Assembly (NCBI GenBank): GCA_026387035.1
Contig: JAPLMM010000227.1
Span: 1-45,907, forward strand
Length of the DNA: 45,907 nucleotides
From: Planctomycetota bacterium
GTDB taxonomy: Bacteria; Planctomycetota; Phycisphaerae; FEN-1346
Direction: 5' to 3'
Below the pieces are notes generated by a model. The model did not search any database. It saw nothing but the letters and a program-made list of their open reading frames with translations, and was not told the origin of the DNA. The position numbers were made by a program, and so were the translations under genes. This document shows, one piece after another, positions 1 to 45,907 of this stretch. Position 1 is the stretch's first letter. Each line of letters begins with the position of its first letter.

Positions 1-57
1 CCGCCTCCTAACTACCCAGCGCCAACACCATGCCGCGAAAAACGGTCACACCCGCGT

Positions 58-85
58 AAAAAAGAAGCGGCGGGCAAGCCCGCCG
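58..85 (-). terminator. possible second intrinsic terminator
   Basis: Positions 68-75 and 78-85 form a perfect 8-bp GC stem with a 2-base loop. Read on the minus strand it is followed by six T residues (A run at 58-63). It lies just beyond the first terminator of the PEP-CTERM gene, so it may act as a backup. The 2-base loop is very tight, so the real hairpin probably opens a closing pair. Confidence 0.45.
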
Positions 86-109
86 GCTAAATGTGACGGC
101 GCGGGGGTG

Positions 110-139
110 AAAAAGAGAGCGGCGTCCCGGTGGGACGCC
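110..139 (-). terminator. intrinsic terminator of the PEP-CTERM gene
   Basis: A perfect 8-bp stem (121-128 with 132-139) with a 3-base loop lies about 30 bases beyond the stop codon of the minus-strand gene. On the minus strand it is followed by a short T tract (A run at 110-114). Position and structure fit a Rho-independent terminator. Confidence 0.65.
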
Positions 140-167
140 GCGCTCAAAGCCTCAAGCCCGCTTTACA

Positions 168-902
168 TTACTTGCGTTTGCGGCCGAGGATGAGGCCCAG
201 GCCGCCCAGACCCAAGAGGGCCATCGTCGCCGGCTCGGGAGCCGCCTCGACGCGGAAATTATCCATGGCAAAGACCTGGGAGTTACTGTCGTTGTAGGCG
301 ACGAAGCCGAAGTCGGTGATAGTGCCAGCCGGCAGCAGGGTGGGGGTGGTTGACCACGCTTTACTATCCCTCCAATCATATGTGTTAAAAACGTTGCCCG
401 TCATTGCGTACCAGTTGGCGGTTTCCACGTTTACCGTCGAGGTCGCCCATCCGGTGATGTTAGAGCCGTTGACAGTGCCGTGGTCGTTGGCACCGGTGCC
501 GAACGTCTCGCTACCGTACCATGTGCCGCCGACTTTAGCGAGGAATTTCGCGCCATTAGCAATCCCTCTGGCCCAGTCAACCGTGAACGTAGTCTCGGTA
601 CGCTCGGCACTCAGGATCGGCCGTTCCGCGGTGGTCCCCCATGTGTGACAATGGGATTCTCCCTCATACCACCGAGCGAACCAATCGTCACTCGTGTCGG
701 GCGGTGCGGTGCTGGTCCAGCCTGTTGCTGTTCCGACCTTTCCCGTTCCGCCGACCCAACCGGTGCCAAGGTTCAAGGCTTCCCCGGGGGTGGTGCCCAC
801 GAATGTCTCTTGGTAGAGTTGCACCGGCGCAGCCTGCGCCGCCGAGGCCAGCACCAACACCGCGCACGCCATCAACGCTACTGCCAGTCCTAACGTTCTC
901 AT
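168..902 (-). CDS. PEP-CTERM sorting domain-containing secreted protein
   Basis: A 244-residue exported protein. Residues 1-24 are a signal peptide: a short basic start, a long hydrophobic run, and AQA before the likely cleavage site. The C-terminus (about 222-244) is a PEP-CTERM tail, with PEP followed by a hydrophobic glycine/leucine stretch and a final RKRK. In known systems this tail is cleaved by an exosortase and the protein is anchored to, or passed to, the cell envelope and exopolysaccharide. No exosortase lies in this window. The middle is rich in Trp, Gly, Thr and Asn and looks like a beta-sandwich, but I recognise no specific domain. The start was chosen because GGGGAGG lies four bases upstream and the signal peptide begins there. 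It stands alone with its own promoter and terminator. Confidence 0.9.
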   Translation of the reverse strand: MRTLGLAVALMACAVLVLASAAQAAPVQLYQETFVGTTPGEALNLGTGWVGGTGKVGTATGWTSTAPPDTSDDWFARWYEGESHCHTWGTTAERPILSAERTETTFTVDWARGIANGAKFLAKVGGTWYGSETFGTGANDHGTVNGSNITGWATSTVNVETANWYAMTGNVFNTYDWRDSKAWSTTPTLLPAGTITDFGFVAYNDSNSQVFAMDNFRVEAAPEPATMALLGLGGLGLILGRKRK

Positions 903-984
903 GATCCTCCCCTTTCGAAAGGAACCCCACAGGACCGATCCACTTGCCACACCAAACGACTTGTCACCCTCTAACTCCGCCGGA

Positions 985-1012
985 AGTATACCACAAAATC
1001 CGGCGAAGTCAA
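985..1012 (-). promoter_or_regulatory. sigma70-type promoter of the PEP-CTERM gene
   Basis: On the minus strand TTGACT (1007-1012) is separated by 16 bases from TATACT (985-990). Both hexamers are close to consensus. Transcription would start near 978, giving a leader of about 75 bases before the start codon at 902. Confidence 0.65.
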
Positions 1013-1038
1013 ATGGAAAAAGGATTTTTTCGGCATCC

Positions 1039-1059
1039 GGGGGGGGAAGGGGGGGGGGG
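1039..1059. repeat. poly-G tract
   Basis: Eight G residues, two A, then eleven G residues in a non-coding spacer. It may be genuine or a homopolymer assembly error. Confidence 0.7.
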
Positions 1060-1155
1060 AAAAAGTGCCTGTAAATAAAGGATTTACGGGGGAAAAATTT
1101 TCGGATTTTCCCCGGTTTTTCCCTCTTTCGGCCTCTTCGCCAGGAAACGGCAAAG

Positions 1156-1204
1156 CCTTCAACGCAGAGAACGCAGAGAACGACAGGAATTGGGGAACGG
1201 CAAA
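1156..1204 (+). repeat. CGCAGAGA-family dispersed repeat, copy 1
   Basis: A 49-base unit: CCTTC, two CGCAGAGA cores, then TTGGGGAACGGCAAA. It matches the copy at 1289-1337 at 43 of 49 positions by eye. Related units lie at 2879-2990 and 28929-29067. Confidence 0.75.
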
Positions 1205-1288
1205 AGGCAAACCCGCCGTCGCCGACCCTGCTCTGCGAAGCCCGCTACGCAGGGCGAAGCAGAGGGCTATGGCGGGCAGGCGGCACGG

Positions 1289-1337
1289 CCTTCAACGCAG
1301 AGAACGCGGAGAACGGCGGAGACTGGGGAACGGCAAA
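1289..1337 (+). repeat. CGCAGAGA-family dispersed repeat, copy 2
   Basis: The same 49-base unit as at 1156-1204, in the same orientation and 133 bases further on, with six mismatches concentrated in the middle. Confidence 0.75.
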
Positions 1338-1542
1338 CGGCACGGCAGCGGTCGAGCCACCCTGGCAGGGCGAGCCCCTGGATGGTCTGCTTGTGCGCGG
1401 TGGGTCGGGAGACCCACCGCGCAAAGTTGCGAAGGATTTACGGAGGAAAAATTTTTCGGATTTCACCCTGGCAGGGGGGGCGGAATCGGATGGAACCCCC
1501 GACGCCCGCTCGATATACTACAACTATCCCACGAGCGGCCCC

Positions 1543-1598
1543 TCGACCATGCCCTTCGAGAGCCTCAGGGCCCTGAGGCTCTCGAAGGGCATGGTCGA
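1543..1598. repeat. 56-bp perfect palindrome (CTTCGA/CTCAGGG family)
   Basis: Every base from 1543 to 1570 pairs with 1571 to 1598 with no loop. It would form a long cruciform, or a hairpin in RNA. The arms carry CCCTTCGAG and CCTCAGGG, the signature of the dispersed family also found at 1618-1672, 2904-2946, 3470-3502 and 25422-25471. It lies about 120 bases upstream of the UroD-like gene. Confidence 0.85.
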
Positions 1599-1720
1599 AC
1601 GGCTCGGGCCGCCCTGCGGTTCGACCGTGCTCACCGCCCCGAGCGTGTCGAGGGGAGGTTCTCGAAGGGCGGAGAGGGGAGATAAGTACGGTGTCCCCCG
1701 GAACTCCGACACGTAGCGGC

Positions 1721-2806
1721 ATGATGAACGCGAAAGAGCGAGTTCTGACGGCTGTGGCTCGGCGGGCGCCCGACCGGGTGCCCATGGATTTCCAGTTCAA
1801 TCCCTGGGTGCTCGAACGCCTGCATCGCGACCTGGGAACCTCAACGCTCCGAGAGGTGCTCGACCGTCTGCGCAGCGACATCGTCGACTTGCGGGGCGTT
1901 GTCGATCCGAAGTACCGCGGCCCCATCCCGCAGTCGCGCGAATTGGGCGACGGCGTGCGGGAGAATTTCTGGGGATGGCGGCAGAAGGTCATGCATACGG
2001 CGACCGGTCCGGAAGACTGCTTCGTCGAGTTTGTGTTGGCCGATGCGACGTCGATTGACGATTTCGAGCGGCATCGCTGGCCAAGCCCGGATTGGTTTGA
2101 CTTCTCCGCGTTCTCCACGCGCCTTGACGAGTGGCGGGACCTCGCCGTCATGGCCAGCGGGGCCAGCGTCTTCCAACACCCTACGTTCCTGCGAGGGTTG
2201 GAGAATCTGCTCATCGACATGGCCGCCCAGCCCGAGATGGCGCACTGGCTCATCGATCGCTTCACGGACTTCTACCTGGGCTTCTTTGACCGCATGCTGA
2301 CGGCAGCCAAAGGGCGGATTGACATTCTGCGGACGGCGGATGACCTGGGCGCCCAGCGAGGACTGTTCTTCAGCCCGGACATGTTTCGGACCTTCATCAA
2401 ACCCCGACTGAGCAAACTGATCGACATGACCCACAGCCACGGGGTGAAATTCTTGTTTCACTCGTGCGGCGCCATTCGCCCTCTGATCGAAGACTTGATC
2501 GAGATCGGCGTCGACATCCTCGACCCGCTGCAGGCCGCGGCCGAAGGGATGCAGCCCCAAGTCCTCAAGGATGCGTACGGCGACCGCATCTGCCTGCACG
2601 GCGGCATCTGCACCCAGCACCTCCTGCCGCGAGGCACGCCGGACGAGGTGCGATGCGAGGTGCAACGACGCTTGAAAATCATGGGCAACGGCGGCGGTTA
2701 CATCCTGGCGCCTTGCCATGTTCTGCAAACGGATGTGCCTACCGAGAATATTTTGGCCCTGTCTGAGGCGGGCTTCGAATCCGGCCGGGACTCCGGATGC
2801 TATTGA
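1721..2806 (+). CDS. uroporphyrinogen decarboxylase family protein (MtaA/CmuA-type methyltransferase)
   Basis: A 361-residue protein of the UroD / corrinoid methyltransferase fold. It opens with the family's usual start, a short helix with KERV followed by PDRVPM. H247-x-C249 in 'FHSCGAI' and C332 in 'LAPCHVLQ' fit the H-x-C...C zinc site of the methylcobalamin:coenzyme M-type methyltransferases rather than classical haem-making UroD. Typical members transfer methyl groups between a corrinoid protein and a thiol or cofactor, or demethylate small substrates. The substrate here cannot be told. No corrinoid protein gene is adjacent. The start is uncertain: homology favours ATG at 1721 or 1724, but an in-frame GTG at 1691 has a better GGGGAG ribosome site and would add 10 residues. 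Confidence 0.85.
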   Translation: MMNAKERVLTAVARRAPDRVPMDFQFNPWVLERLHRDLGTSTLREVLDRLRSDIVDLRGVVDPKYRGPIPQSRELGDGVRENFWGWRQKVMHTATGPEDCFVEFVLADATSIDDFERHRWPSPDWFDFSAFSTRLDEWRDLAVMASGASVFQHPTFLRGLENLLIDMAAQPEMAHWLIDRFTDFYLGFFDRMLTAAKGRIDILRTADDLGAQRGLFFSPDMFRTFIKPRLSKLIDMTHSHGVKFLFHSCGAIRPLIEDLIEIGVDILDPLQAAAEGMQPQVLKDAYGDRICLHGGICTQHLLPRGTPDEVRCEVQRRLKIMGNGGGYILAPCHVLQTDVPTENILALSEAGFESGRDSGCY

Positions 2807-3183
2807 GCATTTTGTTTTCCAGGTGCATTGCCGTGTGAAAATTCGGGCGATACGCTTCAACGGCAGGCTGGAGGCTTGAGACCGCAGAGGCCTGCCCTGC
2901 CTGCCCTGAGCAGGGTCGAAGGGAGCGAGCGAAGCGAGTCGAAGGGACGCAGAGAAAGACGCAGATTGGGGAAAGGCAAACGACAAACAACAATGACCAA
3001 GGCGAGACCCCTCCGCTTCGGTCGGGGTGACACCCGGCGACGCCTGCCCGCCCCGCCTGCCCCGTTGGGTTTGGGGCCGGGATCCGCCTTTCAATCCGCA
3101 ATCCGCATTCCGCAATCACTATCTCCCCCCACCCCCCTCTGCGATCTCTGCGTTGAAGACACCGCGAAATCCCGCCGACGCCC
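2807..3183. other. repeat-filled spacer between convergent genes
   Basis: No gene seen. From left to right it has a CGCAGAG-type unit interrupted by a CCCTGAGCAGGG/TCGAAGGG element (2904-2946), more CGCAGAGA and a GGCAAA end (to about 2990), a GC-rich element at 3042-3084 that recurs at 20279-20317, a short 'aatccgcaatccgcattccg' tandem, and an oppositely oriented CTCTGCGTTGAAGA end near 3140-3156. The opposed CGCAGAGA ends flank the stretch, as in the other convergent spacer at 28913-29097. Confidence 0.7.
3042..3084 (+). repeat. dispersed GC-rich repeat, copy 1
   Basis: A unit containing GCCCCGTTGGG, TTGGGGCCGGGATC and flanking CCTGCCCC steps. The copy at 20279-20317 is nearly identical apart from a 4-base difference and one substitution. 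Confidence 0.7.
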
Positions 3184-3567
3184 TCACGGGTGCGGCGTAA
3201 TGGCAAGGATCGTGATCTCGCCCGGACCGGGACCGTAGCACCAGAACACGCGGTAAGCCCCCGGCGTTCGGTGCTGGGCATACGCCTCGAACACCTTGGC
3301 CTTCGGGTCGAAGGGGCTTTCCAGCGAGTGGTACGGGTGGGTTTGGAGTCCGGGATGGCGCGGATTGTCCGCCAGAAGGAGGATCGTCTTACGGACCTGC
3401 TTAAAAAGCCCTTCCTGCCGGGAGGATTTCCGTCTGCCGGTTCGCCCCCGCGTCCGGCCGGATCGCTTGCCCTGAGTCCCGACAAGGTCGGGATCGAAGG
3501 GGGCGACCGAAACCTGGAGTTCCTCGTACTGGCGGCGCGCGGTGGGCGTCCATCGGACCGCAGCCAT
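3184..3567 (-). CDS. RelE/ParE-type toxin (type II toxin-antitoxin)
   Basis: A 127-residue basic protein. The second half carries the features of a RelE-superfamily group common in environmental bacteria: a helix 'LFKQVRKTILLLADNP', the phrase 'RHPGLQTHPYHSL', 'KVFEAYAQHRTPGAYRV', and a C-terminal 'GEITILAITPHP'. Members of this superfamily usually cleave mRNA at the ribosome or act on other targets, and the partner antitoxin silences them. The gene begins in a TGATG overlap of one base with the upstream antitoxin, so the two are translationally coupled. A CTTCGA/CTCAGGG-type palindromic repeat (3470-3502) lies inside the reading frame and encodes about a dozen residues near position 25 (PFDPDLVGTQG). 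This may be a natural loop or may impair activity. Confidence 0.75.
   Translation of the reverse strand: MAAVRWTPTARRQYEELQVSVAPFDPDLVGTQGKRSGRTRGRTGRRKSSRQEGLFKQVRKTILLLADNPRHPGLQTHPYHSLESPFDPKAKVFEAYAQHRTPGAYRVFWCYGPGPGEITILAITPHP
3470..3502. repeat. palindromic repeat inside the toxin gene
   Basis: CCCTGAG, then a perfect 7-bp hairpin (3477-3483 with 3487-3493, loop AAG), then TCGAAGGG. It has the same ends as the intergenic CTTCGA/CTCAGGG elements, but here it reads in frame within the toxin coding sequence. Confidence 0.65.
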
Positions 3568-3830
3568 CAGCGATTGTCCTCATCGTCGCCCGACCCCGCC
3601 TCCAGGTCCGGGGCCTCGGCAAACCGGCCCGCGCGCGCCTCCTCCAGTCCCCCGCGGACCGCCTCCAGAGCCTTCGCGTTCTTGTAGAGCCACGCTTCCC
3701 GGGCGGGAATCGCCTCCGCTGGAATGATCTCCAGCGCCCCGTCCTCGTGCTCCCGCACGATCACCAGGCGGTTCGCGTATCGTGGGCCGAGCGTAATCCG
3801 CCCCCGGCCGTCAACGGTCTTCGTCGTCAT
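3567..3830 (-). CDS. AbrB/MazE-like antitoxin
   Basis: An 87-residue acidic protein. The N-terminal part (residues 1 to about 40: TTKTVDGRGRITLG...) resembles the swapped-hairpin DNA-binding fold of SpoVT/AbrB and MazE antitoxins, which are mostly beta and centred on a 'GRITLG' strand. The C-terminal half is helical and acidic, ending in a disordered DDEDN tail of the sort that wraps the toxin. It precedes and overlaps the RelE-like toxin gene by one base. The start at 3830 was chosen because GAGGAGGAAGG lies immediately upstream. A longer start would place that ribosome site inside the gene. AbrB-type antitoxins usually repress their own promoter. The family assignment is moderate; the role follows from the pairing. 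Confidence 0.7.
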   Translation of the reverse strand: MTTKTVDGRGRITLGPRYANRLVIVREHEDGALEIIPAEAIPAREAWLYKNAKALEAVRGGLEEARAGRFAEAPDLEAGSGDDEDNR

Positions 3831-3852
3831 GGCACCTTCCTCCTCACCGGAC

Positions 3853-3881
3853 ATTATTGCCTATATCGGGCGAAAAGGCAA
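3853..3881 (-). promoter_or_regulatory. promoter and possible operator of the toxin-antitoxin pair
   Basis: On the minus strand TTGCCT (3876-3881), a 17-base spacer, and AATAAT (3853-3858). The promoter is spanned by an inverted repeat, TTGCC (3857-3861) and GGCAA (3877-3881). This is a sensible operator for autoregulation, although that role is inferred. Confidence 0.5.
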
Positions 3882-4293
3882 GTGGGAAATAGGGCAATTG
3901 CTCCGGATTTCAAGGGCAGGGCATTTCCGCCCCGCCTCAGGCACCCAGGCACTCCCTGGCAGGGCGAGCCCCTGGCTGGGCTACGCCCGCCGTGGCCCGC
4001 TGCCGTGGCTCGACCGCAGGAACCCAGGCACTGGCCGTCCAATGCTGTTTCTTTGTCAAATGCGAGATTCCCCCGCCGACCCCCAAAGGCACGCGCTCGC
4101 CCCGCCACGGCGGGTAAACTTCCGGCTTCGTCCTGCGGACTACGCCGGGACAAGTCGGCTCGCGGCTAACCGTGAACGGCGCACAGCGCTGCTGGGTGGA
4201 CCACGGGGCCCGGGGGAGCGAAAATTTTTGGAACTTTCGGCCGGGGGGATGGTCTAATACCTGGAATCCGAGTGGTTCGGTTGCCGAGCCTTT
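3882..4293. other. spacer without a gene
   Basis: About 410 bases between the divergent antitoxin and the large secreted-protein gene. It holds the 22-base element CCCTGGCAGGGCGAGCCCC... (3954-3975, also at 1360-1381), several GCCCGCCGTGG steps and an A/T-rich 'cgaaaatttttgga' near 4220. No convincing open frame or promoter for the downstream gene is visible. A weak TAATAC lies near 4254. Confidence 0.5.
3954..3975 (+). repeat. 22-base dispersed repeat, identical to 1360-1381
   Basis: Twenty-two identical bases beginning CCCTGGCAGGG occur here and at 1360-1381, both in non-coding spacers. Confidence 0.7.
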
Positions 4294-7200
4294 ATGAAGC
4301 GTCGGCTTATCGCTATCGCCGTTCTGGTATTCTTCGTCGCGGCCCCGGCCGTGGGGAACTCCGTGCGCCCGGACCTGGTGCGCGAAATTCTTCGCCGGAA
4401 ACCCGAATGGCCGGGCGTCGAGGTCGAAATTCCCGTCGAGGTCTACGACGCGTACGTGCGGGACCTGCGCGCGGTTCCCGTCCCGCCGCAGCCCCCCGAA
4501 GTTTCCTGGATCGAGCGGGTCACGTACCGCATTTCCATCGCCGCCGACGACGCGAAACTCGAAGCGGAGTTCAACCTCGTCTTCCTGCCCGGCGAGGGGG
4601 CCAAGGCCCTGGCTCTGCTTCCGAAGGCCCTCGCGTGGAGCGAGGTGACGCTGGACGGCAAGACCGTCGAACTCCGGCAGGCCGACGACGGCTGGTTCTA
4701 CCTGGACCCGCCGGAGCCCGGCCGATACCGCGTCGTGGCGAAGGCGCCGGTGAAACCGGCGAAGAACGGCGACCGGTTCGACGCCTCGTGGCCGACGCCG
4801 GCGGCGGCGTGGACCGTCGGGGCCGTGGAGTCGGACGGCCTGTGGGAGGTGCGATTCTCGCGGTCGCCGCTGCCCGTCGTCGGGGCGGAGGCGGCCGGGA
4901 CGCACGGCACGGTGGGCCTCGTGCCGGGCGACCGGTTGGGCGTCCAGTGGCAGCGTCCTCAGCCGCCCGTCCGCCGGGCCGCCAGCATCGAATCGAAATC
5001 CCATGTCGGTTGGACGCTGGCGGACGGCGTGCACCAGGTGCGTGCGATCCTGGACCTTCGGCTGTGGGGCGGGGAGGCGGAGGAACTTTCGCTTTCGTTC
5101 CCGCTGGGGGCCGACCGCATCGAAATCCGGGGTCCCGACGTCCGCGAGGTGCAGACCCAGGGGGCCCAGGCCCGCGTGTTCCTGCGCGGGGCGATTACGC
5201 AGCGGACGCGCCTGGCGGTCTCCTTCGAGGTGCCGCGGGCGGCCACCGGGCGGATGACGCTGCCGGCGTTCGGCGTGGCGGGAGCGAGGCCGGCGGGCGG
5301 AACGCTGGCGATCGCGGGCGGCAGCGGGGCGGTGCTCCTGGAGATGGAGAGCCGGGGCCTTGAGCCGATGGCCCTTTATGACCTGCCGGCGGAGACGCGG
5401 GGTCTCCTGGCGGCGCCGCCGGTCTATGCCTACAACCTCGCGCCGGGGCCGTGGGAAGCGCAGGTCGATTTGGTGGCGATGGCGGAGTTTCCGGTCCGCG
5501 AGACGCTGATCGACTCGGCCCTTTACACGGTCCTCTACCGCCCGGACGGGCGGGTGATGACGAAGGTGATTTACGAGGTTCGGAACCGGGCGAAGCAGTA
5601 CATGCGGGTGGACCTGCCGGCGGGGGCGACGCTGGTCGTCGCCCGCGTGTCGGAGGAGCAGCGGAACCTGGCCCGCGGCCCGGGGACGAGCGTTCTCGTG
5701 CCCCTGGAAAAGAGCGTTCTGACGACGGCGGGGCTGGTGAGTTTCCCGGTGGAACTGGTGTACGTGATGGCCTCGCCGCCGCTGGACCGCAAGGGCGAGT
5801 TCCGCGCGGTGCTTCCGCGGACAGACCTTTCGATCGCCTACGCGCGGTGCGCGCTGATGCTGCCGGAGGGGATGAAGGTGAAGGAGTGGGGCGGACCGCT
5901 TCGGAAAGTGCCGTCGTGGTCGAGCGAGACGGCCGAGATGGAGTTTGAGTACGGGCGCGGGTACCTGGCGCCGCCGGAGGCGAAGGAGCCGCCCACGCCG
6001 AAAGGGCCGGGGATTTTGGAGACCATCGGCGGGCTGTTCGTGATGGCCTCGCGGGCGCCTGTGCCACAACGCGTTGCTCAACCGATGGAAGACGATGAAA
6101 CGCGGCGGCAGCGGGAACTTCAGACACAGACGCTCCAGGCGAAGAACACTTACCGTGCGGCGGTGCGGGCGTACGATGCCGGGGACAACCCGCGGGCGCA
6201 GAAACTGTTCGAGCAGGTGACGACCATCGCGCCGGAATCGACGGAGGGGTACAACGCCAAGAAGTACCTAGGGAACGTGAAGATTGCGATGGGCGAAGCG
6301 GAGGAGGGCGCGAAGGGCGACCGCGGCGCACGGGCGGCGACGAAGGCCGTCCAGCGGGCGCAGCAGATGGCGAACGTGACGATGCTCGAGCGCCAGCAGG
6401 AACTCCTGGCCCAGGGCCGGCAGGCGGCCCAGGCGGGGGACGTGAAACAGGCCGAGGCGGCGTACCAGGTGGCGACGGAGATGTCAAAGGAACTCCAGTC
6501 CCGCGGCGAGGAGGCGCGCGAGCAGCACGCCACGGTCCGCAAGGCCGAGCAGTTCCTCACGGAGTCCAAGGCGCAGCGCGGGAAGCAGGAGGCCGAGGTG
6601 GCGGGACTTCAGCAGCGGCTGGAGTCGGCGAAGAAGAACCTCACCAAGGCGGGCGGAAAAGCGGCAGCGAACATCGCCGACTTCGGTGTGGAGGGAGATG
6701 AGCGCGTGGGGGTGAGTGGAGGCTTCGCGTATTTTGGGACGCCGCCGGCGAAGGCGCCGGCCCAGGTGGAACTTGGGACGGCTATTGCGAAGCAGCAGGT
6801 GGACACGTACGGCAAGGTAGGGTCGGCCCAGGGCAAGGCGGTCTTCACTGGCCATGGCGTGGGTGGAGGCGGGGGCGGCACCGAGGGTTTGGGTCCCGCC
6901 GGAGGTGGCGGCGGGCAGGGGGAGGTCGCTCAACTTCAGGAACAGGTTCACGAACTGGAGGCGCTCCAGAAAAGATTCGGCGGCGAGAAGGCGGCCAAGC
7001 AGCCGACGTCCGAGGCGCTGGCGAAGGCGATTGACCTGGACAAAAAGGTGGAGCAGCGGACCGAGGCCCTGAAAGCGGGCGCGAAACAGGCGGCCTCGCT
7101 CGCCCGCGCGGGACGCCTGGCCGAGGCCGAGCAACTGATGGCGAACCTCCAGACGGAGGTGGAAAAAACAGCGAACGTGGCCGCCCTGATGCTGGCGGAA

Positions 7201-8766
7201 AAGAAGCCAGAGAAAGTGGCGGCGCTGGAAGGCGCGCCAGCGGCTGTGGAAGTGGCGGCGCCGGCGGCGCCGGAAGGCACGCCAGCGGTCACGGTGGACC
7301 GCTCCGGCTCGATGGTCCGGGGCGTCCGGACGGCGCGGGACCTTCAGCGGCAAGAGGTGAAGGCGAACGTGAGCGACCTTTTGGCGCTGGCGGAGCGGCG
7401 CGTCAAGGAGGGGCGGACGCTGGAAGCACGGAATACGGCCCTTCAGTCGCTGGCGAACGCGGAACGGATTGTGGAGGTCAACAAGGACCTGCTGGACGCC
7501 GATGCGGAGGGGCTGCGAAGCGGAATCAACGCCTTGCGGTCGGAGGTCGGGAAACCGAGCGGGCAACCTCCGCCGAGCCCGGCCGCGGAACCGGCCATGC
7601 CGGACCAGGAACGCGACAAGCGGGTGGAAGAACTCTGGTCGCGTGCGCGGAGCCTCGGGCGCTTGAAGAGAATGGACGAGGCGGTGGCGACGGTGGACGA
7701 GATCATCCGCCTGGAGCCGGGGAACGAAAACGCCTGGCGATGGCGGGAGGACCTGAGGGGGCTGAAGGGGCAGAAGGAGAGTCTGGCGCGCGCGCCGGAG
7801 GCCATGACCGACCCGGCGCGGCAGGGCGCGGCGGTGAGCGGCAAAGAGAAGAAACTTGAGGAACTGAACGCGGAGTTCTTCAGGGCCGTCGAGGAGATCC
7901 AGGAGCAGAAGAAGGGGCAGGAAACGGTCCAGTTCGACGTGAGCGACCTCACGGAAGGGGTCCAGGACGGTAAAAGGCTGGCGGAGTTCGTCGGGGCGAA
8001 CTACGACTGGACGCTTCGGCAGGACGTGCGGGCGGCGCCGACGGTGACCGTGATGAACGGGCAGGCGACCACCGTGGTGGCGACGGGAGGGCGTTACGGG
8101 GCGATGACGGCCGCGGGGGTTGCAAGCGCGAATGTCCGTTTCAACGACGGGAGGCTGGAGGTGCCGAACGACCCGGCCGTGGTGGGCCAGGTGCAGGCGG
8201 TGCTGGAGCGTCTGCGGGCGAATTGGGGCCAGCGGGTGGCGGTGGGGTCGCGGAACGTGTATGTGGCGGGCCATCAGGTCGGCGCTGCAGGGGTCAAGTG
8301 GGTCGAGGGTGCGAACGGGGTGCGGTACGCGGTGGTGGATGAGGGGGCCCTCTTGAACCTCATGGACCTGGAGCAGCGGGACCGCAACGGTCCGCCGGCC
8401 GGCGCGGCGAGGGACGTTTACCAGGACGCCGTGGTGGGGACGCAGGCGCTCCTGGCGAACGGCGCCGTGGTGGACCTCGCGCGGGCGGGCGACCGGGACA
8501 ACACGCTGAACTACAACGGCAACAGCATTCCGGTTGGGCACGACGATTACCTCCTGGTGAATAACGGTTCGTACGTGACGGCGGTGAAGGCGGGCGAGAT
8601 GCGTCACTGGTCGGCCGAGACGGAACCGGTGAAGTTTCCCGGGGTGCCGGCGGCGGTGGTGGTTCCGGCCGTCGGGCGCACGGTGAAGTTCGAGAAGACG
8701 TTGCTGGAACCGGAAGACGTGGTAGAATTGGTCACCCAGTACACTTGGGAAGGAGAGCCGAGATGA
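4294..8766 (+). CDS. very large secreted beta/TPR/coiled-coil protein
   Basis: 1490 residues with an N-terminal signal peptide (hydrophobic run, then AVGNS near residue 22). Layout as read: a beta-rich region to about residue 600, resembling the second gene of the operon, especially around a 'VIYEVRNRAKQYMRV' segment near residue 430; a TPR-like pair of helices (about 605-660); long charged coiled coils (680-790 and 878-980); a glycine-rich linker (about 853-877); more helices; a Pro-rich linker near 1086-1105; a TPR-like repeat (about 1110-1159); and a mixed domain from about 1214 starting 'FDVSDL' and followed by 'RLEVPNDPAVVGQV'. That last part recalls secretin N-type domains but is not a confident match. 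It overlaps the next gene by four bases (ATGA). The likely location is the periplasm or cell surface. Function unknown. Confidence 0.75.
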   Translation: MKRRLIAIAVLVFFVAAPAVGNSVRPDLVREILRRKPEWPGVEVEIPVEVYDAYVRDLRAVPVPPQPPEVSWIERVTYRISIAADDAKLEAEFNLVFLPGEGAKALALLPKALAWSEVTLDGKTVELRQADDGWFYLDPPEPGRYRVVAKAPVKPAKNGDRFDASWPTPAAAWTVGAVESDGLWEVRFSRSPLPVVGAEAAGTHGTVGLVPGDRLGVQWQRPQPPVRRAASIESKSHVGWTLADGVHQVRAILDLRLWGGEAEELSLSFPLGADRIEIRGPDVREVQTQGAQARVFLRGAITQRTRLAVSFEVPRAATGRMTLPAFGVAGARPAGGTLAIAGGSGAVLLEMESRGLEPMALYDLPAETRGLLAAPPVYAYNLAPGPWEAQVDLVAMAEFPVRETLIDSALYTVLYRPDGRVMTKVIYEVRNRAKQYMRVDLPAGATLVVARVSEEQRNLARGPGTSVLVPLEKSVLTTAGLVSFPVELVYVMASPPLDRKGEFRAVLPRTDLSIAYARCALMLPEGMKVKEWGGPLRKVPSWSSETAEMEFEYGRGYLAPPEAKEPPTPKGPGILETIGGLFVMASRAPVPQRVAQPMEDDETRRQRELQTQTLQAKNTYRAAVRAYDAGDNPRAQKLFEQVTTIAPESTEGYNAKKYLGNVKIAMGEAEEGAKGDRGARAATKAVQRAQQMANVTMLERQQELLAQGRQAAQAGDVKQAEAAYQVATEMSKELQSRGEEAREQHATVRKAEQFLTESKAQRGKQEAEVAGLQQRLESAKKNLTKAGGKAAANIADFGVEGDERVGVSGGFAYFGTPPAKAPAQVELGTAIAKQQVDTYGKVGSAQGKAVFTGHGVGGGGGGTEGLGPAGGGGGQGEVAQLQEQVHELEALQKRFGGEKAAKQPTSEALAKAIDLDKKVEQRTEALKAGAKQAASLARAGRLAEAEQLMANLQTEVEKTANVAALMLAEKKPEKVAALEGAPAAVEVAAPAAPEGTPAVTVDRSGSMVRGVRTARDLQRQEVKANVSDLLALAERRVKEGRTLEARNTALQSLANAERIVEVNKDLLDADAEGLRSGINALRSEVGKPSGQPPPSPAAEPAMPDQERDKRVEELWSRARSLGRLKRMDEAVATVDEIIRLEPGNENAWRWREDLRGLKGQKESLARAPEAMTDPARQGAAVSGKEKKLEELNAEFFRAVEEIQEQKKGQETVQFDVSDLTEGVQDGKRLAEFVGANYDWTLRQDVRAAPTVTVMNGQATTVVATGGRYGAMTAAGVASANVRFNDGRLEVPNDPAVVGQVQAVLERLRANWGQRVAVGSRNVYVAGHQVGAAGVKWVEGANGVRYAVVDEGALLNLMDLEQRDRNGPPAGAARDVYQDAVVGTQALLANGAVVDLARAGDRDNTLNYNGNSIPVGHDDYLLVNNGSYVTAVKAGEMRHWSAETEPVKFPGVPAAVVVPAVGRTVKFEKTLLEPEDVVELVTQYTWEGEPR

Positions 8767-10811
8767 GGACGCGAACGTGGGTGCTGTGGTTGGGTGTGGC
8801 GGTGCTCCTGGCGGCAGGGCCGGCCCTGGCGGCAGGTCCGGCGGCGATCGCGCAGGAGAAGAAACCCGAAGAGGTTCCCCTGGATGAGGAAGGGCGGGTG
8901 ATCCTCTCGTGGGAGACGTTCAAGGACGTGACGAAGTGGGACGAGCAGCGACCGCCGGCGGAGGAGCCCGGCGTCTTCACCCTCTCGTGGGAGGACGTGC
9001 GCGACCTCCTGGGGATCGAGATGAAGGACGTCAAGATGGACAAGACGAAACTGCGGATCCCGTGGCAGGAGTTCAAGGCCCTTCTGGAATGGAGCATCAC
9101 GAAGAAGAAGGAGCCGGCGGCAGCACCGCCGCCCACGGATTGGACGATCACGGCGGCGGTGTACGAGGGCCAACTGACGAAGGACGGGGCGATCTTCGAC
9201 GCGACGTTCCACATCCGGATCCTGAAGGAAAAGGAGTGGAAGACGGTGCCGCTGTTGCCGGCGTCGGTGGCGGTCGAGGAAGCGACGCTTCCGGAGGGGG
9301 CGTACCTGAGGCTCGCGGGCGGGTTCTACGAGTTGATCACGGCCGGCACGGGCGCCCAGGAAGTGAAGGTGAAGTTCTCCACGGCCGTGACGGAATCGGC
9401 CGGCTCTAACACGGCGGGGTTCGCGCGCGTGCCTTCGGGCACCTCGATCGTGAACCTGGTGGTGCCGCAGGCGGCCGTGACCGTGACGGTGGCGAACGCG
9501 CAATCGCTCGTGAAGACCGAGGGCGAGAAGGAAACGCGCGTGACGGCCGCGCTGCCGTCCGGCGCGCCGTTGCAAATCGCCTGGGAGCGGGCGATCCCCG
9601 AGGCCGAAAAGGTGCCGCCGAAACTCTATGCCGAGACGAAAACCCTCGTGGCGGTGGGCGACGGCATCCTCATTTGCCGCCAGCGCGTGGACTACAACAT
9701 CCTCCACACGGGCGTGCGGGTGCTGAAACTGAAGGTGCCGGCCGGCGCGAGCATCCTGGAGGTGACGGGCAACCGCGTCCGCGACTGGCGTGTGGCGGAC
9801 GGGAATCTGTCGGTCTCGTTGACGTATGAGGCGATCGGGGCGTACAGCCTCCAGGTGGTGTATGAGAAGGCGACGGGCGAAGTGCAGGCGGGCGGGGTTT
9901 CGTTGCCGGTGCTTCACGCCTCCGACGTCGAACGCGAGAAGGGCAACATCGGCGTGGTGGCGCTGGCGAACGTGGAACTGTCGAGCCCGGCATTGAAGGG
10001 TGCGACGGCGATTGATGTCCGCGAACTGCCGCCCGAACTCCTCGGCATGACCGGCCAGCCGGTCCTCCTCGCCTACCGCTACGTGGCGGAGGACTTTAAC
10101 ATCCCGCTCGCCATCAAAAAGCACGAGGACGTGACGGTGCTGGTGACGATCGTGGACTCCGGCGTCATCACGACGATGCAGACGCTGGACGGGCGGCGGA
10201 TCACCAAGGCGATTTACAACGTGCGGAACAACCGGAATCAGTTCCTGCGTCTGACGCTGCCGGCCGGCGCGGAGATGTGGTCGGCGAGCGTGAGCGGCCG
10301 GTCGGTCCGCCCCGCGAAGGACGAGCAGGGGCGCATCCTTCTGCCGCTCGTGCGGTCGGAGGGGGCGTCGAGCGGTCTGGCGGCGTTCCCCGTGGAGGTG
10401 GTGTACGTGGAGAAGGGCGAAGTGCCGCCGGCCTCCGGGACGCTCGAGATCAAGTTGCCTCGCGCGAGCGAACCCATCACGCAACTGATGGTTAACCTGT
10501 ACCTGCCGAAGGAAGCCAAGTATACGAAGGGGTGGTCGGACGAGCCGGCCATCGAGAGCCCGCTGACGGTCGTCAAGGCGTACCGGCAGTTGGTGGGCGT
10601 GGTCGGCGCGCCGGGCATCCAGGCGGAACAGGCGGCGATGGCGATTCAGCAGGCGGCCCAGGCGAGGGCGGATGCGGAGACGGCCGGCGCCGGCGCGACG
10701 CCCATCCGCGTGAACCTCCCGATCGACGGGGAGTTGTTCCGGCTCGAGAAGATCCTCGTGCTGGACGAGGACCTGTTCATCCGGGTCAACTACAGCGGGT
10801 GGAAGAGGTAG
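8763..10811 (+). CDS. large secreted beta-rich protein, partner of the upstream gene
   Basis: 682 residues with a signal peptide (residues 1 to about 24, ending ALA). Near the N-terminus three short motifs recur, each built around S/P-W-E/Q with a following hydrophobic and charged pattern, at W50, W76 and W101. The rest is mostly beta strand. Residues from about 455 ('KAIYNVRNNRNQFLRLTLPA', then 'FPVEVVYVEKGE') match the 'KVIYEVRNRAKQYMRVDLPA' / 'FPVELVYVMASP' segment of the upstream protein, so the two are paralogous over that module. The start at 8763 was chosen because it gives the signal peptide, has AGGAGA upstream, and overlaps the preceding stop codon by four bases. Function unknown; the pair probably forms one envelope complex. 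Confidence 0.75.
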   Translation: MRTRTWVLWLGVAVLLAAGPALAAGPAAIAQEKKPEEVPLDEEGRVILSWETFKDVTKWDEQRPPAEEPGVFTLSWEDVRDLLGIEMKDVKMDKTKLRIPWQEFKALLEWSITKKKEPAAAPPPTDWTITAAVYEGQLTKDGAIFDATFHIRILKEKEWKTVPLLPASVAVEEATLPEGAYLRLAGGFYELITAGTGAQEVKVKFSTAVTESAGSNTAGFARVPSGTSIVNLVVPQAAVTVTVANAQSLVKTEGEKETRVTAALPSGAPLQIAWERAIPEAEKVPPKLYAETKTLVAVGDGILICRQRVDYNILHTGVRVLKLKVPAGASILEVTGNRVRDWRVADGNLSVSLTYEAIGAYSLQVVYEKATGEVQAGGVSLPVLHASDVEREKGNIGVVALANVELSSPALKGATAIDVRELPPELLGMTGQPVLLAYRYVAEDFNIPLAIKKHEDVTVLVTIVDSGVITTMQTLDGRRITKAIYNVRNNRNQFLRLTLPAGAEMWSASVSGRSVRPAKDEQGRILLPLVRSEGASSGLAAFPVEVVYVEKGEVPPASGTLEIKLPRASEPITQLMVNLYLPKEAKYTKGWSDEPAIESPLTVVKAYRQLVGVVGAPGIQAEQAAMAIQQAAQARADAETAGAGATPIRVNLPIDGELFRLEKILVLDEDLFIRVNYSGWKR

Positions 10812-10866
10812 GTCGGCGACGGAGGAAGGCGGGGCGGGGGTGTCCTATCCCCGCATGGAAATTATC

Positions 10867-10893
10867 TTGACATGCCCCCCTCGTGACTACACT
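10867..10893 (+). promoter_or_regulatory. possible promoter of the acetylesterase-sulfatase pair
   Basis: A perfect TTGACA (10867-10872) and TACACT (10888-10893), but only 15 bases apart, which is short. The spacer before it contains a GCGGGGG...TCCCCGC hairpin (10834-10854) without a T tract. Confidence 0.35.
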
Positions 10894-11025
10894 GTTTTCA
10901 GTTGTCGAACTTCGGCTGGTTCGAAGCCGACTTCGTCGTGAACCGGCGACCGGTAGGAGATGTTTGTGCAACAGGCTCGCTTCCTGAATTGTTGCCCAGG
11001 GGGGCTTGGGAGAAAGGAATCACGC

Positions 11026-12423
11026 ATGAGGCCTGTCAGACTGCTCGGACTGCTCGGATTGCTGTGCCTGGGGTTGGTCGTGGGTCCAGCCGAGACTCTC
11101 GGCCAGGAGGCGAAACCGTTCGTCCATTCCTTGTTCGGCGACCACATGGTCCTCCAGCGCGACATGAAGGCGCCCATCTGGGGCTGGGCCAAGCCGGATG
11201 AGAAGGTGACCGTCGAGATGGCGGGGAAGAGCGGCACGGCCGCCGCCGACAAGGACGGCCGATGGGAGGTCCGGCTGGGTCCCTTCAAGGCGGGCGGTCC
11301 GCACACGCTGAAGATTTCCGGGCCCCAGGCGGTGACGATTCAGGACGTCCTCGTGGGCGACGTGTGGCTTTGCTCGGGCCAGTCGAACATGGCGTGGGGC
11401 ATGAAGGGTAGCGACACGGGCGACGACATTGCGAAGGCCGATTTTCCGAAGATTCGGCAAACGGGTCCCGGTGGGAATTGGGCTGTCTGCACCCCGGAGT
11501 CGGCGGCCGGGTTCAAAGCCGTCGGTTTCTACTTTGCGCGGGCGGTTCAGCGGGAGACCGGCGTTCCGATCGGCCTAGTCAACAATGCCGTGGGCGGATC
11601 GCGCATCGAGCCGTGGGTCGACCCTGCCAGTGTGGCTTCTTCGGTGCCCGAAGTTCGGCCCGCGCTCGAAGGGGGCAAAAGCGGCCTGTTCAACGCCAAG
11701 ACGCTGCCGCTCGTCCCGTATGCTTTACGCGGCATGCTGTGGTACCAGGGCGAAAGCAACGGCAACGAGGGCACAAGTTACCTCCAAAAGTTGCGGGTCC
11801 TCATCGGCGGCTGGCGGAAGTTGTGGGGCCAGGGCGATTTTCCCGCGTATGTCGTGCAACTTCCCAATTTTCAGCAGGCCAACGACAATCCGGCCGGCGG
11901 CGACGGGTGGGCCAAGATCCGCGAGGCCCAGTTGAAGGCCCTCGCGATTCCCAACACCGGCGTCATCATCACGATCGACGTCGGCGAGCCGGGAAACATC
12001 CATCCGAAGAACAAGTTCGACGTGGGCGAACGCCTTGCGCGGTGGGCGGTGGCCAAAGACTACGGCAAGAAGGACCTCGTTTACAGCGGGCCGCTCTACA
12101 AGGGCATGAAGGTCGAGGGCAACAAGGTCCGCATCTCGTTCGACCACGTCGGCAGCGGCCTGATGGTCGGCAAGAAGGAAGGCCGGCGACCGGCCGAGGA
12201 GGTCAAGGGCGGCCAACTGAAGCGCTTCGCCGTCGCCGGGGCCGACAAAAAATGGGTCTGGGCCGACGCCGTCATCGAGAAGAACACGGTCGTCGTCTCC
12301 AGCCCCGACGTGCCGAATCCCGTGGCGGTGCGGTATGCCTTCTCCGGCAACCCCGAAGGCTGCAACCTTTACAACAAGGAAGGGCTGCCCGCCTCGCCGT
12401 TCCGGACGGATGATTGGGAATGA
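11026..12423 (+). CDS. sialate O-acetylesterase (SGNH-type)
   Basis: A 465-residue secreted esterase that removes acetyl groups from sialic acids or other acetylated sugars. The signal peptide is at residues 1-28 (two LLGL steps, ending near TLGQ). A beta-sandwich domain follows ('HMVLQRDMKAPIWGWA'), then the SGNH hydrolase domain with Ser120 in 'CSGQSNM', an oxyanion-type 'NAVGGS', and the catalytic His326 in 'NIHP'. The start at 11026 was chosen for AAAGGA upstream and a proper signal peptide; an upstream in-frame ATG at 10960 would give an unlikely Cys-rich leader. The stop overlaps the sulfatase start by four bases (ATGA), so both act in one transcript. De-acetylation and de-sulfation of one glycan would be a sensible pairing. 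Confidence 0.9.
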   Translation: MRPVRLLGLLGLLCLGLVVGPAETLGQEAKPFVHSLFGDHMVLQRDMKAPIWGWAKPDEKVTVEMAGKSGTAAADKDGRWEVRLGPFKAGGPHTLKISGPQAVTIQDVLVGDVWLCSGQSNMAWGMKGSDTGDDIAKADFPKIRQTGPGGNWAVCTPESAAGFKAVGFYFARAVQRETGVPIGLVNNAVGGSRIEPWVDPASVASSVPEVRPALEGGKSGLFNAKTLPLVPYALRGMLWYQGESNGNEGTSYLQKLRVLIGGWRKLWGQGDFPAYVVQLPNFQQANDNPAGGDGWAKIREAQLKALAIPNTGVIITIDVGEPGNIHPKNKFDVGERLARWAVAKDYGKKDLVYSGPLYKGMKVEGNKVRISFDHVGSGLMVGKKEGRRPAEEVKGGQLKRFAVAGADKKWVWADAVIEKNTVVVSSPDVPNPVAVRYAFSGNPEGCNLYNKEGLPASPFRTDDWE

Positions 12424-14330
12424 AGCGAATGAGGAAGGGAACCGTGAGCGCCCCTCGAAGGGTGACGCGGCGATCGTTCATCAAGTGCGTGGGCGCGGGG
12501 TCGGCGGCGCTCGTGGCGCCGGCCGCCGCTCTGCGTGCGGCCGAGGAAGCGGCGGCCGGGGGCGGCCCGCGACCGAACATCCTCTGGATCACCAGCGAGG
12601 ACAATGGCCCCTTCTTCGGCTGCTACGGGGACGCGTACGCGACGACGCCGCACTTTGACAAGTTCGCGTCCGAAGGGGTGCTCTACCTGAACGCGTTCGC
12701 CAACGCGCCGGTTTGCGCACCCGCGCGGTCGACGATCATCTCCGGTATGTACGCGTGCAGCCTGGGCACGCATCCCATGCGGAGCACCTACGCGATCCCT
12801 TCGGATATCCGGTTCTTCCCCCAGTACCTCCGCGAGGCGGGCTACTACTGCACCAACTGCAGCAAGGAAGACTACAACATGCGGAAGCCGCCCGGAACCT
12901 GGGACGACTCCAGCGCCAAGGCCCACTACCGGAACCGCCAGGCCGGCCAGCCGTTCTTTGCGGTGTTCAATCTCACGGTGAGCCACGAAAGTTCCGTTCA
13001 CAAGAGCGCGCCGAAAACCTCGCACGATCCGGCGAAGGCGCCGCTGCCGCCGTACCATCCTGACACGCTGACGATCCGCCACGACTGGGCGCAGTACTAC
13101 GACAAGGTCCAGGCCCTGGACGCGCAGGTGGGCGGGATCCTGGCGAACCTCGAGAAGGACGGCCTCGCGGAGGACACGATCGTCTTTTACTACTCGGACC
13201 ACGGCGGCGTGCTGCCGCGGAGCAAGCGGTTTCTGTACGACAGCGGAACCCATGTGCCGATGATCGTCCGCTTTCCGAAGAAGTACCAGCACCTCTCGCC
13301 CGGGAAGCCGGGGACGCGGACGGACCGGCTCGTGAGTTTCGTGGACCTGGCGCCGACGGTGCTCGGCCTGGCGGGGATCCCGGTGCCGGAGAGCATGCAG
13401 GGCGAGGCCTTCCTCGGCCCCGAGGCGCGCGAGCCGCGAGAGTATGTCTGCCTTTTCCGCGCGCGCATGGACGAGCGCTACGACATGATGCGCGCCGTGC
13501 GCGACAAGCAGTTCAAGTACATCCGCAACTACATGCCCCACCGGATCTACGGCCAGTATCTGGAGTACCTCTGGAAGATGCCGGCGACGCGGTCCTGGGA
13601 AGAGGAGTACAAGGCAGGCCGGTGCAATCCGACCCAGAGCATCTTCTGGGGACCGAAACCCGCGGAAGAACTGTACGATGTCGCGAAGGACCCGTACGAG
13701 GTGAACAACCTCGCGGCGGACCCGGCGTGCGCCGACGTCCTCGAGCGGATGCGCCGGGTCTTGAGGGACTGGATCCTGAAAATCCGGGACACGGGTTTCC
13801 TGCCCGAGGGCGACAGGATCGAACAGACCGCCGGGACGACAGCCTACGAGTTGGTCCGCAAGGCCGGTTTTCCGCTGGAGCGCATCGTTGAGACGGCCGA
13901 GATGGCGACGGACCGCGACGCCCGCCATTTGCCGGAACTTGTCAAGCGCCTGAAAGACCCCGACAGCGCGGTGCGGTACTGGGCCGCCACCGGGTGCGTC
14001 GTTTTGGGCGAGCAAGCGCGTTCGGCAGCGGGCGCTCTCGCCGCCGCGCTCGCGGATTCCTCGGGGGACGTCTGCATCGCTGCCGCCGAGGCCCTCTTCA
14101 GGCTCGGCATGACGGACAAAGCCCTTCCCGTGCTGAAGCAGGCGCTGGCCGACAAGAATCCGCGCGTGGTGCTCCATGCGGTCAATGTGGTTCAGTGCTT
14201 AGGCGAGAAGGCGTTCTCGCTCTTGCCGGCCGTGGAGCGGGCGATGAAGAATTCCGGCGACAATTACGTGGACAGCGCGGGAGCGCATGTGCTGGAAACG
14301 CTGGGGAAGAATAGTTTCGGGCCGGAATGA
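12420..14330 (+). CDS. twin-arginine-exported sulfatase with C-terminal HEAT-like repeats
   Basis: A 636-residue type I sulfatase. A twin-arginine signal (R17R18SFIK, then a hydrophobic stretch) indicates export in the folded state. The alkaline-phosphatase fold follows: 'NILWITSEDNG' for metal binding, then C99-A-P-A-R103, where the Cys becomes formylglycine and attacks the sulfate ester. 'YYSDHGG' supplies further metal ligands. Residues from about 500 to the end form alternating helices with HEAT-like repetition ('AVRYWAATGCVVLGEQA' and similar), an extension seen in some planctomycete sulfatases. The start overlaps the acetylesterase stop (ATGA). An in-frame ATG nine bases later is also possible. 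The substrate cannot be deduced. Confidence 0.9.
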   Translation: MKRMRKGTVSAPRRVTRRSFIKCVGAGSAALVAPAAALRAAEEAAAGGGPRPNILWITSEDNGPFFGCYGDAYATTPHFDKFASEGVLYLNAFANAPVCAPARSTIISGMYACSLGTHPMRSTYAIPSDIRFFPQYLREAGYYCTNCSKEDYNMRKPPGTWDDSSAKAHYRNRQAGQPFFAVFNLTVSHESSVHKSAPKTSHDPAKAPLPPYHPDTLTIRHDWAQYYDKVQALDAQVGGILANLEKDGLAEDTIVFYYSDHGGVLPRSKRFLYDSGTHVPMIVRFPKKYQHLSPGKPGTRTDRLVSFVDLAPTVLGLAGIPVPESMQGEAFLGPEAREPREYVCLFRARMDERYDMMRAVRDKQFKYIRNYMPHRIYGQYLEYLWKMPATRSWEEEYKAGRCNPTQSIFWGPKPAEELYDVAKDPYEVNNLAADPACADVLERMRRVLRDWILKIRDTGFLPEGDRIEQTAGTTAYELVRKAGFPLERIVETAEMATDRDARHLPELVKRLKDPDSAVRYWAATGCVVLGEQARSAAGALAAALADSSGDVCIAAAEALFRLGMTDKALPVLKQALADKNPRVVLHAVNVVQCLGEKAFSLLPAVERAMKNSGDNYVDSAGAHVLETLGKNSFGPE

Positions 14331-14635
14331 GTCATGAAACGAGGGGCGACCGCACCGATGCCCAGGGAGAGAAGTAAAACTGCCGAGTCGATGCGTCAGG
14401 CGGCTGCCGGTACTTGCTGCTACGTTCCCGGCTGCCCCCGCGGCACCGGCCTCGGAACCACGGAATGCCCGGACTGAAGGAGCCCGACCGGCGAAAAACC
14501 CTCACTTGCGCCGAGGGCTTCATTGTGCCACTCTCGCTGACGACATACATGGAAGCCAACCTTCCCAAGCAGAGGGCGGTTCACGATTTTGTGGTTCCCA
14601 AGCAGTAACGCTGCACTCGAACGGGAGACGCAACG
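14331..14635. other. spacer with the duplicated leader of the hydrolase gene
   Basis: About 300 bases. No gene seen. Its right end (from 14583) is the leader that recurs downstream of the second hydrolase. A short 'ttcccaagcag' occurs twice (near 14560 and 14595). No clear terminator follows the sulfatase. Confidence 0.5.
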
Positions 14636-14655
14636 ATGAGCAGACGATGGCTGGG
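14583..14655 (+). repeat. duplicated leader plus start codon, copy A
   Basis: A 73-base segment covering the upstream region, ribosome site and first seven codons of the first DUF4038-type gene. It matches 17925-17997 at about 65 of 73 positions by eye. Confidence 0.75.
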
Positions 14656-16267
14656 GGCATGGGTGGTTGTTTCGCTGGCCCTTGCGGCCCGCGCTAACGC
14701 GGGACAGCGCGTCGAGACGAATCGCGTTGCCGAAATCGCCTTGGTCTCCGAGAAAACATATGCGAACCCGTTCACGGAGATCCGACTCGACGCTATCGTT
14801 ACTCAGCCGGATGGCAACCCATTGCGGGTGCCGGCGTTCTGGGCCGGCGGCAATCGGTGGTGTTTCCGTTACGCATCGAGCCAGCCGGGCCAGGCCGTGT
14901 GGCGGACCGAATGCTCTGATGCGGCGAACCCGAAACTCCATGGCGTCGAAGGGAAGGTCGACGTGGTCGCCTACGCAGGCGACAATCCCTTGTACCGCCA
15001 TGGCCCGATTCACGTGGCCAAGGGCCAACGGCACTTTGAACATGCCGACGGCACGCCGTTCTTCTGGCTGGGCGATACGTGGTGGAAGGGGCTGTGCAAA
15101 CGGCTCACGTGGGAAGGGTTCCAGGAACTCGCGGCCGACCGCAAGGCCAAGGGATTCAGTGTCGTGCAGATCGTCTGCGGACCCTATCCCGATGAAGGGA
15201 TGTTTGAGCCGCGATGGGAAAACGAAGGCGGAAAGCCGTACGAGACCAGGGATTTCACGGTGGTCAATCCCGCGTATTTCGAGTATGCGGACCGCCGCAT
15301 CGAGCACCTGGTGGAGGCAGGCATCGTCCCGGCCATCGTCGGTGCTTGGGGGCGAAGCGACTGTAACAGTATGCAGGCGGTCGGAGCCACCGGCCTCATG
15401 CGGCATTGGCGGAATCTGGTTGCGCGGTATGGCGCCTTTCCCGTGGTCTGGATTCTGGCGGGTGAAATCGGCACCGGTACCAAGTGGGGCCAGGGACCGT
15501 GGGCCGAAGTGGCAGAATATCTGCGCAGCGTGGATCCCTACAAGCGCCCGCTCACCTGCCATACCTCGGCGGGTCGCCGCGGCGCTCCGGGGGATGAACT
15601 ACTGATTGATTACGACATGGTTGGGGGTAGCCATGCCGCTCCGACAACCCGGCAGACCCTCTCGGTCTTCACCGAAGCGTATGGCAAGGCGCCGCCCATG
15701 CCGGTTCTCTGCGGCGAAACCGGTTACGAAGGCCACATGCAGTTCCATTTCCAGGATGTTCAGCGCCACGTGTTCTGGATGTACATGCTCAGTGGCGCGG
15801 CGGGCCATACGTACGGCGCGGCGGGCGTCTGGCACGCGAGCGTCGAAGGCGATCCGGGCATCACGCCCGTCTACGACCGGACGACCTGGCGGGAGGGGAT
15901 GAACTACCCCGGCTCGACGCAGCTCGGGCTGGGCAAGCGGCTGCTCGAACAATATCCCTGGTGGCGATTCGAACCGCATCCTGAGTGGGTGGAAGACGGC
16001 TACTTTGCGGCAGGTATTCCGGGCGAGGTGCGTTTCATCTACCTGCCCCGGCGCAACGTTTACGATTGGAGCGGCCCGACGGTCAAGAACCTGGAGCCCG
16101 ACGTCAACTGGCATGCCTATTACTTCGATCCCGCGACCGGCCGGCGATTCGATCAGGGCACGATCCAAGGGAAGACTGGGAACAAGACGGCAGAGCCGGT
16201 GGATTTCAAGAGGAACGTGCCATCGCCCCAGGACTGGGTGTTGGTGCTGGAACGAGTGACATCGTAA
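14636..16267 (+). CDS. DUF4038/apiosidase-like secreted glycoside hydrolase, copy 1
   Basis: A 543-residue secreted protein. A signal peptide (1 to about 22) is followed by a DUF5060-like beta domain ('SEKTYANPFTEI', 'VPAFWAGG'), then a DUF4038-type TIM barrel starting at 'HADGTPFFWLGDTWW', with 'VVQIVCGPYPDEGMFEPRW' and carboxylates in 'VVWILAGEIG' and 'VLCGETGYEGH' that are candidates for the catalytic pair. A collagenase-type C-terminal beta domain ends the protein ('VRFIYLPRRNVYDW'). The family degrades plant or algal side chains such as apiose; the substrate here is unknown. The ribosome site is GGGAGA. The neighbour at 16300 is a clear paralog with the same domain order, so a tandem duplication made the pair. 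Confidence 0.85.
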   Translation: MSRRWLGAWVVVSLALAARANAGQRVETNRVAEIALVSEKTYANPFTEIRLDAIVTQPDGNPLRVPAFWAGGNRWCFRYASSQPGQAVWRTECSDAANPKLHGVEGKVDVVAYAGDNPLYRHGPIHVAKGQRHFEHADGTPFFWLGDTWWKGLCKRLTWEGFQELAADRKAKGFSVVQIVCGPYPDEGMFEPRWENEGGKPYETRDFTVVNPAYFEYADRRIEHLVEAGIVPAIVGAWGRSDCNSMQAVGATGLMRHWRNLVARYGAFPVVWILAGEIGTGTKWGQGPWAEVAEYLRSVDPYKRPLTCHTSAGRRGAPGDELLIDYDMVGGSHAAPTTRQTLSVFTEAYGKAPPMPVLCGETGYEGHMQFHFQDVQRHVFWMYMLSGAAGHTYGAAGVWHASVEGDPGITPVYDRTTWREGMNYPGSTQLGLGKRLLEQYPWWRFEPHPEWVEDGYFAAGIPGEVRFIYLPRRNVYDWSGPTVKNLEPDVNWHAYYFDPATGRRFDQGTIQGKTGNKTAEPVDFKRNVPSPQDWVLVLERVTS

Positions 16268-16299
16268 GAGAAGGACACGCTTTTTAGGAGAGGCAACCG

Positions 16300-17913
16300 A
16301 TGAGAAACATGGTGCATCTGGCATTGGCGTTGTGTGCGTTAGCCCAGGGGGCGGCGCGCGCAGCCGAGGTGGGGCAATGGGAGGTGTTTGAAGCGTCCTA
16401 CGAATCCAAGAAGACCTACGCGAACCCCTTTAATGACGTCGAGGTGGAGGTCGTCTTTCGCAGCGGGGTGAAGCAGTGGACCGTGCCTGCGTTCTGGGTG
16501 GGTGGCAGCAAATGGACCGTTCGCTTCGCGCCACCCGTGCAGGGGGAGTATGCGTTCCGCGTTCAGTGCACGGACCCGTCGAACCCCGACCTGAACGGGC
16601 ACGAGAAGGCCCTTCGCGTCGCGGCCTACGCGGGCAACAACCCCCTGCTGAAGCATGGCTTTCTCCGCGTCAGCGCGGACAAGCGGCACTTGGAACATGC
16701 CGACGGCACGCCGTTCTTCTGGCTGGGCGATACGTGGTGGAAGAACTTGTGCAAACGAATGACGTGGGAAGGCTTCCAGGAACTGACGGCCGACCGCAAA
16801 GCCAAGGGCTTTTCCGTGGTGCAGATCGTCTGCGGGCCGTATCCCGATGAAGGCATGTTTGAGCCACGATGGGAGAACGAAGGCGGAAAGCCGTACGAGA
16901 CCAGGGATTTCAGCGTTGTTAATCCCAAGTACTTCGATTACGCGGACCGTCGTATCAAACATCTGGTCGATGCCGGGATCGTCCCGGCAATCGTCGGTGG
17001 ATGGGGGCGAGGCGACTGTGACGGCATGAGAATGGCAGGCGTGGACGGCATCAAGCGGCATTGGCGGAATCTGATCGCGCATTATGGCGCCTATCCGACG
17101 GTATGGATCATTGGCGGCGAATCGGGCGGGCCGCAGTGGACCGAGGTGGCACGGTACGTTCAGAAAATCGACCCCTATTGCCATCCGGCGACGGTCCATC
17201 CGTTCCATTCGGGCCGGCTGTCCGTGACCGACGAAACGGTCATCGATTTCGACATGCTCCAGACGGGGCACGGCGATTGGGACGCGGCGCGCGGCGCGAT
17301 ACCGAAACTCCAGGCCGCCTACGCCCGCGAACCGGTCATGCCCGCCATGATCGGCGAGTACTGCTACGAAGGCCACATGCAGACGGCATTCCAGGACGTT
17401 CAGCGTTACGTGTTCTGGGGGACCATGCTCAGCGGTTCGGCGGGTCTTACCTATGGTGCGGCGGGCGTCTGGCACGCCAGCGTCGAAGGCGATCCGGGCA
17501 TCGCGAGGGTTTACGACTTCACGACCTGGAAAGAAGGCATGAACTTTCCCGGCTCCGCGCAACTCGGGCTGGGCAAGAAGTTGCTCGAACAGTATCCCTG
17601 GTGGAAATTCGAGCCGCACCCGGAGTGGGTGGAAGCGGGCTGTTTTGCCGCCGGCATACCGGGCGAAGTGCGCTTCATCTACCTGCCGCGACGCAACGTG
17701 TACAACTGGACCGGCCCGACGGTCAAGAATCTTGAGCCTGACGTCGATTGGCACGTCTACTACTTTGATCCGGCGACAGGCCGGAAATTCGATCAGGGCA
17801 CAATCAAAGCCCGGGTGAAAGCGGGCGACACGCCGGCGGACCCCGTTGATTTTAAGAAGAACGTTCCTTCGCCTCAGGATTGGGTGCTGGTGCTGGAGCG
17901 GGTGAAACCGTAA
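16300..17913 (+). CDS. DUF4038/apiosidase-like secreted glycoside hydrolase, copy 2
   Basis: A 537-residue paralog of the preceding gene, with long stretches of near-identical protein and DNA in the barrel ('HADGTPFFWLGDTWWKNLCK', 'PYPDEGMFEPRW'). The signal peptide ends near residue 22. Carboxylate candidates lie in 'VWIIGGESGG' and 'MIGEYCYEGH'. The most visible differences are the loop around residues 250-330 and the 'GEIGTGTKWGQ' segment, which is shorter here. This may alter specificity. AGGAGAGG lies upstream. The gap from copy 1 is only 32 bases, so the genes are probably cotranscribed. Confidence 0.85.
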   Translation: MRNMVHLALALCALAQGAARAAEVGQWEVFEASYESKKTYANPFNDVEVEVVFRSGVKQWTVPAFWVGGSKWTVRFAPPVQGEYAFRVQCTDPSNPDLNGHEKALRVAAYAGNNPLLKHGFLRVSADKRHLEHADGTPFFWLGDTWWKNLCKRMTWEGFQELTADRKAKGFSVVQIVCGPYPDEGMFEPRWENEGGKPYETRDFSVVNPKYFDYADRRIKHLVDAGIVPAIVGGWGRGDCDGMRMAGVDGIKRHWRNLIAHYGAYPTVWIIGGESGGPQWTEVARYVQKIDPYCHPATVHPFHSGRLSVTDETVIDFDMLQTGHGDWDAARGAIPKLQAAYAREPVMPAMIGEYCYEGHMQTAFQDVQRYVFWGTMLSGSAGLTYGAAGVWHASVEGDPGIARVYDFTTWKEGMNFPGSAQLGLGKKLLEQYPWWKFEPHPEWVEAGCFAAGIPGEVRFIYLPRRNVYNWTGPTVKNLEPDVDWHVYYFDPATGRKFDQGTIKARVKAGDTPADPVDFKKNVPSPQDWVLVLERVKP

Positions 17914-17924
17914 AGATAACCTTT

Positions 17925-17997
17925 ACGATCTTGTGGTTCCCAAACAGTAACGCTGCACTCAAACTGGAAACTCAACGATGAACAGACGATGGCCGGG
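17925..17997 (+). repeat. duplicated leader plus start codon, copy B (orphan)
   Basis: The upstream region, ribosome site and first codons of the first DUF4038-type gene are repeated here (ATG at 17978), but after about seven codons similarity stops and no gene follows. It looks like the residue of a third tandem copy whose body was deleted. Confidence 0.65.
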
Positions 17998-18101
17998 TGT
18001 CCTGATCCGGCGATTTCCGTGCCATACGGTCCCCGCACAAGCGTCCTGCACGTTATCTCCGTGGCCCCACATTAGCCGCCGCGCCGGCCCGGCACGGGTT
18101 G

Positions 18102-18422
18102 CTACTTGGGGCGGGCGGACTGCCAGCCGCCGGGCAACAAGGCTTTCATTTCCTCGAGGACGCCGGCGGATTTGGGATCGTCGGCCAGGTTGTGCCACTC
18201 GTGCGGGTCGGCCTGGTGATCATACAATTCCACGCCGTCCCTGCCTTCATTCCATTCGGTGTAGCGATACCGCTCGTTCCGGGCACTTCGGCCCATCGCG
18301 CTCTTGCTGCTGATCCTGGTTGCCCGGCCGCCCTTTTGCCCGTGAATCACCTGCGTGAAGGCGCCCTTTTTCCACGGCCTGTCTGGGTCATCGAGCAGCG
18401 ATGGCAACTTCGTCCCCCTCAC
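18102..18422 (-). pseudogene. C-terminal remnant of an iduronate-2-sulfatase-like sulfatase
   Basis: About 105 codons that read as the tail of a sulfatase: 'LPSLLDDPDRPWKKGAFTQ', 'SARNERYRYTEWNEGRDG', 'VELYDHQADPHEWHNLADD', and an ending 'LLPGGWQSARPK'. The whole catalytic N-terminal half, including the CxPxR site, is missing. Upstream of about 18422 the reading continues into sequence with no sulfatase similarity and then the 3' end of the oxidoreductase gene. The remnant lies just after the truncated third hydrolase leader, so this junction has suffered deletion. Confidence 0.7.
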
Positions 18423-18475
18423 GGCGGGGGCTAATAACGCCTGCCCGCGCACGGCCGTCGGTCTTCCGGACGCGC

Positions 18476-19876
18476 TTACAGCCACTTCTTCCGCTGCGGG
18501 AGGTTGATGAACCGGTCGGCCTCGGGCAGGCCCTTGGCCTTCAGGGCGACGCTGTCCCATTCGATGGGCTTACCCACGCGGAGGGCCACCATGCCGACCA
18601 TCGCGATCTCGGCCACGCACGCGGCCACCGCGAACGGCTGGAACGTCGGCGGGCCGCCCTTGCAGGCGTCCAGCCATTCCTGCATGTGGCCCCTGGTGCG
18701 CGGCAGGGTGACGGGGACGGGCTTGGCGGCCTCGTGATCGTTAACGCCGCGGCACTTTTCCTCTCCCTTGAGTTTCATGACGCCGCCTTCGCCCCACGCG
18801 CTGGACAGGAGCAGGCCCTTCTCGCCGGCGAACAGGCAGCCGTTGCCCGGCACCTTCTTGTAGGTGGCCAGCAACTCCTTCGACAGTTCCTCGGGCGGGC
18901 CGCCTTGAGGGCCGTCGTGCCAGTAGACGCTGACGGCATCCATCTTCTCGCGTGCGGCAAAGTCCCAGCGGAACGTCGTGGCCGACGGGTAACTGTCCTT
19001 GAGCGGTTCGCCGGTGGGAATCTCGACCGAGGCCTTCTGGGCCGCCCCCAGTTTCAACGCCAGGTACGGCAGGTTCAGCCCGTGCGCGCCCATGTCGCCC
19101 AGGTGACCGTCGGCGAACTCCAACCACCGGCCCCACGCCAGGCACCCGCCCAGGTAGTACTTCTTGAACGGCAGGAGCGCCGAGGGTCCGCACCAGAAGT
19201 CCCAGTTGAGGCCTTCGGGAATCGGGTCGGCGTTGGTATCGATCGGCGCGCTGGGCGGAAAACTGCGGGTAATCCAGCAATGCACCTCGCGGATCTGGCC
19301 AAGGAGGCCCGCCTGCATGACTTCCATGCTGCGGCGGAAGGTGTCGCTCGAGCCGCCCTGTGTCCCCAGCAGCGTCATCAGTTTGGTCTGCCGGCCCAGT
19401 TCGCGGATCTCGCGGGTCTCGGCCACGCTGTGGGCCATCGGCTTCTCGCAGAACACGTGTTTGCCCGCCAGCATCGCCGCCTTGCTCATCGGCACGTGCC
19501 AGCGTTGGCCCACCGCAATCACCACCGCCTCCACCGACTTCTCGGTCTCCAGGAGTTTGCGGTAATCCTCGTAGACCTTGGCCTTGGCCATCGCCGCGCC
19601 GGCCTCGCCGTGCCTCTCGGTGGCCATCTTTTTTATCCGATCGATCTGCCGGGCGTCGACATCGCAGACCGCCACGATGTTCTCGTTGATGAACGAGGGC
19701 AGGATCTGCCCGCTCCGGCCGCCGCAGGCCAGCATCGCGATGTTCAGTTTTCTGCTGGGCGCCCCGGCCCCCAGCGCGCCCGACGGCAGGATGGTCGGCA
19801 GCGCCATGGCGCCGACGCCGGCCGCCCCGAGTCCCTTGAGGAACGAACGCCGAGTTGTCTTTGAATGGTGTTGCAT
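18476..19876 (-). CDS. twin-arginine-exported Gfo/Idh/MocA family oxidoreductase
   Basis: A 466-residue secreted sugar oxidoreductase. The twin-arginine signal (R9R10SFLKGLG) is followed by a Rossmann domain with 'IAMLACGGRSG' and the family's E144-K145-P146 ('FCEKPMAHS') used in catalysis and cofactor binding. A C-terminal alpha/beta dimerisation domain follows, with the conserved 'GLNWDFWCGPS' and 'WLEFADGHLGDMGAHGLN' that characterise the planctomycete secreted group. These NAD(P)-dependent enzymes act on sugars, inositols or their derivatives, and the exported ones keep their cofactor by twin-arginine export of the folded protein. The start was chosen for GGAGGG upstream and the signal. 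It is transcribed away from the IS remnant and towards the broken sulfatase, with which it probably once formed an operon. Confidence 0.9.
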   Translation of the reverse strand: MQHHSKTTRRSFLKGLGAAGVGAMALPTILPSGALGAGAPSRKLNIAMLACGGRSGQILPSFINENIVAVCDVDARQIDRIKKMATERHGEAGAAMAKAKVYEDYRKLLETEKSVEAVVIAVGQRWHVPMSKAAMLAGKHVFCEKPMAHSVAETREIRELGRQTKLMTLLGTQGGSSDTFRRSMEVMQAGLLGQIREVHCWITRSFPPSAPIDTNADPIPEGLNWDFWCGPSALLPFKKYYLGGCLAWGRWLEFADGHLGDMGAHGLNLPYLALKLGAAQKASVEIPTGEPLKDSYPSATTFRWDFAAREKMDAVSVYWHDGPQGGPPEELSKELLATYKKVPGNGCLFAGEKGLLLSSAWGEGGVMKLKGEEKCRGVNDHEAAKPVPVTLPRTRGHMQEWLDACKGGPPTFQPFAVAACVAEIAMVGMVALRVGKPIEWDSVALKAKGLPEADRFINLPQRKKWL

Positions 19877-20139
19877 GATCGCCTGCCCTCCTTCTGGTAA
19901 CCGTTCACGGCCTTGTGGCCGGCCAGGCTCACGATGAGCCTGATCGGTAATATATACGCCCCCCCCGCACAATAGCAAGGAAAAAACCCAGAAAAGAAAG
20001 GTGGACGTGTGCCTGCCGACAGTCCGACGGGTCGGCCACGGCCGCCCTCGCGGACGGGTAAGTATTCCAAAGCCACCCGCACGCTTCCGCGAGTTCGACT
20101 ATGGAACCGGACCCTGGGCAAGTCATCCGGCAGCAGGCC

Positions 20140-20352
20140 GAGGCAGCAGGCGCGCATCGCCGAGTTGGAGCAACGGGTCGCCCAACCGACGGCCCGGGCC
20201 CGAGGAACTGTCGGCCCAGGTGGCTCGCCTGAAGAAGAACTCGTCCAATTCCTCCAAACCGCCCTTCAGTCCCGGCGCGCCTGCCCCGCCTGCCCCGTTG
20301 GGGTTGGGGCCGGGATCAAGCCGCCCAAGCCGCCGGCCGGCAAGGGCTTCCT
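20140..20352 (+). pseudogene. IS66-like transposase N-terminal remnant, frameshifted
   Basis: Two frames together reconstruct the start of an IS66-type transposase. 'ARIAELEQRVAQ' lies in one frame, 'EELSAQVARLKKNSSNSSK' in the next, and 'IKPPKPPAGKGF' returns to the first frame after a dispersed repeat (20279-20317). This leucine-zipper region and the 'KKNSSNSSKPP' phrase are typical of IS66 TnpC. No catalytic domain or terminal inverted repeats follow, so the element is dead. Confidence 0.65.
20279..20317 (+). repeat. dispersed GC-rich repeat, copy 2
   Basis: Nearly identical to 3042-3084. Here it interrupts the IS66-like remnant, so it arrived after the transposase or by recombination within it. 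Confidence 0.65.
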
Positions 20353-20405
20353 TTTGAGCAGCGAGAGCGGTATACTGGCCCGCGATCTTTGAAGCGGAAA
20401 CCGCG

Positions 20406-20963
20406 ATGCCGATACGGAACTCCATCACGCAGATTCTCGGCGAAATGAGCCGAATGCTCGGCCAGGTCCCTGTGGAGGGTCTGGAACGGTTGGCGGAGGA
20501 AGTGTTAAAGGCCGACCGGATTTACGTGGCGGGGGGCGGGCGGTCGGGCCTGATGGCCCGGGCATTTGCGATGCGTCTGATGCACCTGGGCCTGGTGACT
20601 TACGCGGTCGGCGAAACGACGACGCCGGGCATCCGGCGGGGGGATCTTCTGCTGGCGTGCTCGGCGAGCGGCGAGACGCACGTGACGGTGCTGGTGTCGC
20701 GGGTCGCCCAGGATGCGGGGGCGCGGGTGTTCGCCATCACGGCGATAGCGGATTCGCCGATGGCCCAACTGGCGGACGAGACGATCGTGATTCCGGCGCC
20801 GTCGAAGCGGTCGGACCGGTGGAGCGACCAATCGTCGCAGTACGCGGGATCGCTGTTTGAGCAGGCGCTGCTGGTGCTGCTCGATGCCGTCAGCGCGGAA
20901 ATCGGTCGGCGTCTGGGGAAGCGGCCGCAGGACCTGGATTCTCGCCACGCGAACCTGGAGTGA
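20406..20963 (+). CDS. hxlB: 6-phospho-3-hexuloisomerase (SIS domain)
   Basis: A 185-residue single SIS-domain protein. 'VAGGGRSGLMARAFAMRLMH' forms the phosphosugar-binding loop; 'GETTTPGIRRGDLLL' and 'SASGETHV' line the site; 'GSLFEQALLVLLDA' is the C-terminal helix typical of the HxlB/PHI group. The enzyme interconverts 3-hexulose-6-phosphate and fructose-6-phosphate, either fixing formaldehyde in the RuMP route or, in reverse, making ribulose phosphate. The partner synthase (HxlA) is not in the window, and other SIS sugar isomerases remain possible. A TATACT lies at 20371-20376 without a good -35. Its GTGA/ATGA-type junction with the next gene suggests a polar-lipid operon, an odd company. 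Confidence 0.8.
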   Translation: MPIRNSITQILGEMSRMLGQVPVEGLERLAEEVLKADRIYVAGGGRSGLMARAFAMRLMHLGLVTYAVGETTTPGIRRGDLLLACSASGETHVTVLVSRVAQDAGARVFAITAIADSPMAQLADETIVIPAPSKRSDRWSDQSSQYAGSLFEQALLVLLDAVSAEIGRRLGKRPQDLDSRHANLE

Positions 20964-21019
20964 GACGTCCGGTCGGCCTGCGCGGCGGACGCCGCGGATG
21001 GGACGACCGGATTGGAACG

Positions 21020-22060
21020 ATGACGGATCGGACGGACAACACGGAGGCGATTGCGCCAGCCAACCGGCGATTTGCCGAGCAGCCCGCCGGGGCGTGGAAA
21101 CGGCTGGGGCGGTGGTTTTCCCGCCTGGCGGGGCAGGGGCGGCGTCAGGTTCTGAGCCGGCTCAGGCCGGGGTACGTGAAGCGGGTGCGTGAGGCGCGGC
21201 GGGGGGAGTGCCGGTCATGCGGCGCGTGCTGCGACCTGACGTTTTATTGCCCGTTCCTGGACCCCGAGAAGACGCTGGAGCGGTGCACGCACTATGAGAA
21301 GCGGACGCGCACGTGCCGGGACTTCCCGATCGACTCGCTGGACCTGGTCCTCGCGCGGGTCCCGTGCGGTTACTGGTTCGAGGGGGGGGGCGAGAAGGCG
21401 CCGATGCGGATACCCCTGGCGCGGTACGGCATTCGCGAGATGGTGCTCTTTGGCGGGCTGGCGGCGGCGGGGGTGGTGCTGTCGGCGATTTACTTGTGGT
21501 ATCTGACCCCGGCGTTTGCGGTTGGGTTGGGGTTTGTGCTCTTTTTCTTCCGCGATCCCGAGCGGCGAGTGCCCTCGACGCCGGGCGTTCTTCTCGCGCC
21601 GGCGGACGGGAAGGTGGTGGAGATCGGAGAGGTGGATGAACCGGAGTTTCTGGGGCAGCGTGCCTGGCGGATCGGCATTTTCATGTCGCCGCTGAACGTT
21701 CACGTGAACCGGGCGCCGTGCGACGGGGAAGTGGAGGCGGTGGCGCACCGTCCGGGGCGGTTCCTAGGCGCGTATAAGGAATCGGCGTCGAGCGAGAACG
21801 AGCGGACGAGCCTCGTGCTTCGCAACGCAGCCGGGGGGCGGACGCGGGTTCTGGTCCGGCAGATTGCGGGGGTGCTTGCGCGGCGGATCGTGTGCGACGT
21901 GGCCGTCGGCGACCGCGTGGAGCGTGGCCAGCGGTTCGGGATGGTGAAGTTCGGTTCGCGGGCGGAGGTGTATGTGCCGGCGGACAGCGGATTGGAGTGG
22001 TCGGTCCGGGTGGGCCAGCGGGTGCGAGGCGGGGAAACCGTTCTCGGGGTGTTTCGATGA
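21020..22060 (+). CDS. psd: Cys-cluster / phosphatidylserine decarboxylase fusion
   Basis: A 346-residue protein with two parts. Residues about 60-130 form a YkgJ-like Cys-rich cluster (C64, C67, C70, C71 and later Cys in 'CPFLD', 'CTHYE', 'CRDFP', 'VPCGYW') that should bind zinc or iron. After 'EKAPMRIPLARYGIRE' (Met near residue 128, position 21403) comes a short archaeal-type phosphatidylserine decarboxylase: two hydrophobic segments, 'APADGKVVEIGEV', 'SPLNVHVNRAPCDG', and the self-cleaving G-S313 in 'KFGSRAEV' that makes the pyruvoyl cofactor. It converts phosphatidylserine to phosphatidylethanolamine. An internal start at 21403 could make the free enzyme. A run of nine G residues sits at the join (21382-21390), but shifting the frame there gives no early stop. 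A GTG at 20960 overlapping hxlB is an alternative start. Confidence 0.85.
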   Translation: MTDRTDNTEAIAPANRRFAEQPAGAWKRLGRWFSRLAGQGRRQVLSRLRPGYVKRVREARRGECRSCGACCDLTFYCPFLDPEKTLERCTHYEKRTRTCRDFPIDSLDLVLARVPCGYWFEGGGEKAPMRIPLARYGIREMVLFGGLAAAGVVLSAIYLWYLTPAFAVGLGFVLFFFRDPERRVPSTPGVLLAPADGKVVEIGEVDEPEFLGQRAWRIGIFMSPLNVHVNRAPCDGEVEAVAHRPGRFLGAYKESASSENERTSLVLRNAAGGRTRVLVRQIAGVLARRIVCDVAVGDRVERGQRFGMVKFGSRAEVYVPADSGLEWSVRVGQRVRGGETVLGVFR

Positions 22061-22941
22061 AAGCGCGACCGATCGCCATTTTGCCGTCGCTCTGCACGCT
22101 GGGGAACGCGCTGTGCGGGTTTGCGGCGATCACGCTGACGATGAAGGCGCTGGGCAGCGCGGATGCAGAACACGCGATGGGACCGGCGAACGTCCGGCTG
22201 GCCGGGGCGTTCATCCTGCTGGCGATGGTGCTGGACGCGCTGGACGGTCGCCTGGCCCGAATTGCCCGTGCGACGAGCGAGTTCGGCGGCCAGTTGGACA
22301 GTGTGGCCGACGCGGTCAGTTTCGGCGTCGCCCCGGCGTTCCTGATGAGCCGGGTGGTCGTCGAGACGCTCAAGGGCACGGTCCCGGAAAGTTACGCCGG
22401 GTGGCTGTGGGTGATGTGGGTGTGCGCGGCGGTGTACCTGGGGTGTACGCTGATCCGGCTGGCACGGTTCAACGTGGAGAACGTGCACGACGAAGAGGCG
22501 CACATGAGTTTCAAGGGTCTTCCGTCGCCGGCGGCGGCGGGTGCGATTGTCTCGGTGGTGATCTTTCTGGCCACGTGCTGGCAGCATGGCACGTATCCCC
22601 AGGTGACGGTGGTGCTCTTGTGGTTCCTTCCGGTCCTCGCGGTCGCCCTGGCCGTTCTGATGGTGTCAAACGTCCGGTACGAGCACGCGCTGAACCACCT
22701 GATCCGAAGGCGACGGCCGATCAGCCATCTGGTGTTGGCGGTTCTCGGTCTGGCGGGGGCGGTGATTCTCGGTCTGGCGCTGGCGGCGCTTCTGTGGCAC
22801 GTGGTCTTGCTGGTGGGGTTCGGGGGGTACGCGCTGAGCGGTCCGCTCGGGGGCCTGTACCGTCGCTGGAAGTATCGCGGCCAGGCGCTGCCGCCCGAGG
22901 CGGAGATGTCGGAGGACGAGTTTTCCTCCGAGGAAGAGTGA
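22057..22941 (+). CDS. pssA: CDP-diacylglycerol--serine O-phosphatidyltransferase
   Basis: A 294-residue integral membrane enzyme that makes phosphatidylserine from CDP-diacylglycerol and serine, supplying the substrate of the preceding gene. The CDP-alcohol phosphotransferase signature is complete: D63-G64-x2-A67-R68-x8-G77-x3-D81-x3-D85. Several hydrophobic helices follow ('WVMWVCAAVYLGCTLIRLAR', 'VVLLWFLPVLAVALAVLM', and two near the C-terminus). The C-terminal tail is acidic (EDEFSSEEE). The start overlaps the psd stop by four bases (ATGA), so the genes are coupled. The adjacent psd supports the call over other CDP-alcohol transferases. Confidence 0.9.
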   Translation: MKARPIAILPSLCTLGNALCGFAAITLTMKALGSADAEHAMGPANVRLAGAFILLAMVLDALDGRLARIARATSEFGGQLDSVADAVSFGVAPAFLMSRVVVETLKGTVPESYAGWLWVMWVCAAVYLGCTLIRLARFNVENVHDEEAHMSFKGLPSPAAAGAIVSVVIFLATCWQHGTYPQVTVVLLWFLPVLAVALAVLMVSNVRYEHALNHLIRRRRPISHLVLAVLGLAGAVILGLALAALLWHVVLLVGFGGYALSGPLGGLYRRWKYRGQALPPEAEMSEDEFSSEEE

Positions 22942-23027
22942 AAGGCGTCGGGTGCCCCTGAGAGCGGTGACGAACGCCTGAGTGCAATGGCCCGGGGTCC
23001 GCGGTCGGTCCGGATGGTCCAAGAACC

Positions 23028-23056
23028 TTGACAGGGTTGCGGGGCAGGTCTACCAT
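23028..23056 (+). promoter_or_regulatory. sigma70-type promoter of the 23117 gene
   Basis: A perfect TTGACA (23028-23033), a 17-base spacer, and TACCAT (23051-23056). Transcription would start near 23063. That rules out the in-frame ATG at 22982 as the start of the downstream gene and supports TTG at 23117. Confidence 0.6.
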
Positions 23057-23116
23057 CCGCCCAAGTGCAGGTCGGAGCGTGGAGCGGCTTTGCGCGACAG
23101 AAACGGGAGTCCGCGG

Positions 23117-23881
23117 TTGTCTCACCGAACGGCGCATGCGGCTATCTGCTGGCTCGCGGTCGGCCTGCCGGCCGCGGGCGTCTTCACGTCGGGATGTGCT
23201 CCGGCGCACGCGGTGCTGTGGGCGGACACGGCCCTGGCGAACGAGCGGTTCTCGGCCGCACGTCACCAATGGGCCTACGACGGCGAGCCGGTCCAGTTTG
23301 AACTCCAGGTGACGCCCGGAGGGGCGAACTATATCGTGTTCGGCAAGGGCGACGAGGCCTCGGTCGTGGACATGGAGGAGGGGAGGGGGCAATACCGCTG
23401 GACGCTGGTTTTTCAGGCGGGGCACGAGCCGCAGGGCTACGAAATCTATGCCGTCCCGTTTCTGATCCGTGACGAGAGGGACTGGGTTTACGACCGGACC
23501 GAGAAGAAGTGGTATTTCTATCCGCCGAGGGGTGATCGGAGCGACGTGCAGACGGCGCCGGAACAGGTGATGCGGATCACGTGCTACCGGCGGGCGATTT
23601 CGACGACGTTCAAGGCCCGTGGCGGTCGTCCGCGTCGAGTGACGATGACGCTCGTCAAAGGCGTGGGGGAGCGTGTGGCGATTGCGGAGCAGCGGCCGGG
23701 CGCGTCGCCAGAGGGGCGCGGGTTCCTGCTGCTGGGTCCGAACGAGAAGGGCGAGTGCGGCGTGAGTTATTCGCCGCTCTACAATGAAGTGAGCCGGGCC
23801 GGGACGACCCAGGTGGAAGTCGTCGTCGAGCATGGGGACGGGTCGCTGGAGCGGATGGTTGAGAAGATCGACACCCCGTAG
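23117..23881 (+). CDS. exported protein of unknown function
   Basis: 254 residues. A signal sequence begins at a TTG start with GGGAG upstream. Hydrophobic residues run to 'VFTSGC', which could be a weak lipobox with lipid on the Cys or an ordinary cleavage site. The mature part is mostly beta strand with many aromatics and Arg/Glu pairs ('YEIYAVPFLIRDERDWVYD', 'EKKWYFYPPRGD'). I recognise no domain. An in-frame ATG at 22982 would lie upstream of the promoter at 23028-23056, so it was not used. The gene sits 30 bases before hisS and probably shares its transcript. Location: envelope or periplasm. Function unknown. Confidence 0.65.
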   Translation: MSHRTAHAAICWLAVGLPAAGVFTSGCAPAHAVLWADTALANERFSAARHQWAYDGEPVQFELQVTPGGANYIVFGKGDEASVVDMEEGRGQYRWTLVFQAGHEPQGYEIYAVPFLIRDERDWVYDRTEKKWYFYPPRGDRSDVQTAPEQVMRITCYRRAISTTFKARGGRPRRVTMTLVKGVGERVAIAEQRPGASPEGRGFLLLGPNEKGECGVSYSPLYNEVSRAGTTQVEVVVEHGDGSLERMVEKIDTP

Positions 23882-23911
23882 CGCGGGTGGCGCGAAAGAC
23901 AGGGGCAAGGC

Positions 23912-25207
23912 GTGAAGATCCAGGCGGTCAGGGGAACTCGGGATTTCTACCCGGAGGAGATGGCGCTCCGGGAGTGGCTGTTCGCGCGGTGGCGAGCAGC
24001 GAGCCGGCGGGCGGGGTTCGTCGAGGTGGACGGCCCGGTCCTGGAACCGCTGGACCTGTACACGGAGAAGAGCGGTCCGGAGATTGCGGAGCAGTTGTAC
24101 TGTCTGGAGGACAAGGGCGGGCGTCGGCTGGCGCTCAGGCCGGAGTTTACGCCGACGCTGGCGCGGATGATTGCGGCGCGGCAGGCGTCGCTGCGGATCC
24201 CCATCCGCTGGTTCAACATTTCGCGGTGCTTCCGCTACGAGCGGGCTCAGAAGGGCCGCCTGCGCGAGTTCTTCCAGTGGAACGTGGACCTGGTGGGCGT
24301 CGAGGGGGAGGTTGCGGACGCCGAGTGCATTGCCGTGGCCGCCGACGCGCTGCGGGAGATGGGCCTCGGGCCCCAGGACGTGGAGTTCCGGATAAGCGAC
24401 CGGCGGCTCCTCGCGGCGCTGGTGCAGCATCTGGGGATCGCCGAGGCGAAGGTGCCTCAGGTCTTCCAGATCCTCGACAAGCGCGACAAGGTGCCGGCGG
24501 CGGCGATCCAGGGGATGCTGGAGGAGGCGGGCCTGGAGTCGCGCCAGCGAGAGGCGCTGGAGCGCGTCCTGGGGTGGCGGAGTCTGGAGGACATCAACGC
24601 GCGGGAGCGCGCGACGCCCGAAGTGGGTCAGGCCCTGGAGTCGCTCGAGCGCCTTTTTGCGCTGCTTGCCGCCTACGGCATCCGCGACTGGTGCCGGTTC
24701 GACATCGGGACCGTGCGCGGCCTGGCTTATTACACCGGGCCGGTGTGGGAGGTCCACGACCGCAAGGGCGAACTGCGGGCGATCTTCGGCGGGGGCCGAT
24801 ACGACCGGCTCCTGGCCGATGTGGGCGCGAAGACGATGCCGGCGTGCGGGTTCGGGTGTGGGGACGTGATCCTCGGACTCCTGCTACACGATCGCGGACT
24901 GGGACCCGAGTTGGGGAATGAGGCGCAGTACTATATCGCGACGTGGAACCGAAACTGGGAAAGAGTGTTTACCGTCGTGAGCCACCTTCGCCAGAAGGGC
25001 AGGGCTGTCCTGCCGGATTGCCTGGGGGGCACCATTCTCCGGCAGGAGAAAAGGGCGATAGAGTCCGGCGCGCGGTTCATCGTGACCGTTGACGACAAGG
25101 ACCTTGACTGGCCCTTGGTTCGAGTGAGAGACCTGCGCCCAGCGGATGGCGGCGGGCCCACGAGCGTGGCGAAAGACTATCACGCTCTTGGCGGCGAGCC
25201 CCAATAG
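23912..25207 (+). CDS. hisS: histidyl-tRNA synthetase
   Basis: A 431-residue class II synthetase that charges tRNA-His. The N-terminal 'AVRGTRDFYPEE' starts the fold. Motif 2 is seen as 'CFRYERAQKGRLREFFQW', the histidine-binding phrase as 'LAYYTGPVWEVHD', and motif 3 as 'GGGRYDRLL' with 'PACGFGCGDV'. The C-terminal 90 residues are the anticodon-binding domain ('WNRNWERVFTVVSHLRQKGR', 'ESGARFIVTVDDKD'). Length is normal for the family. It starts at GTG (23912), with AGGGG a few bases upstream. An ATP phosphoribosyltransferase regulatory subunit (HisZ) is unlikely because the anticodon domain and the 'YYTG' loop are intact. Confidence 0.9.
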   Translation: MKIQAVRGTRDFYPEEMALREWLFARWRAASRRAGFVEVDGPVLEPLDLYTEKSGPEIAEQLYCLEDKGGRRLALRPEFTPTLARMIAARQASLRIPIRWFNISRCFRYERAQKGRLREFFQWNVDLVGVEGEVADAECIAVAADALREMGLGPQDVEFRISDRRLLAALVQHLGIAEAKVPQVFQILDKRDKVPAAAIQGMLEEAGLESRQREALERVLGWRSLEDINARERATPEVGQALESLERLFALLAAYGIRDWCRFDIGTVRGLAYYTGPVWEVHDRKGELRAIFGGGRYDRLLADVGAKTMPACGFGCGDVILGLLLHDRGLGPELGNEAQYYIATWNRNWERVFTVVSHLRQKGRAVLPDCLGGTILRQEKRAIESGARFIVTVDDKDLDWPLVRVRDLRPADGGGPTSVAKDYHALGGEPQ

Positions 25208-25215
25208 GCCGGCCC

Positions 25216-25770
25216 ATGGCCAACCGGAAGGTCATTTACGAGGCCTGCTTCGAGGATTACCTTCGGACGGCCGGCGTTCCTTACGTGGCGGTGGACGAGG
25301 CGAAGAAGGCGCTGTTCGCGGGGGTTCGGCTGAAGAGTTTCGACTTTGTGGTGTACAGCGCGAACGGGGCGAACCTCCTGGTGGACGTGAAGGGCCGGCG
25401 ATTTCCGTACGAGCGTGCCGGCAGCCGCCCTTCGACAGACTCAGGGCGGTCCCGAGCAGGGCCGAGGGGCCGCCGCCGGTTGGAAAACTGGACGACGCGG
25501 GAGGACCTCGAGAGCCTGGCCCAGTGGGAAGAAGTTTTCGGGTCGGGGTTTGCAGGTTTGCTGGCGTTCTGTTATCATCTGATGCGGCCGGAAGCGGCGG
25601 AGGCGTTTGAAGTGGTGCACCTGTTTCGGGGCGAATACTACGCCTTGATGGGCGTCTATCGGGGCGCGTACGCGGATGCGGCACGGCCGCGGAGCCGCGC
25701 GTGGGACACGGTTTCTGTTCCGACGCGGACATTCCGGGAATTGGTGCGTCCGATCCGAGCGTTCTTTTGA
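25216..25770 (+). CDS. HYExAFE-family protein with D/DxK nuclease-like residues
   Basis: 184 residues. The N-terminal 'IYEACFEDYL' corresponds to the HYExAFE motif that names a planctomycete family of unknown role (here H and A are replaced by I and C). D43 ('KSFDFVVYS') and D57-V-K59 ('LLVDVKGRRFP') have the spacing of a PD-(D/E)xK nuclease core, and a C-terminal beta part ends the protein ('VHLFRGEYYALMGVYRGAY'). That nuclease reading is inference. Residues about 69-86 (SRPSTDSGRSRAGPRG) come from a CTTCGA/CTCAGGG palindromic repeat lying in frame. It follows hisS by 8 bases. The ribosome site is weak. Confidence 0.65.
   Translation: MANRKVIYEACFEDYLRTAGVPYVAVDEAKKALFAGVRLKSFDFVVYSANGANLLVDVKGRRFPYERAGSRPSTDSGRSRAGPRGRRRLENWTTREDLESLAQWEEVFGSGFAGLLAFCYHLMRPEAAEAFEVVHLFRGEYYALMGVYRGAYADAARPRSRAWDTVSVPTRTFRELVRPIRAFF
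25422..25471. repeat. palindromic repeat inside the HYExAFE gene
   Basis: CCCTTCGACAGACTCAGGGC followed by an imperfect inverse arm with CCCGAGCAGGGCCGAGGGG. It belongs to the same family as the palindrome at 1543-1598 and keeps the reading frame of the gene open. Confidence 0.6.
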
Positions 25771-25783
25771 GAGGAGGGCGGCC

Positions 25784-25999
25784 ATGAAGGACCCGCCAAA
25801 GGGATGGCGCTGGACGGTGCGGGCGGGCGCGTTTGCGGCGGCGGTGTTCCTGGCCGCGGGCTTGGCCTTGGCGCTCGGCGCCTGGAAAGTGCCTGAGGAG
25901 ACCCTGCCGCAACCCTCCTACGCGATTCCGAACATCGTGGCGGTCGTGATGTGTCTGAGCGTGCTGGCGATTCCGTGCAAACGTTTCAAACGAACTTAG
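25784..25999 (+). CDS. small two-helix membrane protein
   Basis: 71 residues with GAGGAGGGCGG upstream. Two hydrophobic helices (about 15-34 and 48-63) flank a short polar loop; the ends are basic (KRFKRT). No recognised family. It lies 13 bases after the HYExAFE gene, and two further small anchored proteins follow within 400 bases, suggesting one transcript. Function unknown. Confidence 0.55.
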   Translation: MKDPPKGWRWTVRAGAFAAAVFLAAGLALALGAWKVPEETLPQPSYAIPNIVAVVMCLSVLAIPCKRFKRT

Positions 26000-26048
26000 T
26001 GCTGCGTTTTGGCTGTAGCCCGGTGGCCAACAAGAAAGGAGAGAGAAC

Positions 26049-26336
26049 ATGGACGGGAAGACGTGGGCAATTGCGGGGCTCGTCGTGGTGGCGCTCGTGT
26101 TGGGCGGCATCGTGTCGAGCGGCTTGCGGCAGGAGCGGATGGCGTACGGCCAGGGCGGGGTGTATTCGGCATACCTGGTGGTGACGGCGGAGGTCCGCGA
26201 CGATAACGTGGACTTCGCCATACTGGACACGGCCACGCGCCGCCTGATTTTCTACGCGTACGGCCAGGCGGACAAGAAACTGAAGATCGACGGCGGGGCG
26301 GATCTGGCCCGCGATTTCCAGCACAGGGGACCCTGA
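26049..26336 (+). CDS. small membrane-anchored protein, paralog 1
   Basis: 95 residues. A signal anchor (about 6-25: 'WAIAGLVVVALVLGGIV') is followed by a small beta domain with 'YSAYLVVTAEV', 'VDFAILDTATRRLIFYAYG' and 'GADLARDF'. AAGGAGAG stands upstream. The next gene has the same plan, with 'ILIVDTVAKRANLYAP' and 'NLAADF', so the two are probably diverged duplicates. The pattern 'D-T-x(3)-R-hydrophobic' followed by a tyrosine suggests a small ligand or protein contact, but no function is known. Confidence 0.6.
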   Translation: MDGKTWAIAGLVVVALVLGGIVSSGLRQERMAYGQGGVYSAYLVVTAEVRDDNVDFAILDTATRRLIFYAYGQADKKLKIDGGADLARDFQHRGP

Positions 26337-26371
26337 AGGCCTCCGGCCTTTCGCAACAGATGAGGTGCGAC

Positions 26372-26677
26372 ATGAAAACAAAAGACCTGATTCTGGTAGC
26401 CTTGGTGTGTGTGAACGCGACGCTGGCCGCCCTGGCCCTTGGGCTGTACCTGGGAAGGGCGGAACCGTCGGCCCTTGCGTCGACAGCGTCGCACGCGGGC
26501 GACTACACGATGGCCAGTGGTGCCATTTCCTCGAGCCGCGAGGCCATTCTCATTGTTGACACGGTTGCCAAGCGGGCCAACCTGTATGCCCCCAAGGTAG
26601 GGACGACGGCGGCGGGGCCCGGCTGGGAACTGTTGGATACGCGGAACCTGGCGGCGGACTTTGCCGCAGGCGGGTGA
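26372..26677 (+). CDS. small membrane-anchored protein, paralog 2
   Basis: 101 residues. A signal anchor (about 5-28: 'LILVALVCVNATLAALALGL') precedes a short beta domain with 'GDYTMASGAISSSREAIL', 'VDTVAKRANLYAPK' and 'LAADFAAGG'. The start at 26372 was chosen for GAGGTG upstream; an in-frame ATG lies 12 bases earlier. Its plan and motif order match the gene at 26049. It overlaps or abuts the bioB start, so the transcript probably continues. Confidence 0.6.
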   Translation: MKTKDLILVALVCVNATLAALALGLYLGRAEPSALASTASHAGDYTMASGAISSSREAILIVDTVAKRANLYAPKVGTTAAGPGWELLDTRNLAADFAAGG

Positions 26678-26685
26678 GCGGCCGC

Positions 26686-27723
26686 ATGGCACCTCCGACG
26701 GACATCATGGCGACGCCGGTCGCGGAGCCCTGCGCGCGCCGCGTCCTACGGGGCGAGGCGATCGGGCGGGCGGACGCGCTGGCGCTGCTTCGGGAAGCCG
26801 AGCGCAATCCGTGGCCGTTGCTCTTCGCCGCCGGTCACGTCCGCGAGCATTTCCGTGGGCGGCGCGTCCATCTGTGCAGCATAGCGCCGGTGAAAATCGG
26901 GCGATGCAGCGAGGATTGCCACTGGTGCTCGCAGAGCGGGCACTGGAAAACCCCTGTGGAGCCGCGCGGTCTGCTGGCCGTCGAAGACCTCGTGCGGATG
27001 GCGCAGGCGGCGGCGGCGTGGGGCGCGACGAGTTTCGGCCTCGTAACGAGCGGCGCCCGCCTTTCGGAGAAGGAACTGTCGCAGGTCGAGAAAGCGGCGC
27101 GGGCCATTCGCGCGGAGTCGCGGCTGGAGGTCTGCGGGAGTTTCGGATCGCTGAGCCGCGAACAGGCGGATCGGCTGCTGGCCGCGGGCTTCCGGCGATA
27201 CAACCATAATCTGGAGACGTCGGCGCGGCACTTTCCGCGCGTCTGCTCGACACACACGTACGGGTCGCGGGTGGAGTCGGCGCGGGCGGCGCTGGAGGCG
27301 GGCCTCGAGTTGTGCTCGGGCGGCATCTTCGGGGTCGGGGAATCGGACGAGGACCGGGTGGACCTGGCCCTGGCGATTCGCGACCTCGGCGCCCGCGTGG
27401 TGCCGCTGAACTTTCTGCACCCGATCCCGGGCACGCCGCTCCAGGACGCGGCGCCGCTGGCGCCGCTGAAGATCCTTTCGATTGTGGCGATGTTCCGGCT
27501 TGTCCTGCCGGATCGGACGATCAAACTGGCGGGCGGCCGGGAGAAAAACCTGAGGGGTCTGCAGAGCCTGATGTTTCAGGCCGGCGCGGATGCGTGCTTG
27601 ATCGGCAACTACCTGACCACCGCGGGCCGGCCGGCCGAAGAAGACCTGGAGATGATCCGGGACCTGGGGCTCGAGCCGGCGGGGGCAGGGGACGGAGCCG
27701 CCGGCGCCTCTCCCAATGCGTGA
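26686..27723 (+). CDS. bioB: biotin synthase (radical SAM)
   Basis: A 345-residue radical SAM enzyme that inserts sulfur into dethiobiotin. C74-x3-C78-x2-C81 ('CSEDCHWCSQS') binds the [4Fe-4S] cluster. The BioB phrases 'LCSIAPVKIGRCSEDC', 'YNHNLETSARHFPRVCSTHT', 'LCSGGIFGVGE' and 'VPLNFLHPIPGTPL' are present, with 'GNYLTTAGR' near the end. Residues 1-25 are poorly conserved, so the exact start (ATG at 26686, GTG at 26674 or ATG at 26707) is uncertain. The gene overlaps the next, a ketosynthase, by eight bases. Other biotin genes (bioA, bioD, bioF) are not in the window. Confidence 0.9.
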   Translation: MAPPTDIMATPVAEPCARRVLRGEAIGRADALALLREAERNPWPLLFAAGHVREHFRGRRVHLCSIAPVKIGRCSEDCHWCSQSGHWKTPVEPRGLLAVEDLVRMAQAAAAWGATSFGLVTSGARLSEKELSQVEKAARAIRAESRLEVCGSFGSLSREQADRLLAAGFRRYNHNLETSARHFPRVCSTHTYGSRVESARAALEAGLELCSGGIFGVGESDEDRVDLALAIRDLGARVVPLNFLHPIPGTPLQDAAPLAPLKILSIVAMFRLVLPDRTIKLAGGREKNLRGLQSLMFQAGADACLIGNYLTTAGRPAEEDLEMIRDLGLEPAGAGDGAAGASPNA

Positions 27724-28912
27724 CATGCCGCCAGCAGCCATCACCGGGGTTGGCCTCGTTTTGCCGCAGGGCGCAGGTCTTGAAGCGGTGGAACCCGTTT
27801 TTCGAGGCGAAAGCGCCATCGCGTACCTTTCCGGTTTTCCCGGTCTGGAGGGAGCCACTGCCGCCGCCCTTGCGGATTTCGTCCCGCCGCGCGGGACGGA
27901 AGACGCCGACCGGGCCGTCCAGTTTGCGGTCCGAGCGGCGGACGAGGCGTGGGCGCATTCGGGTCTCGGGGCGAGCGGCGTCGATCCGCGGCGTGTGGCG
28001 GTGCTCGTCGCCCTCAGCAAGGGAGGGGTGTTCGCGCTCAGCGAGGCCGCCGCTTGCCCGGACGGCCGAGACGCGTGGGCACGGGGCGCGCCGGACGCGG
28101 CGGCCCGAGCCGTGGCAGCCCGGTTCGGCCTGACGGGTGGAATGGCGGCGCCCGTGACGGCGTGCGCGTCGGGCGGGCATGCGATTGTGTGGGGCATGCG
28201 GCTGATTGGGCGGGGAGTGGTGGATGCGGTGATTGTGGGAGCGGCGGAGGCGTCGATTCATCCGCTCGTCATCGGATCTTATATGCGGATGGGCGTTCTG
28301 GCGGACGCGCGCGGGGATCCGGCATCCTCGGTACGGCCGTTTTCGCTGACGCGGCGGGGATTTGCCATCGGCGAGGGCGCGGGGGTGCTCATCCTGGAGT
28401 CGGAGGCGTTGGCGGCGCGGCGGGGTGCGGACGTCGTGGCGCGGGTGACGGGATGGGCGGCCGGCGCGCATGCTGCGAGCCTGACCGCAGTGGAGGCGAG
28501 CGGCGAGACCCTCGCCGCTCTGATGCGTGAGGCGATGAGACGGGCCGGCATCCGCCCGGGCGAAGTCGACTATGTCCACGCGCATGGGACGGCGACGGCG
28601 ACCAACGACCTGGCGGAAGCGCGGGCGATTCGGTGCGCCCTGGGCAAGGCGAGCGGCCGAGTGAGCGTGTCCTCGACGAAAGGGTCTCACGGGCATCTGT
28701 TGGGCGCGGCGACGGCGGTGGAGGTGGCCGTGACGGCGCTGGCGATTCGGCGCGGCGAGGTGCCTGCGACGGCGAACCTGACGGATCCGGATCCGGCCAT
28801 CGGGCTGGATTGCACAGCGCTTCAGCCGAGACGGCGGTCGATTGTGCATGCGATTAAGATATCCAGCGGATTCGGCGGGCAATCGCTGGCGCTCTGCCTG
28901 GGGGCGGCGTAA
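27716..28912 (+). CDS. FabF-like beta-ketoacyl-ACP synthase
   Basis: A 398-residue thiolase-fold condensing enzyme. The catalytic Cys150 is in 'VTACASGGHAI', His290 in 'VHAHGTATATND', and His327 and Lys322 in 'TKGSHGHLLGA'. This C-H-H set marks a KAS I/II enzyme that elongates acyl-ACP with malonyl-ACP. It starts eight bases before the end of bioB. FabF proteins are usually beside an acyl carrier protein gene, which is absent. The pairing with bioB suggests, by inference only, a role in making the pimeloyl chain of biotin. A general fatty-acid role is equally allowed by sequence. Confidence 0.85.
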   Translation: MRDMPPAAITGVGLVLPQGAGLEAVEPVFRGESAIAYLSGFPGLEGATAAALADFVPPRGTEDADRAVQFAVRAADEAWAHSGLGASGVDPRRVAVLVALSKGGVFALSEAAACPDGRDAWARGAPDAAARAVAARFGLTGGMAAPVTACASGGHAIVWGMRLIGRGVVDAVIVGAAEASIHPLVIGSYMRMGVLADARGDPASSVRPFSLTRRGFAIGEGAGVLILESEALAARRGADVVARVTGWAAGAHAASLTAVEASGETLAALMREAMRRAGIRPGEVDYVHAHGTATATNDLAEARAIRCALGKASGRVSVSSTKGSHGHLLGAATAVEVAVTALAIRRGEVPATANLTDPDPAIGLDCTALQPRRRSIVHAIKISSGFGGQSLALCLGAA

Positions 28913-29097
28913 TTCTACAACGCTATCTCAACGCAGAGATCGCAGAGGCCGCAGAGGGAGGATTGAGCAACAACGGCAAGGCAATTTTCGCCAGCGGTTC
29001 ACAAAGCATGTTGTTTGCCGTTCCCCTATCTTTGCCGTTCTCTGCGTTCTCGGCGCTCTCTGCGTTGAAGAACACATCGTAGTAGTACTAAGGGGGC
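28913..29097. other. convergent spacer with an inverted CGCAGAGA repeat
   Basis: Between convergent genes. The left arm (28929-28979) has CAACGCAGAGA and ACGGCAA. The right arm (29032-29067) is roughly its reverse complement (TTGCCGTTCTCTGCGTT...CTCTGCGTTG). The pair could form a large hairpin of about 140 bases and serve as a two-way transcription stop, though no T tract is evident on either strand. Confidence 0.6.
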
Positions 29098-30258
29098 TCA
29101 GACGTTCAGGTCGGGGCGCTGAAAGCGGGGGAACAGTTCCGGCAGGTTCTCGTAGGTCAATTGGGCGCGGAATTCGCGGAGTTGGCGGGCGTTGGCATCG
29201 GCCTCCGCGTAAAACCTTTGATAGACGGCGCTGAGCATGCTTGGGATGCCCTCCCGTTCGAAGCGGACGGCGTGGTCCTGCCATTCGCGGCACGCCCAGG
29301 TCCAGGCGGCGACGGCCTCGTCGAGTTTTCTGAGGCCGTCGAGAAACTTTGCGCGGGCGGCGTCATCATCGCCGGCCCGGCGCGCGTCGAGGGATTGGCG
29401 GAGCGCGTCGTGAGCGTCCTGCGTGAGTTCCGTGGCGTAGTAGGAAACGTTGTGGCACGCCTGGCTGTAGATCACGGCTGTGGAGAGGGCCCCGCGCAAG
29501 GTGCCGTAGCGGTCGTTGGCTTTGCGAGCGCGGTCGTACCACTCGTAGGCGATGAGGAAGGTGCTGCGGCCGTCATCCTGCCTGACGCGCGGTCGGTAGT
29601 AGGGGGCTTCCTCGGAACGGCCGAGTTTTTCGGAATAGACGCGGCCGAGAGCGGCCATAATTTCGGCGTTGCGGGGGTTCTTCCGGTTGCCTTCCTGAAG
29701 GAACTCGACGGCGCGGCGAATCCACTGGTATTTGCGGTCGAGCGAGTGCCACTGGGCGCTGAGGTTCCAAGCGAGGTTCCATCCGAGATCGGACCACACT
29801 TCGGCGTACTCGCTCTGAAGGGCGGCGATCTTGGTGTAACGGTCAATGAGGTCGAAATGGAGGTTGGCTTGCTTCTCCTGCTCGGCCTGGACCCAGAGCC
29901 AGACAACGTAGGGCCCGCGGAACCCGCCGAGGATGAGCGTGACGGCCTGGGCGGGGAGGTCGGCCAGTTCCAAGGGGGGGGCGCCGGGGACGATGCGCAC
30001 GGAGGTTCCCGAGGCGGTAGCCATGCCGAACTGGGCGGCCTGTGCCAGGCGCCAGCCGGCCGATTCGTGGCGGCCGAGAAGATCCTGGCGTTTGCTCTCC
30101 ACGTGGCGGCGGAGGGGATGCACGAGCCCGGCGAGGATCCCAAAGAGCACGAGGGCATAGAGGACAGTGATGCCGAGGTCGCGTGGTCGGCGGGCTGGCG
30201 GGGGCGGCGAGGATGCGCCGGGGGCATGGTGCATTTGAACCGGCCGCGGATCGCTCAT
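29098..30258 (-). CDS. membrane-anchored helical/TPR-like partner of the ABC transporter
   Basis: 386 residues. After a Pro-rich cytosolic leader of about 30 residues there is one transmembrane segment ('LGITVLYALVLFGILAGLVH', about 27-46). The rest is helical with TPR-like spacing ('LGWNLAWNLSAQWHSLDRKY', 'AEIMAALGRVYSEKLG', 'AKFLDGLRKLDEAVAAWTWA') and a Trp-rich middle. It overlaps the permease stop by four bases (ATGA, GGGAGGTGG upstream), so it is coupled to it. I infer a periplasmic scaffold or substrate-contact protein for the transporter. No family name is claimed. Confidence 0.7.
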   Translation of the reverse strand: MSDPRPVQMHHAPGASSPPPPARRPRDLGITVLYALVLFGILAGLVHPLRRHVESKRQDLLGRHESAGWRLAQAAQFGMATASGTSVRIVPGAPPLELADLPAQAVTLILGGFRGPYVVWLWVQAEQEKQANLHFDLIDRYTKIAALQSEYAEVWSDLGWNLAWNLSAQWHSLDRKYQWIRRAVEFLQEGNRKNPRNAEIMAALGRVYSEKLGRSEEAPYYRPRVRQDDGRSTFLIAYEWYDRARKANDRYGTLRGALSTAVIYSQACHNVSYYATELTQDAHDALRQSLDARRAGDDDAARAKFLDGLRKLDEAVAAWTWACREWQDHAVRFEREGIPSMLSAVYQRFYAEADANARQLREFRAQLTYENLPELFPRFQRPDLNV

Positions 30259-32513
30259 CCAGCCACCTCCCGCGTTCTGAACAGATAGGCGCCGAGAAGG
30301 ACCGTGACGAGGACGAACAGGGCGGCCCATCCGAGGGTCGTCGCCAGGGATGCCAGGGGCAGCACTTCTCCAAGGTTGACGCTCTCATCGGGGAGCAGGG
30401 ACCGCAAGTTCGGGATGGGGGGGACGAAGAAGCCCGTGAGCCAGGTCCAGAGGGAGGATTCGCCTGCGCAGCATCCTGCGGAGGCGCGGGACTCCAGTTC
30501 GCGTGCCGCCTCGCCGATCGGAGTGGCGCCGAGAATGAACTGGCGCGACATGCAGACGATGAAGAGGGTGATGGCGGCGAAGATGCTGACGAACCAGGAG
30601 AAGCGGGTGCTTAAGAAGACGCCCGCGGCGGCGAGGACGGTGCCGAAGAACCAGACCTCGAGCGTGGCCTTCGCGAAGTTCAGGGCGAAGGGGCCCCCGT
30701 CGAGCCGCAGACGCACGCTCTCGGGCAAAAGACCGAGCGAGTCCTCGTTGGTCAGGCATTCGAGGCGGGCTTCCAGCGGTCCGCCGTTCCAGAAGTCTCG
30801 GTCGAGGTACAGAAGCGACGAATGGTGCATTTCAGGGGTGAAAGAGATGGTAACGGATTCATCCGCCCCGGGCTTCAGGAAGGTGATTCGGGCCGTGGTT
30901 TCCAGGGTGGTTGGACTCCAGGCGGTCAGGGTGAAGTCCACCTCCACAGGGGTGTCGCCGATGCCTAAAATCTCGCGGGGGACATCCTTGAAGCGGAAGA
31001 CAGCCATCTGGCGGGGTTCCGCGGCTCGGCCGCCGATCCATTGTCTGCGTTGGAAGGATTCGGAGACGAGTTCCGACTCGTCCGGTCCGGGGACCGTTTC
31101 GCCGGCGGGACCGACCAGGCGAACGGCGGCAGGCCTGACGCCGACGAGATGGCCGGGGCCGCGGCAGCGCAGTTCGAGCCGAAGGTCGCCCCGGGCCGGG
31201 AGCCGAAGGACGTCCCCCGCTGTTTCCGATTCGGAGAAAACGAGGGGAAGCGTTAGAGTCCTGGAGCCCGCGATTTCGAGATCCAGGGTGTATCGAGCCG
31301 CCTCGGTATCGGGTACGGCTTCGGCCCCCTGGCCGCCGCCGAGCGTCAGGGGAACGACCTGGAGGGTGATGGGCGTCGGCCGGTCGGGCGCTTCCGGGGG
31401 CGCGCGGACCTCGAGGTCCAGAACAAGTTGGGCCTGCCACGGGGGAAGGCGAAAGTCGGGGATGCGAGCGATCGATTCGCGCAGGTTCTCCTCCGTCAGA
31501 TCTGCGGGGAGCCGGGCGAAAGTCTCGGCGGCGGTTCCCATGGAAGCGGCGAGGCGGCGATAGAACTCTTCAGCCGGGGCAGGGGGGGTGCCCTGGGCGA
31601 GTTGCCTGGAGTAATTCTCCCAGAAACGTGCCGCGCGGTCCCAGGCGTCGGCTGCGTCGCGCAGTTTCTGCATGCCGACGCCGAACGCCTCGCGGGCGGT
31701 TACCTCGTCGCCGGTCTCCCGTGCCTGAAGGTTGAGGCGAAAGGCGCCGCGCGCGGCCTCGGCGGTCTGGGCGGCGACCTGGAAGGCGCCGTACAAGACG
31801 ATCCACGAGCGCAGCGGTGTTGCGGCGAGGTTCCATCGCAGGCGGGTGCCGCTGTCGCCCAGAATCCACCGGACGTTGCTGTCGGGCGCCGTACCAGCCG
31901 GATGCTGAATCTCAATGTCGGGCCCGCTGTCGGGCCGGCGGTAGCGGTAGGTCAGAAGCGGACCGCGCCGAACCACGGCCTCAAGGGCGTTGAGGTCGGC
32001 TTCGTAACGGGCGCGAGGGAGGACTTCTTTGCGCCGCTGTTCCGCGAGGGCCTGGACGTCCGAGCCGCGAGCAACGAAGTAGGCGTAGGCCCCCCCCCAA
32101 ACGATGCCGAGCATCGCCAGCAACAGAAGGGACATGCCCAACGTCTTACCGGCGACCAGTTCGAGGCGGCCTACGGGCTTGGTGATAAGGGTGTAGGCGA
32201 CGCGCGTTTCGACCTCGGCGGGAATGGAATAGGTGGCAAAGAAAACCCCGACGACGACCGCCAAGGCGGTCATGATGAACAAGGCCGTGCCGACCGCCGC
32301 GGGGATGGTCTCAAAGACGGGGTCGAAACGCGGCGAGTACCAGTCCACGGCGATGAAGACGAGGATGGCCAGGGGGGCCATGATCCAGAGGTGCATCCGC
32401 AACCCTTGGCGGAAAGTGAGGAGGGCGATGGCCCAGGTTCGCCGGAACGGCCAGGGGGAGCGCGACGACCCGGGCCGGCACGAATCGGGAGGTGTGGTCG
32501 TGTGGCTATTCAT
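30255..32513 (-). CDS. ABC-2-type transporter permease with large extracytoplasmic region
   Basis: A 752-residue membrane protein. The N-terminal third holds several transmembrane helices ('HLWIMAPLAILVFIAVDW', 'ALFIMTALAVVVGVFFATY', 'LGMSLLLLAMLGIVWGGAYAY'), including 'EVETRVAYTLITKPVGR', a phrase seen in ABC-2 permeases. A very large soluble part, mostly beta (residues about 165-600), is followed by more helices ('FFGTVLAAAGVFLSTRFSWF', 'LFVLVTVLLGAYLF'). It overlaps the ATPase gene by eight bases. It probably exports a lipid, polysaccharide or peptide; the cargo is unknown. Confidence 0.75.
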   Translation of the reverse strand: MNSHTTTPPDSCRPGSSRSPWPFRRTWAIALLTFRQGLRMHLWIMAPLAILVFIAVDWYSPRFDPVFETIPAAVGTALFIMTALAVVVGVFFATYSIPAEVETRVAYTLITKPVGRLELVAGKTLGMSLLLLAMLGIVWGGAYAYFVARGSDVQALAEQRRKEVLPRARYEADLNALEAVVRRGPLLTYRYRRPDSGPDIEIQHPAGTAPDSNVRWILGDSGTRLRWNLAATPLRSWIVLYGAFQVAAQTAEAARGAFRLNLQARETGDEVTAREAFGVGMQKLRDAADAWDRAARFWENYSRQLAQGTPPAPAEEFYRRLAASMGTAAETFARLPADLTEENLRESIARIPDFRLPPWQAQLVLDLEVRAPPEAPDRPTPITLQVVPLTLGGGQGAEAVPDTEAARYTLDLEIAGSRTLTLPLVFSESETAGDVLRLPARGDLRLELRCRGPGHLVGVRPAAVRLVGPAGETVPGPDESELVSESFQRRQWIGGRAAEPRQMAVFRFKDVPREILGIGDTPVEVDFTLTAWSPTTLETTARITFLKPGADESVTISFTPEMHHSSLLYLDRDFWNGGPLEARLECLTNEDSLGLLPESVRLRLDGGPFALNFAKATLEVWFFGTVLAAAGVFLSTRFSWFVSIFAAITLFIVCMSRQFILGATPIGEAARELESRASAGCCAGESSLWTWLTGFFVPPIPNLRSLLPDESVNLGEVLPLASLATTLGWAALFVLVTVLLGAYLFRTREVAG

Positions 32514-33435
32514 TCTCGCCGGCCCCGTGGGGCGGACGGTCCGCCTGGCGCCCGCCCGGCGAATGGGGTGCGGTGCGGCTCTCGGCCTCGGCGCGGACGA
32601 CGCGCAGGAACAGATCTTCGAGGGTGGCGGTCGGGTGCTCGGCGGCGAGGACTTCGGCGCCCGCGGATCGGGCCGCGGCGACGATGGCCTCGGCCGCCTG
32701 GGGGGAAACGCCCTTGGCGCGGAGTTGGAAGACGTCCTTGATGAGGAGAAGGTCGCGGACGCGCCCGATTTTTCTGAGTTCGCCGCGCGCGAGGATGCCG
32801 ATGCGATCGCACACGTCCTGGACGTCGGCCAGAAGGTGGGAGGACAGAAGAATCGTCCGGCCTTGCTCCTTGAGGCGCACGATGAGGTCCTTCATCTCGC
32901 GGGTGCCCATGGGGTCGAGACCCGTCGTCGGTTCGTCGAGGAGCAAGAGTTCCGGATCGTTGACGAGCGCCTGGGCGAGGCCGATGCGCCGGCTCATGCC
33001 CTTGGAATACTCTTTGAGTTGGCGGAGGCTCGCGCGGTGATCCAGCCCGACCAGGTCGAGGAGTTCGGCGGTGCGTCGGCGGCGCTGGCGCCGACCGAGG
33101 CCGAACAGGCGCCCGTAGAAGTCCACCGTCTCCTCGCCGGTGAGAAACCGGTGGAGGTAGGACTCTTCGGGCAGGTAGCCGATCCGCTGGTTGACGGCAG
33201 GGGTTCCGGGCGTGTGGCCGAGGACCCTGGCCCTGCCGGCGGTAGGGAAAATCAGCCCCAAAAGCAGTTTGATGGTGGTGCTCTTGCCGGAGCCGTTGGG
33301 CCCCAGCAGGCCGAAGACCTCGCCCGGCTCAAGGGCAAGATCGAGCCCGACGAGGGCATGAACCTTTTGGCGTCCCCAGAAGTCCTTGTAGACCTTGGTG
33401 AGGCCTTCGGTAACCACAGGCTGGGGCTTCACCAT
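32506..33435 (-). CDS. ABC transporter ATP-binding protein (ABC-2 type)
   Basis: A 309-residue ATPase that powers the permease encoded next. The P-loop is G45-P-N-G-S-G-K51-S-T. The Q-loop region is 'IGYLPEESY', the signature is 'EYSKGMSRRIGLAQAL', Walker B is 'LLLLDEPTTGLDP', and the switch His is in 'LLSSHLLADV'. The C-terminal 60 residues ('EAIVAAARSAGAEVLAAEHP', 'LEDLFLRVVRA') are the extra domain typical of drug or polysaccharide exporters. The start has GAGAGGC upstream. It lies 65 bases after rpsU, in the same direction. Confidence 0.9.
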   Translation of the reverse strand: MVKPQPVVTEGLTKVYKDFWGRQKVHALVGLDLALEPGEVFGLLGPNGSGKSTTIKLLLGLIFPTAGRARVLGHTPGTPAVNQRIGYLPEESYLHRFLTGEETVDFYGRLFGLGRRQRRRRTAELLDLVGLDHRASLRQLKEYSKGMSRRIGLAQALVNDPELLLLDEPTTGLDPMGTREMKDLIVRLKEQGRTILLSSHLLADVQDVCDRIGILARGELRKIGRVRDLLLIKDVFQLRAKGVSPQAAEAIVAAARSAGAEVLAAEHPTATLEDLFLRVVRAEAESRTAPHSPGGRQADRPPHGAGENE

Positions 33436-33500
33436 GCTGCCTCTCAGACTCGCACGCCCAGCCCCCCCTGCTCGGCTTTGCAGGCCACAGGGGAGGGGGG

Positions 33501-33695
33501 TTAGCGAGGCTCGATATCTTTGCGCAGGGCTTGCCGAACGGCCTTGCGCATCTGGCGCCGCCGGCGCTCGCTCGGCTTCTCGTAGTAACTGTTGCGCTTG
33601 ATCTCTTTGGTGAGACCCTCTTTTTCGCACAACTTTTTGAAGCGTTTGAGCATCTGCTCGACGCTTTCGTTGCCTCTCGCACGAATTCTCAGCAT
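33501..33695 (-). CDS. rpsU: 30S ribosomal protein S21
   Basis: A 64-residue basic ribosomal protein that binds the small subunit near the anti-Shine-Dalgarno region. 'ESVEQMLKRFKKLCEKEGLT' and 'YYEKPSERRRRQMRKAVRQ' are the family signature and the length is normal. AGGAGGTG stands 11 bases before the ATG, with a promoter further upstream. The gap to the ABC genes holds a CCTGC/GCAGG stem but no T tract, so read-through is possible. Confidence 0.95.
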   Translation of the reverse strand: MLRIRARGNESVEQMLKRFKKLCEKEGLTKEIKRNSYYEKPSERRRRQMRKAVRQALRKDIEPR

Positions 33696-33742
33696 AGGGT
33701 TTTTTACACCTCCTCTCCGCGGATATCAAGATTGACAGCGGC

Positions 33743-33771
33743 ATGATACCCAGGACGCGCGCCGTTGGCAA
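33743..33771 (-). promoter_or_regulatory. sigma70-type promoter of rpsU
   Basis: On the minus strand TTGCCA (33766-33771), a spacer of exactly 17 bases, and TATCAT (33743-33748). The leader to the rpsU ATG would be about 40 bases. Confidence 0.6.
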
Positions 33772-34292
33772 GAACCTTTTCGTCCGAGCCTTTCGGTCGG
33801 CAGGGCCGGAGGCGAAGGATCCGCAACGCAAGAAGCGAATCGCGAGGCGACCGCACAAAATGGGGCGGCCGCAACAGGGCCACGCAACAGCAAGCCGCCT
33901 CCGTGATTTCGCAACGCCGGTTCGCCTGGACGCAAACCTTGTGCGGGGACGCCTGTGAGAAGCCTCGTGCGGGCAAGGCCCCTGTGAACCGTCCGCGAAA
34001 ACTGCTTGGAAACCGGCCCAGACGACGGAATGCGGGGAAGGTCCGATAATATATGTTATGTTGCGCTGGGTGCCGTTCCACTCGTGGTGGCTTGGGCTGG
34101 GGCCGTCCGCCCTCGGGTTGGGATTCAGTCTGTACGCGGCGTTGTGCAGAACGAGGAGCATGTGCGGGCCGAGATGTTGTTGCGGACTCGGCGTGCAATG
34201 GTTGGTTTGCGCGGCGAACCGGTTGGCGGGTGAACCGTGAAAAACTGGCTTCTGTGGAGGCGCGTGACGGGCGCAGAGAGGCCAGACAATCG
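33772..34292. other. spacer without a recognised gene
   Basis: About 520 bases between rpsU and the FHA gene. Open frames here lack ribosome sites. A 60-codon frame from 34058 (hydrophobic start 'MLRWVPFHSWWLGLG') is the least bad candidate for a small protein, but it has no ribosome site and no known relative. Near 34045 an A/T-rich 'ataatatatgttat' stands out from the GC-rich background. Confidence 0.45.
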
Positions 34293-34847
34293 TCACTCTT
34301 CGGTTTTCAGGAGGTCGTCGTCGGAGATCTGGAGGACGTCGGCGTCCTTTTTCGTATTTTTGGGTTTCGAGGGACCTGGTTGCTTTCCGCCGGCCAAGCG
34401 TTCGAGGGTGGAGGCGATGTCTTCAGGGCCCCGTCGGCGCTGCACGGGCGGCAGCTTGGGTGCGGCAGGCTTGGAAGGTCGAGCCGCGGGTGCTACAGGC
34501 TTAGCGCTGCTCTTGGCGGGCTGTTGGGCGGGCGGCGAGGACGGTCGTTTGCGGACGCCGTTGATCTCGACGATGAACGTGAGGGGTCCGACCTGGACCT
34601 GGTCGCCGGGCTGAAGGGCTTGCTCCTGGATCTTCTGGCGGTTGACGAAGGTGCCGTTGGCGCTGCCGTTGTCGCGGATGACGAGTCGGTCTTGGTCGTT
34701 AGCGATTTCGCAGTGATGGCGCGAGACGCGTGTGGAAGCGATGATAAGGTCGCTGTCCTCGGCGCGGCCGACCTTGAGGATGCCTGCGGGCACGTCAACG
34801 GTCTTGCCCTTGGGGTTGCCTTTGGTGAGATGGAGTTTGACGTCCAT
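34293..34847 (-). CDS. FHA-domain protein
   Basis: 184 residues. Residues about 5-95 are an FHA domain, which binds phosphothreonine: 'ILKVGRAEDSDLIIAST', 'VSRHHCEIANDQDRLVIRD', 'GSANGTFVNRQKI'. The conserved G-R, S-x-x-H and N-G residues are all present. A Pro/Ala/Lys-rich linker follows (about 98-140), then a short helical, acidic tail ('DADVLQISDDDLLKTEE'). AGGAGA stands upstream. It probably links Ser/Thr-kinase signalling to another protein; no kinase gene is in the window. Confidence 0.85.
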   Translation of the reverse strand: MDVKLHLTKGNPKGKTVDVPAGILKVGRAEDSDLIIASTRVSRHHCEIANDQDRLVIRDNGSANGTFVNRQKIQEQALQPGDQVQVGPLTFIVEINGVRKRPSSPPAQQPAKSSAKPVAPAARPSKPAAPKLPPVQRRRGPEDIASTLERLAGGKQPGPSKPKNTKKDADVLQISDDDLLKTEE

Positions 34848-34935
34848 GCAATGGTCTCCTATAGCGAATCTCGATCCGACTTGCGGGGAGAGTAACAGAA
34901 GCCGGGGGGCGAATCAACGGAAAATCAGGGCGTGC

Positions 34936-34960
34936 GCGCGGAATCCCGGCGCGCCGGGAC
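34936..34960. repeat. 25-base repeat with 16-bp palindrome, copy 1
   Basis: GCGCGGAA followed by the perfect palindrome TCCCGGCGCGCCGGGA. An identical copy is at 35019-35043, 83 bases on. Confidence 0.75.
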
Positions 34961-35018
34961 CCGGCCCTCGCGAGGACGTAAAAGGTCGGTCTTGCAATCT
35001 GCGGGCGGCAAAGCGAAG

Positions 35019-35043
35019 GCGCGGAATCCCGGCGCGCCGGGAC
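35019..35043. repeat. 25-base repeat with 16-bp palindrome, copy 2
   Basis: Identical to 34936-34960, in the same orientation. The spacing of 83 bases is close to eight helical turns. Confidence 0.75.
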
Positions 35044-35355
35044 ACGGTCGGGAGGGCTGCAAATCAGTAAAGCACGAGGGGGTATCGTGCCGATAGTAAC
35101 GTCTGAAAGGGCCTTCAAAGGCCGTTTCCGCAGCCTCGGCATGGCCCACCGCGAACTGGCGTCTGCCAGAAGGCCCCCCGAGGCGAGGGAAAATCGGCCC
35201 GAATTCGGCGGTGACGTACATTCCCCTACGGCCCACGAGAAGTGGGTCCCCTACCCCACAGGCGCTGCGTGCGATTGTAACGCCTTATCTGAAGCCATGT
35301 TATGAGAAGAGCATTCTGTTTCGGCGGCTTGCGTGACGGGTGGAAGTACTGTCGT

Positions 35356-35383
35356 TTGACAGGACCGTGCCGCCGGTTAATCT
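35356..35383 (+). promoter_or_regulatory. possible promoter of the pil operon
   Basis: A perfect TTGACA at 35356-35361 with TAATCT at 35378-35383, 16 bases apart. The -10 is weak. It lies about 60 bases before pilM and is the only good -35 in the spacer on that strand. Confidence 0.45.
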
Positions 35384-35445
35384 GACTCATATGGGCTGGC
35401 CCCGTGCGGCACGCAGGGTTTTAGCCGGGTAGGAAGGGGAATGGC

Positions 35446-36567
35446 ATGGCGCTTCGCAAGCGGGTCCTGCTGCCCATTGGGATCCACCTGAACCTGGAAT
35501 CGGTCCACATGGTGCAGGTGGAACAGGCAGAGGGCTCGTTGACGCTTGTTTCGAAGGCGAGCATGGTGTTTCCGCCTCTTGAGGGGGGGGTCGGCGCCGG
35601 GAACGGGGGGTGGACCGAGGCCGCGAAGGCTTCCGCGGAGGTCAGGGAAAACCGGTACCGGCAAGCGTGCGATTTTGTGCGGCAGCGGTGTTCGGCGGAC
35701 GGTTTTCGGGGCAACCAGGCGGTGATCAGTGTACCGGCGGAACAGTTGGTCATCCAGCAGGTGCGGATGGCGCCGATGCAGCCGGAGGAACTGATCGGTG
35801 CCCTGCCCTGGGAACTGCAGGGGAAGTTGCCCTTCGATCCGAAGCAGGCGGTGGTTCGGCACATCGTGGCGGGCACGGTTTCGGAAGACAACCAGACGAA
35901 GCAGGACGTGATCGCTCTGGCCGTGCCGCGCGACGCGGTTGAGAAACACATCCGCGCGGTGGAGAAGTTGGGCCTGGAAATTGTAGGCGTGGGCGTGGAG
36001 CCCTGCGCGATGTGCTACCCGTACATTTTTGCTGCGAGCCACGCCGAGGCAAGCCCGGAGGGCCCCGGTTCGCTGGTGCTGGTGCATATCGGCGCGCTGG
36101 CAACATACGTTGCGATCGCGCGGGGAGAAGAAATGCGGTTCGTCAAAGGCGTCACGCAGGGCGTGGAGGGCGTGGTTCGGGCGGTTGCAGAGGCTCGCAA
36201 AACAAGCGTGGAGCAGGCGCGGGCCACGATGTCGGGTTGGTGCACGGGGACTGGAGGCGGCGGATTGAGCGCCGAAGCGGTGGAAGTCTACAACCAGATT
36301 TCCAAGTACCTGGGGCGCTTCGTCGACGAGATCGAGTCGTGCATCCGCTATTACAGTTCGCTGGCACGCGGGGCGGGCATTGATCGGATCGTTTTCCTTG
36401 GCCCGGGCGCGCGGGACCGTGCGCTCGTGCAGGTTATCGGGTCGCACCTGAGCGTTCCGTGTGAGGTCGGGGCGCCCCTGCGGGCGGCCAGCCAGTCGGA
36501 GGCGGACGGCGAAGCGGAGCCGGAGTTGGCCGTCGCCTTGGGACTGAGTCTCTTCGGGGCACAATAG
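35446..36567 (+). CDS. pilM: type IV pilus assembly protein PilM
   Basis: A 373-residue actin-like ATPase that forms the cytoplasmic part of the pilus or secretion platform. The N-terminal 'IGIHLNLESVHMVQVE' is the first phosphate-loop region, 'VISVPAEQLVIQQVRM' follows, and 'ELIGALPWELQGKLPFDP' is the family hallmark. 'IVFLGPGARDRALVQVIG' closes the fold. GGAAGGGGA is upstream. PilM normally binds the short N-terminal tail of PilN, and the next gene supplies one. Confidence 0.85.
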   Translation: MALRKRVLLPIGIHLNLESVHMVQVEQAEGSLTLVSKASMVFPPLEGGVGAGNGGWTEAAKASAEVRENRYRQACDFVRQRCSADGFRGNQAVISVPAEQLVIQQVRMAPMQPEELIGALPWELQGKLPFDPKQAVVRHIVAGTVSEDNQTKQDVIALAVPRDAVEKHIRAVEKLGLEIVGVGVEPCAMCYPYIFAASHAEASPEGPGSLVLVHIGALATYVAIARGEEMRFVKGVTQGVEGVVRAVAEARKTSVEQARATMSGWCTGTGGGGLSAEAVEVYNQISKYLGRFVDEIESCIRYYSSLARGAGIDRIVFLGPGARDRALVQVIGSHLSVPCEVGAPLRAASQSEADGEAEPELAVALGLSLFGAQ

Positions 36568-36585
36568 AACAAGGCGAGACCCATC

Positions 36586-37317
36586 ATGCAGGTGATGAAT
36601 TTCCTGCCGAGGGATTTCACAGAACGGCGCGGCCGGCGCCGGGCGAACCTCCTGTGTCTCGGATTGGCCGGGGTCGCGCTGTTGGCCCTCGCAGGGGTGT
36701 GTGCCCTGTACGTGATACGTGTGTTCGGCGCGTCCAGCCTGCGGGCCGTCGTCGAACAGCAATACCGGAAGGCTGGCCGGCAGATCGAGCAGTTGAAAAA
36801 GTTGGAAGACCGGAAAGCAGGCCTCGTGCGGAAGGTGGAATTGAGTGCGGACTTGCTGGAGCGAGTTCCGCGGAGCCACATTCTGGCCCGGCTGACCAAT
36901 GCCCTGCCCTCGGATACGAGCCTGCAGGTGCTGGTCATGTCGAGCGTGGAAGTCGAGGTGCCGGCGCCGAAACCCACGACGACGAAGGATGGCGAGGCAT
37001 CCACCGCGGCCTCGAAAGGCAGCAAGTTGAAGCGTCCGGAGAAGATCCGGAGGCGGGAGATCCAGTTCCGCCTGGACGGTCTGGCCGTGACGGACGTGCA
37101 GGTGGCGGAGTACATTGCGAGGCTGGCCGCGGACCCGCTGTTTGAGGAAGTGAACCTGAAGTTCAGCGAGGAGTTTCCGTACGAGCCCGGGGTCACGATG
37201 AGGCGGTTTGAGTTGACCTTCCGGCTGAGCCTCGAGGCGCAGAAACTGCTGGCTTCGGGCGACGAGGCCAAAGCGGCGCTGCCGACAGCGGCGTCGCCTC
37301 CGAGGAGTAAATCATGA
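36586..37317 (+). CDS. pilN: type IV pilus assembly protein PilN
   Basis: A 243-residue bitopic membrane protein. It starts 'MQVMNFLPRDFTERRGRRR', the PilM-binding tail, with the NFLP phrase that PilN proteins share (INLLP and similar). One transmembrane helix follows (about 21-44), then a coiled coil ('YRKAGRQIEQLKKLEDRK') and a periplasmic ferredoxin-like domain with 'LLERVPRSHILARLTNALPS'. A Lys/Thr/Ala-rich insert around residues 125-145 is unusual. It overlaps pilO by four bases. Confidence 0.8.
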   Translation: MQVMNFLPRDFTERRGRRRANLLCLGLAGVALLALAGVCALYVIRVFGASSLRAVVEQQYRKAGRQIEQLKKLEDRKAGLVRKVELSADLLERVPRSHILARLTNALPSDTSLQVLVMSSVEVEVPAPKPTTTKDGEASTAASKGSKLKRPEKIRRREIQFRLDGLAVTDVQVAEYIARLAADPLFEEVNLKFSEEFPYEPGVTMRRFELTFRLSLEAQKLLASGDEAKAALPTAASPPRSKS

Positions 37318-37841
37318 AGGGTTCGACGCGCATTCTGCTGACGCTGTTCGGCATCGTTGTGGTGACCGTGGCGGTGGTGTTCGTGGTCGTCCGGCCTCTG
37401 GGGCAGCGCGCGGCGGCGGACCTGGAAGCCCTCCGGGAGCGGCGCGACCAATTGGTGAAACTGCAGCGTGTGGCGAGGCGGATCGACGACTTGCAGGAGG
37501 AGATTAAGCGGCTGGAGGACGCGCTGGCGTTCTTCGAGGACCGCTTGCCGCAGCAGCGCGAGATCGACGTGATTCTGCGGGAGGTGTGGGTGACGGCGGA
37601 GGCCAGGTCGCTGGCCGCCCGCAGCATTCGGACGCTGAAGGTGGAGACGGCGTCGCGATACAATGTGCAGCCGATCAGCCTGACGTTGGAAGGTCCATTC
37701 GCAGGCTTTTACGAGTTTCTGCTCTGCCTGGAGCAACTGCCGCGCATTACGAAGGTGCGGGAGATGCAGATTCAGAAATCGCCCACGGAACCGGGGGCGG
37801 TGTTGGTCGACATGGTCGTGGACATCTTTTTCGAGAACTGA
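37314..37841 (+). CDS. pilO: type IV pilus assembly protein PilO
   Basis: A 175-residue bitopic protein. One transmembrane helix (about 7-26) is followed by a coiled coil ('LEALRERRDQLVKLQRVARR', then more heptads to about residue 75) and a ferredoxin-like domain containing 'VQPISLTLEGPFAGFYEFLL' and 'LPRITKVREMQIQ', which is the usual PilO ending. The start overlaps the pilN stop (ATGA). It should form a heterodimer with PilN in the inner membrane. Confidence 0.8.
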   Translation: MKGSTRILLTLFGIVVVTVAVVFVVVRPLGQRAAADLEALRERRDQLVKLQRVARRIDDLQEEIKRLEDALAFFEDRLPQQREIDVILREVWVTAEARSLAARSIRTLKVETASRYNVQPISLTLEGPFAGFYEFLLCLEQLPRITKVREMQIQKSPTEPGAVLVDMVVDIFFEN

Positions 37842-37843
37842 GC

Positions 37844-38563
37844 ATGGACGACGAAAAACCTCTAAATCAGTACCGGATGTCTGAAGCCGGGCTGGAGCCC
37901 CTGACGTCTGAGCATGACCGGGATCTCGGCAGCCGGCAGGCGAAATTCGGTCTGAAGGACACGAAAAAAGTGATCGTCCTCGTGTGCCTGGTGGTCGCAG
38001 GCGGCGGGGTGGTGGCGTTCCAGTTTCTGCGCGGGCGGAGCCCGGCCACGGCCGTCGCTTCCGTCACGTCGTCCTCGGCCGTCAGCCCGGGGGCTACGAG
38101 CGTCGGTGAAATTGACTCGGTCCTGCAGCGGCTGGCCACGACCTCGGCGGACCCGAAGCAGGGCGACGTGTCGGTCGTTCGCGTCGAGCAACTGGTCAAG
38201 GAATTCGACGGGTACATCCGGCAGCGTCAGGTGCCGCTCAGCCAACTCCACGCCAACCCGTTCCAGGTGACCTCGGCGAAAGTCGAGGCTAAGGCGGAAA
38301 CCAACCAGAAAGAGGTAGCGGCGGCGGTGGCGGAAGAGGCGCGGCGCCGGCAGGTCTTGGAAGCGGGCGCCCGACTCACCCTGGGTTCGGTGTTGGTTTC
38401 GGGCGAGAAGCGTTTCGCCGTGATCAGCGGGAAGGTGTGCAGCGTCGGGGATGTGGTGTGCGGCTTCCAGGTCCGACAGATCGAACCTAACCGCGTGGTG
38501 CTGGCATGCGAGGGCGAGACGGTGACGCTGGCCCTTTTTGACGCCACCGGACCGAACAAGTAG
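37844..38563 (+). CDS. PilP/GspC-like pilus platform protein
   Basis: A 239-residue bitopic protein in the PilP position of the operon. A cytosolic leader of about 42 residues precedes one transmembrane helix (about 43-61). A Ser/Ala-rich linker, a helical part with an Ala/Glu/Arg run ('VAAAVAEEARRRQVLEAG') and a C-terminal beta domain follow ('GSVLVSGEKRFAVISGKVCS', 'VGDVVCGFQVRQIEPNRVVL'). That small domain resembles the secretin-contacting part of GspC and PilP. It lacks the lipobox of classical PilP. The ATG is three bases after the pilO stop. Confidence 0.65.
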   Translation: MDDEKPLNQYRMSEAGLEPLTSEHDRDLGSRQAKFGLKDTKKVIVLVCLVVAGGGVVAFQFLRGRSPATAVASVTSSSAVSPGATSVGEIDSVLQRLATTSADPKQGDVSVVRVEQLVKEFDGYIRQRQVPLSQLHANPFQVTSAKVEAKAETNQKEVAAAVAEEARRRQVLEAGARLTLGSVLVSGEKRFAVISGKVCSVGDVVCGFQVRQIEPNRVVLACEGETVTLALFDATGPNK

Positions 38564-38571
38564 AGGGCGCG

Positions 38572-40377
38572 ATGCCTGAGGAAAGACGCAAGCGCGAAGC
38601 GGAGGCTGGAGCCGGCGAAAGCGTCGTGACGGCGACGGTGCCCACGGGCGCGGCGCCGAAGCCGGCGCGCCAGCGGATGGGCGACCTGCTCGTCAGCCGC
38701 GGCGAGGTGACGCGCGCGCAACTGGAAGAGTGCCTCTCGCTCCAGAAGTCGAGCCCGGGCGAGCGGCTGGGCCAGATCCTCATCCGCAAAGGATACGCCA
38801 AGGAAGACGAGGTGATGGCGTGTCTGGCGGAGGAGTACGGGCTGGAGTTTGTGCCCGTGGGCCAGTTGGAGGTGCTTCAGCGCGTTCTGGAGATGCTTCC
38901 GTCGGACTTTTGCCGGCGGCACAAGGTGCTCGTCATCGACGCGGACGACGACGAGGACGTGGCCACGGTGGCGACGGCCGATCCCGCGAACGTCTTTCTG
39001 GTGGACGAGATTCGGCGGCGCCTCGGCCGCCGCGTTCGCCTGGCCGTGGCTTCCCCGTCGGCCATCGTGAAGATGATCGAGGAGAAGTTCACGACGCTTG
39101 ACGACTTCCAGTTGGACGACCTGATCCGCGACATCGCGGACGACGCGGTGGAGGTCGTCGAAGACAATGACGGGGATGTGACGGACCTGGCGAAGGTGGC
39201 GGGTGAGTCGCCGGTGATCCGGCTCGCGAACTATCTGATCTGCAATGCCGTCAAGGAAGGCGCGAGCGACATCCATATCGAGCCGGGCGAAAAGAAAATG
39301 CGCGTGCGGTACCGGATTGACGGCGTCCTGTTCGAGGTGATGTCGCCGCCCCAGGGCATGCACGCGGCGCTGGTGTCGCGTTTGAAGATCATGGCCAACC
39401 TGGACATTTCGGAGCGGCGTTTGCCGCAGGACGGCCGCATCCGCGCAATCGTGCGCAACCGTTACGTGGACTTCCGGATCAACACCCTTCCGACGACGCA
39501 GGGCGAGAAGGCGGCGATCCGCATCCTCGACAACCGATCCATCCTGATCGGCCTGGAGCGGCTGGGGTTTGAGCACGACCACCTGAAACGGTTCAAGGAA
39601 CAGATCGACCGGCCGCACGGCATCATCCTCGTCACGGGCCCGACGGGCTCCGGCAAGACGACGACGCTGTACTCAGCGCTCCTGACGATGAACGCGGGCG
39701 AGATCAACCTCTCGACCGTCGAGGACCCGGTGGAATACTTCCTGGGCTTTGCGAACCAGGTCCAGATCAACGAGCGCATCGGCTTCACGTTCGCCACCGC
39801 GCTTCGGGCGCTGCTCAGGCAGGACCCGGACGTCATCATGGTGGGCGAAATCCGGGACGAGGAAACGGCGCGCATCAGCGTGCAGGCCGCCCTCACCGGG
39901 CACCTGGTCCTCTCGACCCTGCACACGAACGACGCGCCGTCGAGCATCACGCGGCTCATCAACATCGGCATCGAGCCGTACCTCATCAGCGCCTCACTGA
40001 ACGCGGTGCTCGCCCAGCGTCTGGTGCGGCGCATCTGCGAGCAATGCAAGGAACCGTACGCGCCGAGCGACGAGGTCAAGCAGGCCCTCGTCCGGAACAA
40101 GATCGAGGCCGGGCAATTGTACCGCGGCAAGGGATGCGAGCGGTGCCGGAAAACCGGGTACAGCGGGCGCTGCGGCATCTACGAGATGCTCGTTCTGGAC
40201 GACTCGATCCGGGACATGGTGGCGGCGAGCCCGGACGTCACGGAATTGCGGCGCTACTGCGAGGAAGCCGGAATGGTTTCGCTGCGACAGGACGGGATTC
40301 GCAAACTCCAGGAGGGCGTCACGACGGTCGAAGAACTGCTCCGCGTGACCGAAGACATTCACCTTCCGGTGGAGTAG
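38572..40377 (+). CDS. pilB: pilus extension ATPase PilB (GspE family)
   Basis: A 601-residue hexameric ATPase that drives pilin assembly. An N-terminal MshEN-type domain (about 25-165) contains 'RMGDLLVSRGEVTRAQLEEC'. The P-loop is G356-P-T-G-S-G-K362-T. Walker B is 'DPDVIMVGEIRDEETA' (D418 at its start). The His box is 'GHLVLSTLHTNDA'. Four Cys (C489, C492, C522, C525) form the zinc site found in PilB and GspE but not in PilT, which supports the call. It lies 8 bases after the PilP-like gene and overlaps no gene. Confidence 0.9.
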   Translation: MPEERRKREAEAGAGESVVTATVPTGAAPKPARQRMGDLLVSRGEVTRAQLEECLSLQKSSPGERLGQILIRKGYAKEDEVMACLAEEYGLEFVPVGQLEVLQRVLEMLPSDFCRRHKVLVIDADDDEDVATVATADPANVFLVDEIRRRLGRRVRLAVASPSAIVKMIEEKFTTLDDFQLDDLIRDIADDAVEVVEDNDGDVTDLAKVAGESPVIRLANYLICNAVKEGASDIHIEPGEKKMRVRYRIDGVLFEVMSPPQGMHAALVSRLKIMANLDISERRLPQDGRIRAIVRNRYVDFRINTLPTTQGEKAAIRILDNRSILIGLERLGFEHDHLKRFKEQIDRPHGIILVTGPTGSGKTTTLYSALLTMNAGEINLSTVEDPVEYFLGFANQVQINERIGFTFATALRALLRQDPDVIMVGEIRDEETARISVQAALTGHLVLSTLHTNDAPSSITRLINIGIEPYLISASLNAVLAQRLVRRICEQCKEPYAPSDEVKQALVRNKIEAGQLYRGKGCERCRKTGYSGRCGIYEMLVLDDSIRDMVAASPDVTELRRYCEEAGMVSLRQDGIRKLQEGVTTVEELLRVTEDIHLPVE

Positions 40378-40388
40378 GAGAAGCGGCC

Positions 40389-41450
40389 TTGACGCGTATC
40401 AAAAACCTGATGCGAAGCGCGGTCGATGCGGGGGCGAGCGACCTGCATATCCTTGCAGGCCACCCGCCGCTCCTCAGGATTCATACGGTTCTTGTCGCCA
40501 TGGAGGGCGAGGCCGTCGTCGCGGAGGACGAAGCCCACGCCTTCGTCAAGGAACTGGTGACCGAGGAGCAGCACCAGCACTTCACGCGCCAGCGCGACCT
40601 GGACTTTTCGACCTCGTTGCCGGGCGGCCCCCGCTTCCGCGTCAACGCGCATTTCCAGCGGGGGACCCCTGCCCTGGCGTTTCGAGCGATTCCGGCGCGC
40701 GTGCCGCCGCTCGAAGAACTGAACCTGCCGGAAGTTGTGGTCGAGTTTGCCGAACTTCAGCAGGGTTTGGTCCTCGTGACGGGAGAAACGGGCAGCGGAA
40801 AATCCACGACCCTCGCCTCGATGGTCGATCACATGAACGACCGGTTTAAGTACCACGTGATCACCCTGGAGGATCCGATCGAATACATGCTCGAGTCCCG
40901 CCTGTGCACGGTCGAGCAGCGGGAGGTGGGCGAGGATGTGCCGGATTTCCGGCACGGGCTGCGGCATATTCTGCGGCAGGACCCGGACGTGATCCTCATC
41001 GGCGAAATGCGCGACCTGGAGACGATCTCGACGGCGCTGACGGCCGCCGAGACGGGTCACCTCGTCCTCTCGACCCTGCACACGAACGATGCGGCCTCGA
41101 CCGTCGAGCGTATCATCGACATGTTCCCGGCCGCGCAGCAGAACCAGGTTCGCTCGATGGTGGCGAACACGCTGCGCGGTGTGCTCTGCCAGCGTCTGTT
41201 CCCTCGCGTGGACGAGGCGGGCATGATCCCGGCGACGGAGGTGCTCGTTTCGACCCCCGCGGTGCGCAACTGCATCCGCGAGAACCGGATCTTCGAGATC
41301 CCCAATATCATCGAAACCAACCGGGCCCTGGGCATGGCCCTGTTCGACGAGTCGCTCAAAAGGCTCTACTTCAACGGAAAGATCAACCGGCAGGACGCCC
41401 TCACGTACGCGCGGCAGCCGGAGCAACTCGAACGGGCTCTGACGGCCTAG
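40389..41450 (+). CDS. pilT: pilus retraction ATPase PilT
   Basis: A 353-residue hexameric ATPase that takes pili apart. The N-terminal 'AVDAGASDLHILAGHPPLLR' is typical of PilT. The P-loop is G132-E-T-G-S-G-K138-S. Walker B is 'DPDVILIGEMRDLETI' and the His box 'GHLVLSTLHTNDA'. It lacks the four-Cys zinc site. Its start is TTG, with GTAGGAGAAG well placed upstream. No nearer ATG gives a complete N-terminus. It follows pilB by 11 bases, so the two motors are made together. Confidence 0.9.
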   Translation: MTRIKNLMRSAVDAGASDLHILAGHPPLLRIHTVLVAMEGEAVVAEDEAHAFVKELVTEEQHQHFTRQRDLDFSTSLPGGPRFRVNAHFQRGTPALAFRAIPARVPPLEELNLPEVVVEFAELQQGLVLVTGETGSGKSTTLASMVDHMNDRFKYHVITLEDPIEYMLESRLCTVEQREVGEDVPDFRHGLRHILRQDPDVILIGEMRDLETISTALTAAETGHLVLSTLHTNDAASTVERIIDMFPAAQQNQVRSMVANTLRGVLCQRLFPRVDEAGMIPATEVLVSTPAVRNCIRENRIFEIPNIIETNRALGMALFDESLKRLYFNGKINRQDALTYARQPEQLERALTA

Positions 41451-41457
41451 GAGCGCC

Positions 41458-42681
41458 ATGGCTACGTACCGATACCAACTGAAGCGAAACGACAGCCAGG
41501 TTGTCACGGGAGTCATGAAGGCCGACAGCCTCGTGTTGGCCACGCAGCAGGTGCGCGAACTCGGCGGGACGATCCTGGACCTGATACGGATCGGTGAGGA
41601 GGAGGTGGCCCGGAAAGGCTTGCTGGGCAGCATCCAGTTCGGCCAGCGGGTCGGGTCGAAGGAAATTCTGGCGTTTACAAGCCAGTTGGCGGTGATGTCG
41701 AAGGCCGGCATCGGTCTGACGACGGCGCTGGAAAGCATCGGGGAACAGGTGAAGAACCCCAAGATGGGTCAGATCATCCGGACGCTGAAGCGCGACATTG
41801 AAGGGGGACGGCAGTTTTCCGAGACTCTGCCCCGTTTTCCGAAGATCTTCTCGCTGCTCTACGTGAACATGGTGCGGGCGAGCGAGTTGGCGGGTTCGTT
41901 TGGGCACATGCTCGAGCGCATCTCGGAATACCTGACCCAGCAGATTGAGACACGCCGCCAGGTCAAAGGCGCCATGATTTACCCGGCGATCATCCTCATC
42001 CTGGCCATGGTGACGGTGGTGTTCATGCTGACGTTCGTCCTGCCGCGGTTCGCGCCCCTCTTCAAGGGACGCGAAGAGATCTTGCCGATGCCGACCAAGA
42101 TACTCATGGCGTTGAGCAGTTCATTGACCAATTATTGGTACGTCTACCTGCTCTCGGTCGGCGCGCTTGCGGGAGGGTTCATCTACTTTTTGAGAACGGA
42201 ACTCGGCCGCGAGTGGTGGGACGGCGCGAAACTCAAGATTCCGATCCTGAAGGGCCTGTGCCACGCCCTGTACCTGTCGCGCGGACTGCGGACGATGGGC
42301 GAACTGGTGAATGCGGGCGTGCCGATGCTCGATACGATTGCCATCACGGCGGAGGTTTCGGGCAACGTGCATTATGCGCGAGTGTGGCGGCGGGTCCACG
42401 CCGCGGTGCGCAAGGGACAGCGCATCGCGCCAACGCTGTCGCGCAGCCCGCTGATTCCCGCCAGTGTGGCCCAGATGATCGGGGCGGGCGAAGAGACCGG
42501 CTCGCTAGCCGAGATCCTGAATGACGTCAGCGCGTTTTACGATCGGGAGTTGAAGGCAACCATTAAAACAGTGACGTCCGCCATTGAGCCGCTCATGATC
42601 GTTTTGATGGGTGGAATTGTGGCCTTTATTGCATCCGCGATCCTCTTGCCCATCTTCAAGATGTCCCAGTTGGTGAAATAG
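41458..42681 (+). CDS. pilC: inner-membrane platform protein PilC (GspF family)
   Basis: A 407-residue membrane protein with two copies of the GspF cytoplasmic helical domain, each followed by membrane helices. The first is 'ILAFTSQLAVMSKAGIGLT' with 'VNMVRASELAGSFGHML', then helices near 170-195 and 220-245. The second is 'RTMGELVNAGVPMLDTI' with 'QMIGAGEETGSLAEIL', then a final helix (about 378-400, 'MIVLMGGIVAFIASAILLPI'). It is the platform on which PilB and PilT turn. Confidence 0.9.
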   Translation: MATYRYQLKRNDSQVVTGVMKADSLVLATQQVRELGGTILDLIRIGEEEVARKGLLGSIQFGQRVGSKEILAFTSQLAVMSKAGIGLTTALESIGEQVKNPKMGQIIRTLKRDIEGGRQFSETLPRFPKIFSLLYVNMVRASELAGSFGHMLERISEYLTQQIETRRQVKGAMIYPAIILILAMVTVVFMLTFVLPRFAPLFKGREEILPMPTKILMALSSSLTNYWYVYLLSVGALAGGFIYFLRTELGREWWDGAKLKIPILKGLCHALYLSRGLRTMGELVNAGVPMLDTIAITAEVSGNVHYARVWRRVHAAVRKGQRIAPTLSRSPLIPASVAQMIGAGEETGSLAEILNDVSAFYDRELKATIKTVTSAIEPLMIVLMGGIVAFIASAILLPIFKMSQLVK

Positions 42682-42683
42682 CC

Positions 42684-42827
42684 ATGACGCGCGCAAAAAC
42701 GCATGAGTCCGGGAACCGCCGGAAAGCCTTCACGCTCGCGGAAGTGCTTGTCTGCTGCGTGCTCGTGGTTCTCGGTTTTGTTGCCTCCGTGGCGGCGTTC
42801 GGTCACGAGTCCGTCGTCACGCATTGA
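42684..42827 (+). pseudogene. truncated minor prepilin (copy of the 43453 gene)
   Basis: A 47-codon frame beginning two bases after pilC. It has a prepilin leader and cleavage site (KA|FTLAEVL) and a hydrophobic helix ending 'VASVAAFGHESVVTH', then a stop. The complete gene at 43453 reads 'LAVVAAFGHDSVVAEQ' at the same place and continues for 100 more residues. This is a cut-off duplicate. It could still be made as a short membrane peptide. Confidence 0.65.
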
Positions 42828-42850
42828 GAGGTCCCAAGGGCGGACGTCCC

Positions 42851-43101
42851 ATGCGGAATCGGCGACGGAACGGCAGGGCGGTTTCGAGGGGTTCCGCCCT
42901 GCCCCACCGAACGCGTGCTTTCACCCTGGCGGAAGTGCTCATTTCGCTCGCCCTGATGGCGCTGCCGGACGATCGTGGTGAGCGTGGCGGGTGACGTGAC
43001 GCATACGGGAACCAACCTTGCAAATCCGGCTGGTGCTGGCCGGGGAACAGGCGATGGCAGAAACCGTTATCACGGCGACGCCGCGCAAAGAGTTCTTCTG
43101 A
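42851..43101 (+). pseudogene. decayed minor prepilin with internal deletion (copy of the 45362 gene type)
   Basis: It starts as a prepilin ('RTRAFTLAEVLISLALMAL') and then shifts frame; the original frame stops at 42994. The next frame gives 'TIVVSVAGDVTHTG', and a third gives the end 'MAETVITATPRKEFF' with a stop at 43099-43101. The final words match the end of the gene at 45362 ('NITVTPRKVLF'). Most of the globular domain is missing. It lies between pilC and the intact minor pilins. Confidence 0.65.
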
Positions 43102-43452
43102 ATCCCCGCAATGGCGTTAAGATAAGCCCCCAATACCCTTCGGAAGGTGATTCGGACCCGGCGCAGATCGGGCTTGGCGCTGCCTTGCGCCCCGGTTAGC
43201 TGGGGTGCGTCGTCGCACGAAACCGCCTCAAATCCCCTTAACTTAATGCCATTGCTGAATCCCTGCGTATGCGGCGGTTGGTTTTCCTTGCGAAAATGGC
43301 GCCTGACTTGCAAGGCGCGGGGGAAGGCCGAAGCCACCAGCCGCGCGTAAGTGCCGAATGTATAAGGTCTTACGTGCCTCCGGCCGGAGTTCCTCCCCTC
43401 GTGCTTGCCAGGCGGTCGTGGCGCGTTAGGCTTGAAGGTGGAAAGGGGCTCT
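43102..43452. other. spacer without a gene
   Basis: About 350 bases between the decayed prepilins and the intact minor pilin. I see no gene. The base composition is less even than in the flanking genes, which suits decayed coding sequence. Confidence 0.45.
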
Positions 43453-43896
43453 ATGGTGACTCGACACACTGGTGGCGGGGCGGGCGCGAGGGGGTTTACC
43501 CTCGTCGAGGTGCTGGTCTCGGCCATAATCATGGCCATCGGTTTTCTGGCCGTGGTCGCCGCGTTCGGGCATGATTCCGTCGTGGCCGAGCAAGGCAGCG
43601 ACGTGGCAACGGCCACATACCTGGCGGCCGAGATTCGCGACCTGGCCCTGCGGATGGATTTCGCAGACGTGCTGGCCCTGGACGGGGAGCACTATGCCCC
43701 TGACACGGACTGGGCCCAATATCTGACCGTCACGCCTGTTTCCGTGGCCGACCTGAACGATGACGAGGACATAGACGCCGAGACCGCCAAGGCGGTTCGG
43801 CTGATGGTGGAAGTCCGCCACCACGGAACGGCCGTGGTGACGCAGACGTCTTACGTGTTCAAGATGGAAGGGATCCTATTCACGGACGGCGGCTGA
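43453..43896 (+). CDS. minor prepilin (PilV/GspI-like)
   Basis: A 147-residue prepilin. A leader ends in G (GARG|FTLVEVLVSAII), with Glu at position +5 of the mature protein, which is needed for N-methylation and assembly. A long hydrophobic helix follows, then a short mixed domain with 'YLAAEIRDLALRMDF' and an acidic middle ('DLNDDEDIDAE'). GAAAGGGG is upstream. It is a minor pseudopilin, not a major pilin, judging by its place and small domain. A prepilin peptidase is needed, but its gene is not here. Confidence 0.8.
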   Translation: MVTRHTGGGAGARGFTLVEVLVSAIIMAIGFLAVVAAFGHDSVVAEQGSDVATATYLAAEIRDLALRMDFADVLALDGEHYAPDTDWAQYLTVTPVSVADLNDDEDIDAETAKAVRLMVEVRHHGTAVVTQTSYVFKMEGILFTDGG

Positions 43897-43945
43897 TGCA
43901 CGGAGAGGGAGCCGACGCCCCAAGAGAAAGAAAGATGGGCGTATC

Positions 43946-45358
43946 ATGAAACGACTCACATCTTTACGACGGGGCACTCGCCGTGGCGTCGCGCTGGTGG
44001 TCACGATGATTTTCCTGGCACTCTTCGCCTGCCTGGCGGTGGCGATTGCCACGACGTCCGACACCAACCTGGCCGTGGCGCGCAACCGCATCGCCTCGCA
44101 GCAGGCGTCGGCGCTGGCCGAGACCGGCATCCAGTTGATTCAGCGCAACCTCGGCGGCGTCAGCCTTTCCAGCGACAGCAGCAGCGCGTCGGCCCTGTAC
44201 GAAGCCATCGCCGAAAAACTCGAGATCCTGTGGGAGTCTTCGACCATGGTTGATGACGCCGGTGTTTCCTGGGACGACGCCGGCGTTACCGTGCCCATCA
44301 CGCTGGACGACGCGCGCGGCAAAATCGACCTCCAGATCGCCGTCAGCGACCTGATCGGCACCAACCCCAACACGGTCACGATTACCAGCACAGGGTCCTG
44401 TGGCAACGCGTCGCGAACCGCCCGCTACAACATGATGGTGCAGCAAGGCCAGACGGCGCTGTCGCTGTACGGCGTCTCAAGCAAGTCCGCCGTCCGGCTG
44501 ACCGGCCACGGCCGCATCCAGGGCCTCAACAACAACGCCGAAGGCAGCGTTCTGGCAGCCACGTACACCACCAGCCCCGCCATCCGCCTGAGCGGCAACG
44601 CCAGCATCACCGGCGATGCCAAGATCAGTAACCCGGACGCCCGCATCCAGACCAACGGCCAAGCTACCATTGGAGGCAGCCAGAGCGTCGGCGTCGGGGA
44701 ACCGGAATGGCCCGTCGTGGACCAGAGCATCTTCCGCCCTTACGCCACCAACCTCCGGACCAGTGGGGCCTCCGGAGACGTTACCCTGTCCAACATCCGG
44801 ATTCCCGCCGGAACCAACCCGACGTTTTCCGGAAAAGCCACCCTCAACGGCATCGTGTACGTCGAATCGCCCAACATAGTGACGTTTTCCGGCAATTGTA
44901 CACTGGCCGGACTCATCGTTTGCGAGCAACCCTCCGTGGATAACCTGAACGCCAACAAAGTGACCTTCTCCGGCAATGCAAGCCTTTCGGCGGTCGTTCC
45001 GGACGGGTCGCAGTATGACGGGCTGCGCGACTTGACAGGATCGGCGGTCTTAGCCCCCGGCTACGGCGTCAAGTTCAGCGGCCAATCGAACGCCGTCGGC
45101 GGATGCATGGTGGCCAGCGAGTTTGAGTTCACGGGCCAGGCCCTCACCGGCAAGAAGAAAAAGAATGAGGACGACGATTCGGACGAAGCGCCCACGTTCA
45201 CCGCGATTCGCGGCGGGATCATCAACTTGCGCGATTCCGGTTTTAAGGTCGCCGGCAAGGCGACGGTGACTATCGATCGCAGCAACCTGAACGATCACCC
45301 GGCCGGCCTGACCCGTTCCTACAAACTGGCTTGCATCTCGGGATCCTATGCGGAGTAA
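43946..45358 (+). CDS. PilX-like pilus protein with repetitive beta domain
   Basis: 470 residues. The N-terminus (about 13-55: 'RGVALVVTMIFLALFACLAV', 'QQASALAETGIQ') is the PilX_N type found in minor-pilin operons. The rest, from about residue 184, is built on a motif with the pattern [F/L/V]-[S/T]-G-x-A/C/S-[T/S]-[L/I] that recurs about nine times (for example 'LSGNASI', 'FSGKATL', 'FSGNCTL', 'FSGNASL'). That suggests a beta-helix or bactofilin-like stack. A Lys run followed by an Asp/Glu-rich run (KKKKNEDDDSDE) interrupts it near residue 405. It lies between two minor pilins. Confidence 0.75.
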   Translation: MKRLTSLRRGTRRGVALVVTMIFLALFACLAVAIATTSDTNLAVARNRIASQQASALAETGIQLIQRNLGGVSLSSDSSSASALYEAIAEKLEILWESSTMVDDAGVSWDDAGVTVPITLDDARGKIDLQIAVSDLIGTNPNTVTITSTGSCGNASRTARYNMMVQQGQTALSLYGVSSKSAVRLTGHGRIQGLNNNAEGSVLAATYTTSPAIRLSGNASITGDAKISNPDARIQTNGQATIGGSQSVGVGEPEWPVVDQSIFRPYATNLRTSGASGDVTLSNIRIPAGTNPTFSGKATLNGIVYVESPNIVTFSGNCTLAGLIVCEQPSVDNLNANKVTFSGNASLSAVVPDGSQYDGLRDLTGSAVLAPGYGVKFSGQSNAVGGCMVASEFEFTGQALTGKKKKNEDDDSDEAPTFTAIRGGIINLRDSGFKVAGKATVTIDRSNLNDHPAGLTRSYKLACISGSYAE

Positions 45359-45361
45359 CCG

Positions 45362-45868
45362 ATGAAGGCTTTTCATCACAGACCGGGCTTCACCTTGCCG
45401 GAAATACTTCTGGCGATGGCCCTTATGGCCCTCATCATGGCCGCCGCCGCCGCCGGCATCCATGCCGCCAACACCTCGTACACCTACAACTCCGAGAAAA
45501 CGGAACTGGTGGCCAAGGCGTGCGGCGTATTGGACCGGATCGCCCGCGACATCCGCCGGGCCACGGACTTTGAAATCCTGGACGACGAAATCCTGGTCGA
45601 CGTGCAAAGCCTTCGCATCATGCTGCCTGATGGCACGCAGCATACTTATACATGGGATGGCACGGACCGCGGCGACATCACGTTTGTGAAGACCGAAAGC
45701 GACAACAGCGAAAGCGATCCCGAGCGCTTAATAAAGGGAGACGTAACGTCTTTCACCCCCGAGCAACCCACCGGCAGCCAGTCTTGCCACGTCCAGGTTT
45801 CGCTAAAGGGAGACTATGCCACGGTCAGCAAAAACATCACGGTCACGCCGCGCAAGGTTCTATTCTGA
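45362..45868 (+). CDS. minor prepilin (GspJ/PilW-like)
   Basis: A 168-residue prepilin. The cleavage site is G|FTLPEILLAMALMAL, with Glu at +5. A helix continues to about residue 35, and a beta-rich domain follows ('LDRIARDIRRATDFEILDDE', 'SLRIMLPDGTQHTYTWDG', and a last strand 'NITVTPRKVLF'). 'DRIARDIRRA' is typical of the GspJ/PilW group. The ATG is three bases after the PilX-like gene's stop, so they are cotranscribed. The operon may run on beyond the window. Confidence 0.8.
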   Translation: MKAFHHRPGFTLPEILLAMALMALIMAAAAAGIHAANTSYTYNSEKTELVAKACGVLDRIARDIRRATDFEILDDEILVDVQSLRIMLPDGTQHTYTWDGTDRGDITFVKTESDNSESDPERLIKGDVTSFTPEQPTGSQSCHVQVSLKGDYATVSKNITVTPRKVLF

Positions 45869-45907
45869 CCGCTGCAAAATGCGTTAGAACTGCCGGAGAA
45901 ACCGTAC

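Follow-up and report, generated by a model that had tools for sequence, protein, structure and literature searches.

Two large genes lie side by side on the forward strand of the window, the whole stretch of 45,907 nucleotides of planctomycete DNA that was analysed. They encode P1 and P2, and the stop codon of the first and the start codon of the second share exactly four bases, as the initial annotation had read from two exported-type open reading frames. P2 has 682 residues from this ATG and 688 from an earlier TTG given in a mechanical list of open reading frames. From N to C terminus, P1 is composed of a beta module, a TPR/coiled-coil segment, Gly/Pro linkers, a secretin-related region (TPR and N1-like) and a conserved C-terminal domain. 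The features are the following:

4294..8766, + strand: P1, putatively exported protein of 1490 residues, ATG start
4294..4365, + strand: P1 signal-peptide-like segment, residues 1-24 (hydrophobicity, sequence)
4414..5937, + strand: P1 copy of the multi-sandwich beta module, about residues 41-548 (blastp, profile comparison, tree)
6121..6633, + strand: P1 TPR/coiled-coil segment, about residues 610-780 (conservation across the aligned planctomycete and lentisphaerote P1 set; weak TPR matches in orthologs)
6814..7023, + strand: P1 Gly-rich variable linker, about residues 841-910 (composition; low conservation)
6997..7773, + strand: P1 residues 902-1160, homologous to residues 303-576 (TPR part) of the genome's own secretin (phmmer, 6.7e-18)
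7924..8259, + strand: P1 region resembling secretin N1, about residues 1211-1322 (topology predicted as beta-alpha-beta-alpha-beta, including a disordered insert; relatives; weak direct signal)
8191..8763, + strand: P1 C-terminal domain, residues 1300-1490, where planctomycete P1 is best conserved (conservation, model)
8656..8763, + strand: P1 C-terminal motif VP..G....FEK.LL, common to the P2 C-terminus (motif comparison, profile)
8763..8766, + strand: ATGA, P1 stop and P2 start, recurring in orthologs
8763..10811, + strand: P2, putatively exported protein of 682 residues, the better conserved of the two, ATG at 8763
8763..8837, + strand: P2 signal-peptide-like segment, residues 1-25 (hydrophobicity)
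8892..9107, + strand: P2 strand-helix repeats LSWExF / LSWEDV / IPWQEFKALL, residues 44-115 (alignment, model; related motif in giant paralogs)
9114..10574, + strand: P2 copy of the multi-sandwich beta module, residues 118-604 (structure model, fold search, profile comparison)
10701..10808, + strand: P2 C-terminal motif LP..G...RLEKIL, residues 647-682 (alignment, profile)

Each protein begins with a hydrophobic stretch (residues 3-24 in P1 and 6-25 in P2, by Kyte-Doolittle only), and the same measure found no further hydrophobic or transmembrane segment in either. This suggests that both are exported by Sec and are soluble outside the inner membrane. Cysteines are very scarce, and family searches revealed no enzyme family in any member. 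No Pfam or NCBIfam family scored above cut-off for P1 or P2, and a sequence search of solved structures with P2 profiles returned nothing significant. The initial annotation knew of no described function; no described system matched the pair in Pfam, NCBIfam, PDB by sequence or the literature searched, and these searches brought up no characterised secretion or glycan system to which it could be assigned. A weak match of the Plesiocystis P1 to the gliding protein CglF of NCBIfam was set aside (29 bits, where the cut-off is 90); it consists of a short FEDD.V.G.L motif that 3 of the 12 myxobacterial P1 contain, a fourth matching more loosely.

P1 and P2 arose through duplication of the same multi-sandwich module. 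The two copies align by blastp with 26% identity over 475 residues (E 5e-28) and by profile-profile comparison with a probability of 100% (E 6.5e-58, 504 columns). The beta segment that had first been noticed as common to the two proteins is present in both, as VRNRAKQYMR and FPVELVYV in P1 and VRNNRNQFLR and FPVEVVYV in P2, and turned out to sit inside this far longer homologous module of about 500 residues. Positions V487-R491, Q493, F494 and L495 are invariant across 40 P2 orthologs; W506 and S507 also count among the invariant residues of P2. Similarity of the P2 sandwiches to one another is weak (E 8.6e-4 and 1.8e-3 for pairs; hhalign probabilities 24% and 15%), so we do not claim tandem duplication within the module. 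In a joint tree, all 24 P1 modules form one clade (SH-aLRT 100), as do all 24 P2 modules (SH-aLRT 80, or 100 when a lone P2-like outlier is included), and each clade has two halves, one planctomycete/lentisphaerote and one myxobacterial. As all P1 and all P2 modules separate in the tree, the duplication is older than the divergence of these phyla. P1 and P2 diverge together (r 0.97 for the whole set; 0.97 and 0.95 for the halves taken separately), a correlation also expected from shared ancestry alone.

A scan of genome contigs with the single P2 sequence found no relatives, and an alignment-based scan found 54. P2 has orthologs in Planctomycetota, Lentisphaerota and Myxococcota; the carriers of the pair include two named strains, Plesiocystis pacifica SIR-1 and Enhygromyxa salina SWB007. 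In each of the 41 loci where the sequence upstream of P2 extends over 1 kb or more, the gene directly before it is a P1 homolog in the same orientation, and the 4-base overlap is kept in 24 of the 41. A shared gene order in other planctomycetes, which the initial annotation would take as support for a single system, holds there and beyond, in the other two phyla, and the genes are neighbours in every relative where this could be assessed. Comparison of 10-kb flanks revealed no third conserved gene, and the unit therefore comprises two genes. The distribution is patchy: the pair is present in 11 of 61 relatives, and a phylum-wide sample gave matches in 7 of 392 genomes at 1e-60, not every one of which is a confirmed pair.

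The structure model of P2 (pLDDT 83, pTM 0.46) consists of all-beta tandem domains, and its top eight Foldseek matches in PDB are all chains of OST1/ribophorin I (about 420-430 columns, E 5e-9 to 1e-7). Given TM-scores of 0.17-0.28, with an rmsd of about 21 A, and the low pTM, the arrangement of the P2 domains is uncertain and the fold match is to be read at the level of domains. A second tier of matches, to the N-terminal domain of M1 aminopeptidases and to inter-alpha-inhibitor heavy chain 1 (E 5e-5 to 3e-4), spans only about 200-250 columns, and P2, unlike M1 aminopeptidases, has no peptidase domain or peptidase Pfam match. With ribophorin I/OST1 (PF04597), P2 would have in common the tandem beta-sandwich luminal domains, the matches of its model extending over nearly all of the luminal portion of yeast Ost1. 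These matches raise the question of whether P2 could be a bacterial oligosaccharyltransferase-type subunit, homologous to ribophorin I, but several arguments make this very improbable. First, PF04597 has no match in the window's genome at E<=10. Second, hhalign of the P2 profile against human and yeast OST1 (the human sequence as given in the PDB chain) gave a probability under 1%, that is, no homology. Third, STT3 is absent from the window's genome, from the same family and from the same order. Fourth, P2 lacks the transmembrane helix, the cytosolic helical bundle and any membrane or ribosome-binding region of OST1. The first three led us to reject ribophorin I homology, and the lack of both sequence homology and STT3 means that P2 is not a glycosylation subunit. 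OST1 itself is restricted to eukaryotes and to TACK and Asgard archaea in a published survey (PMC11417166).

The C-terminal half of P1 leads to a different known system. Sequence comparison indicates that this half and the TPR-secretin (PF00263) of the same genome (G000:C220, L043:8872-12438) share ancestry, P1 residues 902-1160 being homologous to the secretin TPR part. It is this homology, and not Pfam, that carries the TPR-like repeats of the initial annotation: TPR_2 reaches only E 0.003 in P1, below the Pfam cut-off, and the TPR/coiled-coil segment has weak TPR matches in three orthologs (L066, L060, L045). The Gly-rich linker was confirmed, with 20 Gly in 70 residues. A secretin-N-like region, also suspected, is consistent with the predicted topology and with homology in relatives, although the direct signal in the window's P1 is barely above that of shuffled sequences (24.4 against 23.5). 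The P1 of L045, from the same family, carries the N0-N1 block of this secretin (2.5e-90), and those of L052 and L061 retain the secretin signature VPDGGTL[ML]LGG. The secretin hint was therefore right in kind, but the barrel is missing: PF00263 has no match in P1, whereas the true secretin of the genome matches it at 5.9e-25. In its place P1 has a beta module like that of P2 and a unique C-terminal domain, for which a fold search against PDB gave chance-level matches only.

This kinship could mean that P1 serves as an accessory to the secretin of a secretion or pilus system, co-assembling into its ring or capping it, with P2 acting as chaperone, pilotin or cargo receptor. We regard this as unlikely. 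The pair and the secretin are not adjacent (contigs C227 and C220), and N0-N1 proteins without a barrel exist elsewhere (L037, read from the sequence), so that domain borrowing may not mean a common machine. Moreover, myxobacterial P1 are shorter and are matched neither by the planctomycete P1 C-half profile nor by the N-domain profile; docking to a secretin therefore cannot be the universal function.

Cousins of P2 occur in other genetic contexts. In two genomes from another planctomycete family (L038, L039), a P2-like giant is the last gene of a cassette, directly after genes for an ECF sigma factor and a VWA/YfbK_C protein with a membrane segment; the cassette of L038 also shows a zf-HC2 anti-sigma domain, below the Pfam cut-off. 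The middle protein of the L039 cassette has a TPR-N1 region in common with P1, and the P1 C-half profile matches an L039 protein at 8e-11. A looser form exists in distant Deltaproteobacteria (L095, L097), where an ECF sigma gene is followed first by the gene of a large protein that looks Cys-motif/VWA-like by eye and then by that of a P2-like membrane protein. The P1 of L063 has an inserted VWA. The pair might accordingly be the structural arm of an envelope-sensing circuit, whose beta-module proteins sense or transmit the envelope state to an ECF sigma factor via an anti-sigma/VWA partner, the regulator having been lost or being encoded elsewhere in the window's lineage. We consider this somewhat unlikely, since no sigma, anti-sigma or VWA gene lies beside the window's pair or is conserved beside true P1-P2 pairs, and neither protein has a transmembrane segment able to signal inward. 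The window's P1 has no VWA/YfbK_C domain; unlike in the cassettes, P1 takes the partner role.

Other relatives are giant paralog pairs within the same class (L035, L036, L040, L041, L042) of 2328-2571 residues plus about 1120-1260 residues. Like P1-P2 they carry P2-like modules, together with an N-terminal strand-helix motif (IYIPYEKLR..FLPYEKFQELW), but with reversed size order and several module copies, and they coexist with or replace P1-P2. The window's genome has none. Such multiplication of the module in paralogs of 2200-2570 residues in the same class, the all-beta modules with very large linkers and the VWA insertion in L063 would all suit a cell-surface structural or adhesive layer, a coat or wall lattice of repeated beta sandwiches. 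This is quite unlikely, as neither a surface anchor nor a sortase-type or other sorting signal could be recognised and presence in so few relatives indicates that the pair is not a general wall component.

The explanation we prefer, to which we give somewhat less than an even chance, is that P1 and P2 are two subunits of one non-enzymatic envelope complex, a periplasmic scaffold. The earlier suggestion of an undescribed envelope system stands as regards "undescribed" in the sources searched; export signals and domain content make an envelope role probable. Both proteins would leave the cytoplasm via Sec and remain soluble beyond the inner membrane, where P1 would bind P2 through the paralogous beta modules. 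We propose that this assembly is the reason for the retention of both copies, and of their tight translational coupling, from before the divergence of Planctomycetota/Lentisphaerota and Myxococcota. P2 would be the invariant core and P1 the adaptor. In planctomycetes, the TPR/coiled-coil segment and the barrel-less secretin-type periplasmic half of P1 may multimerise on or dock to a ring, e.g., that of the cell's TPR-secretin, with the Gly/Pro linkers spanning the distance. The role would be one of scaffolding or escort instead of catalysis. In a bolder version, which we hold to be less likely than not, the two anciently duplicated proteins, both with a ribophorin fold, would be obligate partners in a heteromer, one of them being fused to a secretin periplasmic half. 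This undescribed machine would form a barrel-less ring or scaffold in the three phyla and place an OST1-like fold in the bacterial periplasm without a glycosylation partner.

Two genes whose order, and usually whose coupling, is preserved across phyla very likely encode a single molecular machine. None of the family libraries searched has a name for the P1-P2 unit. The pair appears to reuse the periplasmic module of secretins without a pore and to bring an OST1-like fold, predicted at the domain level, to Bacteria. It offers a concrete target for the envelope biology of planctomycetes and myxobacteria, two groups in which many large exported proteins lack an assigned role, and, as Plesiocystis pacifica and Enhygromyxa salina carry the pair, it is amenable to study in named strains.

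The two overlapping genes of the initial annotation were found on the forward strand of the window, which comes from a 2.5-Mb MAG of 317 contigs:

4294-8766, + strand, P1, 1490 aa
8763-10811, + strand, P2, 682 aa with the ATG at 8763 as start

The overlap reads ATGA. Each protein has a single hydrophobic segment, N-terminal with none further along, and judging from hydrophobicity alone both are probably exported. Neither matches a Pfam or NCBIfam family above cut-off. The beta segment previously noticed in both belongs to a larger module of about 500 residues, which P1 and P2 share by blastp (26% over 475 residues, E 5e-28) and by profile-profile comparison (100%, E 6.5e-58, 504 columns); their extreme C-termini also have the motif [VIL]P..G....[FL]EK.LL in common.

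Of 61 relative genomes, 11 carry a P2 ortholog: that of the window itself, 4 of the 5 others of its family, both others of its order and 4 elsewhere in the class. The genome collection provided 54 further loci, of which 48 (L044-L091) are orthologs in Planctomycetota, Lentisphaerota, Myxococcota or 'Deltaproteobacteria' bins, the remainder being more distant or fragmentary relatives. When the window and L044-L091 were restricted to loci with at least 1 kb 5' of P2, a P1 homolog lay directly upstream on the same strand in 41 of 41 (L053 being scored from its P1 C-terminal ORF), so that the conserved order proposed as a check for planctomycete relatives holds there and in other phyla too. A start codon is available at -4 (ATGA or GTGA overlap) in 24 of the 41, and most others offer a start less than about 50 bases away; in L057 the two genes are 285 bases apart, and in L047 their frames overlap. 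Since no other family recurs as a neighbour across the compared loci, the operon consists of two genes. It occurs sporadically: of 392 genomes sampled evenly across the phylum, only 7 pass 1e-60, and some of these are not confirmed pairs. Myxobacterial-type pairs are also borne by contigs titled Bifidobacterium breve (L073) and Klebsiella pneumoniae (L077), which look like wrongly labelled MAG records.

In a tree of 49 modules (P1, P2 and one lone P2-like protein), all P1 modules form one clade (SH-aLRT 100), as do all P2 modules (80, rising to 100 once the lone protein is included). Planctomycete and lentisphaerote sequences stand apart from myxobacterial ones within both clades; the duplication therefore predates either the split of these groups or the transfer by which the pair spread. 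The pairwise divergences of the two proteins are closely correlated (r 0.97 overall; 0.97 and 0.95 inside the two halves), P2 being the slower-evolving partner (mean identity 42% vs 28%).

Part of the C-terminal half of P1 is related to secretins. Residues 902-1160 are homologous to the TPR region of a genuine secretin (PF00263, 5.9e-25) encoded elsewhere in the genome (phmmer 6.7e-18), and an N1-like stretch is predicted to have the topology expected, its direct score being barely above shuffles. In one P1 of the same family, 245 residues match this secretin's N0-N1 block at 2.5e-90:

L045:4038-9887 (G004:C11), P1 whose N0-N1 block is much closer to the secretin than its remaining sequence is

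This points to a recent recombination with a secretin gene. Two other P1 keep the barrel signature (VPDGGTLMLGG, VPDGGTLLLGG). Planctomycete P1 are most conserved in their last 190 residues, which have no significant match in the PDB; myxobacterial P1 are shorter and give no match to the planctomycete C-half profile. Three Nannocystaceae-type P1 carry a FEDD.V.G.L motif (L074, around residue 825; L079, 901; L084, 741), and the Plesiocystis P1 has a weak match to the CglF gliding family. L037:2540-4164 encodes two adjacent small proteins of 278 and 262 aa, the latter reading from its sequence as secretin-type N0/N1 domains without the barrel; a lone P2-like gene follows a few kb downstream.

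The P2 model (40 sequences; pLDDT 83, pTM 0.46) has strand-helix repeats at the N-terminus and is all-beta beyond. Its top PDB matches are eight human and yeast chains of OST1/ribophorin I (E 5e-9 to 1e-7, about 420-430 columns), followed by M1 aminopeptidase N-domains and inter-alpha-inhibitor heavy chain 1 (E about 5e-5 to 3e-4). The TM-scores are low, as the domains are oriented differently relative to one another or their orientation is uncertain, and the resemblance of the predicted beta domains to OST1 is therefore one at the domain level. In a published survey, OST1 occurs in eukaryotes and in TACK and Asgard archaea (PMC11417166). Membership of P2 in that family was rejected, as sequence homology was tested and none found, and no STT3 occurs in the genome, the family or the order of the window; we conclude that the model indicates fold similarity.

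P2-like modules and an N-terminal motif of P2 also occur in giant paralog pairs of the same class, one member having 2328-2571 aa and the other about 1120-1260 aa. Two clusters of another planctomycete family end in a P2-like giant of 2.2 kilo-residues:

L038:5922-16756, ECF sigma, VWA/YfbK_C protein with a membrane segment, then the giant
L039:6465-18759, the same arrangement

In L038, the VWA/YfbK_C protein further contains a zf-HC2 anti-sigma domain that scores under the Pfam cut-off, and these clusters are possible envelope-sensing cassettes. A looser form of this order is seen in L095 and L097, from distant Deltaproteobacteria: first an ECF sigma gene, next a large protein that bears an N-terminal Cys motif and by eye, without Pfam support, may be anti-sigma/VWA-like, and last a P2-like protein whose C-terminal part has hydrophobic segments. 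An L039 protein is matched by the P1 C-half profile (8e-11), and one P1 (L063) has a VWA insertion. The main rival reading, unlikely in our judgement, is that P1-P2 would be the structural arm of such ECF-controlled envelope sensing. VWA force-transducer cassettes with TPR and TolQ/TolR-like genes were described in the PVC group in 2025 (PMC12204202); genes of this kind are not conserved next to the P1-P2 pair.

The window further encodes:

168-950, - strand, 260-aa protein with a C-terminal PEP-CTERM motif (PF07589, 1.6e-6), which points to sorting by an exosortase system in this MAG
3184-3830, - strand, two short ORFs of 87 and 127 aa that overlap and by eye resemble an antitoxin/toxin pair, neither with a Pfam match
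10960-12423, SASA-type esterase, preceding the next
14636-17913, + strand, a tandem pair of apiosidase-like glycoside hydrolases (PF13204 with DUF5060)

No described system with the anatomy of P1-P2 was found in the family libraries searched or the open-licence literature, and what is new relative to these is the anatomy rather than a demonstrated function. With a little less than even confidence, we favour a non-enzymatic two-subunit envelope scaffold, in which P2 would be the core and P1 an adaptor that may multimerise or dock through its TPR/secretin-type half, the paralogous beta modules of the two proteins binding each other.

Follow-up and report, generated by a model that had tools for sequence, protein, structure and literature searches.

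Why does the pil operon of this uncultured Planctomycetota bacterium (class Phycisphaerae) carry pieces of pilin genes between pilC and an intact set of minor pilin genes? We addressed this question in the window, the whole stretch of 45,907 nucleotides analysed here. It comprises all of contig C227, one of the 317 contigs that make up a genome of 2,545,619 bases. Based on sequence comparison, we consider it likely that the stretch at 42684-43101 is the non-functional remnant of a once complete minor-pilin set (A-X-B) at its ancestral place behind pilC, an old and diverged set that was lost. The finding is a genuine, modest relic of an ordinary kind of gene decay.

The pil operon and its intact minor-pilin set

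The gene order in the operon is pilM, pilN, pilO, a gene weakly matching T2SSB, pilB, pilT, pilC, the remains, and intact A, X and B, where pilB and pilT were named from gene order and the T2SSE domain. The pilC product matches Pfam T2SSF (9.8e-59) and, under the curated cut-offs, the NCBIfam GspF/PilC models. It is 70-75% identical to that of three family members, and the ten best matches listed come from Phycisphaerae (51-55% identity; records closest to the window genome may be absent). The stretch 42684-43101 is single-copy in the genome. A promoter scan of 42650-43480 found none, and the same interval contains two terminator-like sites, with 1.2 expected. The features of the locus are:

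41458-42681, + strand: pilC (GspF/PilC family), the last intact gene before the remains
42684-42827, + strand: A', the opening 47 codons of a minor pilin gene (GspI/PilV-like), then TGA; remainder lost
42839-42901, + strand: X' (probable), 12 upstream bases, the start codon (42851) and roughly 17 codons from a PilX/GspK-like gene, in fusion with B'
42905-42964, + strand: N-terminal piece of B', comprising the leader, the cleavage motif (FTLAE) and a portion of the hydrophobic helix
42972-43011, + strand: possible middle piece of B' (IVVSVAGDVTHTGT; GDVT)
43012-43101, + strand: C-terminal piece of B', the end of a GspJ/PilW-like gene (its last 29 codons with the stop), out of frame with the N-terminal piece
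43109-43254, no strand assigned: 146-bp miniature transposon, 43098-43265 with its target repeats
43453-43896, + strand: intact A, GspI/PilV-like, 147 aa
43946-45358, + strand: intact X, PilX/GspK-like, 470 aa
45362-45868, + strand: intact B, GspJ/PilW-like by predicted fold, 168 aa

Intact A scores 34.7 bits against the curated PilV model (TIGR02523, 2.2e-8), under its cut-off of 52.2. Its AlphaFold model (27 sequences, mean pLDDT 89.5) is closest by VIA-align to GspI-type chains (Z 8.7, rmsd 2.2, 103 aligned). Rows 1-6 and 8 are GspI-containing pseudopilin entries (Z 6.7-8.7, where values under 8 may reflect a common arrangement and the GspI chain was read from its length and letter), row 7 is the pilin TTHA1218, and the next unrelated row has Z 5.4. 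For the model of intact B (23 sequences, mean pLDDT 93.3), rows 1-9 are TTHA1219 or GspJ-containing entries (XcpW/EpsJ-type chains) at Z 9.8-12.0, the best being TTHA1219 (Z 12.0), with a chain of the XcpW/XcpV complex at Z 11.5; the minor pilin PilB of S. sanguinis occupies row 10 (8.5) and the next unrelated row scores 5.3. Foldseek alone gave no match at E 0.001 for the A and B models. Intact X has a Pfam PilX_N domain (25.8 bits, cut-off 25.5) and matches the curated NCBIfam GspK model at 1.7e-7 (31.1 bits, cut-off 130).

By the predicted folds of A and B and the domain of X, the intact set is a trio of the GspI-K-J or PilV-X-W type. It resembles the GspI-GspJ-GspK and PilV-PilW-PilX tip complexes in those folds and in the PilX_N and weak GspK matches of X, and is unlike them in that A and X score below the curated PilV and GspK cut-offs. 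Its place at the pilus tip is inferred by analogy with these families; the tip complex named in the original prediction holds to the extent that, by predicted fold, A and B resemble GspI and GspJ partners.

Remnants of a second set behind pilC

The stretch 42684-43101 contains the remnants of A and B on the same strand and in the order of the intact genes (43453, 43946, 45362), each of them cut. A' starts 2 nt past the pilC stop, and intact A genes of three family members occupy the same site, 5, 9 and 6 nt after the end of the pilC match. Against the 43453 protein, A' has a 36-residue match of 44.3 bits, and against A of G004, G001 and G005 it scores 49.3, 50.1 and 48.1 bits, compared with a median of 23.1, a 95% level of 28.5 and a maximum of 31.2 bits in a shuffle control (100 shuffled regions, 13 queries). 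Its N_methyl score of 20.6 bits is slightly below the Pfam cut-off of 21.2. A search of 61 genomes at E 0.001 found matches to A' in four, all of one family: A' itself, A of its own genome, and the A genes behind pilC in G001, G005 and G004. The latter rank first (E 1.3e-10 to 1.3e-9) and own-genome A last (8.4e-9).

The N-terminal piece of B' scores above the Pfam cut-off for N_methyl and is 74% identical to B of G001 across 19 aa. This piece was identified by its motif and place, because its score alone (31.2 bits to B of G001, 29.6 to G005, 26.6 to intact B, 25.0 to G004) lies within the shuffle range, the G001 match just equalling the shuffle maximum. At E 0.01 its matches were B of G001, B of G005 and another locus in G033; own-genome B was absent among them. 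The C-terminal stretch 43012-43098 ends exactly at the stop and scores 26.9 bits to B of G001, 25.8 to G004, 22.7 to intact B and 19.2 to G005. None of 150 random stretches (110 nt, + strand, first 41 kb of the window) reached 26.9 bits, the highest being 17.3. The possible middle piece, seen by eye, has a weak, non-significant likeness to intact B (13.5-14.2 bits).

The open reading frame starting at 42851, which contains the N-terminal piece of B', stops after 47 codons. Its first 17 codons score 35 against X leaders, best with G001 and G005, a value reached by 1.1% of composition shuffles; against B leaders the best local score is 16, reached by 35%. Among 789 control ATGs (other stop-free ATG sites of the window, both strands), none reached its 17-codon amino-acid score against X starts and one reached its 12-nt upstream-DNA score against X start sites, although the X likeness was noticed first and tested afterwards, on only 17 codons. 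A DNA alignment of X' without anchoring was not significant, with 27% of shuffles reaching its score. Since the start of the frame resembles X leaders and not B leaders, it is probably an X'-B' fusion, so that an X start remnant would probably lie between those of A and B and the relic set would read A'-X'-B'.

The original prediction had described a cut-off copy of the start of the 43453 gene, then a shifted, internally deleted copy of both ends of the 45362 gene, in the order of the intact set and with the PilX-like gene missing. The A copy is borne out by a score well above every shuffle, the B copy by its C-terminus against the controls and its N-terminus by motif, and the order by A' preceding B' on the + strand. 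The PilX-like gene, however, is probably not wholly missing. At least three deletions would have been needed, from the interior of A' to about the X' start, from the interior of X' to the B' leader, and within B'; together with the frame change, about 2 kb would have been lost.

Similar relics were searched for in the gap behind pilC at six loci. At E 0.001 none was found in L038, L049, L127, L039 or L155, and the gap of L164 proved to hold an intact X that the motif-based scan had missed. A laxer search of the L038 gap without composition correction yielded matches dispersed over the two strands, of which the strongest (40 bits) was antisense; this gap holds a small antisense ORF and an antisense gene, which we take to encode oligoendopeptidase F.

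The stubs might be kept for use, either as short pilin-like peptides or as a sequence store for recombination. A' could still be made via coupling to pilC, and it retains the cleavage motif and hydrophobic helix. B', however, breaks off within its helix (ALMALPDDRGERGG stop), and the variable domains needed for a store are missing. Neither the three family members nor the five other gaps contain such a relic behind pilC, and we regard this explanation as scarcely credible. In Neisseria, the pilS silent cassettes lack the conserved start and keep the variable parts. The window remains are alike in being incomplete pilin copies near an intact pilin gene, and unlike in having retained the start and lost the variable part.

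A miniature transposon at the B' stop

A small transposon has landed at the B' stop. It has terminal inverted repeats (CAATGGCRTTAAGWTAAG) and is flanked by 11-bp target repeats (CTGAATCCC(C/T)G) at 43098-43108 and 43255-43265, which differ at one base; the left repeat includes the B' stop. Four further copies, some partial, occur in the genome at 73-86% identity:

C72, 2755-2898: further copy of the miniature transposon
C29, 7875-8024: further copy
C226, 5024-5091: further copy
C21, 7410-7533: further copy

Target repeats are visible by eye also at the C72 and C21 copies, and the transposon stretch folds better than 200 shuffles (z -3.49). With terminal inverted repeats, a target duplication and several copies, the element is a miniature inverted-repeat transposon, presumably linked to the IS4 family. 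The eight matches to the terminal inverted repeat in the genome include no pair with the spacing of a full-length parent element.

The broken set could in principle be an assembly or sequencing artefact, or a strain chimera, as the genome is metagenome-derived, consists of many contigs and is apparently strain-mixed, contig C297 overlapping the window at 98% identity. Error is, however, an unlikely source of deletions totalling about 2 kb, a changed reading frame and a transposon flanked by target repeats. Moreover, the stretch occurs once in the genome and the transposon family is present elsewhere, and we consider an artefact very improbable.

Age of the split between the remains and the intact set

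The remains (SET1), the intact set of the window (WIN) and the sets of three family members from other genera were compared over 78 aligned residues (33 of A, 16 + 29 of B). Identical residues with the remains number 39 in the intact set, compared with 45 in G004, 43 in G005 and 41 in G001, so that the remains are not most similar to the adjacent set; the intact set and G004 share 47. The neighbour was the best match of the remains, ties included, in 2.9% of 10,000 column resamples. In the best tree the remains join G001 (83/82) and the intact set joins G004 (82/83), both without firm support. A tree that unites the remains with their neighbour falls 6.67 log units behind (AU p 0.040, a weak test on 78 residues that was named after the similarity had been seen; decay adds noise). 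Joining the remains with G004 or G005 is rejected in neither case (p 0.076 and 0.124), which leaves their place within the family unsettled. For A alone with outgroups, joining remains and neighbour gave p 0.042.

At codon positions 1 and 2, A' and B' are identical to the intact set at 113/156 sites, compared with 32/78 at position 3 (p 3e-6), which indicates past coding constraint on what are now collinear, same-strand remains, present beyond chance and disrupted by stops, deletions and frame changes. Third positions of the remains are identical to those of G004, G001 and G005 at 31, 32 and 24 of 78 sites. In outline, over these 78 residues, the distance between remnant and intact set thus appears comparable to that between sets of different genera, with past purifying selection. 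Since third positions differ as they do between genera while the other positions are conserved, both sets seem to have been constrained for about as long as the genera have been separate, with the breakage apparently coming later.

These comparisons bear on the idea that the set was duplicated in tandem only recently in this lineage and that the first copy then decayed. Such an event would leave adjacent copies in the same order, as found here, and lineage-specific tandem copies of X do occur in L034, L043 and L051. However, each of the three other genera has more residues in common with the remains than the neighbouring set has, third positions of the remains differ like those between genera and the AU test speaks against joining the two, all of which makes a recent duplication improbable. 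The duplication and replacement originally predicted therefore stands as far as a decayed second A-X-B minor-pilin set is concerned, and not as a simple duplicate of the neighbouring one. The sequences would be better explained if the set had been duplicated long ago, or a diverged one had arrived, and the upstream set had then been lost.

A rapidly evolving intact set could give the false impression of an old split. The branch of intact X is 0.51 in the window, compared with 0.32 in G004 and 0.37 in G001, and in the X tree the window lies outside the pair of G004 and G001 (AU p 0.012 against WIN+G004, 0.032 against WIN+G001). This position and the long branch, together with the place of the remains at the ancestral site, would also be expected if the intact A-X-B set had been transferred from another lineage and displaced the native upstream set. 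However, in the core pilB-pilT-pilC tree the window likewise branches outside the other three, with modest support (80/84; joining it with G004 is not rejected, p 0.37), and as both trees agree in this, vertical descent of X is an adequate account. The best matches of intact A and X are family members (54% and 53%), and third-position G+C of A, X and B (0.80, 0.81 and 0.75) is like that of pilC (0.81). A transfer, which is a narrower form of the preferred explanation and overlaps with it in probability, is thus unlikely, if less so than a recent duplication.

Minor-pilin sets in related genomes

The family comprises six genomes including that of the window. Four carry this pilC at E 1e-100, and it was not found at this threshold in two further genomes, which are 74-75% complete. 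In the three other members with this pilC, intact A lies directly behind pilC and one A-X-B set follows; none has two full sets, and in G005 (L034) X is doubled within the single set.

We extended the comparison to 100 loci, of which those with pilC under 45% identity were excluded. Among the remaining 67 loci (at least three contigs counted twice: L041/L130, L042/L131 and L038/L136), the P-X-P pattern occurs in 34 and two full sets in two, L040 and L045. The others show different patterns, some of them scan or short-contig artefacts, as pilins were named by motif, which misses some genes and misorders stop-to-stop ORFs (giving patterns such as XPP). Relatives with two full sets, which the original prediction had proposed to look for, thus exist, all outside the family. 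These loci (L040 in G030 and L045 in G049, other Phycisphaerae) are similar to the inferred ancestral arrangement in having a tandem P-X-P-P-X-P order behind pilC. Unlike the window, they retain open reading frames in both sets, and their genomes belong to another family.

In a tree of X (rows L041, L125 and L157 omitted; 8 of 19 inner branches open), the two X genes of L045 fall in far clades, and the second pairs with the only X of L038 (100/100), a G055 locus in which antisense genes separate the set from pilC, 2.8 kb away. Both X genes of L040 sit on very long branches. Tandem doubling of X behind pilC was found in L034 (G005), L039 (G045), L043 (G015) and L051 (G007); the copies are sisters in L034, L043 and L051 and belong to far clades in L039. 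From the far-clade X pairs of L045 and L039, and as judged by tree position, diverged minor-pilin copies coexist within this class.

A possible history of the two sets

Decay of the upstream set is plain in the DNA itself, and we consider it most likely that two sets coexisted in this lineage, much as in L045. Two diverged sets may have stood side by side for long, or one may have arrived from a relative, and they could have served as alternative priming or tip complexes on one pilus machine. If either set was able to prime the pilus, the upstream set would have been dispensable; it would have decayed recently by deletions, leaving the downstream set to supply the tip.

There is precedent for such redundancy. 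A study on Myxococcus xanthus (PMC7541494) reports that paralogous minor-pilin clusters serve one pilus machine, that their redundancy is known, and that cluster_1 or cluster_3 alone is enough. As described there, those clusters comprise PilY1 and four minor pilins and are intact, whereas here the two sets adjoin and one is dead. Among the titles and abstract openings considered, no report of a decayed minor-pilin set in Planctomycetota was found.

More tentatively, two deeply diverged full tip-complex sets may have been kept next to each other on a single pilus machine through the radiation of the family, each lineage dropping one, so that the tip was exchanged as a block and the machine retained. 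We hold this to be conceivable but on balance doubtful. The window would then represent a lineage shortly after the drop, and block exchange would account for L038, which has only the second-type set, and L045, which has both types.

If the old split is true, the type IV pilus tip of Phycisphaerae would evolve by the keeping or dropping of whole sets while the assembly machine stays constant. Tip choice would then be linked to a change in surface, partner or DNA uptake, with relics of this type marking when each switch occurred. If not, the remains are one more pseudogene set whose main use is correct annotation: the two 47-codon 'prepilin' ORFs here are not to be annotated as genes.

The contig end and other pilin genes in the genome

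Contig C297 (L090) overlaps the window near its end, at 45269-45904, with 98% identity. Within B the two differ at 12 codons, seven of them with a residue change, and the 93 bases preceding B (the end of X) are identical. The difference in this minor pilin is probably strain-level variation. We take C297 to be a strain variant, which would account for the end of the window at this point. Beyond the overlap, C297 carries opposite-strand genes read by eye as pheS, rplT, infC and thrS. The N-methylation pilin motif has 23 matches genome-wide at E 1 or better, those of the window and C297 counted, and forms several clusters, with matches also on contigs C4, C59, C139 and others of G000.
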